Below are positions 1 through 64,000 of a stretch of DNA of 64,000 nt, piece after piece. Location: positions 1 to 64,000 of the forward strand of contig NZ_JADGEW010000019.1 of assembly GCF_016744155.1 (NCBI RefSeq), read 5' to 3'. Made by a program: the position numbers and the translations under genes. The DNA comes from Amphritea sp. (GTDB taxonomy: Bacteria; Pseudomonadota; Gammaproteobacteria; Pseudomonadales; Balneatricaceae). The notes under the pieces are model-generated. The model was not told the DNA's origin and did no database searches. It was given only the letters and a program-made list of their open reading frames with translations. Position 1 is the first letter of the stretch, and each line of letters begins with the position of its first letter.

Positions 1-371
1 TCTGCAATCCACTGAAGATATTTTAATAATTAGCTGTAGATCTCGCCGATAAGCCCTGATTTTTTTGAAGAGCTGTCGTGGGCAATCATTCATCTAAGTT
101 TTAATACCTTCAATCTGTAATCCACTGAAGATACTGTAAAATTTGGTGTAGAGTTCGCCGATAAGCCCTGAGTTTTTTTGAAGAGCCGTCGTGGACAATC
201 ATTCATCCAGAGCTTGATACCTTCAACACTTCATCCATTGAAGATATTTTAAGAATTAGTTGTAGAGTTCGCCGATAGCCCTGAGTTTTTTTGAAGAGCC
301 GTCGTGGGCAATCATTCATCTAAGTCTTAATACCTTCAATCTGTAATCCACTGAAGATACTGTAAAAATTG

Positions 372-732
<361 letters not shown>

Positions 733-739
733 GGCGCAA

Positions 740-767
740 AGGATACCAGCACACCCACCATTAGCAA
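740..767 (-). promoter_or_regulatory. Promoter of rnpB
   Basis: On the minus strand TTGCTA (767-762) and TATCCT (745-740) are separated by 16 bp, and the presumed first base of RNase P RNA lies about 7 bp downstream of the -10 box. Sigma-70 type, predicted from position and match. Confidence 0.6.
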
Positions 768-792
768 GCCAAAGATTAAAAGAGCTGATGAA

Positions 793-1644
793 TTATTTTC
801 GTTCAAGCGCCGCCTGATATAACACCTTCTTTTTAACACCTGTAATCCGGGCTGCTAACGCAGAAGCTTGCTTCACAGAAAGCTCTTCCAACAGAATATC
901 CAGTACCTCACTACTCCGGGGGTCGAGCAAACTATCATCTTGCTCCGGCGCGCCTTCAATCATTAATACAAACTCACCTCTTCGCTGATTTGGATCAGCC
1001 TCAACCTGCGCAAGCACCTCTTCTGCAGTACCTCCAAGGAAAGTTTCAAAGGTTTTTGTTAATTCCCTGGCCAGTACAATCGAGCGTTCGGAACCAAAGG
1101 CCGTGACGATATCTTTCAGGCTATCGATAATTCGGTGAGGTGACTCATAAAACATAAGCGTTCTGGTTTCATTTGCCCGTGCTGCGTAGTAATTCAACCG
1201 CTGTTGAGACTTCGCTGGAGGAAAACCTTCAAAAGCAAAGCGATCAGAAGGCACGCCCGCCGCACAGAGCGCAGCAACCAAAGCACAACAACCAGGCACT
1301 GGTGCTACTTGAAACCCTGCAGCCCGCACTTCTCTCACAAGAATAAAGCCGGGATCAGAAATAAGAGGTGTCCCAGCATCAGAAATAAGTGCGATATCCT
1401 TCCCTTGCTGTAACTTTTCAATAATTTTTTGCTGTTGCTGGCGTTCATTGTGGTCATGAACTGCTATCATCGGCGTTTTGATATTAAAATGTGACAGCAA
1501 ACGTCCACTGTGACGGGTATCTTCAGCTGCGATTAATGCAACAGACTCCAATATTCGGAGCGCGCGCGGCGTAATATCTTCCAGGTTGCCAATCGGCGTT
1601 GCAACTACATACAAAACTGCTTCGGACATCGGTATTCGAGCCAT
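793..1644 (-). CDS. rsmI: 16S rRNA (cytidine-1402-2'-O)-methyltransferase
   Basis: RsmI methylates the ribose of C1402 in the decoding centre of 16S rRNA with S-adenosylmethionine. The 283-aa protein has the tetrapyrrole-methylase fold signatures: VVATPIGNLEDITPRAL near the N-terminus, AEDTRHSGRLL, SDAGTPLISDPG, FEGFPP and YESPHRI. The PGPSA loop common in the family reads PGCCA here. Two ATG starts are possible (1644 or six codons downstream); neither has a strong ribosome site and the first is given. It is divergent from lpoA, whose start is only 24 bp away, an arrangement widely conserved in gammaproteobacteria. Confidence 0.95.
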   Translation of the reverse strand: MARIPMSEAVLYVVATPIGNLEDITPRALRILESVALIAAEDTRHSGRLLSHFNIKTPMIAVHDHNERQQQQKIIEKLQQGKDIALISDAGTPLISDPGFILVREVRAAGFQVAPVPGCCALVAALCAAGVPSDRFAFEGFPPAKSQQRLNYYAARANETRTLMFYESPHRIIDSLKDIVTAFGSERSIVLARELTKTFETFLGGTAEEVLAQVEADPNQRRGEFVLMIEGAPEQDDSLLDPRSSEVLDILLEELSVKQASALAARITGVKKKVLYQAALERK

Positions 1645-1668
1645 TTATAATTCAGGGTGTGAAAGTAT

Positions 1669-3483
1669 ATGACGTTTCCAAGTCGTCTGTCTCTTGTCCT
1701 AACCGCAAGCGCGGCACTTTTTCTAGCAGGCTGTGGTACTCAGACAACCAATATAGCCACCCAAAAGCCCGGTGACCCTATGCAACAGGTCGCCGAGCTG
1801 CTCTCAAAAGCCGAGACTGCTGCGCCAATAAAAAGCGCCCAGCTAAAAACAGAAGCTGCACGAAAGCTTATCCAATTAGGCCGTAAAGACGAAGCCGCAC
1901 GCCTACTGGAAGAGATTGACCTGGAATATCTGACACCAGGATTACAATTCGAGATAGCTGAACTTAAAGCCCGCTCTGCCCTAGAACAACAGGATGGCCA
2001 GAGCGCATTGCGCTATCTACAACAACTCACACCAGAAACAACGATCAACCTGCCTGTAGAACAGCAATATAAAATCGGCGAAATGCAAGCAGACGCATAT
2101 CGATATCAGCAAAACCCCCTTAGTGAACTGCTACAACTTATTCAACTCAGTAACTACAGTCTGAATGAAAAAACCGAAACACTGCATAATCGGATTTGGG
2201 ATCTGCTTATCAAACTTCCCGCCCCCCAGCTAAAGCAGCTCAGTCAGCAACCGGACAACAGCTATTACCAACAAGGCTGGTATGAACTTGCATTAAGCAC
2301 CACAACAGCACGAGATCTGGGGCAGCAAAATCAACTACTGCAACAATGGAACACCCTTTGGCAGTCTCACCCAGCCCAACAGACGCCACCATCAGCGCTA
2401 TTAGCTGTCACAGCAACTGATACCCTAAGCGCTGACCACATCGCACTTTTCCTACCCATGAGCGGCAGCCTGGAAAAACCTGCCGAAGCGATCATAACCG
2501 GCTTTATGACTGCTCATTATAATGCCGTTCGTGCTGGTGATAGCACCGCCAAAGTCACGATGCTCGACTCAAACATAATTAAATCCCCCGAACAGCTCTA
2601 TCAGGTAGCACAGGAACGCGGAATCGATCTGATAATCGGGCCGCTAGAAAAAGAGATGGTTGAAAGCCTGATTAATTTCGGTCCAGCGCCCATTCCAACA
2701 TTAACACTGAACACCGTCGCCAACAGTCAGCAGGAAAATGTATACCAGTTCGGGCTCTCTATAGAAGACGAAGCATCGCAAGCGGCAGAACAGATCTGGC
2801 AGGACCAAAAAAGCAAGGCGCTTATCTACACCCCGGGAACCGACTGGGGGCAACGCGCTGCGGCAGCCTTCCAACAGCGCTTCACACAGCTTGGCGGTAC
2901 CGTACTAGACAGTTATAGCTATGGGCGTGATGAAAACTACTCAGAACAGATCGCCAGCCTACTGGGAACCGAACAAAGCAATCAACGGCGCCAACAACTG
3001 ATTAAGATTATTGGTGAAAGACCCGAATTTGAAGATCGCCGCCGTCAGGACGTCGATGCTATTTTTCTATCTGCCCTCCCCCAGGCTGCACGACAAATCA
3101 AACCTACGCTGGCGTTTTACTATGCTGGAAGAATTCCAGTCTATGCCACATCTCACATTTATAGCGGCAATGAAGCAGCCATCGAAGATCAGGATCTGAA
3201 CGGCATTCGCTTTGTATCGACTCCCTGGATAAGTAGCGCCCCATCAGCTGCGCACTTGCAACTAGCTCAACAGCGAGACAATACTGACAGTCGTTATGGG
3301 CGCCTCTACGCACTGGGGATTGATGCATTCGGCCTATTCCCCTTCCTTGCCCAACTATCCGCATCGCCATCAGCTAAAATAGAAGGCGAGACAGGCGCAC
3401 TATCAATCAGTGAAAACAATCAGATTGTACGCACCCTCAACTGGAATATTTTCAAGCAGGGAATTGCCATTCCAATGGAATAA
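1669..3483 (+). CDS. lpoA: Penicillin-binding protein activator, outer-membrane lipoprotein LpoA
   Basis: LpoA is an outer-membrane lipoprotein that spans the periplasm and stimulates the transpeptidase activity of PBP1A. The sequence shows a lipoprotein signal with lipobox LAGC (lipidated Cys22), an N-terminal helical TPR-like half (about residues 30-250) rich in Gln, Leu and Ala, and a C-terminal half beginning near HIALFLPMSGSL that resembles type I periplasmic binding proteins. Length of 604 aa is typical. It leads a run with yraN, diaA and dolP, spaced 3-11 bp apart, so probably one operon. Confidence 0.95.
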   Translation: MTFPSRLSLVLTASAALFLAGCGTQTTNIATQKPGDPMQQVAELLSKAETAAPIKSAQLKTEAARKLIQLGRKDEAARLLEEIDLEYLTPGLQFEIAELKARSALEQQDGQSALRYLQQLTPETTINLPVEQQYKIGEMQADAYRYQQNPLSELLQLIQLSNYSLNEKTETLHNRIWDLLIKLPAPQLKQLSQQPDNSYYQQGWYELALSTTTARDLGQQNQLLQQWNTLWQSHPAQQTPPSALLAVTATDTLSADHIALFLPMSGSLEKPAEAIITGFMTAHYNAVRAGDSTAKVTMLDSNIIKSPEQLYQVAQERGIDLIIGPLEKEMVESLINFGPAPIPTLTLNTVANSQQENVYQFGLSIEDEASQAAEQIWQDQKSKALIYTPGTDWGQRAAAAFQQRFTQLGGTVLDSYSYGRDENYSEQIASLLGTEQSNQRRQQLIKIIGERPEFEDRRRQDVDAIFLSALPQAARQIKPTLAFYYAGRIPVYATSHIYSGNEAAIEDQDLNGIRFVSTPWISSAPSAAHLQLAQQRDNTDSRYGRLYALGIDAFGLFPFLAQLSASPSAKIEGETGALSISENNQIVRTLNWNIFKQGIAIPME

Positions 3484-3491
3484 GACACATT

Positions 3492-3875
3492 ATGGACAGA
3501 CAAAAAATCGGCAGGGACGCCGAACAAAACGCCCTTAACTATTTAAAAAAACAGGGGCTCAAGCTAGTAGAGAAAAATTACCGCTGCAGGTTTGGCGAAA
3601 TCGATTTAATCATGCATCACAATGACCAACTGGTTTTTGTAGAGGTGCGCAGCAGACGCCACCAACAATGGGGCGGAGCCAGCTTTTCAGTTGATTATCA
3701 CAAACAGAAGAAATTAATAAAAACAGCAAGTTACTTCCTCAGCCAGCAGAAAAGCAGTAACCTGCCAATATGTCGGTTTGATGTTGTCGCATTTGAGGCC
3801 AATAAGGACAACGGGAGTGGAGATTCCTGCCCTATATGGTATAAAGACGCCTTCAGACCTGAAGCCACTTTCTGA
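3492..3875 (+). CDS. yraN: YraN/UPF0102 family nuclease-fold protein
   Basis: This 127-aa protein belongs to the UPF0102 family, which has a restriction-endonuclease-like (PD-(D/E)XK) fold and no settled function. Motifs seen are a Gly-Glu-Ile-Asp-Leu-Ile segment at about residues 37-42 and FVEVRSR about ten residues on, which supply the acidic metal-site residues. It lies 8 bp after lpoA and 11 bp before diaA, the usual neighbours in gammaproteobacteria. Confidence 0.92.
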   Translation: MDRQKIGRDAEQNALNYLKKQGLKLVEKNYRCRFGEIDLIMHHNDQLVFVEVRSRRHQQWGGASFSVDYHKQKKLIKTASYFLSQQKSSNLPICRFDVVAFEANKDNGSGDSCPIWYKDAFRPEATF

Positions 3876-3886
3876 CAGGAGCACCG

Positions 3887-4477
3887 ATGGTACTTCAAGA
3901 CCGAGTAATTAGCCTATTCCATAACAGCATGGAGGTTAATGCCCAAACCATCGAAGAATACACACCGCTAATCTCCCATGCCGGAGAATTGATGCTCAGC
4001 TGTCTTATGTCTGAAAATAAGATAATCTGCTGCGGCAATGGCGGCAGTGCGGCCCTTTCACAACACTTCAGCAGCCTGCTCATGAACCAGTTTCGCCACG
4101 AGCGCCCTGGTCTTCCGGCCATTTCCCTCAGTGCAGATGGCTCAGCTCTGACAGGCATCGCTCAAGATGGACAGTTCAATGATATCTTTTCCAAGCAGAT
4201 CCGTGCATTAGGTCAGCCTGGCGACCTGCTGTTAATCTTATCCACAGACGGCAAAAGCTCCAACCTGGTTCAGGCAATTCAAGCAGCCCACGACAGAGAT
4301 ATGCTAGTAATTGCACTAACCGGGGGAACTAATGACAATATCCACTCTCTATTACTGCCAGATGAGGTGGAGTTTTGCATTCCAGCAGACGACCCAGCAC
4401 TTATTTTCGGTGCCCAGACTTTAATTCTGCACGCTTTGTGCGACCTGATTGATTACCAACTTTTTGGTGGAGAATAA
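3887..4477 (+). CDS. diaA: DiaA-type SIS-domain protein (DnaA initiator-associating)
   Basis: This 196-aa sugar-isomerase (SIS) domain protein is close to GmhA phosphoheptose isomerase. The position between yraN and the BON lipoprotein gene identifies it as DiaA, which binds DnaA and promotes orderly replication initiation in E. coli. Visible motifs include CGNGGSAALSQHFSSLL (phosphosugar-binding loop) and LILSTDGKSSNLVQAIQAA. The start follows a good ribosome site (GGAGCACCG-ATG). An isomerase role cannot be excluded from sequence alone. Confidence 0.88.
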   Translation: MVLQDRVISLFHNSMEVNAQTIEEYTPLISHAGELMLSCLMSENKIICCGNGGSAALSQHFSSLLMNQFRHERPGLPAISLSADGSALTGIAQDGQFNDIFSKQIRALGQPGDLLLILSTDGKSSNLVQAIQAAHDRDMLVIALTGGTNDNIHSLLLPDEVEFCIPADDPALIFGAQTLILHALCDLIDYQLFGGE

Positions 4478-4480
4478 TTA

Positions 4481-5047
4481 ATGAAACGGATAATTATCCT
4501 GACGATAGCAGGCCTTATAACCAGCGGCTGCTCTACAATAGTCAGCAGCGTCAAAGAGGAACCCATTCAGGAAGTTCGCACCGACCGCACCACCGGCAGC
4601 TTTGTCGATGACGAACTGATAGAGATCAAATCCCACGTCAATATCAGCAAAGGCTCTGTAGAGCTCAGCAGCAGCCATGTCAGCGTAACTAGCTTTAATG
4701 GCGTGGTACTAATTGCCGGCCAGGTCGCTACTGAAGAAAGCCGCATGGAAGCCGAACAAATTGTTAGCCAGGTACGTAAAATTCGCCGGATTCACAATGA
4801 ATTGACGGTAACCAGCCCAACTTCGACTCTCACCCGCGCCAGCGATACCTGGATTACTGCAAAAATCAAAGCTAACATGCTTGGCGATAAGCAAGTTGAT
4901 GCCACGCAAATTAAAATCGTTACTGAGAACGGCGTCGTCTATTTGATGGGCCTAGTAAGCCGAATACAGTCTGATAACGCAATCCGAGTTGTCCGTGGCG
5001 TTAACGGAATTCAGAAGATCGTGAAAATATTCGAATATATAGATTAA
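4481..5047 (+). CDS. dolP: Outer-membrane BON-domain lipoprotein DolP (YraP)
   Basis: DolP is a division- and outer-membrane-integrity lipoprotein that binds anionic phospholipids. The 188-aa protein has a lipobox (TSGC, Cys17) and two BON domains: about residues 45-110 (with FNGVVLIAGQV) and about 120-186 (with TENGVVYLMGLVSR). It is last in the lpoA-yraN-diaA-dolP run and is followed by a clear terminator. Confidence 0.93.
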   Translation: MKRIIILTIAGLITSGCSTIVSSVKEEPIQEVRTDRTTGSFVDDELIEIKSHVNISKGSVELSSSHVSVTSFNGVVLIAGQVATEESRMEAEQIVSQVRKIRRIHNELTVTSPTSTLTRASDTWITAKIKANMLGDKQVDATQIKIVTENGVVYLMGLVSRIQSDNAIRVVRGVNGIQKIVKIFEYID

Positions 5048-5088
5048 GGGATACAGGAAGAAATACCCTCCCTAGTATTTTTGCTTTT

Positions 5089-5118
5089 AAAAAAACCGCC
5101 TGATGGCGGTTTTTTTAT
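5089..5118 (+). terminator. Rho-independent terminator after dolP
   Basis: ACCGCC-TGAT-GGCGGT stem followed by seven T and preceded by an A-run; usable in both directions, between dolP (+) and sspB (-). Confidence 0.9.
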
Positions 5119-5200
5119 TTACAGAAGAAAAACTCACGACGGAAAGAATGAACACCGACAGTACTCGCGATGCCTTGACCAGAGGGCATGTAACTTCGCT

Positions 5201-5611
5201 TTACTTAACAACCTTAAGCGAAGGACGTGCTTTCGGCTTAGGGCCTTCTGGGGGTTTAGGATCGTTATCTGACCCCTCTTCCTCATGCAAAGCCTCAACA
5301 CCCGGCTCTGAGCCAAAACCCATGCCCTGACCGTTCTCACGCGCATAGATAGCCAACACAGACACCATTGGCGCAAAGACATTCATCGGCACTCCGCCAA
5401 AGCGAGCACTAAAACTAACCGCATCATTATCGATCATTACATCTTGCACAGCAGACGGAGCAATGTTCAATACTATCTGCCCATCACTGATAAATTGCTG
5501 CGGCACCATTACACCCTGGATCTCAGCATCAATTACCAGATGCGGCGTCCAGCCACACTCTAAAATCCATTCATTTAGTGCCCGAATCAGATAACCACGA
5601 CTAGATTGCAT
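5201..5611 (-). CDS. sspB: ClpXP adaptor, stringent starvation protein B
   Basis: SspB delivers ssrA-tagged and other substrates to the ClpXP protease. The 136-aa protein has the conserved N-terminal substrate-binding domain (RGYLIRALNEWILECGWTPH, then VPQQFISDGQIVLNIAPSAV), an acidic, Pro-rich flexible linker and a basic C-terminal tail (RPSLKVVK) corresponding to the ClpX-docking motif. It is downstream of sspA on the same strand, 60 bp away, with a hairpin in the gap. Confidence 0.95.
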   Translation of the reverse strand: MQSSRGYLIRALNEWILECGWTPHLVIDAEIQGVMVPQQFISDGQIVLNIAPSAVQDVMIDNDAVSFSARFGGVPMNVFAPMVSVLAIYARENGQGMGFGSEPGVEALHEEEGSDNDPKPPEGPKPKARPSLKVVK

Positions 5612-5622
5612 TATTACACTCC

Positions 5623-5655
5623 AAAAAAAAGGACGAGTAGATACTCATCCTTTTT
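5623..5655 (-). terminator. Hairpin with U-run between sspA and sspB
   Basis: Read on the minus strand, AAAAAGGATGAGTA pairs with TACTCGTCCTTTTT and T residues follow. It may partly terminate sspA transcription and lower sspB expression. It is nearly symmetrical, so it could work in either direction. Confidence 0.7.
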
Positions 5656-5671
5656 GAAAAAACACTTACTA

Positions 5672-6301
5672 TCAGTCACGCATTTCGCGCTCTTCTTCTG
5701 ACAGACTGACCTGGAAAGACTCACGCTCAAATAAGCGAGTCATATACTTAATCAACTCTTTACTTTGAGCTTCTGGTAATTCAACACCCAGAATTTCCAA
5801 ACGCCACAACAGCGGAGCAATACAGCAATCAACCAGCGTAAACTCTTCGCTCATGAAGAAATCTTTTTCACCAAAGATTGGCGAAACAGCCACAAGGCTA
5901 TCGCGTAACGCTTTACGCGCCTCTTCAGCTTCGTCAGCATCCTCTGCGTTCAGAATAACATCTGCCAGAGCACACCAGTCACGCTGAATGCGATACATAT
6001 ACAAACGACTTTCAGCACGTGCAACAGGATAGACAGGCAGTAGCGGTGGATGAGGAAAACGCTCATCCAGATACTCCATCATCACATTTGGCTCATACAA
6101 AACCAGCTCACGATCCAGAAGGGTCGGCAGGCTGTTGTATGGATTCAGTGAAGCCAGATCCTCAGGCAAATTATTCGGATCGCAGTCATTGATCTCAACT
6201 GCAACACCCTTTTCCGCCAGAACGATACGCACCCGATGGCTGTAATGATCATTGCCATCGGAGTAAAAAGTCATAGACGAACGCTTGGCCACTACACCCA
6301 T
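5672..6301 (-). CDS. sspA: Stringent starvation protein A (GST-fold RNA polymerase-associated)
   Basis: SspA binds RNA polymerase and modulates transcription under starvation and acid stress. It has a glutathione-S-transferase fold without the usual catalytic residue. The protein begins [18 protein letters not shown] like its relatives; this start (6301) has a GGGGTG ribosome site, whereas the longer frame opening at 6328 has none, so the shorter 209-aa form is chosen. Thioredoxin-like N-domain and helical C-domain ([18 protein letters not shown]) are visible. It precedes sspB and follows the petABC terminator. Confidence 0.94.
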
Positions 6302-6330
6302 TAAATCACCCCGTTTCACATATTCCATAA

Positions 6331-6369
6331 AAAAAATATACGCGGACCGACAAAGTCGGACCGCGTATA
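6331..6369 (-). terminator. Terminator of the petABC operon
   Basis: Long inverted repeat TATACGCGG-CCGAC / GTCGG-CCGCGTATA around AAA, with one central mismatch in the stem, followed on the minus strand by eight T. It lies immediately after petC. Confidence 0.88.
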
Positions 6370-6391
6370 GGCATTACTAACCGACAGACGT

Positions 6392-7162
6392 TTAGTGAAC
6401 GTCTTTCCAGTACTCTTTCTTCAGTGCGTAAGCAAATACGAAGAAGATAGCCAGGAAGATCAGCACTTTATAACCAATTGCCTGAGACTCCATCTTAACA
6501 GGGTTACCCATGTAAGACATGAAGTTCACCAAGTCATAGATAGTTTTGTCGAACTCTTCAACAGACTGAGAACCTTTCTCAGAAATAGTCAGACATCCAG
6601 TACCAATCTGTAAACCAGTCAGAGGATCAATTTTACTCTCTCCCCCCTGATGCGCCATCTCTTCAGCAGAACAATTTTGCTTCTGAACACCTTGCAGACC
6701 TTCTAGAACGTTAGGCATACCAACATCCGGGAAGACAACATTGTTCACACCCCAAGGGCGCGCACTGTCTGTGTAAAAGCTACGTAGGTAAGTATAGATC
6801 CAATCTTCACCACGTAAACGCGTTTCAAGAGTCAAATCTGGTGGAGGAGTACCAAACCACTTGGCAGCATCATCCTGAGGCATAGCAATAGTCATCTGCT
6901 CACCAGACTTCTGCTCACCAAAGATCAGATTCTCAGCCATCAAATCAACCGGCAGGCCGATATCATTAGCAGCACGATCAAAGCGCTGGTAGTTAGCTGA
7001 GTGACAACCCATACAATGGTTTACAAAAGTCTTCATACCACGCTGCAAAGACTCCTGATTAGTGTGGTCAGCATCCATACTATCCAGATGCACCCCACCC
7101 GTACTCGCACTGGCTACCATAGGCACCAGCACCATAACGATTGCGATAAAAAACTTTTTCAT
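6392..7162 (-). CDS. petC: Cytochrome c1 of the cytochrome bc1 complex
   Basis: Cytochrome c1 passes electrons from the Rieske protein to soluble or membrane cytochrome c in respiratory complex III. The 256-aa protein has a cleavable signal (ending ASAS), one haem-c site CMGCH at residues 50-54, a Met ligand candidate in FPDVGMPNVL, and a C-terminal membrane anchor (VLIFLAIFFVFAYALKKEYW). It is the third gene of petABC; its start overlaps the petB stop by one base, indicating translational coupling. Confidence 0.97.
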   Translation of the reverse strand: MKKFFIAIVMVLVPMVASASTGGVHLDSMDADHTNQESLQRGMKTFVNHCMGCHSANYQRFDRAANDIGLPVDLMAENLIFGEQKSGEQMTIAMPQDDAAKWFGTPPPDLTLETRLRGEDWIYTYLRSFYTDSARPWGVNNVVFPDVGMPNVLEGLQGVQKQNCSAEEMAHQGGESKIDPLTGLQIGTGCLTISEKGSQSVEEFDKTIYDLVNFMSYMGNPVKMESQAIGYKVLIFLAIFFVFAYALKKEYWKDVH

Positions 7163-8409
7163 TAGCCTGTCACCCTTTCTGGTACCGGTTTAGTGCTTTC
7201 CATTCTGGTGTAGAACGGCATCAGGAAGAAGTACGCAAAGTACAACCCTGTACAGATCTGTGCGACAACTGTACGACCTGGTGTTGAAGCAACCACACCC
7301 AAATACCCAAGAACAACAAAGCTCACAGCAAAGATAGCCAACCAAACTTTGCTAATCCAACCTTTGTAACGCATGGATTTAACCGGACTACGGTCAAGCC
7401 ATGGCAGAACAAACAGAATAGCAATCGCACCACCCATCACAACCACACCTGGGAACTGAGAACCCAGAATTGGCGGAATCGCACGCAACATTGCGTAGAA
7501 CGGCGTGAAGTACCATACCGGCGCAATATGCGGAGGCGTCTTCAGCGGGTTAGCAGGTTCAAAGTTAGGCTTCTCAATGAAGTAACCACCCATCTCCGGG
7601 AAGAAGAAGATGATCAAACAGAACACAAACAAGAACACCACAACACCTACAATATCTTTAACAGAGTAGTAAGGGTGGAAAGGAATACCGTCTAGTGGGA
7701 CGCCATTCTCATCTTTCTTGTCTTTAATCTCGATACCGTCAGGGTTGTTAGAACCCACTTCGTGTAGCGCGATGATGTGCAGGACAACCAGCGCCAACAG
7801 CACTATAGGCAACGCAACAACGTGCAGAGAGAAGAAGCGATTCAGGGTAACACCTGAAATCACGTAGTCGCCACGAATCCACTCAGCCAGATCCGGACCA
7901 ATAACCGGTATAGCAGAGAACAGAGATACGATTACCTGAGCACCCCAATATGACATCTGCCCCCATGGAAGCAGATAGCCCATGAATGCCTCAGCCATCA
8001 GCGCCAGATAGATCGCCATACCAAAGAGCCATATCAACTCACGCGGCTTACGGTAAGAACCGTACAACACACCACGGAACATATGCAGGTAAACAACAGC
8101 GAAAAATGCAGATGCACCGGTAGAGTGCATATAACGAAGCAGCCAACCATAATCTATATCACGCATGATATATTCAACAGAAGCAAACGCACCTTCCGCT
8201 GTTGGGTTATAGCTCATAGTCAACCAGATACCGGTCAGTAGCTGGTTAACAAGAACCAACATCGCCAGTGAACCGAAGAAATACCAGAAATTGAAATTCT
8301 TTGGAGCATAGTATTTTGCCAGATGATCATCCCACATCGCAGTGAGTGGGAAACGATCATCGATCCAGCCCATAACGCCTGGATTTCCTTTATTACGTGC
8401 GCCAGCCAT
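7162..8409 (-). CDS. petB: Cytochrome b of the cytochrome bc1 complex
   Basis: Cytochrome b carries the two b haems and both quinone sites of complex III in the inner membrane. The 415-aa protein shows the two His pairs (RYMHSTGASAFFAVVYLHMFRG region and SLHVVALPIVLLALVVLHI) and many membrane helices. The Qo motif PEWY reads PVWY (IAPVWYFTPFYAMLR), a form also known in other gammaproteobacteria. It overlaps petA and petC by one base each. Confidence 0.97.
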   Translation of the reverse strand: MAGARNKGNPGVMGWIDDRFPLTAMWDDHLAKYYAPKNFNFWYFFGSLAMLVLVNQLLTGIWLTMSYNPTAEGAFASVEYIMRDIDYGWLLRYMHSTGASAFFAVVYLHMFRGVLYGSYRKPRELIWLFGMAIYLALMAEAFMGYLLPWGQMSYWGAQVIVSLFSAIPVIGPDLAEWIRGDYVISGVTLNRFFSLHVVALPIVLLALVVLHIIALHEVGSNNPDGIEIKDKKDENGVPLDGIPFHPYYSVKDIVGVVVFLFVFCLIIFFFPEMGGYFIEKPNFEPANPLKTPPHIAPVWYFTPFYAMLRAIPPILGSQFPGVVVMGGAIAILFVLPWLDRSPVKSMRYKGWISKVWLAIFAVSFVVLGYLGVVASTPGRTVVAQICTGLYFAYFFLMPFYTRMESTKPVPERVTG

Positions 8410-9005
8410 TATGCAGTCTCCTGATCAACACCAACAATAATTACGTTATCGCTCTCATAGAAATGAGGCGGAACAACCAAGTTAGTTGGCGCTGGTGAGC
8501 TCTTCACAACACGGCCAGACAAGTCGAAGCGAGAACCGTGACATGGACAATAGAAACCGCCAACCCACTGAGGACCGAGATCTTCAGGTGCAACTTCAGG
8601 GCGGTAAGTCGGAGAACAACCCAGGTGTGTACAGATACCCACCAGCACAACGATATCTTCGCGAATCGCTCGAGCAGGTGTGCCCGGCACATAGTTAGGC
8701 TGCTGTGGAACCTCTGATTTTGGATCAGCCAGAGTATCATCAAGTGTCGCCAAATCAGCTAAAGCCTTAGCGTCACGACGAACAATCCACACAGGCTTGC
8801 CACGCCATTGAACGACAGTCTGCTGACCGTATTCAAGTTTACTGACATCAACTTTCACCGGTGCACCAGCAGTTTTCGCCTTTGCACTCGGATTCCATGA
8901 AGCCACGAACGGAACAGCTGCTCCTACGGCACCTACTGCCCCAACAGCAGAAGTGGCACCGATCAGAAGACGTCGCCGTCCCTTATTCACGCCGTCATTA
9001 CTCAT
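8409..9005 (-). CDS. petA: Ubiquinol-cytochrome c reductase Rieske iron-sulfur subunit
   Basis: The Rieske protein holds the 2Fe-2S cluster that oxidises ubiquinol in complex III. The 198-aa protein has a twin-arginine-type N-terminus ([13 protein letters not shown]) that also anchors it, and both cluster boxes, CTHLGC and CPCHGSRFD. It is the first gene of petABC; a promoter candidate lies about 110 bp upstream. Confidence 0.97.
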
Positions 9006-9116
9006 TAAGATTATCTCCCCTCACTCAACCTTTTAACCCCCGCGCTATTGCAGCGCAGCAATTGTCTAGTTGCTCAGTAATGAATACCGAATTAACGGAT
9101 TTTTAAAATGGCCCAA

Positions 9117-9145
9117 ATAATAATGAAATTCCCCTCTTCTTACAA
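9117..9145 (-). promoter_or_regulatory. Putative promoter of petABC
   Basis: On the minus strand TTGTAA (9145-9140) and TATTAT (9122-9117) with a 17-bp spacer, 112 bp upstream of petA. The remainder of the 292-bp gap to rpsI holds an inverted repeat TAGGCGTAAA/TTTACGCCTA near 9155-9180 without a T-run. Confidence 0.5.
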
Positions 9146-9227
9146 GGCTAATTAGGCGTAAACCCCCCTTTTTACGCCTATAGTCGAGCTTGCTTTGACC
9201 TCACCCTGCGAGAGAAAAATCGAAACC

Positions 9228-9268
9228 AAAAAAAACGCCCGAACCATTGCTGGCGCGGGCGTTTTTTT
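9228..9268 (-). terminator. Terminator after rpsI
   Basis: On the minus strand an A-run, then ACGCCCGCGCC-loop-GGTTCGGGCGT followed by eight T. It ends the rplM-rpsI operon and separates it from petABC. Confidence 0.9.
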
Positions 9269-9297
9269 GTGCGATACAGAAACTGTATCGTAGCGAA

Positions 9298-9690
9298 TTA
9301 ACGCTTGGAGAACTGAGGCTTCTTACGTGCTTTACGTAGACCCACTTTCTTACGCTCAACTTCACGAGCATCACGGGTAACGAAACCAGCAGCACGCAAT
9401 TCTGGGCGCAGAGTTTCATCAAAAACCATCAATGCACGAGTAATACCGTGACGGATTGCACCAGCCTGACCGGTACCACCACCACCTTTAACGGTAATGT
9501 AAACATCGAACTTCTCATGGTTACCCGTCAGCTCAAGAGGCTGGCGAACGATCATGCGAGCAGTTTCGCGACCAAAGTAAACATCAAGCTCACGTTGGTT
9601 TACAGTGATTTTGCCTGTACCTGGACGCAGAAATACACGTGCTGTAGAGGACTTACGACGGCCTGTGCCGTAATACTGAGTTGTAGACAT
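9298..9690 (-). CDS. rpsI: Small ribosomal subunit protein uS9
   Basis: The 130-aa S9 protein lies in the head of the 30S subunit with its C-terminal tail near the P-site tRNA. Family features are [19 protein letters not shown] at the N-terminus, [21 protein letters not shown] in the middle and the basic C-terminus ending FSKR. It is encoded 13 bp after rplM, the universal order. Confidence 0.99.
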
Positions 9691-9703
9691 GTTGACCTGC
9701 CCC

Positions 9704-10132
9704 TTAGACGTTCAGTTCTTGTGGCTGTTGAGCCGCATGCGGATGTTCTGCACCAGCGTACACCTTCATCTTGGTGTACATAGCGCGACCCAGGGGACCT
9801 TTAGGTAGCATACCTTTAACGGCCAGTTCGATGGTGCGTGTTGGCTGAGTCTCAACCATCTTCTCGAAAGAAGTTTCACGCAAACCACCTGGGTAACCAG
9901 TATGGCGATAGTACATTTTGTCCTTACGCTTGTTACCGGTTACGTTAACTTTCTCAGCGTTAATAACGATGATGTAATCGCCAGTATCAACGTGAGGAGT
10001 AAATTCTGCTTTATGCTTGCCACGCAGACGACGAGCGATTTCAGTAGCCATACGACCCAGAGTTTTACCCTCAGCGTCGACAACATACCAGTCGCGTTTA
10101 ACCTCTGCAGGCTTTGCGCTAAATGTAGTCAT
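9704..10132 (-). CDS. rplM: Large ribosomal subunit protein uL13
   Basis: The 142-aa L13 protein is an early assembly protein of the 50S subunit. Conserved segments include [50 protein letters not shown] and [12 protein letters not shown]. It is first in the rplM-rpsI operon, behind a strong promoter and a leader of about 125 nt. In E. coli, L13 represses its own mRNA through the leader, and a comparable control is plausible here. Confidence 0.99.
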
Positions 10133-10260
10133 GATAATATTACCTATACATCAGTCTAAATACTTTAACTTCAACAAGTTATCAGTACTCGACGACCTTA
10201 TAATTATTGGTTGTAAACCGAGGTCTACAACGTCAAAAATCCCCGGACCAGTCCGAAGGA
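10133..10260 (-). promoter_or_regulatory. 5' leader of rplM-rpsI
   Basis: Untranslated leader inferred from the promoter position. Read on the minus strand it contains a GGACTGGTCC hairpin followed shortly by GGGG and five T, which could act as an attenuator or as part of the ribosomal-protein feedback site. No recognised riboswitch. Confidence 0.45.
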
Positions 10261-10266
10261 GCGCGG

Positions 10267-10295
10267 ATTATACTGCAACTGCGAAAAGATGCCAA
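10267..10295 (-). promoter_or_regulatory. Strong promoter of rplM-rpsI
   Basis: Minus strand TTGGCA (10295-10290), 17-bp spacer, perfect TATAAT (10272-10267). It is about 135 bp upstream of rplM. Confidence 0.8.
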
Positions 10296-10310
10296 CTAAA
10301 TTTAGCCGCT

Positions 10311-10370
10311 AGCTGCTAGAACGCGACTTCGTCGCTGCCAGACACAAAGCTTCGCTTTGCTTGCTAGAAA
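10311..10370 (-). repeat. REP-like palindromic element, inverted copy
   Basis: Read on the minus strand: CTAGCAA, stem-loop GCAAAGCGAAGCTTTG, then GTCTGGCA, then a second stem GCGACGAAGTCGC and a further CTAGCAG. It is the same design as the two plus-strand copies in this gap, in opposite orientation. Confidence 0.75.
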
Positions 10371-10480
10371 AGAACAAACAAAAACCAAAACGATAAAAGC
10401 GATTTACCACAGAGAACACAAAGGACATTGAGAAGAGCTTTCTAAAAGAATCTAACTCCGAAGACCTAGTATTCCAAAAC

Positions 10481-10568
10481 AAAAAAGCCACCAACAGCAA
10501 CCTTTCTTTTCTAGCAAGTCGCGAAGCGACGTCTAACCACTAGCAAGCGGCGAAGCCGCGTCTGACGA
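10481..10568 (+). repeat. REP-like element, paired stem-loops (copy 1)
   Basis: Starts AAAAAAGCCACCAA and contains two tandem modules of the form CTAGCAA-stem-GTCT: GTCGCGAAGCGAC (10518-10530) and GCGGCGAAGCCGC (10547-10559). It is a near duplicate of 10617-10706. Confidence 0.8.
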
Positions 10569-10616
10569 CTATATTAACCTCATCGGCGTGAGGGCACACC
10601 TCCTACAAACACCTCA

Positions 10617-10706
10617 CAAAAAAGCCACCAATAGGTGACTCTTCCGTTCTAGCAATTCGCGCAGCGATGTCTAACCACTAGCAAGCGGCGAAGCCGTGTC
10701 TGGCAA
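10617..10706 (+). repeat. REP-like element, paired stem-loops (copy 2)
   Basis: Same architecture as 10481-10568: AAAAAAGCCACCAA, then CTAGCAA-TTCGCGCAGCGAT-GTCTAACCA and CTAGCAA-GCGGCGAAGCCGT-GTCTGGCAA. It ends just before the 3' end of zapE. Apart from these elements the 10300-10712 gap shows no gene. Confidence 0.8.
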
Positions 10707-10712
10707 CTGCCG

Positions 10713-11822
10713 TTATGCCCGATGCTCTTTCGCCAGGTATTCGTGCGACTGCATCTCTAGCAAGCGGCTCTGCGTTCGCTGAATTTCGAACTCCAATCGC
10801 CCTTCGCTGTAGATTTCATGAATAGATTTCTCAGCAGAGAGAATCAACTTCACACCACTGTCATAAAACTCATCTACCAGGTTAACAAAGCGGCGTGCCG
10901 CATCATCATTGTTACGACCCAGCTGTGGTACATTACTAATCAGTACCGCATGAAAAATCTTACCCAGCTCGATATAGTCGTTCTGGCTCCGAGGCCCTTC
11001 ACAAAGCTCGGCAAAATCAAACCAGACAACATCCTCACAGCAGCGACGGAACTTAATATCGCGGCCATTAATATCCAACACGTCAGACTCGACCACTTCA
11101 TCAATATCCGGCGCCAGACTTACAAAGCTTTGATTCAGACTCACATCAGCGGCATCATCCAGCGGGAAGTGATATAGCTCTGCTTGTTCTAGCGTACGTA
11201 AACGGTAGTCAACGCCACTATCAACATTTACCACTTCGGTGAATTTATTCAGCATATCAATTGCCGGCAGAAAACGAGCTCTCTGAAGCCCGTTCTCATA
11301 CAAACCATCAGGGACGATATTTGAAGTTGCCACCAGCGACACGCCGTTTTTAAACAGCTCTTCAAGAAGACCGCCGAGAATCATTGCATCGGTAATATCG
11401 GTAACGAAGAACTCATCAAAACAGATTATCTGAAACTCTTCCGCATACTTCTTACCAATCGCAACCAGAGGGTTAGGCGTGCCGTCCAGCAGTCTCAGCT
11501 CTTTATGAACACGCTGCATAAAACGATGGAAGTGGGTACGCTCTTTGCGCTCAAACGGCAGGCTATCAAAAAAGGTATCCATCAGATAGGTTTTACCCCG
11601 CCCAACACCTCCCCAGAAATAGATCCCTTTTACCGGTTCAACCTGTTGCTTCTTAAACCTGCTGGATAAACGCCCCACCAAACCCACAGGCTTTGGAGCA
11701 CGCTGCTGAGCTACCAGATCATCAAAAAGACGCTGCAGGTGCTTAACCGCAACTTCCTGAGCCGCATCGTAGGAAAAGTCATCCCGTTCAAGATCTTTTT
11801 TATAACGCTCTATAGGAGTCAT
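10713..11822 (-). CDS. zapE: Cell division ATPase ZapE (AFG1 family)
   Basis: ZapE is a P-loop ATPase of the AFG1/YhcM family that acts on the FtsZ ring late in division, especially under stress. Visible are Walker A GGVGRGKTYLMD, Walker B IICFDEFFVTDI and sensor-like SLVATSNIVPDGLY. The frame opens with TTG at 11843; ATG codons follow at 11834 and 11822. The last, giving MTPIERYKKDLE as in related proteins (369 aa), is preferred, though no start has a strong ribosome site. Confidence 0.93.
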   Translation of the reverse strand: MTPIERYKKDLERDDFSYDAAQEVAVKHLQRLFDDLVAQQRAPKPVGLVGRLSSRFKKQQVEPVKGIYFWGGVGRGKTYLMDTFFDSLPFERKERTHFHRFMQRVHKELRLLDGTPNPLVAIGKKYAEEFQIICFDEFFVTDITDAMILGGLLEELFKNGVSLVATSNIVPDGLYENGLQRARFLPAIDMLNKFTEVVNVDSGVDYRLRTLEQAELYHFPLDDAADVSLNQSFVSLAPDIDEVVESDVLDINGRDIKFRRCCEDVVWFDFAELCEGPRSQNDYIELGKIFHAVLISNVPQLGRNNDDAARRFVNLVDEFYDSGVKLILSAEKSIHEIYSEGRLEFEIQRTQSRLLEMQSHEYLAKEHRA

Positions 11823-12086
11823 GCTAGAAACCATACCATTCAAACTAAAACAGATAATAAAAGGAGCAAATCAAGGTTCGGCACTTTACTCCTCACACAC
11901 GTTTTTTGCAATGCAACATAAGGCGAGACCAAAGGCTGAAGCCCAAACAATTGGCTTGCCAGATGCCCGTAAAGCAGCATAACAATAACGATATTTATAA
12001 AACTACTGATTTTGGTTTTAATGCACGAACTACAGACAAGCGAAACGTTCCGACACGCGAAACAGCTGGATTTCTCACTTCAGCTT

Positions 12087-12797
12087 TTAACCAATTCCCA
12101 GCAAAGACACCAGCAGTGGCAGCATAAATGCAGTAAAAGCGCCGGTCATTCCCATCGCCAGACCACCAAACGCCCCCGCCATTAATCCATACTCAAAGGC
12201 ATAGGCTGTCCCCATACCATGCGCAGAGACTCCCAGCGTAAAACCCTTAACGGCTTCGTCGGTTATATTCAAAATTCGATAGATCGCTGGCGCTAAGACA
12301 CAACCTATTGCCCCGGTAATAAGCACCAACCCTGACGCCAGCGAAGGATACCCCCCTAACTTCTCAGCTATTCCGATAGCGATAGGCGAAGTCACCGACT
12401 TCGGCGCGATTGATAACAACGTACCAACAGAGGCGTCCAGTGCCTGCGCGACCAGAAGCGCGGAAGCCGCAGCGGTGATAGCACCCGCCATACAGGCAAC
12501 TATCAGAGGCAAAAGCATCTTCTTCACTCGCTCAAAGTGATCGAAAAGCGGCACAGCTAAAGCCACCGTCGCAGGCCCTAGCAAAAAATGAATAAACTGC
12601 GCCCCTTCAAAATAGGTCTCATAGGAGGTACCCGTCAGCAGCAAAAACACAATAATCAGAGAAAGCGATACCAATACAGGGTGTAACAATGGAGTTCCAC
12701 CCAGGCGACGATTAAACCAGGATGTCGCAATAAAGGTCATGATAGTGACGATCAGCCACATGAGAGGCTTAGCTGTGAAAAACACCCAGAACTCCAT
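12087..12797 (-). CDS. lrgB: LrgB/CidB family membrane protein
   Basis: This 236-aa integral membrane protein (about seven helices) is of the LrgB family, partner of the holin-like LrgA. The pair has been linked to murein hydrolase control and, in several bacteria and plastids, to export of small organic acids such as glycolate or pyruvate. Family motifs: PKSVTSPIAIGIAEKLGG and GVSAHGMGTAYAFEYG. It overlaps the lrgA stop by one base. Confidence 0.9.
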   Translation of the reverse strand: MEFWVFFTAKPLMWLIVTIMTFIATSWFNRRLGGTPLLHPVLVSLSLIIVFLLLTGTSYETYFEGAQFIHFLLGPATVALAVPLFDHFERVKKMLLPLIVACMAGAITAAASALLVAQALDASVGTLLSIAPKSVTSPIAIGIAEKLGGYPSLASGLVLITGAIGCVLAPAIYRILNITDEAVKGFTLGVSAHGMGTAYAFEYGLMAGAFGGLAMGMTGAFTAFMLPLLVSLLGIG

Positions 12798-13159
12798 CAG
12801 CTATTATCCTGATTGAGATTGTGCAATTTTTTCGCAGAAGGATTCAAAATCAAGGCCGTCACAACAATCGTCAGCGCGGTGCTGACAATCAGCGCTAGCA
12901 GAATAGCCAACCAATCCTGTTTCAGTAATCCAAAGTGGGTCATCAGACCGACACCCGCCGGAACAAAAAGCAGGGCAAGATGCTTAAGCAAAGCCTCACT
13001 CGGAATACGCAGACATTCCGGCACTTCACCCTTAAGAATCAAACCGATCAACAGCAGCACCATACCCACAACAGGGCCGGGCACAGGCATTCCAATAGCG
13101 ATAACAATTAATTCGCCAGCAAACTGGAAAATCAGCAATATCAAAAAACCTATTAGCAC
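12797..13159 (-). CDS. lrgA: LrgA/CidA family holin-like membrane protein
   Basis: A small membrane protein with four predicted helices and the motif IGMPVPGPVVGMVLLL typical of CidA/LrgA. The open frame extends to 13225, but a GTG at 13159 preceded by GGAGCTAAT gives the family-like start VLIGFLILLIFQFAGE and avoids overlapping the upstream gene by 44 bp, so the 120-aa form is chosen. It is coupled to lrgB. Confidence 0.88.
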   Translation of the reverse strand: MLIGFLILLIFQFAGELIVIAIGMPVPGPVVGMVLLLIGLILKGEVPECLRIPSEALLKHLALLFVPAGVGLMTHFGLLKQDWLAILLALIVSTALTIVVTALILNPSAKKLHNLNQDNS

Positions 13160-13181
13160 ATTAGCTCCAACATACTCAGAC

Positions 13182-13760
13182 TCACAACCAAAGCCGTATA
13201 GCTTCAACCCCGGCATACACACCAAATGTGATAAACAACAACCCAGATACTCTATGCAGCCAGATAATAGAGATATATCGCATTAACGCCCGCCCTGCTA
13301 TTACACCTATAGCCGAAGTCATCACTAACGCTAGCGTTGCACCCAGCCATACAGGCACTGGAGGTTCTGCACTCGCAAGCCCCATCACCGCTAACTGAGT
13401 TTTATCTCCCAACTCAGCAAGAAAGATCATAACCAATGCAGAGAGAAAAACACTTTTTAACGAAAGCGCCTTAGCCTCGTCCTCATCATCTTCCTGAGTC
13501 ATAAATGACTGCACACCGAACCAGAGAAATAGCAAGGCCACAACACTTAGAACAACCTCTCGAGGAAACCAGGTTGCCGCAACAGAACCCACAGCAACGG
13601 CTAGAAGATTCAGCACTGCAAACGCTATCACCGCACCTAACAGCACCGGAAAAGCTCTGTAACGGGCAGCAAGGGTCATACATACCAGCTGACTTTTATC
13701 ACCAAACTCTGCTAGAAACACCAACAGAAACGCACCGACCAAACTTCCCAGTTGATCCAT
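13182..13760 (-). CDS. Gdt1/TMEM165 family cation exporter (UPF0016)
   Basis: This 192-aa membrane protein is of the UPF0016/TMEM165 family, whose members exchange Mn2+ or Ca2+ for protons. It shows the two hallmark repeats, EFGDKSQL near residue 18 and ELGDKTQL near residue 115, each in a hydrophobic helix, with an acidic linker (EDDEDEAK) between the two halves. Bacterial relatives such as MneA export manganese; that substrate is inferred here. It may be co-transcribed with lrgAB downstream. Confidence 0.92.
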   Translation of the reverse strand: MDQLGSLVGAFLLVFLAEFGDKSQLVCMTLAARYRAFPVLLGAVIAFAVLNLLAVAVGSVAATWFPREVVLSVVALLFLWFGVQSFMTQEDDEDEAKALSLKSVFLSALVMIFLAELGDKTQLAVMGLASAEPPVPVWLGATLALVMTSAIGVIAGRALMRYISIIWLHRVSGLLFITFGVYAGVEAIRLWL

Positions 13761-13823
13761 ATAACTTAACGCCCTGATACTTTAATTTAGGCAAGAACAC
13801 TAAAGCCCGAAGTAGGCCACCAT

Positions 13824-14414
13824 TTAACTCTCAGCTTTTAACTTTTCCAACGCCTTTAATTCATGAAAGGTATTCAGATTACTTAACTGCTCAGGGGCAT
13901 CACCAATATCAACCAATCGCATTGAATGATTTCTCATCCAACGCTGCACAGCACGCTGCCCCCCTTCCAACCATTTTTCCAAGTCACCCACCAGCGACAA
14001 AGGAACAACTGCATGCAAAGGATGGAGCTTATCGCCTTCTGACAGAACAGTAATACCCTGAGGATTTTCTTTAGCCGATGTTAGCAAGCGTTTAATTAGC
14101 GACAATTCTAGAAGCGGCGTATCACAAGGCAAAACTAAAACCTGCGCTGACTGACAAACCTTAAGCCCGGCAAGAATACCCGCCAAAGGCCCTTGAAAAC
14201 CCTCCAAAGCATCTTCCACTACCTGGTCGGCTAGGCCCGCATATTCCGGAAGATTACGGTTACAACTAATGATGATATTTGCTTCAATGGGCCTGACCAG
14301 TTCAACAGTAAAGGCGACCATTGGCTGTGACTTAAACGCCACCAGCCCCTTATCACGCCCTTCCATACGCCGACCTTCACCGCCGGCTAGAATAATGACA
14401 TCCAATGAGTTCAA
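13824..14414 (-). CDS. mobA: Molybdenum cofactor guanylyltransferase
   Basis: MobA attaches GMP from GTP to Mo-molybdopterin, giving the MGD cofactor of DMSO-reductase-family enzymes. The 196-aa protein has ILAGGEGRRMEGRDKGLVAF, the nucleotidyltransferase loop, and LPCDTPLL. It overlaps the end of moaD by 4 bp (ATGA), so the two are coupled in a molybdenum-cofactor block with moeA and moaB. Confidence 0.94.
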   Translation of the reverse strand: MNSLDVIILAGGEGRRMEGRDKGLVAFKSQPMVAFTVELVRPIEANIIISCNRNLPEYAGLADQVVEDALEGFQGPLAGILAGLKVCQSAQVLVLPCDTPLLELSLIKRLLTSAKENPQGITVLSEGDKLHPLHAVVPLSLVGDLEKWLEGGQRAVQRWMRNHSMRLVDIGDAPEQLSNLNTFHELKALEKLKAES

Positions 14415-14656
14415 CCACCCGTTACAGGAGGAAAGAAAGCAACTTCATCACCATCTGAAATAGCAGTCTCCAAAGGTACAATCTCCTGATTGACCGAACA
14501 CAGCAGCTGACCGCCTAAAGCCTGCTCCCAATCCGCACCCTGCGTTTTAAGCTGACCTAAAAGCTCTGCAGCACTCCCAACACCATCGAACGGATGAGTC
14601 ATCTGACCAACACCCAACACTTCTCGCAGAGAAGCAAAAAAGAGCACGTTTACCAT
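14411..14656 (-). CDS. moaD: Molybdopterin synthase sulfur-carrier subunit
   Basis: MoaD is the ubiquitin-like small subunit whose C-terminal Gly-Gly carries the thiocarboxylate used to make molybdopterin. The protein ends FFPPVTGG, the expected tail. The start is placed at 14656 (MVNVLFFASLREVLG, 81 aa) with AAGGTGTTGAT upstream; the frame opens at 14707 but the extra 17 residues do not look like the family. No moaE is in the window. Confidence 0.92.
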   Translation of the reverse strand: MVNVLFFASLREVLGVGQMTHPFDGVGSAAELLGQLKTQGADWEQALGGQLLCSVNQEIVPLETAISDGDEVAFFPPVTGG

Positions 14657-14740
14657 ATCAACACCTTTACCAACACTGATCTCAGCACTTTCTACAGCCT
14701 GAAACAAATTCAGACCTAAAATAAGAGCTGAAGCAAAAAT

Positions 14741-15982
14741 CTAATTCAAAACTTCACTAAACGGAATAAACGTCATACGTTCACCCTCGGATATCACAGT
14801 ATTCGGAGGGACAACCAAATACCCTGCAGCACTAACAGATGAGCTTAGCACGCCGGAACTCTGACTATGCCCAAGCACCGCTCGACCTTCATTTAGCTCG
14901 ACCCGCAGATACTCCTGACGCCCAATAGCCTTAGTTCGGCTAAACCCAACCTCTACCATGAAGCTATTCGGATGAAGCGAAGACGCCCCCATTGCTTTAA
15001 GAAGAAAAGGTCTGGCTAAGATATTAAAGGTAACCAACACTGCGGCAGGGTTCCCCGGCAGCCCCAAAAATGGAACGCCATTCACATAGCCAAACGCCAT
15101 AGGTTTACCCGGCTTTATCGCCACTTTCCAGAGCCGAAGCTCACCCTGAGCCTCTACAGCCGCTTTAACATGATCTTCTTCACCAACCGATACGCCACCG
15201 CTACTGATAATACAATCGGCATTCTCAGACGCCTTCTTCAGTGCCGCTTTGGTACCCTCAAGGGAATCCTCAACAATACCGATGTCGATAACATCACAAC
15301 CCAAACCCTGTAGCAAAGCACGCAACGTAAATAGGTTCGAATTATAGATCTGACCCGGCTGCAAAGGATTCCCCGGCATAACTAACTCATCGCCCGTCGC
15401 TAACACAGCAACCTTAAGCCGCCGATACACAGCCACCCTGCCAACACCAACGGACGCCAGTACGCCAAGATGCGTAGCTTGCAACCTTGTACCCGCAGTC
15501 ATAACGACCTGTCCAGAGCGAATATCCTGCCCCCGCTGACGAATATTATTACCAGCAACCATTAGTTGGTTAATGTCTACCCAGGCAATACCATCAGTTT
15601 CACCAGCCGCTGTATTTTCCTGCATAACAACCGTGTCAGCACCTAAAGGAATTTCAGAGCCGGTAAAGATACGCGCAGCGGAGCCCTGTTCAAGCGGCAA
15701 AGGCGCAGTTCCGGCAGGAATGCGCTGAGACACTGGCAAGCGCCCTCCTTCGACTATATCAGCACTATTCAGCGCATAGCCATCCATCGCACTATTATCC
15801 TGCGGTGGAACATCCACAGACGAAAGCTGGTCCACAGCCAAAACTCGCCCTAACGCATCAGCAATCTCCAGCTCTTCAACAGAAGGAACCAGCTTCACTT
15901 CAGCCAGCAGCTTTTCCAATGCCTGGGCAACCGGCATCAGTTTTTGTGCGGGGGCATCACAGCCCCGACCACCACCACTCAT
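14741..15982 (-). CDS. moeA: Molybdopterin molybdenumtransferase
   Basis: MoeA inserts molybdate into adenylated molybdopterin. The 413-aa protein has QDNSAMDGYAL near residue 55, the MoCF-binding domain with ISSGGVSVGEEDHVK, KPGKPMAFG and GLPGNPAAVLVTF, and the C-terminal domain IV. The ATG at 15982 overlaps the moaB stop (ATGA) and is chosen over the frame opening at 15997. The extra N-terminal Gly-rich stretch (MSGGGRGCDAP) is unusual. Confidence 0.95.
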   Translation of the reverse strand: MSGGGRGCDAPAQKLMPVAQALEKLLAEVKLVPSVEELEIADALGRVLAVDQLSSVDVPPQDNSAMDGYALNSADIVEGGRLPVSQRIPAGTAPLPLEQGSAARIFTGSEIPLGADTVVMQENTAAGETDGIAWVDINQLMVAGNNIRQRGQDIRSGQVVMTAGTRLQATHLGVLASVGVGRVAVYRRLKVAVLATGDELVMPGNPLQPGQIYNSNLFTLRALLQGLGCDVIDIGIVEDSLEGTKAALKKASENADCIISSGGVSVGEEDHVKAAVEAQGELRLWKVAIKPGKPMAFGYVNGVPFLGLPGNPAAVLVTFNILARPFLLKAMGASSLHPNSFMVEVGFSRTKAIGRQEYLRVELNEGRAVLGHSQSSGVLSSSVSAAGYLVVPPNTVISEGERMTFIPFSEVLN

Positions 15983-16533
15983 CCGCGCGGTCCACAAGCA
16001 GTATCAACAACCTTGTCTTTCATCACCATCTCCACGAAATTACAAGGGCGGTGACGGGAATCCAACTGCTCACGAATAATGCCATTCCAGGCGGTTTTAC
16101 AAGCACCGGTTGACCCAGGCATACAGAAGATAACCGTCTGATTGGCAACACCGGCAAACGCACGGGATTGAACCGTAGAAGTACCAATCTCTTCATAAGA
16201 CAGCTGACGGAATAACTCACCGTATCCCTCTATCGCCTTATCAAATAAAGGCTTCAGAGCCTCAGGCGTTGTATCACGCAATGTAAAACCAGTCCCGCCC
16301 GTCACAAGCACCGCCTGAATAGTGTCATCAGCAATCCATTTGGACACAACAGCACGCAATTGATACACATCATCTATGCTGATAGCTCGATCAGCCAACA
16401 CATGCCCAGCCTCCGTCAACCCCGCCACCAGTGCATCTCCCGAAGTATCATTCTCCGGAGTGCGGGTATCGGAAACCGTCAACACCGCTATTTGCAGTGA
16501 CTGAAAAGGTACATCTTTTTTTGCGTGGCCCAT
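15979..16533 (-). CDS. moaB: Molybdenum cofactor biosynthesis protein MoaB/MogA type
   Basis: This 184-aa MoCF-biosynthesis-domain protein adenylates molybdopterin before molybdate insertion; MoaB and MogA cannot be fully separated by eye. Motifs: IAVLTVSDTRTPENDTSGD, VLVTGGTGFTLRDTTPEAL and FCMPGSTGACKTAW. It is first in the moaB-moeA pair, translationally coupled to moeA. Confidence 0.92.
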   Translation of the reverse strand: MGHAKKDVPFQSLQIAVLTVSDTRTPENDTSGDALVAGLTEAGHVLADRAISIDDVYQLRAVVSKWIADDTIQAVLVTGGTGFTLRDTTPEALKPLFDKAIEGYGELFRQLSYEEIGTSTVQSRAFAGVANQTVIFCMPGSTGACKTAWNGIIREQLDSRHRPCNFVEMVMKDKVVDTACGPRG

Positions 16534-16746
16534 AATAATTCCTGACTAAACAATTTATGTCATCTATTTGAAATACACTATAGCGAAAATCTAACGTTAC
16601 AGAACAAAAAATATACTCCGCAGAAACGACACATCATCACGATAGTTCGTGAAGAAAATTACAGTTTCCTGCTGAGGTGTAAATACCCTTAAGCTTCTAA
16701 TTCTTCAAACAAGCGTAGCGCTCCAACAATCAGACCACTCCCGCTT

Positions 16747-17526
16747 CTAAACCCACTCTCCCGCCTTACCTGCACAGACAATAAAAAAAGGATTGAGCAA
16801 GGTCTGCGGTCTTGTATTGTATAGAAGAGGGGTTAATTCAGGGTATTGCAAAACCTGGCCGCCAGCGGCTGAAACCACAGCATGAGCTGCCGCAGTATCC
16901 CATTCACAAGTCAAACCAAACCGAGGATACAAGTCAGCGGCACCTTCAGCAACAAGGCAAAGTTTCAATGAACTCCCCATCGAAACAACTTCTGCTTCAG
17001 CAAGACCGTTTACAAACGCTTTAAATGCATCTGTCTGATGTGATCGACTTCCAACTACACGCCAAACAGCACCATCATCCGGAACCTCTGAAACCTGGAT
17101 AGATTTAATCTGACCGTTTTCTTCTTTAAAAGCACCATCAGAGTCTCCCCAATACGTCACCTCAAGCGCTGGCGCATAGACAACACCAAAAACGGCTTCA
17201 CCCCGATCAATCAACGCGATATTGACGGTAAACTCATCATTTTTCTTAATAAATTCTTTGGTTCCATCAAGAGGATCAATCAACCAATATGTTTGCCAAG
17301 ACATTCGATCCAGCTGTTCACCTTCATCAGACTCTTCAGACAAAACAGGAATATTGGGAGTTAACCTTTTTAAAGCATCTACGATGCAATGATGAGACGC
17401 TAAGTCAGCCTCAGTTAAGGGGCTCTCATCCTGCTTTTCATAAATAGCAAAATCCCGGTGATATATACTCATAATTGTGGCGCCAGCTTGTTTAGCCAGA
17501 TCGATAACATCTCTATTATTGAACAT
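16747..17526 (-). CDS. cysQ: 3'(2'),5'-bisphosphate nucleotidase
   Basis: CysQ dephosphorylates 3'-phosphoadenosine 5'-phosphate (PAP) from sulfate assimilation and sulfotransfer. The protein shows the inositol-monophosphatase-superfamily metal motifs: EESDEGEQ, DPLDGTKEFIKKNDEFTVNI and CEWDTAAAHAVVSAAGG. The frame opens at 17577, but MFNNRDVIDLAK at 17526 follows an AGGCAGGT ribosome site and gives a family-like 259-aa protein. Confidence 0.94.
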   Translation of the reverse strand: MFNNRDVIDLAKQAGATIMSIYHRDFAIYEKQDESPLTEADLASHHCIVDALKRLTPNIPVLSEESDEGEQLDRMSWQTYWLIDPLDGTKEFIKKNDEFTVNIALIDRGEAVFGVVYAPALEVTYWGDSDGAFKEENGQIKSIQVSEVPDDGAVWRVVGSRSHQTDAFKAFVNGLAEAEVVSMGSSLKLCLVAEGAADLYPRFGLTCEWDTAAAHAVVSAAGGQVLQYPELTPLLYNTRPQTLLNPFFIVCAGKAGEWV

Positions 17527-17877
17527 GATACCTGCCTCACTTTGTACGAGCTCAAATCTAAAAAAACACAATACCAACCCTCATTTCCTATCATCGCAAC
17601 TAAGACTAGCAGCCTATGTGATTTTTATAGGCCATAGCATGACAATTTCGATGAATGGGAAATGCAGAGTAGATTCATTAAAAAAAGCTACTAATGAGTA
17701 AGAATAAAAGCATTCTGATCTATTTAGCCGACTATAACAGACGGGACTTTCTTGGATCTCGAACAGGAGCAACACTCACATAGTTACTCCTGTTCAAGAA
17801 TTAAGCCAAAGCATGTATAACTAACCATCATCGCTGAGGCTCAGCTTTCATTTTGAGTTTAAGTTAGGCCCACGGAA
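17527..17877. other. Gene-free gap between manC and cysQ
   Basis: 351 bp with no credible gene. It holds an inverted repeat GAACAGGAG / CTCCTGTTC at 17761-17794 and a short GCTGAG/CTCAGC palindrome near 17835, either of which may end manC transcription, although no T-run follows. Confidence 0.5.
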
Positions 17878-19293
17878 TTAAACTCTACCATACCGATCTT
17901 CCAACCGAACAATATCATCCTCACCCAAGTAAGAGCCTGATTGAATTTCAATCAACTCCAATTCAACCTTTCCTGGATTCTCAAGACAGTGAACCTCCCC
18001 TAACGGGATATAGGTTGACTGGTTTTCAGTCACCAAAAAGGTTTCTTCACCCTTAGTGACCCTGGCAGTCCCGCTCACAACAATCCAGTGCTCAGCCCGA
18101 TGATGGTGTTTCTGAACAGATAAACGAGCACCTGGCTTTACGGTAATACGTTTAACCTGATAACGGTCACCCGCATCAATCGAATCATACTTACCCCAGG
18201 GGCGATAAACCTCGCGGTGCTGGAAGGTCTCATTGCGGCCAGCCGTCTTGATATCAGCAACAATCATTTTAACATCCTGAATCCGGCTCTTATCGGCCAC
18301 CAGCAATGCATCAGGGGTATCAACCACAATCAGGTTATCCACACCCAGCGTTGTTACAAGGCGGTCGGAAGACATCACAAATGAGCCCGTTGTACTGTGA
18401 GCAATAACATCACCATCCAGCACATTGCCGCTTGCATCTTTGTCCTTAATTTCCCAAAGCGCAGCCCAACTGCCCACATCACTCCAACCAGCATCAAGAG
18501 GTAATACAACAGCCTGCTCAGTCTGTTCCATCACCGCATAATCAACCGACTCATCAGGGCAAGCTCCAAACGCCTCCGCATTTACTCGCACAAAATCCAT
18601 ATCCGTCGCAGTATCAGCCATCGCTTTCTGGCAAGCGTCCAGAATATCAGGACGAAACTTACCCAATTCTTCCAAATATCGATCAGCACGGAACATGAAC
18701 ATTCCACTATTCCAGTAATACCCACCCTCAGCAAGATAAGACTGCGCTGTTTCAAGATCAGGCTTCTCAACAAATTCAGCAACCGGATAATGTTCTGTCT
18801 TTTCCTGTTTGGACCTCTGCCCTTTAACATCAGCTTTTATATACCCATAGCCTGTTTCAGGGTGCGTCGGCACAATACCAAAGGTTACCAGCATTCCCTC
18901 TTTCGCCAAAGGCTCTGACTTTGCGATCACTTGCTGAAAAACATTTTCATCTTCAATCACATGATCAGCCGCTAACACTAGCAAACACTCGCTACCCAGC
19001 CCTTTACTCACGGCCTCTATTGCAGCCAAAGCGATAGCCGGCGCGGTATTTCGTCCAACAGGCTCAAGAAAGATTGAACAAGGCTGATTTAAAATGCGCA
19101 TCTGCTCTGCGGCCAGAAAACGGTGTTCTTCATTGCAAATTAAATTAACTTGCTCGACACGGCCTAACCGCTTAACCGTCTCCTGCAACATAGAAAGATC
19201 ACTATTCAGCGCTAAGAATTGCTTAGGATATTGAGTGCGCGAGAGAGGCCAGAGTCGAGTACCTGAACCGCCAGCCATAATGACAGGGATCAT
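17878..19293 (-). CDS. manC: Mannose-1-phosphate guanylyltransferase / mannose-6-phosphate isomerase
   Basis: This bifunctional enzyme (ManC/CpsB/AlgA type) makes GDP-mannose from mannose-1-phosphate and GTP; the C-terminal cupin carries phosphomannose isomerase activity in many relatives. Visible are [14 protein letters not shown] at the N-terminus, a signature [14 protein letters not shown], and the C-terminal [19 protein letters not shown] and [17 protein letters not shown] cupin residues. The start at 19293 (471 aa) overlaps the gmm stop as ATGA and has an AAGGAT ribosome site. With manB at 54 kb it completes the route from fructose-6-phosphate. Confidence 0.95.
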
Positions 19294-19769
19294 ACGGAAT
19301 ATCCTTTTTCGTTCATGAAATACCACTTAGTGTGGTTATGTACATTATCAGCATTCAATAAATCAATTTCAGACAACCACTGATAATCACTGTGCTGCTC
19401 AACAGGTAGAGTCGGCACAAGTTCATTTAATTCTATTAAAAAAGCATTAACAACATAGTGTGTAGAAATACTATCACTAAGCGCACTATCATCATAAAAA
19501 TGCTCATACAAACCGAGATAACGGGCATTATCGATTGATACTTCAAATCCAAGCTCAACTTTCGTCAAGCGTGAAAAAGCATTTGTCAGAGTTTCGTTCT
19601 TCAAAACCCGGCCACCCGGTACAAACCAAAAACCTTTGGCAGGTTTATTCAACCTCTTACCCAGCAAAACCCGACCTTCGGACGACTTCACAACCAAGTC
19701 AATCGAAATCAACGGCGAGAAATCAACAACCATTCTAAAGTCATCGGCCGCTAATAATTTATTATCCAT
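19290..19769 (-). CDS. gmm: GDP-mannose mannosyl hydrolase (Nudix)
   Basis: Gmm/NudD hydrolyses GDP-mannose to GDP and mannose and is typically found with gmd and fcl in colanic-acid-like clusters. The protein has LVSLD-like [31 protein letters not shown] and the variant Nudix box [20 protein letters not shown]. The start is taken at [11 protein letters not shown] (159 aa); a start eight codons upstream (MNFQRW) has an equally good ribosome site, so the N-terminus is uncertain. It is coupled to manC; the expected upstream gmd is only a fragment. Confidence 0.9.
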
Positions 19770-19982
19770 TGTCTGCCATCTTTGAAAGTTCATCCCACCA
19801 CCGAGAACACAGGGGAAAACTAGTTCGAACAAAAGTAATACTTTGTGGCCTCTGTGATAAAACCCTCTTACACAAAGCCCCTGCCTCTGTGGGCTTCTTC
19901 ACCCTCAACGGTTAGCAGACGTTAACCCCGAAAATCATCCTAATGCTGTATGAACCATACATAGATTATTGCCAAACCATCA

Positions 19983-20630
<648 letters not shown>

Positions 20631-20798
20631 AAACGCAGATCGACTGGCTTTTCTAATGAGAGCTACCGAGGTTTGATGAAGAACAACTGTAAGTCGGCAA
20701 TGCTGTTTGCTCTGGCGAAGAGTACTCGCGTAGATCATATGCTTCGAACGCAGGATCGATCCACCAGCCTGCCTGAAAAGGGTGTAAATAATCAATAA
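20631..20798 (+). pseudogene. 3' remnant of an IS5-family (InsH-like) transposase
   Basis: In frame with the stop at 20798 the plus strand reads STGFSNESYRGLMKNNCKSA then MLFALAKSTRVDHMLR. This aligns with the C-terminal end of IS5 InsH, which has [20 protein letters not shown] and MLFTLANLFRADQMIR. An in-frame TAG lies just upstream, and the catalytic DDE core and the N-terminus are missing. No terminal inverted repeats were recognised. Confidence 0.75.
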
Positions 20799-21218
20799 AG
20801 AACAGATGATATCGATTGGCACCGAATCGCTTTGATAAACGATACCGGTGAATATGCAGGACTTAATCACAGCATCTAGATTATGGATTGCCCACTATCC
20901 GTAGAATACACATTAGTCACCATCCGTGATTCATGAAGTACATTTACTACATCCGCAAACGCAAATATGTTATCTTTCAACAAATAACCTGTTATCTACG
21001 AACGCAATTAACTCTCTTTGTTTTACTCAAAGCAGACGCAATCTATATGGATAAATAGATCAATGTTCATGTAAAGTAACAAACTACCGCAATACAACAA
21101 ACACCCAGCGCCATCTGACTTAACAAAGCTTTAATAAACAATCGTTTTGACTGTTATTAGTAACATGTTGAATGTTGAACGATAAACACAGCCATGAGCG
21201 ATGAGAGGGCAAAGGTAA
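20799..21218. other. Upstream region of prsK
   Basis: 420 bp without a gene. It must hold the promoter of prsKR; TTGACT occurs near 21148 but no convincing -10 partner was found. Ribosome site AAAGGTAA precedes the prsK ATG. Confidence 0.4.
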
Positions 21219-23258
21219 ATGAGTTTAATAGCCGCTTATTTGAGCGCCAGTATCATTTCCGTCATATTAGCATTCGTCTTTATCATTCAATTTTATAGAC
21301 GAAAAAGCGGCTACGCTCTCACTCTGGCAGCACTTTTCAATTCCTTCTGGCTATTTAATCTGGTTCCCGACTTTTCAGGTTCTGGTTCGGCTATATCTTC
21401 ACAATTAGATCTGTTTTTTGAAAGTATGCATTACAGCATCTGGATATTAGCGATATCACGCTCATTACCTGACGGCATTCCTGAAAGCCTACACCGTAAA
21501 CAGAAATGGCTATTCTGGTTCTGCTGGATGATTACGCTATCGACATTTGTAACCGTCGTTCTTCAAATCCCCCTAAGTACTTCGCTAAGCAGCCTGGTTG
21601 CGCTTAGCCTGACAGTCATCACCCTTTCAAGTATCGAACAGCTATTCCGGATCTGCCGTTACGACCGTCAGATAAAAGTGCTTTGTATCAGCTTAGGAAT
21701 TTTGTTGTTCTATGATCTGTTCTATCACAGTTTCAGTTTTATCGCAGGCGGGCACGACACAACCACATCTCAAATAAGAGCATCTGTCTATCTAGCCGCT
21801 TGCTTCATGATGGCTGTAGGCGTCACTCTCCTAAACACAGATCAAAACAAAGCTGAAAAAAGCCATTTTCAGCTTTCTCACACCGCTGCATTTTATACTT
21901 CAACATTAGTCACCTCAGCACTGTTTATTACGCTTGTCTTTCTAGGTGGATATTATGTCAAAGTATTTAGTGATGAATGGAGCACCATTGCTTACATATT
22001 CATCTCTTTCAGCGTTGTATTTCTCATCGTTACTTTTTTTGCATCCCGCCAGATTCGCGCAAGAATAGTAGTACTAATCAACAAACACTTTTTTAGTCAC
22101 AAATATGATTACAGAAAAGAATGGAAAAGAATCAGTGACTTATTATCGCAAGGGCAGAATGAAGACGGCCCGTACTCGCTTGCGTACTCCATCTTGGCCG
22201 ATACATTCCAGAGCCCGGCGGGCATCATCTGGATAAAATCAGAAAACGACTATATTCCTGTGTTCAATAATACTCAGCAGACCTTTCCCGAACACTTAAA
22301 GGAAAGTTCATATTCCCATTTTTGTAACCGAATGCTAAATGATGAATGGGTATTTTTTCCTGAGGCAAACCCTAAGGAAATTATTGCTAACTTTAATGAT
22401 GAACTACCTGGATGGAGCAAAGAGATTAACGACCTCTGGCTACTCGTGCCGCTCATTACCAACAATGAATTGGTTGGTTTCGTCGCGCTAACCCGTAAAT
22501 CATCCAACACACAGCCCACCTGGGAAGATCTGGACCTGGTTAAAACCATTGGTAGCCAGCTCGCCAGTTATTTGAAACTACATCAGCAAGAAGAAAAGAT
22601 TGAAGACCAAAGGCAATTAAATCTCTATAACAAACTCAGTTCATTTGTTATGCATGACCTCAACAACCTTATTGCACAGCAAGACCTTGTCGTAAAGAAC
22701 GCAGAAAAACATATTAAGAATCCTGCATTCGTAGCCGATACTATTCGCACAGTCAGTAACTCCGTTCAAAGAATGAAGAGCCTGCTGTTTAAACTGCGAA
22801 GTAACAAACCTGAGGATGTAGAAAAAATCTCAGTGGCTGAAATAATAGAGTCCGCAATGGCACATAGTGAAGCCTTATCGCCACAACCTACATTTGAGCA
22901 CCAGGGGCCAGAAGTATTCATCAATGCAGATCGTGATCGCCTGATGATGTCTATATCCCATTTAATTAAAAATGCACAAGATGCCACACCTAATACTGGC
23001 AAAGTAAGCATAAAGTTAGCATCCGCAGAGAATGAAGCTTTCATCGAAATATCAGATACAGGTAAGGGAATGGACCAAGAGTTTATAAACAAAAAACTGT
23101 TCAAGCCGTTCGAGTCTACAAAATCAGCTGAAGGAATGGGAATCGGAGTCTATCTGACAAGAGATTACATCCAGCAGCTTGACGGACATATTTCAGTTAG
23201 TAGCATTGTTGGCGTGGGCACAACCTTCAGCCTCACCCTTAACGTAATGCAGAGGTAG
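21219..23258 (+). CDS. prsK: PEP-CTERM/exosortase-system sensor histidine kinase PrsK
   Basis: PrsK is the membrane histidine kinase associated with exosortase/EPS loci and pairs with PrsR. The 679-aa protein has a hydrophobic N-terminal half with roughly eight membrane helices (to about residue 285), a cytoplasmic GAF-like region (about 300-455), a phospho-acceptor box FVMHDLNNLIAQQD (His479) and an HATPase domain with SHLIKNAQDATP, DTGKGMDQEF and GMGIGVYLTRDYI. The stop is 3 bp before prsR, so they form an operon. The signal sensed is unknown. Confidence 0.92.
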   Translation: MSLIAAYLSASIISVILAFVFIIQFYRRKSGYALTLAALFNSFWLFNLVPDFSGSGSAISSQLDLFFESMHYSIWILAISRSLPDGIPESLHRKQKWLFWFCWMITLSTFVTVVLQIPLSTSLSSLVALSLTVITLSSIEQLFRICRYDRQIKVLCISLGILLFYDLFYHSFSFIAGGHDTTTSQIRASVYLAACFMMAVGVTLLNTDQNKAEKSHFQLSHTAAFYTSTLVTSALFITLVFLGGYYVKVFSDEWSTIAYIFISFSVVFLIVTFFASRQIRARIVVLINKHFFSHKYDYRKEWKRISDLLSQGQNEDGPYSLAYSILADTFQSPAGIIWIKSENDYIPVFNNTQQTFPEHLKESSYSHFCNRMLNDEWVFFPEANPKEIIANFNDELPGWSKEINDLWLLVPLITNNELVGFVALTRKSSNTQPTWEDLDLVKTIGSQLASYLKLHQQEEKIEDQRQLNLYNKLSSFVMHDLNNLIAQQDLVVKNAEKHIKNPAFVADTIRTVSNSVQRMKSLLFKLRSNKPEDVEKISVAEIIESAMAHSEALSPQPTFEHQGPEVFINADRDRLMMSISHLIKNAQDATPNTGKVSIKLASAENEAFIEISDTGKGMDQEFINKKLFKPFESTKSAEGMGIGVYLTRDYIQQLDGHISVSSIVGVGTTFSLTLNVMQR

Positions 23259-23261
23259 GTT

Positions 23262-24623
23262 ATGGAAGACAACTTAGATACCCCAGTAATTCTCATAGTA
23301 GAAGACGATCAGGGCTTACAAAGCCAACTCTGCTGGCACTTTGATCAGTATGAAATTATTGCTGTAGATAATCGCTCTGCAGCCGTGGCAGCAATAAAGC
23401 AATACAAACCTTCAATTGTTCTTCAAGATCTGGGACTTCCACCTGAGCCCGATGGGGTAACGGAAGGAATGCTTTGCATAGAGGAAATCTTAAATATTGA
23501 CCCGAACTGTAAGATCCTTGTCATGACAGGGCGCTCAGAGCAGGAAAACGCCCTTAAAGCTATTTCATTAGGCGCCCATGACTTTTTTCATAAGCCAGTA
23601 AACACAGACACTCTGGACTTAATAATTGAAAGAACCTTACGAGTTCATCAGCTTGAAGAGCACAACCGGAAAGTTGAAAGCCAATATAGTGACTGCCTGC
23701 TAGGCGTTATTACCACCGACCCTAAGATGCTAGAGATATGTGGGCTCATAGAAAAACTGGCACCGACAGAGATAACCTGCACACTGCTAGGCGAAAGCGG
23801 AGTAGGTAAAGAAGTACTAGCCAAAGCATTACATAATCACAGCCAAAGAAAAAACGATCGTTTTATGGCCATAAATTGCGCTTCTATTCCAGAAAATCTG
23901 ATAGAAAGTGAGCTATTTGGCTATGAGAAAGGCGCGTTTAGTGGTGCCGCAAAACGAACAGCAGGCAAAATTGAAACCGCCAATAAGGGCACGCTATTTC
24001 TTGATGAGATAGGCGATATGCCGCTTAATTTACAGGCGAAATTATTACGTTTTTTACAGGAAAGGGTAATAGAAAGGGTTGGCGGAACCACTGAAATTGA
24101 AATCGATACGCGGGTTATCTGCGCCACCAACAAAGACCTGAAAGCAATGTCAGCTGAAGGCTTATTCAGAGAAGACCTGTATTACCGAATCTGTGAGATG
24201 GAGATAAACATCCCCCCCCTGCGGGAGAGAATCGGTGACAAAGCCCTACTAGCAAAGTTTTTTCTTAAAAAATACTGTGAAGCCAATAACTTGCAAATCA
24301 AAGGTTTCACCAGCGATGCTCTGTTAGCCATAGAACAATACGAGTGGCCAGGCAACGTCAGAGAGATGGAAAACCGCCTAAAAACAGCCTCTATAATGTG
24401 CAATAACAAATATCTTGGGGCTGATGAGCTTAATTTACAAACCCCTGACGGAGAGAGCGAGCTAGCAATTTCCCTTAAGGACACCCGTAAACAGGCTGAG
24501 AGCTCCGCAATCACAAGAGCCCTGTCTATGACAGAGAACATTTCTGCCGCGGCTAAACTACTCGGGGTATCGCGCCCAACGTTGTACGATCTTATGAAAA
24601 AATACGAGATTACTCAGGATTAA
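23262..24623 (+). CDS. prsR: PEP-CTERM-box sigma-54 response regulator PrsR
   Basis: PrsR is a sigma-54 enhancer-binding response regulator. The 453-aa protein has a receiver domain with phospho-acceptor Asp56 in VLQDLGLPP, an AAA+ domain with Walker A GESGVGKE, the sigma-54 loop as GAFSGA (usual GAFTGA), Walker B LFLDEIGDMP and an arginine-finger region, and a Fis-type helix-turn-helix ISAAAKLLGVSRPTLYDLMK. The two sigma-54 promoters before VPLPA-CTERM genes in this window are its likely targets. Confidence 0.94.
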   Translation: MEDNLDTPVILIVEDDQGLQSQLCWHFDQYEIIAVDNRSAAVAAIKQYKPSIVLQDLGLPPEPDGVTEGMLCIEEILNIDPNCKILVMTGRSEQENALKAISLGAHDFFHKPVNTDTLDLIIERTLRVHQLEEHNRKVESQYSDCLLGVITTDPKMLEICGLIEKLAPTEITCTLLGESGVGKEVLAKALHNHSQRKNDRFMAINCASIPENLIESELFGYEKGAFSGAAKRTAGKIETANKGTLFLDEIGDMPLNLQAKLLRFLQERVIERVGGTTEIEIDTRVICATNKDLKAMSAEGLFREDLYYRICEMEINIPPLRERIGDKALLAKFFLKKYCEANNLQIKGFTSDALLAIEQYEWPGNVREMENRLKTASIMCNNKYLGADELNLQTPDGESELAISLKDTRKQAESSAITRALSMTENISAAAKLLGVSRPTLYDLMKKYEITQD

Positions 24624-24648
24624 CTTCTTGGTATGTTTTTTTAAAACA

Positions 24649-24678
24649 TAAAAAAACCGCCTATTGGCGGTTTTTTTT
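24649..24678. terminator. Bidirectional terminator between prsR and the VPLPA-CTERM gene
   Basis: A-run, ACCGCC-TATT-GGCGGT stem and eight T; it serves the convergent prsR (+) and the sorting-substrate gene (-). Confidence 0.9.
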
Positions 24679-24683
24679 AAATC

Positions 24684-25265
24684 CTATTGATTCCGACGCC
24701 TTCTAAACATCACCAACGAACCAAATAGAGCTGATCCAAACAACCAAAAAGCAGCCGGTACAGGTACAACCGCAACAGATGCAAAATTCGTAACATGGCT
24801 AATCTTTGAGATGCTAACCTTTGAAGTGTTAAATCCCATCAAAGCCAAATTAATAACCGCCCAACTAGATGACTCAGCATTATCAAAAAGGAAATGTGTT
24901 GGACTGCCAGCTAACGAACTACCATTACCAGTCTTAACCAAATAGAATTCAACACTGTCGTCAATTCCCATAGCAAAAACATCAGTGCTCTTTGAGCCGC
25001 CCTCGTAGACATCAAGCCAAGACATATCACCAGCACTCAGTTTTCCATCAAAAGCAATCTCATCAACAAAAAAGCTCTGAACCCATGCCAGCTCAGTTTT
25101 TTCTCCGCTATTTTTAAGCTTAGCTGATGCATAAATAGCATCAACAGAGCCAACAGATGTACCATCAAAAAGCGATAGGGAAGCTGCACTGGCAGACTGC
25201 ACAGCGCCGACACTAATAACCGCTATTATTACCAGCGCCTTTAATGTCCGTTCAATACTTTTCAC
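24684..25265 (-). CDS. VPLPA-CTERM sorted surface protein (substrate 1)
   Basis: A predicted exported protein of 193 aa with a signal peptide (VIIAVISVGAVQSASAA), a Ser/Asp-rich mature region without a known enzymatic motif, and a C-terminal sorting signal: VPVPAAFWLFGSALFG, further hydrophobics and the basic end RRRRNQ. This is the tripartite VPLPA-CTERM form recognised by XrtD-type exosortases. The frame opens at 25394, but GTG at 25265 gives the normal signal peptide. A sigma-54 promoter is 70 bp upstream of this start, inside the longer frame, which supports the shorter form. Confidence 0.88.
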   Translation of the reverse strand: MKSIERTLKALVIIAVISVGAVQSASAASLSLFDGTSVGSVDAIYASAKLKNSGEKTELAWVQSFFVDEIAFDGKLSAGDMSWLDVYEGGSKSTDVFAMGIDDSVEFYLVKTGNGSSLAGSPTHFLFDNAESSSWAVINLALMGFNTSKVSISKISHVTNFASVAVVPVPAAFWLFGSALFGSLVMFRRRRNQ

Positions 25266-25334
25266 GATGTAAAATCCCACTCGATATGCACTCTCTTCAC
25301 ACAACCCTTGTAAAACAGCCTTATACGAAGGCAA

Positions 25335-25351
25335 GCAAAATACACACCAAT
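25335..25351 (-). promoter_or_regulatory. Sigma-54 (-24/-12) promoter of VPLPA-CTERM gene 1
   Basis: On the minus strand TTGGTGTGTATTTTGC: GG and GC separated by exactly 10 bp, with TTGC at -12. It lies about 70 bp upstream of the GTG start. A 16-bp palindrome TATCAA-AATA-TTGATA at 25396-25411 lies about 45 bp further upstream, where an activator could bind. Confidence 0.65.
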
Positions 25352-25444
25352 AATCACAAGCCATTGTTATAAATGGAATATTCTTCAACGCCACATATCA
25401 ATATTTTGATACTGTAAGAAAAACCGACAGCCGGCAACTAAATA

Positions 25445-26314
25445 TCACTCATCATACTGCGATTGAGAACGCTTACGCATCACTTTAGGCTCACACCCCA
25501 GTGCTAACAAACCACCCTCAGCTCGATTTTTCAGTACAGAACGCACATACACCTCATCAATATTCAGCTGCTGATCTGCAAAACCATATGACAAAACAGT
25601 ATCGCATACCACATTAAGAATTCGTGGCACCCCACCGCTCACAAAATGCATCATATGACATGCCTTAGCAGTCAATAGCGGCTCTTTCCTTCCAGCAAGA
25701 AGCATACGATGCTCAAGGTACTCGACCGTCTCTTCAAGACTAAGCACCGGTACGTGGTAATCAACCGCCACTCTTTGAACAAACTGCTTTAACTTAGGGT
25801 GCCTAAGTTTATCGCGAAGCTCTGGTTGCCCAACCAATACAATCTGTAAAATCTGGCGGGCACCAAAGTTTATATTAGATAAGGTTCTTAACTGCTCAAG
25901 CAGTTCGATCGACAGGTTCTGAGCTTCGTCAATAATAAGGATTGAATGTCGTCCCGCGTCATACTCCACATTAAGAAAATACCGAAGCTGATCATATTGA
26001 ACAATTTGATTTTCAGCTAAGTAATCCTGACCAAAAGAATGCAATACCCAGGGCAATAGTTCACCCATATTCTCATGGGTATTATTTAGTAAGCCAACGG
26101 TCTGATCTTCATCTAGCGAATCTAGCAACCGGGCGACTAACGTCGTTTTACCGGCACCAATCTCACCGGTAATCACACTAAAACCAGCCTGATTTAACAA
26201 GCCGTATTCCAGCATCGCAAAAGCCGCAGTGTGCGACTTCCCCATATACAAAAGGCTGGGGTCCGTTTGCAATGTAAATGGCTTTTCAGTGAAGCCATAA
26301 AATTCTTCGTACAA
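25445..26314 (-). CDS. Exosortase-locus ExeA-like AAA ATPase
   Basis: This 289-aa P-loop ATPase is of the ExeA/GspA type that accompanies XrtA-like EPS loci. It starts MYEEFYGFTEKPFTLQTDPS, a conserved opening, and has Walker A GEIGAGKTTL, Walker B ILIIDEAQNL and FGARQILQIVLVGQPEL. The start is TTG with GGGAG upstream. Proposed roles are energising or regulating polysaccharide assembly; none is shown by the sequence. It lies between prsT and sorting substrate 1 on the same strand. Confidence 0.9.
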   Translation of the reverse strand: MYEEFYGFTEKPFTLQTDPSLLYMGKSHTAAFAMLEYGLLNQAGFSVITGEIGAGKTTLVARLLDSLDEDQTVGLLNNTHENMGELLPWVLHSFGQDYLAENQIVQYDQLRYFLNVEYDAGRHSILIIDEAQNLSIELLEQLRTLSNINFGARQILQIVLVGQPELRDKLRHPKLKQFVQRVAVDYHVPVLSLEETVEYLEHRMLLAGRKEPLLTAKACHMMHFVSGGVPRILNVVCDTVLSYGFADQQLNIDEVYVRSVLKNRAEGGLLALGCEPKVMRKRSQSQYDE

Positions 26315-26354
26315 TTAAATACTCCCTTTCACAGCATTCTGGAAAGACAATTGA

Positions 26355-28721
26355 TTATAAGCCCTTAAGAGCTTCGCGAGCAGAAGCTACCCACACTACA
26401 TCATCGTCAGAAAGAGATATCGCTTTCTCTAACTCTGCACGCGCTTTCTCAATATCACCTACAGCTTTATAAGACATACCTAGGTGATAACGAAATTCTG
26501 CAAATTCAGGAATTGATTTTACTGCATTCTCATGGAAGTAAAGCGCATCATTGAACTCTCCACGCTTATAATTTATCCAACCAAGGGTATCTTGATAGTA
26601 TGGCACTTCGGAATCACGAAATCGCGCAGCAAGTTTTTTAGCACGGTCAAGATCCAAATACTCATCAGTGTCACTCAAGATAGCAGCAAGGTTATTAGCG
26701 GCCACATCTGTTTCAGGGTGCTGATTTAGTATGGAAGAATAGAGCTCAATTGCTTTTGGTAAATCACCACTGGCCTGGTAAATACTAGCTAGATTCAAAG
26801 AAAGCATGAGATTGTCAGGTAGATGCGCAAGCCCTGATTGCAGCACAGCTATGGCATCCTGTGCGCGATCAAGCCCCAACAAAAAGGCACTCAGTTTTAC
26901 ATAAGCATCGACATTACCAGGCTGTATCTCAATAGCAGACTCAAATGTAGATTTGGCTAAGTCTGTTTTTTTCTCAAAAGCATATAACTGAGCTAGTAAT
27001 GACTTACCCGTATAATTATCTGAATCGATACTTAGAACAGATAGTAAAAAACTTTCAGCAGCTTCTATTTTCCCGGTTGCGACATAAGAACGCACGAGAG
27101 TAACCATTGGAAGAGATTTATCTTCAGCCATATCATAGGCTTTTTCAAAAGACGCTACACCTTGCTGAAACTGCTTAGATCCGAGATACGCTGCCCCTCG
27201 AATCCGCTCCGCGGCCCCCTTCTCAATATTTTCGAGCTGCTGGGCTATTACATGAGCGCCCTCCCAGTCTTTAAGTGTCAATTTAATTTGAGCCATCATT
27301 TTCAATGCATCTACATCTGACGACGCTCCAGCTAGAAAACGGCCTAGAATATCTTCAGCTTGAGAGAAACGCTTTAACTTAACCAATAAACTGCTATAGG
27401 AAAGAACAACTGGGCGGTATGTCTCATCAGCCCGTAAAGCTTTTGCATACTGGTCTAATGCTAGTTCAGTACGGCCTTGCTGTTCGTGCGCTCTACCTAA
27501 TAACCCAAGAACGGCCGGGGAATTAGGGCTGGACTTAAGAACAGCTCTGAGTTTTGATATAGCCTGCTCAGCGTTATTCTCAACTAACAAGCGCTTTGAT
27601 TCTGTAACAACGGCCTCAGCATTATTCGGTTCTGCAGCCAGCACTTGCTGCAAATATTTACCCCCCTCTTCGAGATCCCCCTCAGAAAACGCTATGATCG
27701 CTAATCGGTTTTTAGCTTTTAAAACCATTTCACCACTATCATCTTTGGATGCAATCTCTTCCAAAAGAGCTTTAGCCTGTTCAATTTCACCTGTCTGTTG
27801 AAGCCTGTTTACAAGATTGAAGCCTAACTCATGATTTTCGGGTTGAGCTTGTAAGAACTCACTCAACGTATGAATTGCAGCCTCTTGATTGTTAAATTTG
27901 CTAATAAACTCTACCAATACAAGCTTTGCCTGATTATTTTTAGGCTCCTGACTAACCAATCTTCTCAGAGTTGCTTCCGCGCGATCAAATTCTTCGAAAG
28001 AGATAAACTGCTTAGCCAACGCAAAGTAATATTCGTCTTTCTCCGGCTCCAGCTCTATCAATTGATTAAACACCACAACAGCACCGTCAAGATCTTTCAT
28101 GCTATTGAAGGCTTTGATTTTCATGACATGAAGCAGCAGATCATCACTCTTACTTACCCCATCAAGAAAACTAATAGCTCCTTGTGGATCTTCCGACTCA
28201 AGTCTTTCTGAGGCAAGAACCATAATCGCTTCAACGTTTTCAGGCTCCTTAGATAAGACAAATTGAGCTTCAGCAACTGCCCCCTCTAGATCACCAATTT
28301 TAAACAACAACAGTGCTCTGAAAGCGCGAACATCAACAGAGTCTGGCGCTAATGCTAACGCTTTATCACTCCGTTTAATGGCACTATCTAGCTGCTGGCC
28401 CGCTAATTCTAGATTACCTATCGCAACAATAGCATCGATATGATTCGGGTCTAACTCCAGCACTTTTTGTAAGTATCGATAAACCTTAGGCCACTCTTTG
28501 TTTTTTTCGAATACTTTTGTAAGAAGAAACAACCCTTCAATATTATTTGGATTAACCTGCATCGCATTACTGAATTCGATATGCGCAGCTTCGTAATTAC
28601 CTTCTGCCAAGAAATCCTTAGCTCTATCAACATAAGCTTGAGCTTTCTCATCCGGTGAATCACAACCGGCCAAGGTAACAGCAACAGCCATAAACAGAAC
28701 ACGAAACTTTGACTTAAACAT
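26355..28721 (-). CDS. prsT: PEP-CTERM-system TPR-repeat lipoprotein PrsT
   Basis: PrsT is a long tetratricopeptide lipoprotein conserved in exosortase/EPS loci. The protein (788 aa from the ATG at 28721, GGAG upstream) has a lipobox LAGC (Cys20) followed by about twenty TPR-like helical pairs, e.g. EGNYEAAHIEFSNAMQVNPN and GDLPKAIELYSSILNQHPE. It is expected to be anchored in the membrane facing the periplasm, as a scaffold for polymer assembly or export. It is flanked by the exosortase and the ATPase. Confidence 0.93.
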   Translation of the reverse strand: MFKSKFRVLFMAVAVTLAGCDSPDEKAQAYVDRAKDFLAEGNYEAAHIEFSNAMQVNPNNIEGLFLLTKVFEKNKEWPKVYRYLQKVLELDPNHIDAIVAIGNLELAGQQLDSAIKRSDKALALAPDSVDVRAFRALLLFKIGDLEGAVAEAQFVLSKEPENVEAIMVLASERLESEDPQGAISFLDGVSKSDDLLLHVMKIKAFNSMKDLDGAVVVFNQLIELEPEKDEYYFALAKQFISFEEFDRAEATLRRLVSQEPKNNQAKLVLVEFISKFNNQEAAIHTLSEFLQAQPENHELGFNLVNRLQQTGEIEQAKALLEEIASKDDSGEMVLKAKNRLAIIAFSEGDLEEGGKYLQQVLAAEPNNAEAVVTESKRLLVENNAEQAISKLRAVLKSSPNSPAVLGLLGRAHEQQGRTELALDQYAKALRADETYRPVVLSYSSLLVKLKRFSQAEDILGRFLAGASSDVDALKMMAQIKLTLKDWEGAHVIAQQLENIEKGAAERIRGAAYLGSKQFQQGVASFEKAYDMAEDKSLPMVTLVRSYVATGKIEAAESFLLSVLSIDSDNYTGKSLLAQLYAFEKKTDLAKSTFESAIEIQPGNVDAYVKLSAFLLGLDRAQDAIAVLQSGLAHLPDNLMLSLNLASIYQASGDLPKAIELYSSILNQHPETDVAANNLAAILSDTDEYLDLDRAKKLAARFRDSEVPYYQDTLGWINYKRGEFNDALYFHENAVKSIPEFAEFRYHLGMSYKAVGDIEKARAELEKAISLSDDDVVWVASAREALKGL

Positions 28722-28773
28722 AATAACTCTCCATAAAAGCAACAAAATCGCCGTTACCTAGAAAACAAACTAA

Positions 28774-30345
28774 TTATTGCGGCAAAAAATCAGGTAAGTA
28801 AATTGCCATATCTCTTATAAAGTTCTGTAACTTCATATCAGCTTTATCAAAGTCATCATTGTTAACCAATACATTTACCCGGATCAAAGCACCATCAGAA
28901 CGCTTGTCAAATACCGCGCTTGATATGAGCGAAGCTCGGGCAAGATATTCATCGGTATAACTCACACCTTTCTGATCAATCCAATAATATACTAATTGCG
29001 TGAATTCTCCTTTACGAATAACAACCCGATTAGCAGCTTTAGTTTCACCAGTCGCGCGATAATTAAACTCAACCACACTTTCATCAGCAACAACCCATCC
29101 CCCACCCGGTATACACACCTTCGGCGAGTGCAGTGCACTGCCATCTTTTTGTTGTTCGTAATACACCATATAAAGATTTACTTCTTCTTCAGAGCTACTA
29201 TCACGGTACGAACCCAGAAAGTAATCGTCAGCTCTTAAAATATCTAATACCTCCTGTTCCAAGTACGATAGATCTACATTGCTACTACCGATACGCATAG
29301 GAAAGGAGTTAAACTTTTCACGAGTAGGGATAATTATTTGTTCATTGACACTATAGTAATTAGCTAAACCACCGAGCACTACAACCGGAATAACAAAGAA
29401 AACCACCTTAATCATGGATATACAAAAACGAATAGGCGAATACGCATTGTTAGCAGAGTCATCACCAAAATCGAAAAGATCAAATATAGATTGTGATGAT
29501 TTAAATATCAGTTTATAAAGCCATACTTCAGCAATAAGGATTAAGAAGGCAGCCATAAACACAACCCAGCCTTCAAAATCATGCAAAAAGCCCTCTGCTG
29601 CGGCCACACCAAAACTCTTAACTAGCAAACCCGTCACAGCAATCCTAAGACTGTTCATAACGATGGTCACGGGAACAGTCGATACGATCAGAAAAGCTTT
29701 AAACCAGAGTGGAGCTCTTAAGAAATATGCCACGATCAAAGCAATACTTATCAGCGGATAAAGATAGCGAAGCCCGCTGCAGGCCTCAACAACCTGAAGC
29801 TTATAAGCCCCAAGGTCGATAATATTACCCTCTAGAAAAACAGGTATTCCCATAGCACGTATCATCCAGGTACCCATCTCAGATGAGATTAGCTGTAACC
29901 CTGCAGTCAATGAAGAGATCAAGAGATACGGCAAGGGAATTACGAGCACCAATAGAGCTAAAGGCACCAGAGCTATTCTAAACAGCGCCCAACCACCAAT
30001 AAAAAGAACATAACCGGTCAGCACAATAATAAAGGAATAATGTTTAACTGACTCGAGATCGGCTAGCACTGCTGAAACATATAGCGTTAAACCTAAAAAC
30101 GAGCAGATGACTCCTGATGTTGCCGACCGCAGAGGCAAACGACTAATCTCACCCCTTTTAGACCAAAGAATATAAGCACCTATAAAAGGCATAAACAGCC
30201 CATGCCCATACTCTTCACTATTCCACCATTCAAGAACCAAAGAATATAGGCTTTCTGAGAACAGAAGCAGTATTAATACGAGAAGAGATAACACCACTGG
30301 CAAACCAAATACACGTATACTACCTTCCTGGGTTTCAGAAGCCAT
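28774..30345 (-). CDS. xrtD: VPLPA-CTERM-specific exosortase XrtD, fused to EpsI domain
   Basis: Exosortases are membrane cysteine transpeptidase-like enzymes that cleave C-terminal sorting signals. In this 523-aa protein the N-terminal part (about 1-290) has eight or so helices and the triad in its usual motifs: Cys189 in EACSGLRYLYPL, Arg234 in MNSLRIAVTG and His255 in FLHDFEGW. The C-terminal part (about 310-523) is an EpsI/DUF3485 domain with HSPKVCIPGGGW. The fusion and the VPVPA-type substrates nearby indicate XrtD rather than XrtA; the subtype is inferred from these features. Confidence 0.9.
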   Translation of the reverse strand: MASETQEGSIRVFGLPVVLSLLVLILLLFSESLYSLVLEWWNSEEYGHGLFMPFIGAYILWSKRGEISRLPLRSATSGVICSFLGLTLYVSAVLADLESVKHYSFIIVLTGYVLFIGGWALFRIALVPLALLVLVIPLPYLLISSLTAGLQLISSEMGTWMIRAMGIPVFLEGNIIDLGAYKLQVVEACSGLRYLYPLISIALIVAYFLRAPLWFKAFLIVSTVPVTIVMNSLRIAVTGLLVKSFGVAAAEGFLHDFEGWVVFMAAFLILIAEVWLYKLIFKSSQSIFDLFDFGDDSANNAYSPIRFCISMIKVVFFVIPVVVLGGLANYYSVNEQIIIPTREKFNSFPMRIGSSNVDLSYLEQEVLDILRADDYFLGSYRDSSSEEEVNLYMVYYEQQKDGSALHSPKVCIPGGGWVVADESVVEFNYRATGETKAANRVVIRKGEFTQLVYYWIDQKGVSYTDEYLARASLISSAVFDKRSDGALIRVNVLVNNDDFDKADMKLQNFIRDMAIYLPDFLPQ

Positions 30346-30831
30346 TTAAATCCCTTTAACAAAATTAGATATTGTATTGATCAACGTGGCAGAGACACTT
30401 AGAACATCTTCACCCGGTGCTTCAGCATTAACTTTAAAAGTTTGCTCTATGGCAAGCTCAAGTTCTTTGTAGCTATCAACAACACTAACGAGCGATAATT
30501 TACCGAATTGCTTTGCTGTTGATAGCTGGTGATCATTACGGTGCTCACCTTTATCGGCATGTCGTGGCATAAGAATGAGAGGTTTACCATACTTAACACC
30601 GGAGATAATAGTTCCCATACCTACATGACCAATAATAACATCCGCTTCAGATAATTTCTGTTCATACTCATCAGGTGTCATGCTAACAACGGTTATGATG
30701 TTTGTTGTTACATAACGAGTCTGACCAATTTGAGCAAAAACTTCAACTTTAGGGTTTTTTGAAGCCCAGTCATCAACTACCTGAATTAGCCGTTCGAATG
30801 GTAATTGTGTGCCTACCGTAACGAAAATCAT
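30346..30831 (-). CDS. pssE: PssE/Alg13-like glycosyltransferase catalytic subunit
   Basis: This 161-aa protein resembles the C-terminal half of GT28 enzymes, as in PssE and Alg13: MIFVTVGTQLPFERLIQVVD, ADVIIGHVGMGTIISGVKYG and KPLILMPRHADKGEHRNDHQ. It works with the membrane-associated partner encoded just upstream, probably adding the second sugar (glucuronate in Rhizobium Pss) to the lipid carrier. It overlaps the partner gene by 4 bp (ATGA). Confidence 0.9.
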   Translation of the reverse strand: MIFVTVGTQLPFERLIQVVDDWASKNPKVEVFAQIGQTRYVTTNIITVVSMTPDEYEQKLSEADVIIGHVGMGTIISGVKYGKPLILMPRHADKGEHRNDHQLSTAKQFGKLSLVSVVDSYKELELAIEQTFKVNAEAPGEDVLSVSATLINTISNFVKGI

Positions 30832-31274
30832 ATTACAGACCCGGCAAAGAGTGGGCCATCATCATCAGCAAGATGTTCCCATTGCGTTAGATAAAGATCT
30901 GCATATTTTTTAGCCTTAATCCCACTCAAAGAAAGAGTATCACAGTTAGCGATGCTATCAACCCATATAGTCTTAGAGCCCAGCTTTCGGCCAAAAAATA
31001 ACGCAAAAAGGCCAACGGAAGCACCTGTTGTAATGATTACATCAGGTCGAACCTTTAATAACGTTATCAACACAACAAAAGCCTGCCACAGAAGCCGTAG
31101 CTTATTCCAACGAGAGGCATCAGGGATATAATAAAAAGCATTATCAGGGTGATGTTGATGATAGCTTCGCTCTGTCGACGCATATATAAGCTCGCAATCA
31201 CTAAACGCTGGCTCCAATCGGCACATTTGAACCCAGTGACCACCAGACGAAGATACAAATAGCGCTTTAGTCAA
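30828..31274 (-). CDS. pssD: PssD/Alg14-like glycosyltransferase partner subunit
   Basis: This 148-aa protein is of the Alg14/PssD family, which recruits the PssE-like catalytic subunit to the membrane. It begins ALFVSSSGGHWVQMCRLEPA and contains PDVIITTGASVGLFALFFGR. The start is TTG at 31274 with GAGGA nine bases upstream. Coupled to pssE. Confidence 0.9.
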   Translation of the reverse strand: MTKALFVSSSGGHWVQMCRLEPAFSDCELIYASTERSYHQHHPDNAFYYIPDASRWNKLRLLWQAFVVLITLLKVRPDVIITTGASVGLFALFFGRKLGSKTIWVDSIANCDTLSLSGIKAKKYADLYLTQWEHLADDDGPLFAGSVI

Positions 31275-31325
31275 TTAAACATTCCTCGATGCAAACAATA
31301 AAGTATATATGAACAAATACAGAAA

Positions 31326-32159
31326 CTAGGTTCTTGATGATTCATCCCGCTCCCAAATAGTATTTTTAGATTCTGAATAATAATATCGAGCACGAAGAAT
31401 CGTGAAACATTGCACAGACACATAAATAATTATCGATATAAGGTCAAAGGGATTCTTTTTCAAAAAATCAAAAAGATCTGAGATACCATTATTACTAACC
31501 TTTCTTAACATAGGAAACTTTCTAAGCAACTGCTTATTTCCATATCGAGAACGCGATTTAATCTTGATTAAGTCCCAAATACCAACCGGAGAAATACATT
31601 CAAATGAGACATCCTTCCTATGTAAGATATCCTGCTCAGAAAAAGTGTGTTTAACAAAAGCATCATCAGCAATAACATCAGGAAACTCAATAAAACTATT
31701 ACGAGCCTTTTCGGATAAAACAAAAAGACCACCTACGCGCCGATCATAATGAGGCATAGAGGTCCATACCTTGTTAAAAGACCTAACAAGATAACCTGAA
31801 CACGAGTCATTCAAAGACATAGATGGGGAAACAACCATCAAACTATCATCGGATTGAAAGCTAGAAGCAAGTTTAATAATGTCAGCACCACTAACCATTA
31901 AATCAGCATCAAGATAAACGCGAGGAAAATACGAAGCATGTCGATCAGCTTCATTCAGAGCATTTACTTTTGAAGGCTTAGATATTTCGAGCACCTCGAC
32001 ACCCGCCACACTTCTTGCTATAGAGGCCGTATTATCAGAGCACCCATTGCAAGCCACGATAACCTGCACACTTTGAGCAGCAATTCCTTCATATAAGTTT
32101 GACAAACAACGAGCAATGACTGACGCTTCATTATGTGCAGGAATAATTATTGATATCAT
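31326..32159 (-). CDS. GT2-family glycosyltransferase
   Basis: A 277-aa inverting glycosyltransferase: MISIIIPAHNEASVIARCL at the N-terminus, nucleotide-binding VYLDADLMV (DxD) near residue 88, and ADDAFVKHTF as acceptor-site residues. The C-terminus has one membrane-like segment (LISIIIYVSVQCFTI). Sugar specificity is not evident. It is the last gene before the divergent secreted protein, at the edge of the AT-rich block. Confidence 0.88.
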   Translation of the reverse strand: MISIIIPAHNEASVIARCLSNLYEGIAAQSVQVIVACNGCSDNTASIARSVAGVEVLEISKPSKVNALNEADRHASYFPRVYLDADLMVSGADIIKLASSFQSDDSLMVVSPSMSLNDSCSGYLVRSFNKVWTSMPHYDRRVGGLFVLSEKARNSFIEFPDVIADDAFVKHTFSEQDILHRKDVSFECISPVGIWDLIKIKSRSRYGNKQLLRKFPMLRKVSNNGISDLFDFLKKNPFDLISIIIYVSVQCFTILRARYYYSESKNTIWERDESSRT

Positions 32160-32208
32160 TTATTTATCACCATCATACGACCAATGAAAAACCACAAAAG
32201 ACCACAAT

Positions 32209-34665
32209 ATGAACAGCCTATATACAACAGGTAGCAGCTTAAAAGCCATTAGCTTAACAATGTTATTGACATATACACAATATGTATCAGCTGATTGTGA
32301 CTGTACGATAAGCCCTGATACTCCTTACTGCACAGGAAACGAAATAACAGTACGCATCGAGGCTAGTCCAGTCAACAATAAAGGCTCTGAAGACGCCATT
32401 TTTCGGTGGCGCTTTAGTTCAGAAACACCCGATGCTTCGCCCTACTGTGGGAAGTATGGAAATGGAGATTACTGGGTCGCACCAGCGGATGGAGATACAA
32501 GCATAACAATTACTGATATTAGTGGAAATGGCACAATAAGCGCAGATCGAAACCCATTTTTAGAAAGAACTGGACTATTAGGCGATAAAGACAAATACGG
32601 AAATTATTTTGTAGATGAAGACATAACCAAATCATTACCTATTACACTATCCGTGCAAGCAAGCATATTAGCTGCAAAAAAACGTAATGAGAGCTCGACT
32701 GGAAAATGCGGTACCCGTGGAATTGAAGGTATGTGTGTTGATGCATATAACCAAATAACAGTACTACCTAGAAAACCAGAAGGTAATACCAAATATCTAT
32801 TAAGACCTGAAATTTCAGGCGAATACAAATCAACTACAAACTTTCCCATCCAATACATATACGACTTACCTACATACAGCTTCGGAACGCCCGCAACGAA
32901 TAGCGAACTAGCGGAAATTGCAGCAAGGTGGCGACATAATACCGCTATATACACATTGATGAATTCAAGCGGACAATACTATTCAGAAGCAGGCCGAGCT
33001 TTTAGAGCTCATATTATCGCGGATGATTATGGTGCCGGATTAGCAGAACAATACAACACAGATATCATGCAGCTACTAAGCACCTCAAGCACCTATAGAG
33101 ATGACGATTATTATGTAGCGATATCTTCAATGCTAACATACGGACAAGATCTTTTTTATTCTAAATACAAAGGCAACAATGGTGCACGGCACTGGGGTTC
33201 AGGGGCTGGGCAACACCTTGGAAAGATCCTCCCAGCAGTCTTATACGCCACTTTGACTAGAAACCAAGAATTCCAGAATCTAATATTTACAACTGAAACA
33301 GCATTTGAAGGAAACACAGGACCTCATGAACTAAACCAAGTTAACAGAATTGGAAATGAATATCTCTGGGGAGATGAAGGAGGCGCAAATGCATACTGGG
33401 ACAACTTGCTCAGATCACAGTGTTATTCAGGTGCATTAGGAATATGTAACCCTATACATGGGAAAAAGACTCTTCGCGATCCTTATGGACTAATTGATGG
33501 TCCAGCAAACCTTCCAGGATCAAATTATATGCCCGTAGCCGCAGGCCCACAAAGATCAATGGCTGCAGTAATGGTTCTTATTCCTGAAACATGCAACGCA
33601 CTCAATATTGAACCTCTAATTAGTTATGTTGTTCGCCTTGAAGACTACGGAATATCAACAAACAATGATGTTTGCGCACCGCCCGATTATCGTGAAAACA
33701 TTGCCGAATGCGATGCTTATCGAGACACCGGTTGTAATTATTATAAAAAGACTTGGGGCCCGGATCCTACTAAAAGCAATATGTGTATAAAAGCCGAAGC
33801 GGATACTTATAGGTTTTCCCACATTAACGGCACAAAACTGAAATACTTCTATACTACCTCAGCAGTAGAAACACACTGGTCTTCTATTATCAGCAGAAAA
33901 TCAAAATGCTTAGGCAATATAAAAAAACAATTAAACGCGCCCACAGAAAGCACACTGCCTGTAGAAACACCACCTTCAACCGACACGCCATCGCCTGCTG
34001 AAACACTACCTGCAACTGAAGCTTCAATACCCACTACTAATGAAACAATACCTCTTTCAATCGATGGAACTGACAATGGGTCTGTGCAGGCTCACTCTGA
34101 ATCAACTCCCAACTCTCCAGCGCCTAGTATAAGTGGCGGCGGAGGCGGAGGCGGCGGAGGCGGCGGAAGCAACAGCGGAAGCAACAGCGGAAGCAACAGC
34201 GGAAGCAGCGGAAGCACCAGCAGCGACGGAAACGCCAGCAACAGTGGCAACCTGCCTAATTCTAATAGGACCGGCACTTCATCGACAATAAAACCGATAC
34301 CAGTTAGTATTCGAATGGAAGCCACCCCCGTTACCAATATAGAATTCTATGGAGATAGGCTCTTACAAAGAATGTCGAATACTATCAACTGGGATAAGCT
34401 CGAAAATGAAGTAAAGGCCAGCTACAAAGGCCCTGTGCCAATTACGACGATGCTTAAAGTTTACTGCATACAAAGCTGGTATAACATTAGCAACACTCAA
34501 CTTGTTACTCAGTTAAAAGACGACACATCAAAACGACTATTCTCAGGCATTAGGACTAATAGTGAAATACCAAGCATAGAGAGCCTTACAGACTTTAAAA
34601 TGATAATGAAGAGTAATAGTGAAGTGAAAGGAAATACAAATATAGATTGCATCAGCAGACAATAA
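32209..34665 (+). CDS. Secreted protein of unknown function with C-terminal IS5 DUF772-like domain
   Basis: Not recognised as a whole. The 818-aa protein has a signal peptide (LTMLLTYTQYVSA), then a Cys-containing N-terminal region (about 28-190), a helical, aromatic-rich central region (about 210-600) with GARHWGSGAGQHLGKILPAV and ANAYWDNLL that recalls alpha-toroid polysaccharide lyases or hydrolases, a Thr/Pro/Ser linker (about 605-640), a run of 11 Gly and SNSG repeats (about 643-665), and a C-terminal domain (709-818) with TMLKVYCIQSWYNIS, KRLFSG and EIPSIESLTDF that matches the N-terminal domain of IS5 InsH transposase. It is the only plus-strand gene in the AT-rich EPS block. A role in polymer trimming is inference only. 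Confidence 0.75.
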   Translation: MNSLYTTGSSLKAISLTMLLTYTQYVSADCDCTISPDTPYCTGNEITVRIEASPVNNKGSEDAIFRWRFSSETPDASPYCGKYGNGDYWVAPADGDTSITITDISGNGTISADRNPFLERTGLLGDKDKYGNYFVDEDITKSLPITLSVQASILAAKKRNESSTGKCGTRGIEGMCVDAYNQITVLPRKPEGNTKYLLRPEISGEYKSTTNFPIQYIYDLPTYSFGTPATNSELAEIAARWRHNTAIYTLMNSSGQYYSEAGRAFRAHIIADDYGAGLAEQYNTDIMQLLSTSSTYRDDDYYVAISSMLTYGQDLFYSKYKGNNGARHWGSGAGQHLGKILPAVLYATLTRNQEFQNLIFTTETAFEGNTGPHELNQVNRIGNEYLWGDEGGANAYWDNLLRSQCYSGALGICNPIHGKKTLRDPYGLIDGPANLPGSNYMPVAAGPQRSMAAVMVLIPETCNALNIEPLISYVVRLEDYGISTNNDVCAPPDYRENIAECDAYRDTGCNYYKKTWGPDPTKSNMCIKAEADTYRFSHINGTKLKYFYTTSAVETHWSSIISRKSKCLGNIKKQLNAPTESTLPVETPPSTDTPSPAETLPATEASIPTTNETIPLSIDGTDNGSVQAHSESTPNSPAPSISGGGGGGGGGGGSNSGSNSGSNSGSSGSTSSDGNASNSGNLPNSNRTGTSSTIKPIPVSIRMEATPVTNIEFYGDRLLQRMSNTINWDKLENEVKASYKGPVPITTMLKVYCIQSWYNISNTQLVTQLKDDTSKRLFSGIRTNSEIPSIESLTDFKMIMKSNSEVKGNTNIDCISRQ
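34135..34203 (+). repeat. Coding Gly tract and 12-bp tandem repeats
   Basis: GGC/GGA codons (11 Gly) from 34135 to 34167, followed by three copies of AGCAACAGCGGA (34168-34203) and partial units. All units are multiples of three, so length change would alter only the linker. Confidence 0.85.
34333..34662 (+). other. Domain: transposase InsH N-terminal (DUF772)-like
   Basis: These 110 codons end the secreted 818-aa protein. Segment by segment they resemble InsH: DKLENEVKASY / MVEVIEPFY, TMLKVYCIQSWYNIS / TMLRIHCMQHWYNLS, TSKRLFSGI / ASMRLFARL, and EIPSIESLTDFKMIM / ALPDRTTIMNFRHLL. The DDE nuclease part is absent. Comparison made from memory of the IS5 InsH protein. Confidence 0.7.
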
Positions 34666-34763
34666 ACAGAACGCATCCAAACTTACTGAATATTAAAAAA
34701 CAGCGCGCGACACATACGGCAATATTAACTTAAAGAAATTTTCATTTTAAAGAGTGAAAATTA

Positions 34764-35978
34764 TCAGCGCCCAATTCTATCTAATAACAACTCAGCAAAC
34801 TGCCCAACTTTATTCGGCCAGAGATAATTATCAGTACAAAAAGATAGTGAGTTACTTTGATACTCTATCAACATCTTTCTATTAGAATCTAAACTCATAA
34901 TTGCTTTCGCTATATCACGAGGAAATTGAGAAGGGTTGGTAACCTGCAATTTTAAACCAATATCATCGTTGATTATTGAACCAGGACCACCCAAATCACA
35001 CACGATCTGTGGCAAGCCAAATGACATCGCTTCAATTACAACGCCTCCTGTAGGTTCTCGAAAACTAGGAAAAACCATAAGATCAGAGGATTTATAGTAG
35101 CCATCAACTTCATCTCTATTGAGCTTTCCATGAAAAACTATGTTCGAGAAATTATTATCTTTAGCTTCCTGAATACAGTTTTCTAGATCATCACCGGAAC
35201 CAATAACCTGTAAAGTAAATTTTGACTGATCTAAATATTTAAAAGATCTGATAAGGTCACGAAGACCTTTCGATCGTACAACCCGACCAACATAAAGTAG
35301 TTTTAATTGAGGCGAGTCAAAGCGTCTCTCTGCCGGAGTAACAACATCAACACCGTGCTCGTTGATCACAGTGATATCATTAGATCTGTCGAAACGCTCA
35401 TTGATGATTGTTTCAACATAGGGGGCTGCAGCCAAAATAAAATCAGCTCCGTTATATGACTTCTTAAGATATGGAGCATATCGCCCAAATAAATCGTCAA
35501 AATTTCTAAACTTTGTATAAAAGGGGACACCGCCCATTTCGGTCTTGAAAGAATCGATATTTTTCAATCCACCAGCCACAGGCCCAATTGAATATTTTAA
35601 ATCTAAGCCCACTGCTGGACAAGGAAAGCGCATAGCAAAGGGATTAAACTGATGAACCCAATCACAATTCACATCACCAGTAACGACATTATCTATTAAC
35701 CACTTTCTACAATCCTTAAAAAAAGAAACATACCAAGGCTTCATCATACTATTAAGCCTCTCGAAACCTGAAAACATCCCCTTATCTTCAAAGCGAATAA
35801 TCTTTATTGGCAAATCATTATCAGCAATATGATGCTTTGTTTTCAAATCTAGAGTTAATAGAGTAATGTCAAAAGTTTTAGATAGCACTTCAATCCATTT
35901 ATATGCTAAAAAGACCTCACCCACATCTTCTTTACATGCACCTGGAGCAATAACAATTAAACTTTTCTTTTTATGCAT
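34764..35978 (-). CDS. GT4-family glycosyltransferase
   Basis: This 404-aa retaining glycosyltransferase has a GT-B fold: N-terminal acceptor domain, then donor-domain motifs LLYVGRVVRSKGLRDLI, VIGSGDDL and FREPTGGVVIEAMSFGLPQI (the E-x7-E signature). It is separated by one base from the GT2 gene upstream. Donor sugar unknown. Confidence 0.9.
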   Translation of the reverse strand: MHKKKSLIVIAPGACKEDVGEVFLAYKWIEVLSKTFDITLLTLDLKTKHHIADNDLPIKIIRFEDKGMFSGFERLNSMMKPWYVSFFKDCRKWLIDNVVTGDVNCDWVHQFNPFAMRFPCPAVGLDLKYSIGPVAGGLKNIDSFKTEMGGVPFYTKFRNFDDLFGRYAPYLKKSYNGADFILAAAPYVETIINERFDRSNDITVINEHGVDVVTPAERRFDSPQLKLLYVGRVVRSKGLRDLIRSFKYLDQSKFTLQVIGSGDDLENCIQEAKDNNFSNIVFHGKLNRDEVDGYYKSSDLMVFPSFREPTGGVVIEAMSFGLPQIVCDLGGPGSIINDDIGLKLQVTNPSQFPRDIAKAIMSLDSNRKMLIEYQSNSLSFCTDNYLWPNKVGQFAELLLDRIGR

Positions 35979-35979
35979 G

Positions 35980-36930
35980 TTACTTTTCCTTGTGCACGTT
36001 TAAAAAAATCGCATATAAAGATTTCAAACCAGATAAATGATTAGACAACCTGCTTTTAGATATTTCATTACTATTAAAAACATCAAGCAAGAACGCAAGC
36101 GGTAATCTAGACAGGTAAAAAACATGTAGAAGTACTGCACCAATAATGAACCTTGAGTACCCCCAGTTTTTTTTCATGTAAATTAATGCAGACTTATCTT
36201 TAATATTCGCTCGGGTAGCTCCAAGTTTGGCTGCACTCCCCCCACCATGATGAATTATTCCGCCATAGGGAATATAAACAATTTTCCAGTTATTGTTCTT
36301 AATCCGAAAACACCAATCAGTTTCTTCGTAATACATAAAAAAAACATCGTCCATCAGTCCAGAGTTAACGATAACCTCTTTACGTATCATCATAAAACAA
36401 CCAGATAAAACATCTACCTCTCTAATACTATCATAAGCCCACCAAGTGAGTTTTTCACGACCGAAGAATCTGTTACTCTTAAAAATCTTATAAAGACCCG
36501 ATACAAAAAGAAGCATATTTAAAATAGACGGGAAAAGGGAGCAGTTCGGTTGTAGAGTCCCATCAGTATTATTAATTCTACATGATATCATTCCAATATC
36601 GGCATCACTCTCTAAGAAATCAAATGTTCTCTGTACAGAATCATCAACAACAAGTGTATCACTATTCAAATACAGTATATTTCTTCCACTAGCGACCTTA
36701 GTTCCTATATTATTACCACCTGAAAACCCGAGGTTCTCGTCGCTTTTGATCAATTTAACTTGTGGAAAGAACTCCTCAACCATTAAAACTGAATCATCGC
36801 TTGAAAAATTATCAACAACAATAACTTCATAATCAATATCGGATATTTTTTCAAAAACTGAACCGAGACAAGCTTTAAGAAGCTCGCTAGTATTCCAGCT
36901 AACTATAATAATAGAAAGGTCGTATATCAT
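35980..36930 (-). CDS. GT2-family glycosyltransferase (rhamnosyltransferase-like)
   Basis: A 316-aa GT2 enzyme: LSIIIVSWNTSELLKACL, VVDNFSSDDSV, FSGGNNIGT, LYLNSDTLV and the acceptor motif FMYYEETDWCFR. This set is shared with WbbL-like rhamnosyltransferases, and an rmlBACD operon is present nearby, so dTDP-rhamnose is a plausible donor (inference). It overlaps the wzy-like gene by 4 bp (ATGA). Confidence 0.88.
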   Translation of the reverse strand: MIYDLSIIIVSWNTSELLKACLGSVFEKISDIDYEVIVVDNFSSDDSVLMVEEFFPQVKLIKSDENLGFSGGNNIGTKVASGRNILYLNSDTLVVDDSVQRTFDFLESDADIGMISCRINNTDGTLQPNCSLFPSILNMLLFVSGLYKIFKSNRFFGREKLTWWAYDSIREVDVLSGCFMMIRKEVIVNSGLMDDVFFMYYEETDWCFRIKNNNWKIVYIPYGGIIHHGGGSAAKLGATRANIKDKSALIYMKKNWGYSRFIIGAVLLHVFYLSRLPLAFLLDVFNSNEISKSRLSNHLSGLKSLYAIFLNVHKEK

Positions 36931-38126
36931 TTATTTATACCAGAACTTCTCTTACATTGATAAAGCAGGGCCAGCCCTAGACCAAGATACATATTAAAAA
37001 AAACATACGCATTATTCCATAAATGGACTGTGCTTGCACTGACAATTAACCCTGCCATTCCGGCTAACCAGCCTCGTCTTAACTTGAGCAGATCTGGATC
37101 TTCTACTTTAAGCCTAAACAAAGATACTAAGATAGAAAGAACGGAACCAGCATATAAAATAAAGCTAGGAAAACCATATCTAACCATATTCACAAGCCAA
37201 AAATTATCCATACTCCCACTTAACATCCAACTAGGCCTAACCCAATCGTTATAACCGATTCCAAAAAATGGATTGCTAATTGCATTTTGTATCCCATATT
37301 CAAATATCAAAATACGCCAATATGCAGTGTGTGCACTAAATGTTAAATAATGAAGCATAACCTTTAAAGGTGTTCTATTCGAGAGAACATCAATTGAAAT
37401 ATAGATGACTAGAAATAGTATAAAAAACATCATCCACTTTTTGCTATTTCTTTTGAAAACCTTACTCCAGGTGATCAAAATCCACTGGAAGCTAATAGAT
37501 GCCATGGCGCCGGATGATAACGAAAGCGCTGCACACAAAGATATGACAACAGCTTTTTTAAAACTATAAACAAAAAATGCCATGGATATCATCGAAGCGC
37601 TTATTACGCCTAACAATATCGCATGATCGAAAGTACCTAAGGATCGAGTCAAACCCATCCGCTTATCTATATGGCTATGATAGCCGCCAGTCAATGCATC
37701 AGTCAGAGTTCTAAACCAATTAAAACCAGTTAAAGTCTCAGGTATAGTTACTAATAGCATTAACAGCAATAGTAAGATAATAAATCGAACATACTTATAG
37801 ATATTCTTAGTGGATGAACAATACATAAATATTGCAATAAACGGAACAAATGTCTCTAAGAAGTGAACACCCGCGGCTTCTATCGCATACCCAACACCAT
37901 GATTAACTGTTATCGCCAGAAAAACCCAAAAAACATATAAACAGATCAACACTTGAGGTGAAAAAAAACCTCCCCTGAAAGTTTTTAATATCTTCGAAAA
38001 AAACACAATAAATATAAAGATACAAACAACTCTATATGAACTCAGACGTAAAGAGCCCAATGCAAACGAAAATGATGTAGGCAAGAAAACAGCTATGGTG
38101 AGAAAGTAAACGTAAAGTTTATTCAT
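36927..38126 (-). CDS. Wzy-like polysaccharide polymerase / O-antigen ligase family
   Basis: This 399-aa protein has about ten or more membrane helices and a periplasmic loop with HIDKRMGLTRSLGTFDHA and NPFFGIGYNDWVRPSW, the style of Wzy/WaaL polymerase family proteins. In a Wzx/Wzy-dependent cluster it would link repeat units on the periplasmic side. The base composition is strongly AT-rich, as usual for such genes. Confidence 0.85.
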   Translation of the reverse strand: MNKLYVYFLTIAVFLPTSFSFALGSLRLSSYRVVCIFIFIVFFSKILKTFRGGFFSPQVLICLYVFWVFLAITVNHGVGYAIEAAGVHFLETFVPFIAIFMYCSSTKNIYKYVRFIILLLLLMLLVTIPETLTGFNWFRTLTDALTGGYHSHIDKRMGLTRSLGTFDHAILLGVISASMISMAFFVYSFKKAVVISLCAALSLSSGAMASISFQWILITWSKVFKRNSKKWMMFFILFLVIYISIDVLSNRTPLKVMLHYLTFSAHTAYWRILIFEYGIQNAISNPFFGIGYNDWVRPSWMLSGSMDNFWLVNMVRYGFPSFILYAGSVLSILVSLFRLKVEDPDLLKLRRGWLAGMAGLIVSASTVHLWNNAYVFFNMYLGLGLALLYQCKRSSGINK

Positions 38127-38130
38127 ATAA

Positions 38131-39351
38131 TCATTTATCTACAGAGTAAGAACAGTATAATTTCTTTTTTATAAGTCGTTTAACTGTTCCGAATATTGAG
38201 CCTAGCTTATCTCTAAAGGACAATTCACTGCTCCATATTGAGAATAGATTAAACCCTGAATAGATAGGTATCTCCATTCCCAATAACCGCATGGCAACTA
38301 GTCTACCCCAAACCTGGCCTTTGGCTTTACCTAAATTAGGCTGAGATAATGGCAATAATTGATTATCTTGTTTTGATATTGTGATTCTTCCCTTCCTAAC
38401 GGCTTCATCAAAAAAATCAGCACCAGCTTTTGTTCGAATAACAACCAAGGACATGCCTTCATTATCAGAATCAACCCCTTTATACCAAGGATCGCCGACT
38501 GATATATCGGAGTACTCTCCCGTATGGTCAGGACAAATATAACATCTCCATTGGCGATACTTTTGCAGATAGCCCCAAGAGTCATGATAAGTCAAAGTTT
38601 TCGACTCTCCGCTGTCACTTATAGCCGTCCACAAACCTGGCCACCCGTTACCCCGAAACTTCAATGAAGAGATATTTTCTGGAGACAACCCTTCCTTTTT
38701 AATTAATTCTGCATTGCCTGTATAAGAAGGTGTGCCCGCACAAAAGAAGGATAAGTTTAAGACTATAGTGTGAAGATGGTCATAATTATTTAATTTCAAA
38801 CGGGATGCAGCATAACTATCGCAAGGCTTACCTACAAACAGAACATTTTTTTTCTTACTGGGCTCAGCTCTAAGCTCTTCACAAGGGCTTGAAGCAATGT
38901 ATCTCGAACCTGCACTAGCGATAATCGAATCTTTATTTTCACTTAATGTAGACAAATTTTTAATAGGCGACTTAGGGTCTGATTGTATGTTTACAACGCC
39001 GTCAACAATTCCTTCCTCAACGGCAAATAAGGACAAAGCGGTTAATACCCCACCACTTGAGCCTTTATTCCTAATACTGGAATCACTGGCATATGCTTCA
39101 TATACTTTTATGACTTCTCCCCAGAGACCATCCGTACCATTGCGACCATCACTATCGTGAAGTTGCCCACCCGGGCAGATATCTAGACTATTCTGATGAC
39201 TACGGATGTCGCTTCCAATTATTTTTGGTCTACGTCCAACCTGAATATCATCAACCATTTCATATGTATCAGGGAATACAGCACTACAGGCCCCACAACC
39301 TGAACACAAATTACCTGATATAACATCGTCTATTCCTTTGACCCGTCCCAC
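38131..39351 (-). CDS. FrhB-like (coenzyme F420 hydrogenase beta-subunit family) Fe-S protein
   Basis: A 406-aa protein with an N-terminal ferredoxin-like Cys cluster NLCSGCGACSAVFPD and a further CPGG, then the FrhB_FdhB domains with GSSGGVLTAL, ISVGDPWYKG and CYICPDHTGEYSD. Family members elsewhere move electrons between Fe-S clusters and a flavin. In EPS loci they often accompany polysaccharide pyruvyl transferases, as here, and their role is unsettled. The start is GTG with GAGAGG upstream. Confidence 0.85.
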   Translation of the reverse strand: MGRVKGIDDVISGNLCSGCGACSAVFPDTYEMVDDIQVGRRPKIIGSDIRSHQNSLDICPGGQLHDSDGRNGTDGLWGEVIKVYEAYASDSSIRNKGSSGGVLTALSLFAVEEGIVDGVVNIQSDPKSPIKNLSTLSENKDSIIASAGSRYIASSPCEELRAEPSKKKNVLFVGKPCDSYAASRLKLNNYDHLHTIVLNLSFFCAGTPSYTGNAELIKKEGLSPENISSLKFRGNGWPGLWTAISDSGESKTLTYHDSWGYLQKYRQWRCYICPDHTGEYSDISVGDPWYKGVDSDNEGMSLVVIRTKAGADFFDEAVRKGRITISKQDNQLLPLSQPNLGKAKGQVWGRLVAMRLLGMEIPIYSGFNLFSIWSSELSFRDKLGSIFGTVKRLIKKKLYCSYSVDK

Positions 39352-39531
39352 GCTAGCCTCTCATTCACTTAAAGCATCTAATATAAAACCATGGATATAG
39401 GCTTACACAAAAAACACTATTAACATTATCATTCACAAGCTAGGTATTTAGTACAATACCGAACACCAAATTTGGACAAATAGCCTCTGACAAACATAGA
39501 TATAACCATCAATGAAATTTTAGCCAGAAAA

Positions 39532-40134
39532 TCATAAAGGTAACGAATCTTTTTTCTGAACTAAATTTTCGATTGACATCTTCCACCATTCTGATGTTTT
39601 TAGGCTATCTATAGTTTCATCGTTGAATCTCATTTTTATATATTTGCACGGATTACCAGCACTTATAGAATATGGAAGCACGTCATCGGTAACTATTGAA
39701 CCAGCACCTATAACCGCGCCATCGCCAATGGAGGAGCAAGACGGTAATATTATTACATTTGCACCAATCCAAACATCATGGCCAATAATTAATGGATTTT
39801 CTGAATCCTTCATTATTGTATCATTTTCAACATATCCCAACTTACTGTTATAGAAGAATGGATGCTGTGTAAAAGTATTCATTGGATGATTTCGTCTAAA
39901 TATTTGCACACCGTCAGCGACCGAGACATACCTACCAACCACTAGACCTCTAGGTAGATTTTTCATCTTCATTATTCCATAGCTATATAAGCCAATGTCT
40001 ATATCGAAGCACTCCCTATAAAACCGTCGAACAATAACTGTAGACATCTCCGATGTCGTATCACGTATCAAAAACTTCACTGAAAGCCTTAAGAACAATG
40101 CTTTTTTAAAGAAATACGAGAACACTTTATTCAT
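39532..40134 (-). CDS. Hexapeptide-repeat acyltransferase
   Basis: A 200-aa left-handed beta-helix acetyltransferase of the CatB/WcaF type: hexapeptide repeats in IGHDVWIGANVIILPSCSS, IGDGAVIGAGSIVTDDV and the C-terminal AGNPCKYIKMRF. It probably acetylates a sugar of the repeat unit. The frame opens with TTG at 40146; the ATG at 40134 with TGAGG upstream is preferred. Confidence 0.9.
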   Translation of the reverse strand: MNKVFSYFFKKALFLRLSVKFLIRDTTSEMSTVIVRRFYRECFDIDIGLYSYGIMKMKNLPRGLVVGRYVSVADGVQIFRRNHPMNTFTQHPFFYNSKLGYVENDTIMKDSENPLIIGHDVWIGANVIILPSCSSIGDGAVIGAGSIVTDDVLPYSISAGNPCKYIKMRFNDETIDSLKTSEWWKMSIENLVQKKDSLPL

Positions 40135-40142
40135 TAAAAACC

Positions 40143-41549
40143 TCAAAAAATATTTTTGAATTTAACACTACTATCAAAGACATAAAGCCAAACTAGCAAA
40201 CAAAAAGAACAAAACAAAAGATATATTAGAAAACCAATAACAGTTACTATCATAAAGAAAGCGCTATATATATATATGGATATGCCTATAGCAACACCAA
40301 TAGAAATCAGCACATTCAATGCCTTCTTTAAATAAGCATCATTAGAACCATAATTAATACGATTAACTTGGTAATAAAGTGCTGAAATTTCACCAAAAAT
40401 GCCAATTACAAGCACTCCAACAATCCCACCTCCCATTATAATCCAACATAGGGATAATAAAACTGCAGCAGACCTCACCACATTCGACTTCATGATAACT
40501 TTTGTTTGCGCTCTCGAGGTAGCAATAATAGTAGGCCCAATTCTGATTATCCTAATGCTATGCATTATACCTAGAAGCACCATGAAAACTTTACCCTCAA
40601 AGTACTCCGAACCGTATGCAAATATATAGACCTCTCCTCCAAACAAAATCATAAAGGAAAGCACATATAACCCTGTAAGTAATGTCAGATGTAACATGCG
40701 CAACATAACATAGGGTTCCTCATCCTGCCCTTGCTCTTGCGAACGCGATAATATTGGTAGAAAAACTATACTATAAATCTTTGCTATAACTATTGATGGC
40801 ATTATTGTCATTGCAAAGGCGGCACTAAAGTAACCCAGCATTTCTAAGCTAAATACTTTACCAATTATCATTCTATCTGTTTGAAAGACCAGGAAAATCA
40901 GAAACCCATTCAACAGTAGAGGCCAACCAAAACCAAAAACTCTTTTGATGCAATTAAAATTCAAACTAATGTAATAACGTTGCTTAGATAGAATATGCGT
41001 TAAGGTAACATTAATGAAGACTTGAAATATCAGAATATAAAGTACGACACGATAGTCGTTAAAGTAAATCGCTAGCGGATATGATATCAGGACTGTGATG
41101 ATTTGAGGAATTGAATCTACCAGTGCTGTATTTACAAACAGCATATCTCTTTGTTGCTTTGCAATATCCCAATTTATGAATCCTTTCAATAGAGGCACTA
41201 TTGCTAGCATTTTAAATGCCCAGCCTAGATCAGATAAATTAAACCATGATGCATATAAATCAGCCACCAAAAAAATACCAAGCGACAGAAGGCAGCCTCT
41301 GACAATTTCTAGTAAATGGACGGTACCAATGAAATCTTTTAACCCCTCAACCCTGCACTGAACGATTTGTCGTTCAATTGACATACCGCTCATCATTTCC
41401 AAGAAAGTTATTAGCAATGCAAAAAGGCTGGCAACACCAAAATTTTCGGGCGATATTATCCTAGCAATAATAATATTTCGAACTAATGAACTTAGCGCTA
41501 CAACTCCCTGACTTAAAGCAATACTACTTCCATTTTTAATAATGCTCAC
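40143..41549 (-). CDS. wzx: Wzx-type lipid-linked oligosaccharide flippase
   Basis: A 468-aa MOP-superfamily membrane protein with about twelve helices, beginning SIALSQGVVALSSLVRNIII and containing RIISPENFGVASLFALLI and FQTDRMIIGKVFSLEMLGYF, typical of Wzx/RfbX. It should flip the undecaprenyl-linked repeat unit to the periplasm. The start is GTG with GGTGAG upstream. Confidence 0.9.
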   Translation of the reverse strand: MSIIKNGSSIALSQGVVALSSLVRNIIIARIISPENFGVASLFALLITFLEMMSGMSIERQIVQCRVEGLKDFIGTVHLLEIVRGCLLSLGIFLVADLYASWFNLSDLGWAFKMLAIVPLLKGFINWDIAKQQRDMLFVNTALVDSIPQIITVLISYPLAIYFNDYRVVLYILIFQVFINVTLTHILSKQRYYISLNFNCIKRVFGFGWPLLLNGFLIFLVFQTDRMIIGKVFSLEMLGYFSAAFAMTIMPSIVIAKIYSIVFLPILSRSQEQGQDEEPYVMLRMLHLTLLTGLYVLSFMILFGGEVYIFAYGSEYFEGKVFMVLLGIMHSIRIIRIGPTIIATSRAQTKVIMKSNVVRSAAVLLSLCWIIMGGGIVGVLVIGIFGEISALYYQVNRINYGSNDAYLKKALNVLISIGVAIGISIYIYSAFFMIVTVIGFLIYLLFCSFCLLVWLYVFDSSVKFKNIF

Positions 41550-41559
41550 ATACTCACCA

Positions 41560-42807
41560 TTAATACTTAAGTATTCTATCGCATATAATCTGGAATTGAG
41601 TTTTAGCTTCAGTTATTACCTCTGGTAAACAGGCTGCAATCTCTTCTTTAGTTTGTTTTCGTTTACGCCACTCATTGATGATTTTTAAAAGCAGTTCCTC
41701 GCCCGTCATATCTCTCGCATCAAGCACTTTCTCTTCTTGAGAAACACTTGCAAACACGCCTTTAGATTTACCGCTATAGGCAATATTTACTGTAGGAACT
41801 CCTGTAGATAAGGCAGCAATAGTGGCATGCATTCTAGAACCACAAAACCAATCTAAACAGGATATTACATATTTAATTTCTTGTTCATCATAGCTACCAG
41901 TAATAATATCTACTCGCTCTTGATGCGACCCAGATAAACTTTCTTTCAAATCAAGAGAGGCGCGTACATCTGACTCGAAATTATCAACATCGGCTGTTAT
42001 AACGTGCGGCACTAAAACAATACGACCATCACTTTCATTCAAAACATTTTCAACTATGTTTTTCATTAGCTGCTTATAATTTAGATCTATTTCATAATTT
42101 GATTTTATATCTTCATCTGAATTATATAGTAAGCCGCTTACATTAATTCCAAAAAGCTCCTTATCTAAACTTCTAGCCAGTAATGTGTTTTCTTTACATT
42201 TTAATAAAAACGCCATATCGACGCCTAACTTGATTTTCTCTAGATCAAAATCTTCTTTTAAGATACTTTTTAAATACGCATAAGAATATTTATCTCTAGC
42301 AAATACAAGATCAGAAGCCTTTATAATTTTAACAGCCCTTTTTAAATTTTCTTCAGACTTGAACGGGCCAAATGTTTGGGGTAACAAAATTAACGGAATA
42401 CCATTTTTTATTGCCATCTCTTTTGGGTACGCAATTTGCTCAAAACGTCTCTGCCCATACATATCAGTAAAACTATCGCCACCACTAACATCTAAGATGC
42501 AGCTAGTTTTCAAAAAAGCACCGACTGTTTTATTTACTGACAAGCCTTTATCCAGGAAAAACTTTATATTTGAGTATGCCGATTGTTTATATACTTTCTT
42601 ACTTAGATTCGCCCCTATTAAATTAGCAAATCCACCTCCATGCATTTTATAAGCACCGGATCGCACACCATTTTTAAAATCAAGTATATTAACGTCTAAC
42701 TTCGGAATATTTTCTGAAATGCTTTCGACTGCAGATCGGCATAATGCTGACACGCCTAGATTCCCAGAATCGGGAGAAGCTCCCGCAACAATCACTTCCT
42801 TTTTCAT
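41560..42807 (-). CDS. Polysaccharide pyruvyl transferase family protein
   Basis: A 415-aa protein of the CsaB/WcaK family. Motifs: GNLGVSALCRSAVE near the N-terminus, LLPQTFGPFKSEENL, ARDKYSYAYLK and the C-terminal SRMHATIAALSTGVPTV. Members add pyruvate ketals from phosphoenolpyruvate to a sugar of the polymer. It sits between wzx and the tyrosine-kinase gene. Confidence 0.9.
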   Translation of the reverse strand: MKKEVIVAGASPDSGNLGVSALCRSAVESISENIPKLDVNILDFKNGVRSGAYKMHGGGFANLIGANLSKKVYKQSAYSNIKFFLDKGLSVNKTVGAFLKTSCILDVSGGDSFTDMYGQRRFEQIAYPKEMAIKNGIPLILLPQTFGPFKSEENLKRAVKIIKASDLVFARDKYSYAYLKSILKEDFDLEKIKLGVDMAFLLKCKENTLLARSLDKELFGINVSGLLYNSDEDIKSNYEIDLNYKQLMKNIVENVLNESDGRIVLVPHVITADVDNFESDVRASLDLKESLSGSHQERVDIITGSYDEQEIKYVISCLDWFCGSRMHATIAALSTGVPTVNIAYSGKSKGVFASVSQEEKVLDARDMTGEELLLKIINEWRKRKQTKEEIAACLPEVITEAKTQFQIICDRILKY

Positions 42808-42816
42808 TTTATAGGC

Positions 42817-43617
42817 TCAATAAATATATAGTTTCGGGGCTTTTAGCTCTTTATTCAAAATAGTACCTAGTAGAGGCTTTTGTTCCAACATAGCTATCGA
42901 GGCTTCTATCTCTTCTTTTGTATTCTGACCACTTTCTATAACTAGTAAAGAGCTATCTACATTCGGTAAAAAAGCCATTACATCATCAGATACTAATAAT
43001 GGAGGTAAGTCATATAGAATCACTCGTGATTCATATTTATTTTTCAACTCTTCTGTCAACGTTCTGAGCATTGGTGATGAAAGTTGCTCTGAAGAATTAA
43101 GCACTCTCTTTCGTCCAGGCATTATGACTAGCCGATCTATCCCTGGATTAATCATAATATCTTCTACGGATGCATTACCATCTATGAAGTCTTGCAAACC
43201 ATATTCTGGCTCGAATGAGAAATACTTATGTATGGAAGGTTTTCTTAGGTCCATATCCACTATCAAGACTGTCTGATTAGTTTCCATAGCAATACTCATC
43301 GCTAAGTTTACCGTCACCAAAGATTTTCCTGCACCAGGTGTAGGCGCAGAGATGGCAATACTATTCCAATCATTATCTCTGAGCTCGCGTAAGACCTTAG
43401 TTCTTAGCATATGGAATGGGGTAGACCTAGGATCCTCCTTATTCTGAGCTATAACTCGATTATTAGTCAGAATTTCATTATCAACATTAATTATTCGTGT
43501 TTTAGAATAGCTAATATCTGTTACTTTATCTGAATTTATTTCTGCAGCACTTTTCTTATTTCTACTCTTTCTTTTGGCTTTTTTCGCCTGTTTTACTACA
43601 TCATCTATGCTGGCCAT
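42817..43617 (-). CDS. EPS-type bacterial tyrosine kinase (CpsD/XrtA-associated)
   Basis: A 266-aa cytoplasmic P-loop protein of the BY-kinase/ParA-like family: Walker A APTPGAGKSLVTVNLAMSI, Walker A' LIVDMDLRKPS and VILYDLPPLLVSDD. It partners with the separate chain-length protein encoded 12 bp upstream. The C-terminus carries only two Tyr (LYIY) rather than the long Tyr cluster of Wzc-type kinases; whether it autophosphorylates is open. The N-terminal 40 residues are Lys-rich. Confidence 0.88.
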   Translation of the reverse strand: MASIDDVVKQAKKAKRKSRNKKSAAEINSDKVTDISYSKTRIINVDNEILTNNRVIAQNKEDPRSTPFHMLRTKVLRELRDNDWNSIAISAPTPGAGKSLVTVNLAMSIAMETNQTVLIVDMDLRKPSIHKYFSFEPEYGLQDFIDGNASVEDIMINPGIDRLVIMPGRKRVLNSSEQLSSPMLRTLTEELKNKYESRVILYDLPPLLVSDDVMAFLPNVDSSLLVIESGQNTKEEIEASIAMLEQKPLLGTILNKELKAPKLYIY

Positions 43618-43629
43618 CTTACCTCTCCC

Positions 43630-45165
43630 TTAACTCAATCCAAATTTGGACATCAATTTATAGATAAGAAAATCCAACGGCATCACTATTGTATGAAACG
43701 CAAGTACACCAAGCACAAATAAGGCCACGATCAATCCCATCAATACAATGAATTTTTTCTTTTTCTTTCTCTTTTCATCTGCGGTTTCGATATAACTAAT
43801 CACAACCAACGGTGCTTGGTTTGTTATAACCTCTACAGCAGAAGCTCCTCGCACTGATTTATCTAAAAAAGCAATCAATAAAACTATAGCTAAAGGTAGA
43901 CCTAGAGACATCACCAGCCCTGCCCCCAAAAATTTCTTTCTATCTGGCTTATAGGGCTGATCTGGTAACAACGGAGGCTCTAGTATCGAGAATCGCTCAG
44001 CTTTCCGGCCTTGCTCTAGACTTTCAGCCATCCTAGCCTGCATTGTATTGCCGACTATCTGCTCATATTGATCCCTCACAGTACGGTAGTCACGATTAAG
44101 TGCTAACAACCCTCTTTCTACCTGGGGGATCTTAATAATTTTCCCTTCGAGCTCAGTAATCTGCTCACCATTTTTTGCCATTTGCTTACGCATTGATAGA
44201 ATTTTTGCATTTGATCCTGCAATTTTTCCTGACAATAAGCTATTACCTGACCTTATTCCTGAATCATTTTTTCGCGAAACGTTACTCAATTGAGATATTT
44301 CACTTTTCAAAGAAATAAGGTCTGGATGAGTAGCATGGTAAATTGTACTCAACCTTTCATAATCAGCTTCAAGCTCGGCTAGACGTGACAGCGTACCCAC
44401 TCCTTTGGCACTTCCACCTTGAAGTTCGTATAGAGAACGCTGATTACGCTCTGATTCAATTTGGCGTTGCAGTTCTACCTGCGTTGTTTGCGCACGCTCG
44501 AGCATCGTCATATATAAATTTAAGTGCTCTGGCAGCCCATCCTTGTTTTGCAATTTATAATCTGCAATTGCTTGCTCGGTATTATTCAGCTGTTGCTGAA
44601 GTTTATTTGCTTCGGATTGTAAGAAGTCTGTTGTCTCTGTAGCCCTTTCTGTTCGAGCTTTAGCATTCTCATCAAGGAAAAGCGTGACAAGATCATTCGC
44701 TACCGCTTGTGCAACCGTTGGACTCAAAGCATCGAATGAAACTTTAAAGGCAATAGTTGTTGCTGTTCTATTACGACTAGTCTTACTTCCTGTTATTAGT
44801 TCAACCGCAATATCTTCTCGTAAATCCTCTACTAGCTTTGAGACCAGTACTGTGCCCGAGGCTTCTTTTAACGATGGAAATTTATCAGCGATTTCCATAA
44901 GCCTTTCACGAGTCATCACCCGTTGCTTTATTATCTGTATTTGCTCTGCTGCTAGAGATGTAACGGTAGAACGTACTAAGTCTGTAGGTATCTGCTGGGT
45001 TTCAACAAGCACTATCGATTCCGAACGATATACCGCTGGTATTGCTGTCACCACTACGATAGAAATCAGTGACAGCAATACCACTGCTACGATGAGGTGA
45101 ACTTTGTACCGTATTACTGCCGCTATATAATTTGTTGGTACTTCTATCTGTTCTTCGTAATCCAC
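43630..45165 (-). CDS. Chain-length determinant (Wzz/GumC family)
   Basis: This 511-aa polysaccharide co-polymerase has an N-terminal membrane helix (LIVAVVLLSLISIVVVTAIP), a long coiled-coil periplasmic region rich in Gln/Glu, and C-terminal hydrophobic segments (LVMSLGLPLAIVLLIAFL and VLMGLIVALFVLGVLAFH). It sets polymer length and couples to the export lipoprotein; the kinase is separate. The start is GTG with GGAGAGG upstream. Confidence 0.88.
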   Translation of the reverse strand: MDYEEQIEVPTNYIAAVIRYKVHLIVAVVLLSLISIVVVTAIPAVYRSESIVLVETQQIPTDLVRSTVTSLAAEQIQIIKQRVMTRERLMEIADKFPSLKEASGTVLVSKLVEDLREDIAVELITGSKTSRNRTATTIAFKVSFDALSPTVAQAVANDLVTLFLDENAKARTERATETTDFLQSEANKLQQQLNNTEQAIADYKLQNKDGLPEHLNLYMTMLERAQTTQVELQRQIESERNQRSLYELQGGSAKGVGTLSRLAELEADYERLSTIYHATHPDLISLKSEISQLSNVSRKNDSGIRSGNSLLSGKIAGSNAKILSMRKQMAKNGEQITELEGKIIKIPQVERGLLALNRDYRTVRDQYEQIVGNTMQARMAESLEQGRKAERFSILEPPLLPDQPYKPDRKKFLGAGLVMSLGLPLAIVLLIAFLDKSVRGASAVEVITNQAPLVVISYIETADEKRKKKKKFIVLMGLIVALFVLGVLAFHTIVMPLDFLIYKLMSKFGLS

Positions 45166-45242
45166 TCTATTATCCTCTCCCTGTAAGGGTCTTACTTATA
45201 CAGCACTACAAAGATCCTGAGACATGAACATTAAGCTTCAGC

Positions 45243-46640
45243 TCAGTACGCTCTACCGCCAAATAATGTAAATACAGTTTTAAACAAAATAATTATATCC
45301 AGTGTGATCGACCAGTTGTTGATGTACTCCATATCCGACTCGACACGCTTACTCATTAACTCCAGCTCTTCCGTTTCACCCCGATAACCTCGAACCTGGG
45401 CTAACCCTGTAATACCCGGCTTAATTCTATGCCTACAAAGGTATGCTGATATTTGTTCTGAATATTCTTTGTTATGCTGCACGGCATGTGGCCGCGGCCC
45501 CACCATAGACATATTGCCTATCAACACATTAATAAGCTGGGGTAGTTCATCAATACTGGTACGGCGAATAAACCGGCCTACTGGTGTTATCCGCGGATCT
45601 CCTTTTGTCGCCTGCTGTAACTTATCTACATCAACCTCATGCACGTACATACTACGGAATTTCCAAATCAGAAACTCTTTACCATCCCACCCCGTTCTAG
45701 GTTGTTTAAAAAACACAGGGCCTTCAGATGTCAATTTGATTACCAGCGCCGTCCCCAGAATTAAGGGCGAAAACACTATCAATGCGATTGTGGCTAGAAC
45801 TTTATCAACAACGGCTTTTTTCAGCTCGTGCGTACCAATAAGGGGGGTTTCAGACAACGTGATAACCGGAAAACCAGCAAACTCTTTAACACTCTGATTA
45901 ATCAGTTTTAATGCGTGTATATTCGGCACCCAGTGAACATCTACATTTGAATCTTGTAGTTGCTCATATATCCCTTTCATCTGCCCTGCTTCTTCAAACG
46001 GCAGCGCCAGATACACACTTCGAATCTTATGCTCATCTACAACAGTCAACAGTTGACTAAGATCACCCAGACAGCCTAGAGAAGAGCTGCTAGCAGATGA
46101 CGATAACAACCCAACGACCCGCTCCCTTACCCAGGGGTTAGTATTGATTCTCTTCTGCAAATATTTAGCAAAGTCATCACTACCTACAATAATCGCATTA
46201 ACCTTTGCTTTTTCTGTTCTGGATTTCTGGACGATTCGTAATAGCAGATGCGATAAAAGCTGCCCGACAAAGCCTGCAACGGCAAAGGCAACCAAAAAAT
46301 CCCTCGATATATATTGAAGTACCTGTAAGAGGTAGACTAATGACAATGAAATCATTAACGAGATAATCCAAGCCTTACAAAGCTGGATTATTTTACTAAG
46401 AAAACCAGCATTTCTTCGATATATGCCAAAATAATCATAAACAGCTGCCATTGCGACCATCATAATCAAGGCAAATAAAACATGGTGATAACTAATGGCA
46501 CCGACCATAACCATCATCAAACTGACGAATATTGACAGCACAATAAGCGCATCTAAGAGGGATTGCAGTACGTTTGTCAGGGAGTTGCGCCTTTGCAATA
46601 AAGGACGTCCCATACTGGCAATAGACTCAATATCTTCCAT
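45243..46640 (-). CDS. wcaJ: Undecaprenyl-phosphate glucose phosphotransferase (WcaJ family)
   Basis: This polyisoprenyl-phosphate hexose-1-phosphate transferase starts repeat-unit synthesis by moving glucose-1-phosphate (usually) from UDP-glucose to undecaprenyl phosphate. The 465-aa protein has four N-terminal helices, a CoA-binding-like domain (about 145-260), one further helix, and the catalytic bacterial sugar-transferase domain with FFKQPRTGWDGKEFLIWKFR, TSIDELPQLINVLIGNMS and GPRPHAV. Glucose specificity is inferred. Confidence 0.92.
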   Translation of the reverse strand: MEDIESIASMGRPLLQRRNSLTNVLQSLLDALIVLSIFVSLMMVMVGAISYHHVLFALIMMVAMAAVYDYFGIYRRNAGFLSKIIQLCKAWIISLMISLSLVYLLQVLQYISRDFLVAFAVAGFVGQLLSHLLLRIVQKSRTEKAKVNAIIVGSDDFAKYLQKRINTNPWVRERVVGLLSSSASSSSLGCLGDLSQLLTVVDEHKIRSVYLALPFEEAGQMKGIYEQLQDSNVDVHWVPNIHALKLINQSVKEFAGFPVITLSETPLIGTHELKKAVVDKVLATIALIVFSPLILGTALVIKLTSEGPVFFKQPRTGWDGKEFLIWKFRSMYVHEVDVDKLQQATKGDPRITPVGRFIRRTSIDELPQLINVLIGNMSMVGPRPHAVQHNKEYSEQISAYLCRHRIKPGITGLAQVRGYRGETEELELMSKRVESDMEYINNWSITLDIIILFKTVFTLFGGRAY

Positions 46641-46847
46641 GTCTTCCTATCCAAGCTGCTTTTTACGCAACCATCCTGAAATTGTGAGGATTTCACACAA
46701 AGAAAAAACGAGAAAAAACCCGCTATGACATTAATAGCGACACTCAAATTACCCCATTGTGCATGCGCAGCAGATAATATTACTTTCGGATGCGTTAAGA
46801 AAGACCAAACCACTCAGTCTGAGTAGATTTCATAGATAATCTTTAAA

Positions 46848-46879
46848 CAAAAAAAGAGGGCACTAGGCCCTCTTTTTCA
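46848..46879 (-). terminator. Terminator after VPLPA-CTERM gene 2
   Basis: AAAGAGGGC-CTA-GTGCCCTCTTT style stem with seven T on the minus strand, 20 bp after the stop of the sorting-substrate gene. It separates that gene from wcaJ. Confidence 0.88.
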
Positions 46880-46899
46880 ACAAGTAACTTAATCTAAAA

Positions 46900-47397
46900 T
46901 TAAGAAACTTTACGACGAGCTGAGAATCCTGCAAAGCCCAACAGTGCAGAGCCGAACAACAAAGCAGCAGCAGGCACTGGTACAGCTGAAACAGTAGCAG
47001 TATAACCACCATTTTCAGTTGAATTAAGAACTACACTGTAAGTACCCGCGATAAGGCCACGCAACACTGTGCTTGCTGGGCTATCAGAAGTTGGCCCTAC
47101 TGTAGCAACCAAGTTATTCAATGCATCGAAAATCGTTGCAGTAAATACAGTAGCAACAACTGGCACAACGCTACCAGCAGCATCAGCATTATCTGGATTG
47201 AAAGAGAAGTACCAAGTAGTAGCGGTAGTATCTTCTTCCAGCTCTACCAGTATAGTTGAAGGCTGACCTGCAGTTAAACTGCCGTAAGCTGAACCATATT
47301 CAGTAGATGCAATAGATATATCCACTACAGCAGCTGACGCATTAAAACAAGCCGCTACTAGCAGCATTCCCAAAGCTATTCTTAATTTCGACAGCAT
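46900..47397 (-). CDS. VPLPA-CTERM sorted surface protein (substrate 2)
   Basis: A 165-aa exported protein: signal peptide (LGMLLVAACFNASAA), a Thr/Val/Ala-rich beta-type mature region of about 115 residues, and a C-terminal sorting signal VPVPAAALLFGSALLGFAG followed by basic ARRKVS. Its small size and location beside export genes suggest an abundant matrix or polymer-associated protein. Own sigma-54 promoter upstream and own terminator, so expression is independent of the EPS operon. Confidence 0.9.
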   Translation of the reverse strand: MLSKLRIALGMLLVAACFNASAAVVDISIASTEYGSAYGSLTAGQPSTILVELEEDTTATTWYFSFNPDNADAAGSVVPVVATVFTATIFDALNNLVATVGPTSDSPASTVLRGLIAGTYSVVLNSTENGGYTATVSAVPVPAAALLFGSALLGFAGFSARRKVS

Positions 47398-47967
47398 CTA
47401 TATATCTCCAATTGTTTATTCATTTATAGTGACGTTTACTTTCCCCACCCAATAACTTCAACGCCCAGTTGGATGATGCCAATAACATATGCATAACTCA
47501 GGCCAACTATACAAAATCATTAATTAACAATAACTTACTCAAAGAGAAATGATTTTAGTCTCTTTTTGATGACACCAGTGTAAACATTACCGACACCCAC
47601 CTATCGCAAAACAAATACGCACCCACAACTTTCCATGGTACATCTCCCGATAACAACCTTATAACTACGGCTTTCGTGCCTTTAAAGCTCATACATCGCG
47701 CTGTAAGCTTTTTCGACAGACACATTAGAGTCTCCTTGTTGCGACAACCAAAATTTCAACTATTCAGCCTCAAGTGTTGAAATAATTATCACTGAGCTAT
47801 TGAGGGCTTCCATCAAGCTTCACTGTTAACGACTAATTGCTTTTGCATTCCTAAGCAAAAGCAAACAAAATACCCTTCATTAAATTATTCACCCGACCGA
47901 CCCCTTCACGCTATATAGAGGTTAACTGGTATGGATACGCCTATACGCCTATACGGAACATGACATT
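47398..47967. other. Divergent regulatory region between VPLPA gene 2 and wza-like gene
   Basis: 570 bp without a gene. Contents: the sigma-54 promoter at 47489-47505 (minus), a hairpin AAAGAGA / TCTCTTT at 47541-47566 followed by T residues, and CCTATACG direct repeats just before the wza-like gene near 47940-47957. No promoter for the plus-strand genes was convincingly identified. Confidence 0.55.
47489..47505 (-). promoter_or_regulatory. Sigma-54 (-24/-12) promoter of VPLPA-CTERM gene 2
   Basis: On the minus strand TTGGCCTGAGTTATGCA: GG and GC are exactly 10 bp apart, TGGC at -24 and ATGC at -12. It is about 92 bp upstream of the ATG. The second such site in the window, again before a VPLPA-CTERM gene. 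Confidence 0.6.
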
Positions 47968-48600
47968 ATGACCTTTTTAAAGACAATTGCTTTATCTTCA
48001 CTTGTGTCCTTAGCCCTATTTATTACTGGCTGTGCAACACAAAATACTGTTGTGACAGCAACTACAGTGCCTATAACTCAGGAACAGGTTATCCCTGACT
48101 ATATTCTCGGCAATGGTGACAAGCTGGATATACGCGTCTGGCGCAATCCTGAATTATCAGTGTCATTACCAGTAAGGCCTGACGGTAAAATCTCAATCCC
48201 CCTCGCCGGAGAAGTCATCGCCGCGGGTAAATCCACTGCCGAACTGACCAGCACGCTGGTTGACAAGTTATCGGTTTATATTAAGCAACCGCAAGTTACC
48301 GTTATCGTGACCGACCCATTAAGTGCAGAGTTTATTCAGCGCGTTCGTATTACTGGTGCCATCTCAAACCCGATGTCGACTCCCTGGCGCTCAGGCATGA
48401 CTGTTCTGGACCTTGTTTTATTAGCTGGCGGTACAACAGACTTCGCATCCGAGAGTAAGGCTCTTCTTTACCGTAAAAACGGAAATGATATGTCGGTTTA
48501 CCCAATCAACCTTGAAGATATCCTAAAGAAAGGCAAACTAGACACTAATTACACTCTGACGCCTTCCGATATTATTACAGTACCAGAACGACTTTTTTAA
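47968..48600 (+). CDS. Wza/EpsE-type polysaccharide export lipoprotein
   Basis: A 210-aa outer-membrane export protein. Lipobox ITGC (Cys22), then the Poly_export domain ILGNGDKLDIRVWRNPELS and VRPDGKISIPLAGEV, then a SLBB-like domain with VRITGAISNP and LAGGTTDFA. It lacks the long C-terminal part of E. coli Wza, like the short EpsE forms in exosortase loci, which may depend on a separate outer-membrane barrel, encoded next. Confidence 0.92.
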   Translation: MTFLKTIALSSLVSLALFITGCATQNTVVTATTVPITQEQVIPDYILGNGDKLDIRVWRNPELSVSLPVRPDGKISIPLAGEVIAAGKSTAELTSTLVDKLSVYIKQPQVTVIVTDPLSAEFIQRVRITGAISNPMSTPWRSGMTVLDLVLLAGGTTDFASESKALLYRKNGNDMSVYPINLEDILKKGKLDTNYTLTPSDIITVPERLF

Positions 48601-48639
48601 AATTTCTCGAACGATGAGTCACCGTTATAGGAACGTCTG

Positions 48640-49929
48640 ATGCGCAGTCTCCGACATTTTGTCTTCAACACAACAGTCCTGCTTAGTGCTTCTGGAGCTC
48701 TGGCAGCTGCTGACTTTAGCGATAAGCTTGCTATTCGCTTTTCTGCAAATACGGAGTACACCGATAATATTTTTAAAACAGATGCGAACAAAAAGAGTGA
48801 ACGACAGGACACTTTTGGAGCTTTCATCAATACACAGCACAACACTGACTCTGTTGAATTGCTTCTTGATCTAGGAATCAACCATCATACTTTTTCTAAA
48901 GACTCAGAAGACAGTGAAACGTCTGTTGAAGGTTTGGCTCAGATTACCGCCCAACTAAATCGGCATCTGGAAGCCAAAGCTTATATCAACCGAAAAGTAG
49001 TGGTCTCTAATCCAAAACAGCAAACATTGATTAGTAACACCGATGAGAAAACCATCACTGGTCTAGATTTAAAAACCAGTTTCAATATTACACCGGTTGA
49101 TGAGTTCACCCTCACTCCTCAAGCCAGCCTAGTTTCTTATGAGGATGCACCAGACTTAGAGAGTAAGCGTTTAGGCATAAATACTCAGTGGACGCATCGC
49201 CTATCACCTATAAGCGATATTGTTGCCGGTTACACTTACTCTGAAATCGAATATGACAGCTCACAAAACGACCAGACTTATGAACGAGGTTATATCGGTT
49301 ATAATTCCAGCTTGCGCATTCTTGAATACTCGGTCGAAGCAGGTTACAACCTGATAAACCCATCTAAAGGCAACCATACATACAAGCCATTCTATCGTTT
49401 CGATATTGATTATGATGGCGGTGTACATAAGCTCAACATTTCAGGCTCAAGTATAATCACTGACTCGTCATTGGGTGATGGTAATATCGACCCTATCTCT
49501 GCTGATACAACAACAGCTGGTAGCTCAGAACAACTTGATCAACTGACCCGGGATGAGCTGTCGATCGCCTATAGCTTCGACCAATTATGTAGCACGTGCT
49601 TTACTGGAATTGATGCAACCTGGTTGCAAGAAGAGTATTTAACGTTGCTCAGTCAAAATCTGGAAGAATATGCACTCTCAGCGTTCATTCAACTGCAGAC
49701 AACACCCAGATCAAGCCTTAACTTAAGACTCACTCAGAAAGATGTAGCTTTCGAATTCGATTCCGTAAGTGACTATCAAGAAACAACTACGCTACTCGAT
49801 TTCCAATACCAGCTTAACCCACAGATGAATGCAGGTATATTTACCCGTTATGAAAAAAGAGACTCTAATAATCAAAGCCTACGTTATTCCGAATTAAGAG
49901 GCGGTCTCAGTCTTAATTATGAACTATGA
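48640..49929 (+). CDS. Outer-membrane beta-barrel protein (EpsL-like)
   Basis: A 429-aa exported protein with a signal peptide (VLLSASGALAAADF) and alternating amphipathic strands ending in an aromatic-rich C-terminus (RGGLSLNYEL), as in outer-membrane barrels. Strands such as TEYTDNIFKTD and DIVAGYTYSEIEYD recur. Position after the export lipoprotein suggests an EPS secretion pore or stabiliser. Family assignment is by context and strand pattern. Confidence 0.82.
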   Translation: MRSLRHFVFNTTVLLSASGALAAADFSDKLAIRFSANTEYTDNIFKTDANKKSERQDTFGAFINTQHNTDSVELLLDLGINHHTFSKDSEDSETSVEGLAQITAQLNRHLEAKAYINRKVVVSNPKQQTLISNTDEKTITGLDLKTSFNITPVDEFTLTPQASLVSYEDAPDLESKRLGINTQWTHRLSPISDIVAGYTYSEIEYDSSQNDQTYERGYIGYNSSLRILEYSVEAGYNLINPSKGNHTYKPFYRFDIDYDGGVHKLNISGSSIITDSSLGDGNIDPISADTTTAGSSEQLDQLTRDELSIAYSFDQLCSTCFTGIDATWLQEEYLTLLSQNLEEYALSAFIQLQTTPRSSLNLRLTQKDVAFEFDSVSDYQETTTLLDFQYQLNPQMNAGIFTRYEKRDSNNQSLRYSELRGGLSLNYEL

Positions 49930-50016
49930 AGACATAACGATTTATCTATTTAATGATTAACTCAACTATGCCTGTATAGATAAGACTCAAGGTATTCAAA
50001 AAATTTAGGATTTCAG

Positions 50017-50901
50017 ATGAGCACCGTAAAAAAAGCAGTCATCCCCGTTGCGGGCCTTGGAACCCGGGTACTTCCGGCAAGTAAAGCAATCCCAAAAGAG
50101 ATGATGCCAGTTGTGGATAAACCCGTTATCCAGCATGTTATTGAAGAAGCGATACAAGCAGGAATTAAAGAGATCATACTGGTAACTCGTAGTGGGAAAT
50201 CCGCCATTGAAGACCATTTTGATAGCCACTTTGAACTAGAACACCAGCTAGACCTAAAGAACAAAACTACAATCCTGGACTCAGTTAGTAACATCATTCC
50301 TAGCGACGTAACTATCTTATCGGTTCGCCAATCTGAAGCCAAAGGCCTCGGCCACGCGGTTCACTGTGCTGCAAGAATTGTTAACAACGAACCATTTGTC
50401 GTTATCTTGCCTGACGTTTTGGTTAATAATTATCAACAAGCTGAAAACGATTTGCAGAAGATGGTTCAGGCTTTTGATGAGCATAATGCTGCCCAGATAA
50501 TGGTCGAATCAGTACCTCAGGACCAAGTGCATCTTTATGGTGTAACCGACTGCAAAGGCGTCAAACCTGAGGCAGGTGACTCAACCCCCATCTGCGCCAT
50601 GGTGGAAAAACCTAAAGCAGAAGATGCCCCCTCAGACCTTGCTGTAGTCGGACGCTATGTTCTGCCAGCACGGATAATGGAGCTTTTAGCAAATACTAAG
50701 CCCGGGGCCGGCGGAGAGATCCAGCTAACAGATGCTCTTGATGAGTTGTTAAAAGAGCACAAAGTAGAAGCCTACCGAATGACAGGCAAAACATTTGATT
50801 GCGGTAATAAACTAGGTTTTCTTCAGGCTAATGTTGCCTATGGATTACAACACCCTGAAACCGCTGAAGCATTTAAGCAGTTCTTAACTGAACAAGGCTA
50901 A
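50017..50901 (+). CDS. galU: UTP-glucose-1-phosphate uridylyltransferase
   Basis: GalU makes UDP-glucose from UTP and glucose-1-phosphate. The 294-aa protein has the nucleotidyl loop VAGLGTRVLPASKAIPKEMM, VDKPVIQHVIEEA and VEKPKAEDAPSDLAVVGRYV. It starts the run galU-pgi-ugd paralogue-vanZ-like-manB, in which spacing is 4 bp or overlapping, so probably one operon feeding the EPS pathway. Confidence 0.96.
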   Translation: MSTVKKAVIPVAGLGTRVLPASKAIPKEMMPVVDKPVIQHVIEEAIQAGIKEIILVTRSGKSAIEDHFDSHFELEHQLDLKNKTTILDSVSNIIPSDVTILSVRQSEAKGLGHAVHCAARIVNNEPFVVILPDVLVNNYQQAENDLQKMVQAFDEHNAAQIMVESVPQDQVHLYGVTDCKGVKPEAGDSTPICAMVEKPKAEDAPSDLAVVGRYVLPARIMELLANTKPGAGGEIQLTDALDELLKEHKVEAYRMTGKTFDCGNKLGFLQANVAYGLQHPETAEAFKQFLTEQG

Positions 50902-50905
50902 CATT

Positions 50906-52549
50906 ATGACGGTTGATCACTCTCCTGCCTGGATAGCCCTCAACACACATGCTGATAGTGTGCGTGATAAGCATCTGACAGAGATGTTTGCTGAAGATAC
51001 TCAACGCTTTGAAAAATTCTGTTTCAGTGCCGCCCATTGCCTGACTGACTTTTCCAAGCAGCGAATCACCGAAGACACCCTGCAATTGCTAATCGATTTG
51101 GCGGCGCAGCAGCAACTACCTCAACGGATAGAAGCGCTATTCAGCGGAGAGAAGGTAAACCCCTCAGAAAACCGGCCGGCTCTCCATACTGCATTGCGTC
51201 AGCCTAAAGAGCTCCCTCTTCTTGTGGATGGTAATGATATCTCAACAGAGATACACGCATCACTTGAAAGAATGGAAGTCCTGGTTGACCAAATTCACAA
51301 CGGTCAGTGGCGCGGTTATGATGGCAGCCCCATCAAAAATGTCGTTAATATCGGTGTCGGCGGCTCTGATCTTGGCCCTCTGATGACATGTAGAGCTCTA
51401 GGGCAGTTTGCACCAGAACACATTCGAGATATTGAAGTTCACTTTGTATCTTCAATGGATGGCAGTCAGCTCGCACGCATTCTCAATCACATTGATCCTG
51501 CATCGACCCTGTTTATTGTCTCTTCGAAATCATTCACCACAATCGACACCCTGACGAACGCAAACACTGCCAGAGAATGGCTTGTCGATAATAGTGGGCT
51601 ACCGATTGAGCTGATCAGTCAACACCACTTTATCGCCATTACAGCCAGCCCTAATAAGGCTGCAACCTGGGGCATTCCAGAAAAGAATCAACTGCATTTC
51701 TGGGACTGGACCGGCGGACGTTACTCCATGTGGTCAGTCATCGGCATGGCTATAGCCCTACAAACAGGAAATGAAAACTTTCGGCAATTTCTGGCAGGCG
51801 CCCATAAAATGGACGTCCATTTCCGTTCTGCGCCATTAGGGGAAAACCTTCCTGTATTACTCGCTATGATCGGCATTTGGAATATCAACTTTCTTGATAT
51901 TCATGCCCATGCAGTCCTTCCCTACGACGGACGACTAGAACACGTTCCTGCGTACTTAGAACAGCTGGAGATGGAAAGTAATGGCAAAAGCGTTACTCTC
52001 CAAGGCGATAAACTCAACTACGCCACCTGCCCTATTCTTTGGGGAGAAGTAGGCCCTAATGCTCAGCATGCCTTTTACCAGCTACTACACCAAGGCACTG
52101 AATCCGTCATGTGTGACTTTATCGCCCCGGCTATTCGTTATCAGGATCAAGGGGAAGACCTTCAGGCTCAACATCAGTTAGCACTTGCTAACTGTCTGGC
52201 TCAGTCCCGCTTACTGGCTCTGGGTGACAGCGTGCTTGATGATGCAGACAACGCTCCTGCACATAAGCGATATAGGGGTAACCAGCCCAGCACCACCATT
52301 ATGTTTGATACGCTCAACCCAGAAAGCTTGGGTGCATTGATCGCTATGTACGAGCATAAAGTATACGTTCAGTCCGTCATTTGGGAGATCAACCCCTTTG
52401 ACCAATGGGGTGTCGAATTAGGTAAACACGTTGCCACCTCCCTGCTGGATCAATTTACCGAGCAAGCCTCTTCTGATACAGACTGTTCAACAAAAGGGTT
52501 GATCCAATATATCCAGCGTCAGCGCAAGGAGAGTAACGATGAAGGTTAA
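50906..52549 (+). CDS. pgi: Glucose-6-phosphate isomerase
   Basis: Pgi interconverts glucose-6-phosphate and fructose-6-phosphate, linking central metabolism with the UDP-glucose and GDP-mannose branches. The 547-aa protein has NIGVGGSDLGPLM, VSSKSFTTIDTLTNA, WDWTGGRYSMWSVIG and the C-terminal QWGVELGKHVA. It overlaps the next gene by 11 bp. Confidence 0.97.
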   Translation: MTVDHSPAWIALNTHADSVRDKHLTEMFAEDTQRFEKFCFSAAHCLTDFSKQRITEDTLQLLIDLAAQQQLPQRIEALFSGEKVNPSENRPALHTALRQPKELPLLVDGNDISTEIHASLERMEVLVDQIHNGQWRGYDGSPIKNVVNIGVGGSDLGPLMTCRALGQFAPEHIRDIEVHFVSSMDGSQLARILNHIDPASTLFIVSSKSFTTIDTLTNANTAREWLVDNSGLPIELISQHHFIAITASPNKAATWGIPEKNQLHFWDWTGGRYSMWSVIGMAIALQTGNENFRQFLAGAHKMDVHFRSAPLGENLPVLLAMIGIWNINFLDIHAHAVLPYDGRLEHVPAYLEQLEMESNGKSVTLQGDKLNYATCPILWGEVGPNAQHAFYQLLHQGTESVMCDFIAPAIRYQDQGEDLQAQHQLALANCLAQSRLLALGDSVLDDADNAPAHKRYRGNQPSTTIMFDTLNPESLGALIAMYEHKVYVQSVIWEINPFDQWGVELGKHVATSLLDQFTEQASSDTDCSTKGLIQYIQRQRKESNDEG

Positions 52550-53804
52550 AGTTTATGGTGCTGACCTAACTGCCTGGGTCGCTGCAGCCTGTATGGCAAG
52601 AGCTGGGAATGATGTACAGATAGAAGGCCCTCAATCACAGCTGGAAAAACCTTTACACGACATCTCAGCCCTACGAGATGAGCCTGGCTTACTAGATCAG
52701 ATTCAACTGCAGATGCAGACTGGCCGACTCAAGAGAACAGGTGCTCAAGATATTGAAGCCGATATTCACTGGCTGGCCCTGGAGCATAACGAGATCGAAA
52801 AAGCCCAGAATATAATTCACATTTTAGCTAAAGCGGTTCCAGAAAACCTTTTGATTGTGAACCAGTGCAATTTCGGTGTAGGTGCTACTGATGAATTGCA
52901 AAACATCCTTAGTGAGGAACTCAATCAGGCTATAGTCTATATCCCGAGCAACCTCCAGGACGGTAAAGCACTACAGGGATTCAGCCAGCCGAACCGAATC
53001 ACTATTGGCAGTGAAAACAACTGGGCAATCACGACAACCCGCGCACTGATAAAACCTTTCCTACAAAACATTGAGCACCTCTTGCTAATGACCAGCCGGG
53101 AAGCCGAATTCACCAAACTGGCCATCACCGGAATGCTGGCAATCCGAATAGGCTATATCAATGAGTTAGCCAATCTAGCTGACCAGATGGATGTCGACAT
53201 TGAGACAATTCGTGAAGGAATGGGAGCAGACCCCAGAGTTGGAAACCACTACTTATCACCAGGTTGTGGCTTTGGTGGCCTGAGTTTCAATCAAAACATT
53301 GCCCGTTTCTCTGAAACCTTTGAAAAAAGAGGCAAAGACTCCCTCCTGAAAACCGTTATATCTGAAAACGAGATTCAAAAAGAGCTACTGTTTAAAAAAC
53401 TATGGCAGCATTACCGCTGCAACTTAACAGATAAAACAGTGTCTGTTTGGGGCGCTTCATTCAAACCCGGTACCGCCAGCATAGATAATGCACCCAGCCT
53501 TAAGCTTATCGACGCATTATTAGCACAAGGGGTTCATGTAAAAGTACATGACCCAGAAGCCCTGGGAAACCTGCTAAATCATTATCACAATGAAACAAAC
53601 ATCAGCTTCTGTAACAACGCCTATGATGCTATAAAAGATAGCGACGCACTGTTACTGGTTACCGAATGGCCTGAATACTGGTCACCAGATTATCTGAAGA
53701 TGCTTCAGGATATGCATATACCATTGATAATAGATGGCCGTAATATCTTCGATAGAGAAGCATTAGAGATGCACGGCTTCACTTATATGGGTGTAGGACG
53801 CTAA
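52539..53804 (+). CDS. Degenerate UDP-glucose 6-dehydrogenase paralogue
   Basis: A full-length (421 aa), intact frame of the UDP-glucose/GDP-mannose dehydrogenase family. The family is evident in EAEFTKLAITGMLAIRIGYI, GADPRVGNHYLSPGCGFGG and VWGASFKPGTASIDNAPS. Key residues are changed: the catalytic Cys motif GGSCFPKD reads GGLSFNQN (Cys to Ser, Lys to Gln, Asp to Asn), the Asn four residues after the catalytic Lys is Thr, the N-terminal dinucleotide loop is GADLTAW instead of GxGxxG, and the UDP-binding TDDxR is TASID. It is unlikely to be an active dehydrogenase. A canonical ugd lies at the right edge, so this may have a structural or regulatory role. Confidence 0.88.
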   Translation: MKVKVYGADLTAWVAAACMARAGNDVQIEGPQSQLEKPLHDISALRDEPGLLDQIQLQMQTGRLKRTGAQDIEADIHWLALEHNEIEKAQNIIHILAKAVPENLLIVNQCNFGVGATDELQNILSEELNQAIVYIPSNLQDGKALQGFSQPNRITIGSENNWAITTTRALIKPFLQNIEHLLLMTSREAEFTKLAITGMLAIRIGYINELANLADQMDVDIETIREGMGADPRVGNHYLSPGCGFGGLSFNQNIARFSETFEKRGKDSLLKTVISENEIQKELLFKKLWQHYRCNLTDKTVSVWGASFKPGTASIDNAPSLKLIDALLAQGVHVKVHDPEALGNLLNHYHNETNISFCNNAYDAIKDSDALLLVTEWPEYWSPDYLKMLQDMHIPLIIDGRNIFDREALEMHGFTYMGVGR

Positions 53805-54181
53805 TGCTACGCAGTGTTATTTTCAGCCTCTGTGCGGCAGCGTTACTCTATGGTCTGTTCAGAGAAACTCCGCCACCAAAGCTATTCGACCAGTCGGATA
53901 AATTCGGCCACCTAATAGGTTTTGCCGCGATGACCTTCATCGCTATCTGGACAATCCCACGCAAATATATCGCCCTGTTTATGGTGGGTTTATTAGCATT
54001 GGCCTGTAGCGCAGAATTTCTACAGGAATGGCTACTACCACACCGACATTTCTCACTTAACGACATGTATGCCAACCTAACAGGAATAGCGATAATCCTG
54101 CTTCCATGGATTGCCTGGCGGATTAAGCTTAGTTTTTTTTTAAATTCCTCAAAATTTTTACCTTCAGAGAAGCAACAATGA
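53804..54181 (+). CDS. VanZ-like family small membrane protein
   Basis: A 125-aa protein with about four helices and the VanZ-like signature [14 protein letters not shown] followed by [20 protein letters not shown]. VanZ-like proteins are frequent companions of exosortase/EPS loci; their function is not established. Overlaps both neighbours (1 bp upstream, ATGA downstream), so it is translationally coupled to the nucleotide-sugar genes. Confidence 0.88.
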
Positions 54182-55548
54182 GCAAACTAGCCTGTTTCAA
54201 AGCCTATGACATCCGCGGCCAGCTCGGAACTCAACTGGATGAAGAGCTTACCTACCGCATCGGTCGCGCCTATGCGGAGTTCCTAAAGCCGAAAACCGTT
54301 GTCATCGGCGGCGATATGCGCTTATCCACAGAATCACTGAAGCAAGCGCTGGCAAATGGCCTTCAGGATTCTGGCGTTAATGTTCTGGACATCGGCCTGT
54401 GTGGTACGGAAGAGATTTACTTTGCCACCGCCCATCTGAAAACAGATGGCGGAATTGTAGTAACTGCCAGCCATAACCCTGAAGACTACAATGGCATGAA
54501 ACTGGTGCGTGAAGGCTCCCGCCCGATCAGTGGTGACACCGGTCTCAATGACATTGAAAAGCTGGCCCGTGAAAACAACTTCGAAACACCTGAGCCGAGT
54601 AAACGCGGCAGCTACGAGCTAGCTGATACGATGGCCGCCTATGTAGAGCACTTGGAAAGCTATATTGATCAAACAGCTCTCAAACCGATGAAACTAGTCG
54701 TTAATGCAGGAAATGGTGTTGCAGGGCATGTAATTGACGCACTAGAAATTCAGTTTAAAGCGGCATCAATACCTGTTGAATTTATTAAAATACACCACCA
54801 ACCCGACGGCACTTTCCCTAACGGAATCCCGAATCCGATACTGGAAGAAAATCGGGCCGATACCATTGCCGCTGTTTTAGAACATAAAGCTGATATGGGC
54901 ATCGCATGGGATGGCGATTTTGACCGCTGTTTCCTGTTTGATGAAAATGGGCGTTTTCTTGAAGGCTATTATATCGTTGGGCTACTGGCTGCCGCTTTTC
55001 TGGCTAAGAATGCCGGTGCAGCCATTATCCATGATCCACGCCTAACCTGGAACACATTGGATATTGTTGAATCCAGTGGTGGTCAAGCAATTCAAAGTAA
55101 AACCGGACACGCATTCATAAAAGAAAGAATGCGCGAAGAAGATGCAGTATACGGAGGAGAGATGAGCGCCCATCACTACTTCCGCGATTTCTTTTACTGC
55201 GATAGCGGCATGGTGCCATGGTTGCTAGTCGCAGAGTTGATAAGCCAAAAAGGGCAGCCGTTGTCTGAACTGGTTGACGACAGAATCTCCAAATACCCAT
55301 CCCCGGGGGAGATCAATAGTAAACTTGAAGATCCAATTGCCTCTATTGATAAAGTGCTGACCACTTATCAAGCAGATGCTCTGAGCATTGATTATACCGA
55401 TGGTATCAGTCTAGATATGGGCGAATGGCGCTTCAACTTACGTTCGTCAAATACCGAACCGGTAGTACGCCTCAACATCGAAACCCGTGGTAATGAAGCG
55501 TTGATGAAGGAAAAAACCGAGGAGTTATTAACTCTGTTAAGAGGTTAA
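54178..55548 (+). CDS. manB: Phosphomannomutase / phosphoglucomutase
   Basis: ManB/CpsG converts mannose-6-phosphate to mannose-1-phosphate (and often the glucose equivalents), supplying ManC and GalU. The 456-aa protein has the phosphoserine loop [15 protein letters not shown], metal-binding [25 protein letters not shown] (sugar ring) and the C-terminal [12 protein letters not shown] phosphate-binding loop. It ends the galU operon. Confidence 0.95.
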
Positions 55549-55679
55549 TCCGATATCAATAAACAACATGTTAGCTGCGCTGGAACCAAAAATATCTCTA
55601 TAAGCGCTAGCTAGCATGTAATATATAATTTAATTAATTTTTCGTCAGCATTAAGCCATACGACAAAAGGAACTGACAG

Positions 55680-55964
55680 ATGGAAAAAACTGACAATATG
55701 CCTATTTGGGTTTTCTTAGCCTTTTCAAGCCTTAACACTCGAAAAGGAGCCCTTCGACTTATTTATGCTTGCGTAATCTTCACGCTCTATTGCCTGCCTT
55801 TTGCAATAATTTTTCCTCAACAGCCATGGCTTAAGCACGTTTTCTTAATCGATGACTGGAGCTGGTTCGCCATGATGGTTCCAATAATCATTTGGTATGT
55901 ACTAGCGTTAAAATGGCTAGATAAACACGCAAGTTGGGAACCATTAAGCGAGGAAGACGCATAA
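55680..55964 (+). CDS. Small two-helix membrane protein of unknown function
   Basis: This 94-aa protein has two hydrophobic segments (LIYACVIFTLYCLPFAIIF and WFAMMVPIIIWYVLALKWL) and an acidic C-terminus. AAAGGAACTGACAG gives a good ribosome site. No family recognised. It stands alone, 131 bp after manB, and converges with rmlD. Confidence 0.7.
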   Translation: MEKTDNMPIWVFLAFSSLNTRKGALRLIYACVIFTLYCLPFAIIFPQQPWLKHVFLIDDWSWFAMMVPIIIWYVLALKWLDKHASWEPLSEEDA

Positions 55965-55984
55965 AGCGCTGTTATAGAAAGAGA

Positions 55985-56863
55985 CTAACGCTTTAGTTTC
56001 GGCATCAATTCTGAAATAGCCAACCGCCAATCAGAAGCCTCGACACCATACAGCTCTCGAATCTTTGCTGTACTCAATACGGAATACCCTGGCCGCTCTG
56101 CCGCAGTAGGGTATTCTTTAGTGGTAATAGGGCTGACAGCAGGTTCTCTTGATATAAGGCCGGCAAGACCTGCTTGCTGAAAAATATATTGCGCGAAGCC
56201 ATACCAACTGACGACTTCGGAACCACTGAAATTAAAGTGGCCCCAATGCATCTCTTTACCTACACGTAATCGATCAGCAAGGCTAACCAGCGCCGCTGCA
56301 ATATCTCCCGCATAAGTAGGGCAACCAACCTGATCGGCTACCACACTTAGACTGTCACGCTGCTCTGCGAGCCGTAGCATTGTTTTTACAAAGTTGTTTC
56401 CGTTCTCACCAAACACCCAACTAGTACGAATGTTAATAAAAGACTGCCCTGAAAGCTCCAACTGAAGCTCTCCAGCACGTTTACTCTGACCGTAAATACC
56501 TAGAGGTGAAACCGAATCAGATTCAACGTAAGGCTGAGCTGACGAGCCGTCAAATACGTAGTCTGTGGATATATTAAAGAGCGGGCAATTACACAAGCTC
56601 GCCAGTAGCAGAAGATTTTTTACGCCGCCTTCGTTTATTGCGTACGCTTTTTCAGACTCTGACTCAGCCAGATCAACCGCTGTATAGGCTGCAGCATTGA
56701 TAATCAATTCTGGCTTCCAGGATTGCCAGCTCAGCACACTCTCTTTTGAACTAATATCCAGCTCTTGAGAATTCAGTGCTTTCGTTTCAAAGTCTGCTTG
56801 CAGCAGTTGAGAGGCAAGTAGTGAACCTACCTGCCCTCTGCTACCCACCATCAAGACTCTCAT
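55985..56863 (-). CDS. rmlD: dTDP-4-dehydrorhamnose reductase
   Basis: RmlD performs the final NADPH reduction giving dTDP-L-rhamnose. The 292-aa protein has RVLMVGSRGQVGSLLA (nucleotide loop), NAAAYTAVDLAESE, STDYVFDG and YGQSKRAGE (YxxxK). It is last in rmlBACD and overlaps rmlC by 4 bp. Confidence 0.95.
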   Translation of the reverse strand: MRVLMVGSRGQVGSLLASQLLQADFETKALNSQELDISSKESVLSWQSWKPELIINAAAYTAVDLAESESEKAYAINEGGVKNLLLLASLCNCPLFNISTDYVFDGSSAQPYVESDSVSPLGIYGQSKRAGELQLELSGQSFINIRTSWVFGENGNNFVKTMLRLAEQRDSLSVVADQVGCPTYAGDIAAALVSLADRLRVGKEMHWGHFNFSGSEVVSWYGFAQYIFQQAGLAGLISREPAVSPITTKEYPTAAERPGYSVLSTAKIRELYGVEASDWRLAISELMPKLKR

Positions 56864-57396
56864 AGAATCAAATCCTTAAGGCGAGAAGCAACTTTATCTT
56901 TTTCAGAGAGTATTGGTGATTCCAAGGGCCAGTCAATACCAATATCCGGATCATTCCAGATCAGGCTTCCTTCATCAGAAGGATCATAGTAATCAGTGCA
57001 CTTGTACTCGAAATCAGCAACCTCAGACAAAACAACAAAGCCATGAGCCATACCTGGGGGAACCCAAAACTGACGTTTGTTTTCTCCACTTAAATGGACA
57101 CCGGCCCACTGGCCGAATGTGTCAGAACCAGGTCTGATATCAACAGCAACATCAAAGACATCACCCTGAACAACTCTAACCAGTTTCCCCTGAGGTTTGG
57201 TTTTCTGGAAATGCAGCCCTCGTAAGACACCTTTACCTGAACGAGAATGGTTATCCTGAACGAATCTGAGATCAATATTAGCCGCTTCGCGATATTTCTC
57301 TTCCTGAAAAGTTTCCAGGAAAAAACCCCGTTCATCGCCAAAAACTTTAGGTTCGATAATAACTACATCTGCAATGGACGTTTCTATCACCTTCAT
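56860..57396 (-). CDS. rmlC: dTDP-4-dehydrorhamnose 3,5-epimerase
   Basis: RmlC epimerises the 4-keto sugar at C3 and C5. The 178-aa cupin has DERGFFLETFQEEKY, FVQDNHSRSGKGVLRGLHFQ (catalytic His) and FWVPPGMAHGFVVLSE. One-base overlap with rmlA and 4-bp overlap with rmlD. Confidence 0.96.
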   Translation of the reverse strand: MKVIETSIADVVIIEPKVFGDERGFFLETFQEEKYREAANIDLRFVQDNHSRSGKGVLRGLHFQKTKPQGKLVRVVQGDVFDVAVDIRPGSDTFGQWAGVHLSGENKRQFWVPPGMAHGFVVLSEVADFEYKCTDYYDPSDEGSLIWNDPDIGIDWPLESPILSEKDKVASRLKDLIL

Positions 57397-58277
57397 TACA
57401 CGGTTCCGTCCAGAAGGCTCTTCAAGTACTCACCGTAGCCGGTCTTTTTCAGGGCTTCCGCTCGCACCGCAAGTTCTTCACAGGAAATCCAGTTCTGATT
57501 GAACGCGATCTCCTCTAAACAAGCTACTTTTAATCCTTGGCGGTGTTCAATGGTTTGAACAAACTGGCCCGCTTCGATTAACGAGTCATGGGTTCCTGTA
57601 TCAAGCCATGCAAAGCCACGCCCAAGCAATTCAACATTCAACTCACCTCTTTCAAGGTAGGCGTTATTAACATCTGTTATTTCCAGCTCACCTCGTTCAG
57701 AGGGCTTAACATTCTTTGCAATTTCGATGACTTCATTGTCGTAAAAATACAAACCTGTAACGGCGTATTCTGACTTAGGCTTAAGTGGCTTTTCCTCTAT
57801 AGAAATAGCACGCCCCTGATCATCAAACTCTACTACACCAAAGCGCTGAGGATCTTTAACGTGATAACCGAAGACAGTTGCCCCGGTGTCTCGTTTCACG
57901 GCTGACAGGAGCTTGTCAGAAAAGTGCTGGCCATAATAAATGTTATCTCCTAATACCAGACACACATTATCATCACCAATAAAGGACTCACCAATCAAAA
58001 AAGCCTGCGCCAAACCATCAGGGCTTTCCTGAATTCGATATTCAAAGGTCACACCGAACCCACTACCATCACCTAGTAGCCGCTGAAATCCAGGCATATC
58101 TTCAGGGGTCGATATGATGAGAATTTCCCGTATGCCTGCCAGCATTAAAACGGAAATTGGATAGTAGATCATCGGTTTGTCATATATAGGCAATAGCTGT
58201 TTTGACACACCTTGAGTGATTGGGTGAAGTCTTGAACCAGACCCTCCGGCCAGAACAATTCCTTTAAAATTTTTCAT
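57396..58277 (-). CDS. rmlA: Glucose-1-phosphate thymidylyltransferase
   Basis: RmlA makes dTDP-glucose from dTTP and glucose-1-phosphate, the feedback-controlled entry to dTDP-rhamnose. The 293-aa protein has [38 protein letters not shown] and [10 protein letters not shown]. Second in rmlBACD, 16 bp after rmlB. Confidence 0.97.
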
Positions 58278-58293
58278 ACCACTCCCTCGATTA

Positions 58294-59349
58294 TTAGCCT
58301 ATGCGCTCTAACTGGTAGGCACCATTAATGACTCGTTCCCACCAGTGTTGGTTATCCAAATACCATATAACCGTTTTTCGGATACCGCTTTCAAAAGTTT
58401 CTTCCGGCTTCCAACCTAGTTCATCACTAATCTTTGTCGCATCTATGGCGTATCGAAGATCATGTCCTGGGCGGTCTTTAACAAACTGGATTAATTCCTG
58501 ATATTCACTAACACCTTCGGGTTTATCCGGTGCCAGTTCTTCAAGCAAAGCGCAGATAGCCTTTACAACGTCGATATTCGTTTTTTCGTTGTGACCACCG
58601 ATATTATAGGTTTCACCCACAACACCTTCAGTCACTACTTTATATAGCGCTTTGGCATGATCTTCGACGTACAACCAGTCTCTAACCTGTAATCCATCAC
58701 CATACACAGGTAATGACTTACCCTGCAGAGCATTGAGAATAATGTGTGGAATCAACTTCTCAGGAAAATGATACGGCCCATAATTATTTGAACAATTTGT
58801 AATCAACACTGGCAAACCAAAAGTACGATTCCAAGCCCTTACAAGATGGTCGGAGCCTGCTTTACTGGCTGAATATGGGGAACTTGGTGCATAAGGCGTA
58901 GATTCTGTAAACAAGTCATCTGTACCTTCCAGATCACCATATACTTCATCTGTAGATATATGATGAAAGCGAAAGCCTGCTTTCTTTTCCTCACTCAGTG
59001 CTGCCCAATATTTTAAGCTGACATCTAAAAGCGTATAAGTACCCACCAGATTAGTTTGAATAAACTCCCCGGGGCCTTCAATAGAGCGATCAACGTGAGA
59101 CTCAGCAGCCAGATGCATTATCAGATCAGGCTGGTATTCTTGAAACAGAGCCTTCAGCGCCTCATGATCACAAATATTAACCCGCGCAAAGCTGTAACGT
59201 TCAGAAGCTTCTACATCAGCCAATGATTCCAGATTCCCTGCATAGGTAAGACAATCAACATTGAGGACTTCATCATCTGTATGATTCAGAATATAGCGAA
59301 CAACGGCACTTCCGATAAAACCTGCGCCACCAGTAATTAATATTTTCAT
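58294..59349 (-). CDS. rmlB: dTDP-glucose 4,6-dehydratase
   Basis: RmlB is the NAD-dependent short-chain dehydratase forming dTDP-4-keto-6-deoxyglucose. The protein has [44 protein letters not shown] and [14 protein letters not shown]. The frame opens at 59427 but the ATG at 59349, with GGATGG upstream, gives the family start and 351 aa. First gene of rmlBACD. Confidence 0.96.
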
Positions 59350-59583
59350 TTCCATCCTTATTTCGCTCTGCCATTGCAGAACCATTCCCGAAATATCTCC
59401 AGAGCCTCTAGAAATCAGGTTAATCATTAGAATTAACAGACATCATATAGGCCTCTCTTAGGGCGGTAAACTCCTAATATAAAACTATACTTACATGTAT
59501 ATTTCGCTCTAACGCTCTAACTAAAACTTCTTCTTAAGTTTAAGCTCACCGTTTTCCTATAAAAGACCAATTTTGTAAAAAAA

Positions 59584-59636
59584 ACTGTATCCTAACAGAG
59601 ACGAAAGCTGTATCATTTTAGAGACTAAAGCTGAGT
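59584..59636 (+). repeat. 23-bp direct repeats upstream of the third sorted-protein candidate
   Basis: Two tandem units of 23 bp, each of the form CTGTATC-N5/6-AGAGAC-AAAG (59584-59606 and 59607-59629), plus the start of a third (CTGAGTC). They lie 55-105 bp before the ATG at 59690, a fitting place for regulator binding. Confidence 0.6.
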
Positions 59637-59689
59637 CTATACAATTCTACAGATTCACTAAAAAAACAGATAAGTTGAAAGGGAATTCC

Positions 59690-60319
59690 ATGAAAGCCTT
59701 CACTCGTGCAGCTATTGCAACCTGCTTCTGCATCTTTACTATAAATTCCTTTGCATCAAGCGTTACTATCTCGAAAGAAAAATATGTTGATTTTGAACGG
59801 CAAACGACGAACGGACAAAATTTTATTTTTGACTTTGACCCTATCCAAAAAGGCGATGTCACAAAGGGTCGTTTCACCATATTTGCTCGTGGTGATTACT
59901 CTTTAGGACCGAATTCCCAAGGCCCGAATGAATACATCCGCTGGGGCATAGACGGTACTGAGGTTAATGATACTCCTTTCTTCAAAGACTCTATTGTTGA
60001 GGGCATCGCTAGCCCCAACATGCCTGGCGCTAATGTTAAAAGAGTATACAATAATTCCTATGACACTCGTTGGTCACAGACTTTTAAGCTTTCAGATGAA
60101 GATTTATTAGCTATTGTCGATGACGGGCTCGCTAGGATTTTCCTCGACCTCTCTAGCCATGTTGGCGACTTCTGCAACCCAAGCTGGGTTGGCGTCAAAC
60201 TTAAGTATGAAATTGCCGCCACTCCTATCCCGGCTCCTTTAGCGCTATTTTTTAGTGCTGGCGCAATGCTGTTTGGGTTCAGAAAACTAAAACTTAAAGC
60301 CAGCAAAACGGTAAGTTAG
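59690..60319 (+). CDS. Exported protein with PEP/VPLPA-CTERM-like tail (possible substrate 3)
   Basis: A 209-aa protein starting at the ATG at 59690 (AAGGG upstream; the frame opens with TTG at 59675). It has a signal peptide (AIATCFCIFTINSFASS), a beta-rich region with aromatic and Asp residues, and the C-terminus TPIPAPLALFFSAGAMLFG followed by FRKLKLK: Pro-rich motif, hydrophobic stretch and basic end. The motif IPAPLAL departs from VP(L/V)PA, so recognition by XrtD is less certain. No sigma-54 site was found upstream. Confidence 0.75.
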   Translation: MKAFTRAAIATCFCIFTINSFASSVTISKEKYVDFERQTTNGQNFIFDFDPIQKGDVTKGRFTIFARGDYSLGPNSQGPNEYIRWGIDGTEVNDTPFFKDSIVEGIASPNMPGANVKRVYNNSYDTRWSQTFKLSDEDLLAIVDDGLARIFLDLSSHVGDFCNPSWVGVKLKYEIAATPIPAPLALFFSAGAMLFGFRKLKLKASKTVS

Positions 60320-60678
60320 TTTTTATGGTCATGCTCACAATAGTTATTTCAAACCTACCTGTGAACATGACCTAGCCGTTACCCCTGTTTGTTATTGACC
60401 GCTCTACTTGCATTTATCCCTGTTATAAAAGCTTAAATATGAGGCATAGCAATAACGCCCTGCGACGGTTATCGCTTTAGTTACAAACCCTCTCATAGAT
60501 TTCAATCCGTAAATTCCAGAAAATTCAAAAACCTTTATAGTGATATTATTACTTATACTGAATATCAGCTTTTCATAAGAGCGATAGAAACTCAGTATAA
60601 AGAACACCAAATACAGAGAACAAATCTACTTAGAAATCCCTACTCTGTTATCTTAAGGTAAATATTCTTTATCTTCCC
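60320..60678. other. Gene-free gap with inverted repeat
   Basis: 359 bp without a gene. A stem GGTCATG-TCACA / TGTGA-CATGACC spans 60327-60372, just after the preceding stop, possibly a terminator although it lacks a T-run. Nothing else recognised. Confidence 0.5.
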
Positions 60679-62052
60679 CTACGAGCCAGGAATTATAATT
60701 TCTGTTGCCCCACACACTGACTGCAAAATTTTCTGTAAGGCCTCCTTCGCTTCGCTATCTCCATGGACGATGCGGATCTCTTTTGGCTTGTGGCGCATTC
60801 TTTTTACAAAGTTGACCAGGTCTTTTTGGTCGGCATGGGCGGAGTAGCCGCTGATGGTATGCACTTCAGCTCTGATATCTATCTTTTCATTACCTAAATA
60901 GACATAGCCACCAGATGGGCCGTATTTTTGGATATCACGACCTGGAGTGCCGTTGGCCTGATAACCCACAAACAGGACATCTGTACGGGGGTCTGGTAGC
61001 AGTTCTTTTAGGTAGTTTACGATTCGCCCACCCGCACACATTCCACTTGCGGCAATAACAATGGCAGGCCTTCCACTGCTTTTCAGATAGTTAATCAGTT
61101 TTAGGTGATCTGTATGCGTATCTATCGTGGTTAGCTGATCGAAAGCTAGAGGATGCCGCCCTTCTCTTTTTCTCGCTTTTGCTTCTGCATCCCAAAGGTC
61201 GCTTAGTTCACGATAATGCTGTGTAAACCTGGCCGCCAGTGGAGAATCTACTATCACATCAATATCTTGCCAGGTTGTTCCTTTATTCCTGTGGATAATA
61301 TCTTCCAGCTCATAAAGTAGTTCCTGGGTTCGGCCAATACTAAATGCAGGTATCAGAACTGTACCTGCATCTTTCAGGCAGCGACTAATTATCTGCTGCA
61401 GGTTTTGACGCCGGCTACGACGCTGCTCATGCAGCTTATCACCATAGGTGCTTTCGATGATTAAACGATCGGTACGCCAGGGAGATTTTGGTGCTGGCAG
61501 TAGCGGTGCGTAAGGCGCACCGAGATCACCCGAAAACAGGATGCGCTCTTTCTGCTGACCAACATGGCAGTCAAACTCAATGTAGGCAGAGCCGAGAATA
61601 TGACCTGCCGGGTTAAATCTGAATTTCAGACCGTCACAGCCACCAGCCCTGTTCCATTGCTTGTATTCGACGGGCTGAACCAGCTTATCTAACAGTTTTA
61701 GAAACTGCTTTATTAGTGCTTTATTACGCGTCACGCCAATCTTTAAGGCATCTTCAAGCACTAATGGAAGCAGCTTAGCCGTCGCTTTTGATGCGTATAT
61801 AGGCCCGTTAAACCCTGCTGAAATTAGCGAAGGAATACGCCCTACATGATCTATATGACAATGAGTTACAAACAGCGCTTTGACTGAGTCAATTGGGAAG
61901 TCGAGTTTTAGGTTATCGGATTCATTGCCTGCTGATTCTGCGCCTTGGAACATACCGCAGTCTATCAGGACGCTTGTGTCAGCATTGAGAACGAGCTCAT
62001 GGCATGAGCCAGTGACGCCTGTGATAGCGCCGTGATGTTTTATTTTGATCAT
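60679..62052 (-). CDS. MBL-fold beta-CASP nuclease family protein
   Basis: A 457-aa metallo-beta-lactamase plus beta-CASP protein, related to CPSF73-like RNA nucleases. Metal motif THCHIDHVG, then AGHILGSAYIEF, FSGDLGAPYAPL, ESTYGDKLH, and the beta-CASP blocks IPAFSIGRTQELLYEL and IAASGMCAGGRIVNYL, ending with TISGYSAHADQ and IVHGDSEAKE. RNA processing is the expected activity. The ATG at 62052 with GGAAG upstream is preferred over TTG at 62070. Its place among sugar genes may be incidental. Confidence 0.9.
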   Translation of the reverse strand: MIKIKHHGAITGVTGSCHELVLNADTSVLIDCGMFQGAESAGNESDNLKLDFPIDSVKALFVTHCHIDHVGRIPSLISAGFNGPIYASKATAKLLPLVLEDALKIGVTRNKALIKQFLKLLDKLVQPVEYKQWNRAGGCDGLKFRFNPAGHILGSAYIEFDCHVGQQKERILFSGDLGAPYAPLLPAPKSPWRTDRLIIESTYGDKLHEQRRSRRQNLQQIISRCLKDAGTVLIPAFSIGRTQELLYELEDIIHRNKGTTWQDIDVIVDSPLAARFTQHYRELSDLWDAEAKARKREGRHPLAFDQLTTIDTHTDHLKLINYLKSSGRPAIVIAASGMCAGGRIVNYLKELLPDPRTDVLFVGYQANGTPGRDIQKYGPSGGYVYLGNEKIDIRAEVHTISGYSAHADQKDLVNFVKRMRHKPKEIRIVHGDSEAKEALQKILQSVCGATEIIIPGS

Positions 62053-62153
62053 ATGAACTTCCTTGTTCAAACAATTCTTTTATTGGAGGTCAGTATAGCT
62101 AAATATCACAGCTCAGAAGAGCTAGCCAGTAGATATCCAATATTTTTATGACT

Positions 62154-63161
62154 TTAGCCGTTGTAATACCCTTTATACCACTCAACAAACTTATTCATGC
62201 CGTCTTCGATGGTGGTGCGGGGTTTGAAGCCAGTCGCCTCTTGAAGACTATCGATATCGGCATAGGTGGCAGGCACATCTCCCGGCTGCATCGGAAGATA
62301 CTCCTTCTTCGCGGTTTTACCTGCAGCAGATTCAATCGCTTCGATAAAACGGCTCAGTTCAATCGGCTCGTTGTTACCGATATTGAATATCCGGTAAGGC
62401 GCGCTGCTGCTATCTGGACTGGTTCTTTTATTGTTTTCATCCACCTGTGGAATCACATCCTGAATACGGATAACGCCTTCAACGATGTCATCAATATAGG
62501 TGAAATCGCGCAGCATTTTACCGTGATTGAAGACCTTGATGGGACGGTCTTCCAATATCGCGCTGGTAAACAGGAACGGCGCCATGTCCGGACGACCCCA
62601 TGGACCATAAACCGTAAAAAAACGCAGACCGGTCGTAGGAATACCGTAGAGGTGCGAATAACTATGAGCCATCAACTCATTAGATTTTTTAGTTGCCGCG
62701 TAAAGCGAAACTGGATGATTGACACCATCCTCTGCTGAGAATGGCATTTTGGTATTCATGCCGTACACAGATGAAGATGAAGCGTAGACCAGATGCTTTA
62801 CGTTATTCTGACGACAACCTTCAAGAATGGTCATCATGCCGGTCAGATTAGAGTCAACATACGCAAATGGATTTTCCAGTGAGTAGCGAACACCCGCCTG
62901 CGCAGCCAGGTGAATAACCCGGTCGAAACCGCTCTCTGCAAAAAGTGCTGCCATTCCTTCCCGGTCAGCCAGATCCAGTTTCTTGAATGTAAATTCGGGA
63001 TATTGTTCAAGTCGCTGTAACCGTGAATCTTTCAATGCAGGATCATAGTAATCATTGAGATTATCCAGGCCGATAACCTTATGACCCGCCAGGCAGAGCC
63101 GCTCTGATACAAAATTGCCGATAAAGCCGGCTGCGCCGGTGACTAGGTAGGTGAGCTGCAT
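62154..63161 (-). CDS. UDP-glucuronate 4-epimerase-like NAD-dependent epimerase
   Basis: A 335-aa extended short-chain dehydrogenase: [33 protein letters not shown] (typical of UDP-glucuronate epimerases), [16 protein letters not shown] and [15 protein letters not shown] (YxxxK). It would convert UDP-glucuronate, made by the adjacent ugd, to UDP-galacturonate. Substrate assigned by similarity to LpsL/Cap1J-type enzymes and by context. Confidence 0.92.
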
Positions 63162-63268
63162 AGTATGAACCTGAAGGAATTGTTGGACTGTGGGAAGTAT
63201 CGCCCTTGATACCCAGAGGGCATGCTATAGGGTTTCCTACAAGAAAGTCTTTCGAAATCTAATTCTCG

Positions 63269-63342
63269 CGACGTGATACCCAAAAGGCATACTCACGTCG
63301 CTCCCACATAATAATAGTCGTAATTCATTATTATTGTGGGAG
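63269..63342. repeat. Two adjacent hairpins between ugd and the epimerase gene
   Basis: CGACGTGA / TCACGTCG arms at 63269-63300 and CTCCCACA-TAATAATA / TATTATTG-TGGGAG arms at 63301-63342 lie back to back. No T-run follows, so they look more like processing or REP-type structures than a simple terminator. Confidence 0.6.
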
Positions 63343-63361
63343 GTACGCTCTGTGCCGATAT

Positions 63362-64000
63362 TTAGCCCTGCTTAATCGACAAGCCTCGACCAATTGCGTA
63401 GTAGCTGATGCCACGATCTTCCAGACGCTGTGGGTCATATAGATTACGACCATCAAAGATAACAGGTTCTGCCAGTTCACTTTTGATCAGATCAAAATCT
63501 GGTGCACGGAAGCTCTGCCACTCGGTGCAAATAACCAGCATATCAGCGCCGTTAAGAGCAGCTTCTTTAGTACCCATCAAAGATAGGTCTGGACGGGAGC
63601 CGTAGATACGCTGAGTCTCTTCCATCGCTTCAGGGTCAAATGCCTGAACCTTTGCACCGGCAGCCCAAAGCGTTTCCATAAGGACACGGCTTGAGGATTC
63701 ACGCATATCATCTGTCTTAGGCTTAAATGATAAGCCCCAGAGTGCAACAGTCTTGCCGGCAACGTCACCCTTGAAATGACGATTGATCAGCTCAAAAAGT
63801 TTGGTTTTCTGTTTTGCATTAACCGCTTCAACTGCTTTCAAAATCTGCGAGTCATAGCCGATCTGTTCTGAAGTCTTTACCAGCGCCTGAACATCTTTCG
63901 GGAAGCAAGACCCCCCGTAACCACAACCAGGGTAGATGAAGTGATAGCCAATACGCTCGTCAGAACCGATGCCGTTACGAACATTCTCGATATCAGCACC
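63362..64000 (-). CDS. ugd: UDP-glucose 6-dehydrogenase (N-terminal part outside window)
   Basis: The C-terminal 212 codons of a UDP-glucose 6-dehydrogenase, which oxidises UDP-glucose to UDP-glucuronate. The frame runs off the right edge; a Met at 63841 is internal, because the reading frame continues upstream through [20 protein letters not shown], which contains the catalytic Cys. Further motifs are [19 protein letters not shown] and DGRNLYDP. This copy keeps the residues lost in the paralogue at 52.5 kb. Confidence 0.95.

Follow-up and report, generated by a model that had tools for sequence, protein, structure and literature searches.

Why a protein with a signal peptide should end in part of a transposase is the question raised by one gene of the DNA analysed here, a stretch of 64,000 nucleotides from Amphritea sp. 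(contig NZ_JADGEW010000019.1, positions 1 to 64,000; hereafter the window). The initial annotation had described an ORF whose 818-residue product would be secreted and would terminate in the N-terminal domain of an IS5 transposase, a combination that it regarded as unexpected. The present analysis supports both the ORF with its transposase-like end and the view that a signal-peptide protein is an odd place for a domain of this kind.

Organization of the gene and of its product

The features of the gene and of the adjacent genes are collected in Table 1. The N-terminus of the protein shows a hydropathy peak of 1.57 at residues 11-21, and the presence of a putative signal peptide suggests that the protein is exported. 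The linker between body and tail (residues 575-696) is rich in Thr and Pro and then in Gly, Ser and Asn, and its second part includes a 12-bp tandem array (34163-34207); the layout of a separate module behind a Thr/Pro and Gly/Ser linker had been described correctly. No VPLPA or PEP-CTERM model matched the protein among the NCBIfam hits at E ≤ 10, and the highest 19-residue hydropathy past residue 560, where a C-terminal transmembrane helix was sought, was 0.58. The protein thus appears to be devoid of the XrtD/VPLPA-CTERM sorting end, that is, of motif, transmembrane helix and basic end.

Table 1. Positions, in the window, of the parts of the ORF and of neighbouring genes.
Feature	Position	Strand	Evidence or remark
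ORF, 818 aa	32209..34665	+	Within minus-strand exopolysaccharide locus
Putative signal peptide, residues 1-28, putative cleavage VSA/DC	32209..32292	+	Hydropathy, and sequence by eye
Body, residues 29-574, unannotated family	32293..33930	+	Relatives in exopolysaccharide clusters and viral contigs
Thr/Pro-rich linker	33931..34134	+	GC by codon position 0.53/0.63/0.28
Gly/Ser/Asn-rich linker with 12-bp tandem array	34135..34296	+	Sequence
Tail, IS5-transposase-derived, residues 698-818	34300..34662	+	Profile matches, alignments to transposases
PF05598 (DUF772) match, residues 742-797	34432..34599	+	Pfam profile
GT2 glycosyltransferase, divergent	31326..32159	-	49 bases between its start codon and that of the ORF
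GT4 glycosyltransferase, convergent	34764..35978	-	GT4 homologue also near the body orthologue in L149 and L150
Exosortase XrtD (VPLPA-CTERM specific)	28774..30345	-	TIGR04152, 573 bits (cut-off 400)

The tail derives from an IS5-group transposase

The DUF772 profile (PF05598, gathering cut-off 23.1 bits) matched the tail alone with 39.1 bits (E = 7.5e-10) and the whole protein with 34.9 bits (E = 1.6e-8), which bears out the origin proposed for this region. The tail was also matched by the transposase family PHROG 3598 (E = 1.3e-12) and by NCBIfam IS5_4 (E = 1.5e-8; 34.3 bits, far under the equivalog cut-off of 140). On the basis of these E-values a chance match is unlikely. In alignments with IS5-group transposases from related genomes, the tail is collinear with their N-terminal ~115 residues, to about residue 804, with 27-32% identity over 101 columns. 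The gaps preserve the reading frame, and stretches that are nearly invariant among the transposases are gone from the tail. The two sequence blocks quoted in the initial annotation are found as written in the tail and in IS5 transposases, and they align. Taken together, profile matches and alignments clearly indicate that the ancestor of the tail was the DUF772 region at the N-terminus of an IS5-group transposase.

The local matches between the tail and transposases of 144 related genomes mostly had 25-38% identity, the best being 36% over at least 80 residues and 38% over shorter stretches; in plasmid records, identity did not exceed 31.5% (best 20 of 5000). An exact-peptide scan of genome contigs, which detects close relatives only, gave none for the tail. 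DUF772 itself was present in 72 of the 116 genomes of the family, the longest open frame being 552 aa among the matches listed, so that further DUF772 fusions may exist beyond these. As previously claimed, the DDE core is missing: no such core was found among the Pfam and NCBIfam hits or in the forward frames downstream, the frame of the tail ends at 34665, and between 34560 and 34790 both remaining forward frames contain many stops.

Some details depend on the alignment. The transposase stretch KRRQTRKEK faces a 7-residue gap of the tail in one alignment and a substitution in another, and the match of Met703 to the transposase start is tentative. The basic stretch TRKEKF of the transposases is not kept. 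We rejected the loss of charge as a proof of lost DNA binding, since Lys and Arg are only modestly fewer (12 in 101 residues of the tail, as compared to 15-20 in 115 residues of 24 transposases). Neither profile gave a match to an IS end upstream of the tail. The segment 34236-34300, which by eye might have been taken as an IS5 inverted repeat, was discarded, given that 261 (mean score) and 467 (best score) of 1500 GC-matched 80-mers of the window aligned equally well; an end worn beyond recognition is still compatible with this comparison.

Structure prediction gave a helical tail with a mean pLDDT of 67.6 and block means of 78-85 over model residues 31-80, which suggests that the tail may be a tethered folded module. 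A fold search with this model retrieved no solved structure at E ≤ 0.001.

The body belongs to a family common to exopolysaccharide clusters and viral contigs

The searches gave nine relatives of the body, of which three are bacterial, five lie in viral contigs and one, L169, is distant and also from a viral contig. The bacterial orthologues (L144, L145 and L146, 35-45% identity) belong to three genomes, G705, G647 and G561, out of 390 drawn from the order; within 15 genomes of the family of G705, the body was present in two, both already among these three. A first scan of viral contigs with the body alone gave no relative; scans with the orthologues as queries gave L161, L162 and L163, and a second round gave L166, L168 and L169, the last related to the body with E = 6.8e-18 in a profile comparison (L164, L165 and L167 are repeats of earlier contigs). 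No relative was detected in 144 related genomes, 369 genomes of the class, 116 of the family and 398 of the phylum (sets that overlap one another), in plasmids and phages, or in a scan of genome contigs with the whole protein; searching plasmid and phage records with the relatives of the body as queries also gave none. Weak hits (E ≤ 1) in 13 family genomes besides its own were rejected after a comparison of their loci: among those read out, L038, L041 and L042 proved to be RpoB, and no other hit looked better than chance. Hits at E = 0.008, 0.009 and 0.004 were likewise set aside as chance, and only that at E = 0.008 entered the locus comparison.

The eight close relatives terminate within about 45 residues of the end of the body, and Pfam scans found DUF772 in none of the nine (0/9). 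Therefore, linker and tail, about 245 residues, have been added to a native protein that is complete without them, and this addition is seen in this genome only. The earlier suggestion that an IS insertion had replaced the natural C-terminus does not hold as worded: the native C-terminus is present, and the extra residues follow it.

Neither the body nor its relatives gave a meaningful match in Pfam or PDB, catalytic families included, apart from a borderline beta-helix-like region of L169 (PF13229, E = 9.8e-6; 25.7 bits as compared to a cut-off of 25.9), and the structure predicted for the body from the single sequence had a mean pLDDT of 32. L169 also ends differently, with an Ig-like match below the cut-off. 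Its ORF (L169:4534-7722, on a 121-kb viral contig), which joins the distant body copy to the borderline beta-helix N-terminal part and the Ig-like end, is tailspike-like. As a separate observation, the 755-residue protein of L168 (L168:5929-8193) carries an additional stretch in the middle of the conserved region of the family.

In L161, L162 and L163, genes for tail fibre, terminase, portal and head proteins are found close to the body copies. In two of the three bacterial cases the orthologue is located in an exopolysaccharide cluster with the same kinds of genes as the window: the regions L149 and L150, which surround the G705 and G647 orthologues, contain homologues of the Wzy, GT2b, GT4, acetyltransferase and chain-length proteins of the window, among others. 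L151, the 12.9-kb contig end around the third orthologue, showed no exopolysaccharide cluster. The body would thus represent an unannotated family common to exopolysaccharide clusters and viral contigs. The cluster context and the viral copies near virion genes fit a body directed to polysaccharides, a role suggested by genomic context, and the phage copies are candidates for a polysaccharide-directed phage protein.

The gene lies in an exosortase XrtD locus

From 24684 to 46640, all gene-sized ORFs other than the one under study are on the minus strand, and the other plus-strand ORFs listed there (113, 138 and 142 aa) sit inside minus-strand ORFs. Like XrtD, the sugar transferase WcaJ passes its NCBIfam cut-off, and the PEP-CTERM ATPase, PrsT and the chain-length proteins gave NCBIfam matches below the cut-offs. 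Judging from these profile matches, the minus-strand genes around the ORF are an exosortase XrtD exopolysaccharide locus. Exosortase/PEP-CTERM exopolysaccharide loci are a known system (PMC1569441). Our case is similar in that the gene lies inside such a locus, with two orthologues in clusters of the same gene kinds, and it differs from the sorted proteins of these loci in that the C-terminus is a transposase domain in place of a VPLPA or PEP-CTERM tail.

Relatives of the flanking GT2 (E ≤ 1e-20) were found in 3 others of the 116 family genomes; for the flanking GT4, the same genomes gave no relative at E ≤ 1e-50. G088, which has the best GT2 match, contains much of the XrtD locus in the same order, and there GT2 adjoins GT2b (L140:3137-4946). 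Neither the gene under study nor GT4 lies between them, and this arrangement represents the empty counterpart of these two genes in the window; two ORFs further on in the G088 locus match no gene of the window. We also noted two possible VPLPA-CTERM substrate genes, one at each end of the XrtD locus (24684-25394, with a VPLPA-CTERM match below the cut-off, and 46900-47397), and one protein of L140 matches parts of both.

Decay, codon usage and origin of the tail

Neutral decay of IS5-group transposases was simulated with models that include substitutions only and assume one base make-up. The tail was scored on a profile of 24 transposases over 101 columns, from which seven frames were left out (L004, L008 and L027 before alignment, and another four, out of 28 aligned, because their columns were incomplete). 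It reached 71.5 bits, a score attained by 0 of 3000 decays (mean 32.4, maximum 66.0) carried to its best identity, 31.7%; only 50 of the 3000 were still free of stops. In separate runs to 35% identity, 13, 34 and 14 of 2000 were stop-free. The initial annotation had weighed domestication against insertion debris, and had taken a tail unique to this strain as the mark of debris. The tail is indeed confined to this genome (0/9 relatives), which by that measure speaks for debris; however, simple decay fits the tail poorly.

The codon evidence is mixed. When scored by the overall codon frequencies of 16 genes nearby, the frame of the tail was the best of six and comparable to the body (-4.088, as compared to -4.07 to -4.12 for the body), in a test that is not strict, given that another frame scored better for body2, one of the five pieces of the body, and for the two parts of the linker. 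The synonymous codon score of the tail (-0.014) was below that of the body (0.031) and of the listed genes of the locus from 24684 to 46640. Its GC1 minus GC3 was low for the locus (equally low in 37 of 1412 in-frame windows) and its letter make-up was deviant, both of which fit relaxed selection. In a tree of the tail, 24 of the 28 aligned transposases and 8 others, the branch of the tail was 7.25 long as compared to a median of 0.056. In the best tree the tail fell within the IS5 group, but this placement was not firmly supported; trees with the tail outside this group were not rejected (p-AU 0.080), nor were those with it outside a narrower group (0.186), for groups chosen after the tree was seen. 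Only one tailed copy is known, in one genome.

Three explanations compete with the reading preferred below, a fused domain kept as a folded module. The main one is that a piece of a transposase came to lie behind the gene, that the frame ran into it, and that the resulting tail has been tolerated without a function while slowly drifting. The restriction of the tail to this genome, its low synonymous codon score, its low GC1 minus GC3 and deviant make-up, its very long branch and the loss of near-invariant transposase stretches all agree with such a passive event. On the other hand, the decay results, including the small number of stop-free outcomes at either identity, the gaps that keep the frame, the long linker between body and tail and the lack of a recognisable IS end argue against it, and we consider it possible, if rather doubtful.

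The tail might instead come from an already divergent, unsampled lineage of IS5 type, in which it was constrained as a transposase before being captured recently. The constraint detected against neutral decay cannot be dated, and it may predate the capture, because the tree leaves the placement of the tail open; the p-AU of 0.080 for a tail outside the IS5 group points in the same direction. This explanation is, however, unlikely, as the best tree, although not firmly supported, has the tail inside the group, and neither the related genomes, nor the plasmid records, nor the exact-peptide scan, within its reach of close relatives, provided a closer transposase than those described above. To the proposal that the similarity is due to convergence, or to a chance match between helical sequences, we give hardly any credence. 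In its favour, identity is only 27-32% over the 101 aligned columns, but the curated DUF772 cut-off is passed, two further libraries (NCBIfam and PHROG) indicate transposases, and tail and transposases can be aligned collinearly from the N-terminus to about residue 804.

Discussion

The reading that we prefer is that the gene was probably fused in frame with the reading frame of a transposase, the nuclease part of which was then lost. The native body is retained and has gained at its C-terminus the Thr/Pro and Gly/Ser linker and then the DUF772 domain. In the putatively exported protein, the body would act on, or bind, the polysaccharide made by the locus, and the tail would, most likely by self-association, cluster body domains in the matrix. 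Whether the fused domain has been kept as a folded module in this exported-type protein of an XrtD locus, most likely for self-association, strikes us as evenly balanced. More tentatively, the N-terminal domain of a transposase may have been recruited by this bacterial protein of an exopolysaccharide locus to serve for self-association outside the cell, which we hold to be possible rather than probable.

N-terminal domains of IS5 transposases bind DNA or multimerise, and the search for solved relatives of the tail gave none. Binding of extracellular DNA, which the initial annotation had also proposed, appears less likely than self-association because the basic stretch TRKEKF is not kept. With respect to IS5-group transposases, which combine PF05598 with a DDE core, the tail resembles the N-terminal ~115 residues but differs in having no DDE core, recognisable IS end or basic stretches, and in sitting behind a signal-peptide protein.

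Host-transposase fusion genes are known in eukaryotes, an example being F-box genes that carry a Tc1/Mariner HTH (PMC12062965). The present gene is similar in carrying a transposase domain in frame on a host protein, without the nuclease; unlike those genes it is bacterial, encodes a signal peptide, uses an IS5/DUF772 domain and occurs in one genome only. We noticed no bacterial exported fusion with a transposase domain in the literature listings and abstract openings covered.

To our knowledge, the known cases of transposase domestication are mainly DNA-binding proteins that act within cells, and this picture would become wider with a transposase fold in use outside the cell. Independently of this, the body family is a candidate for the recognition or cleavage of polysaccharides. 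If the extracellular reading is true, the gene would exemplify a host-transposase fusion with a role outside the cell, built on a body family that is also carried by phages.
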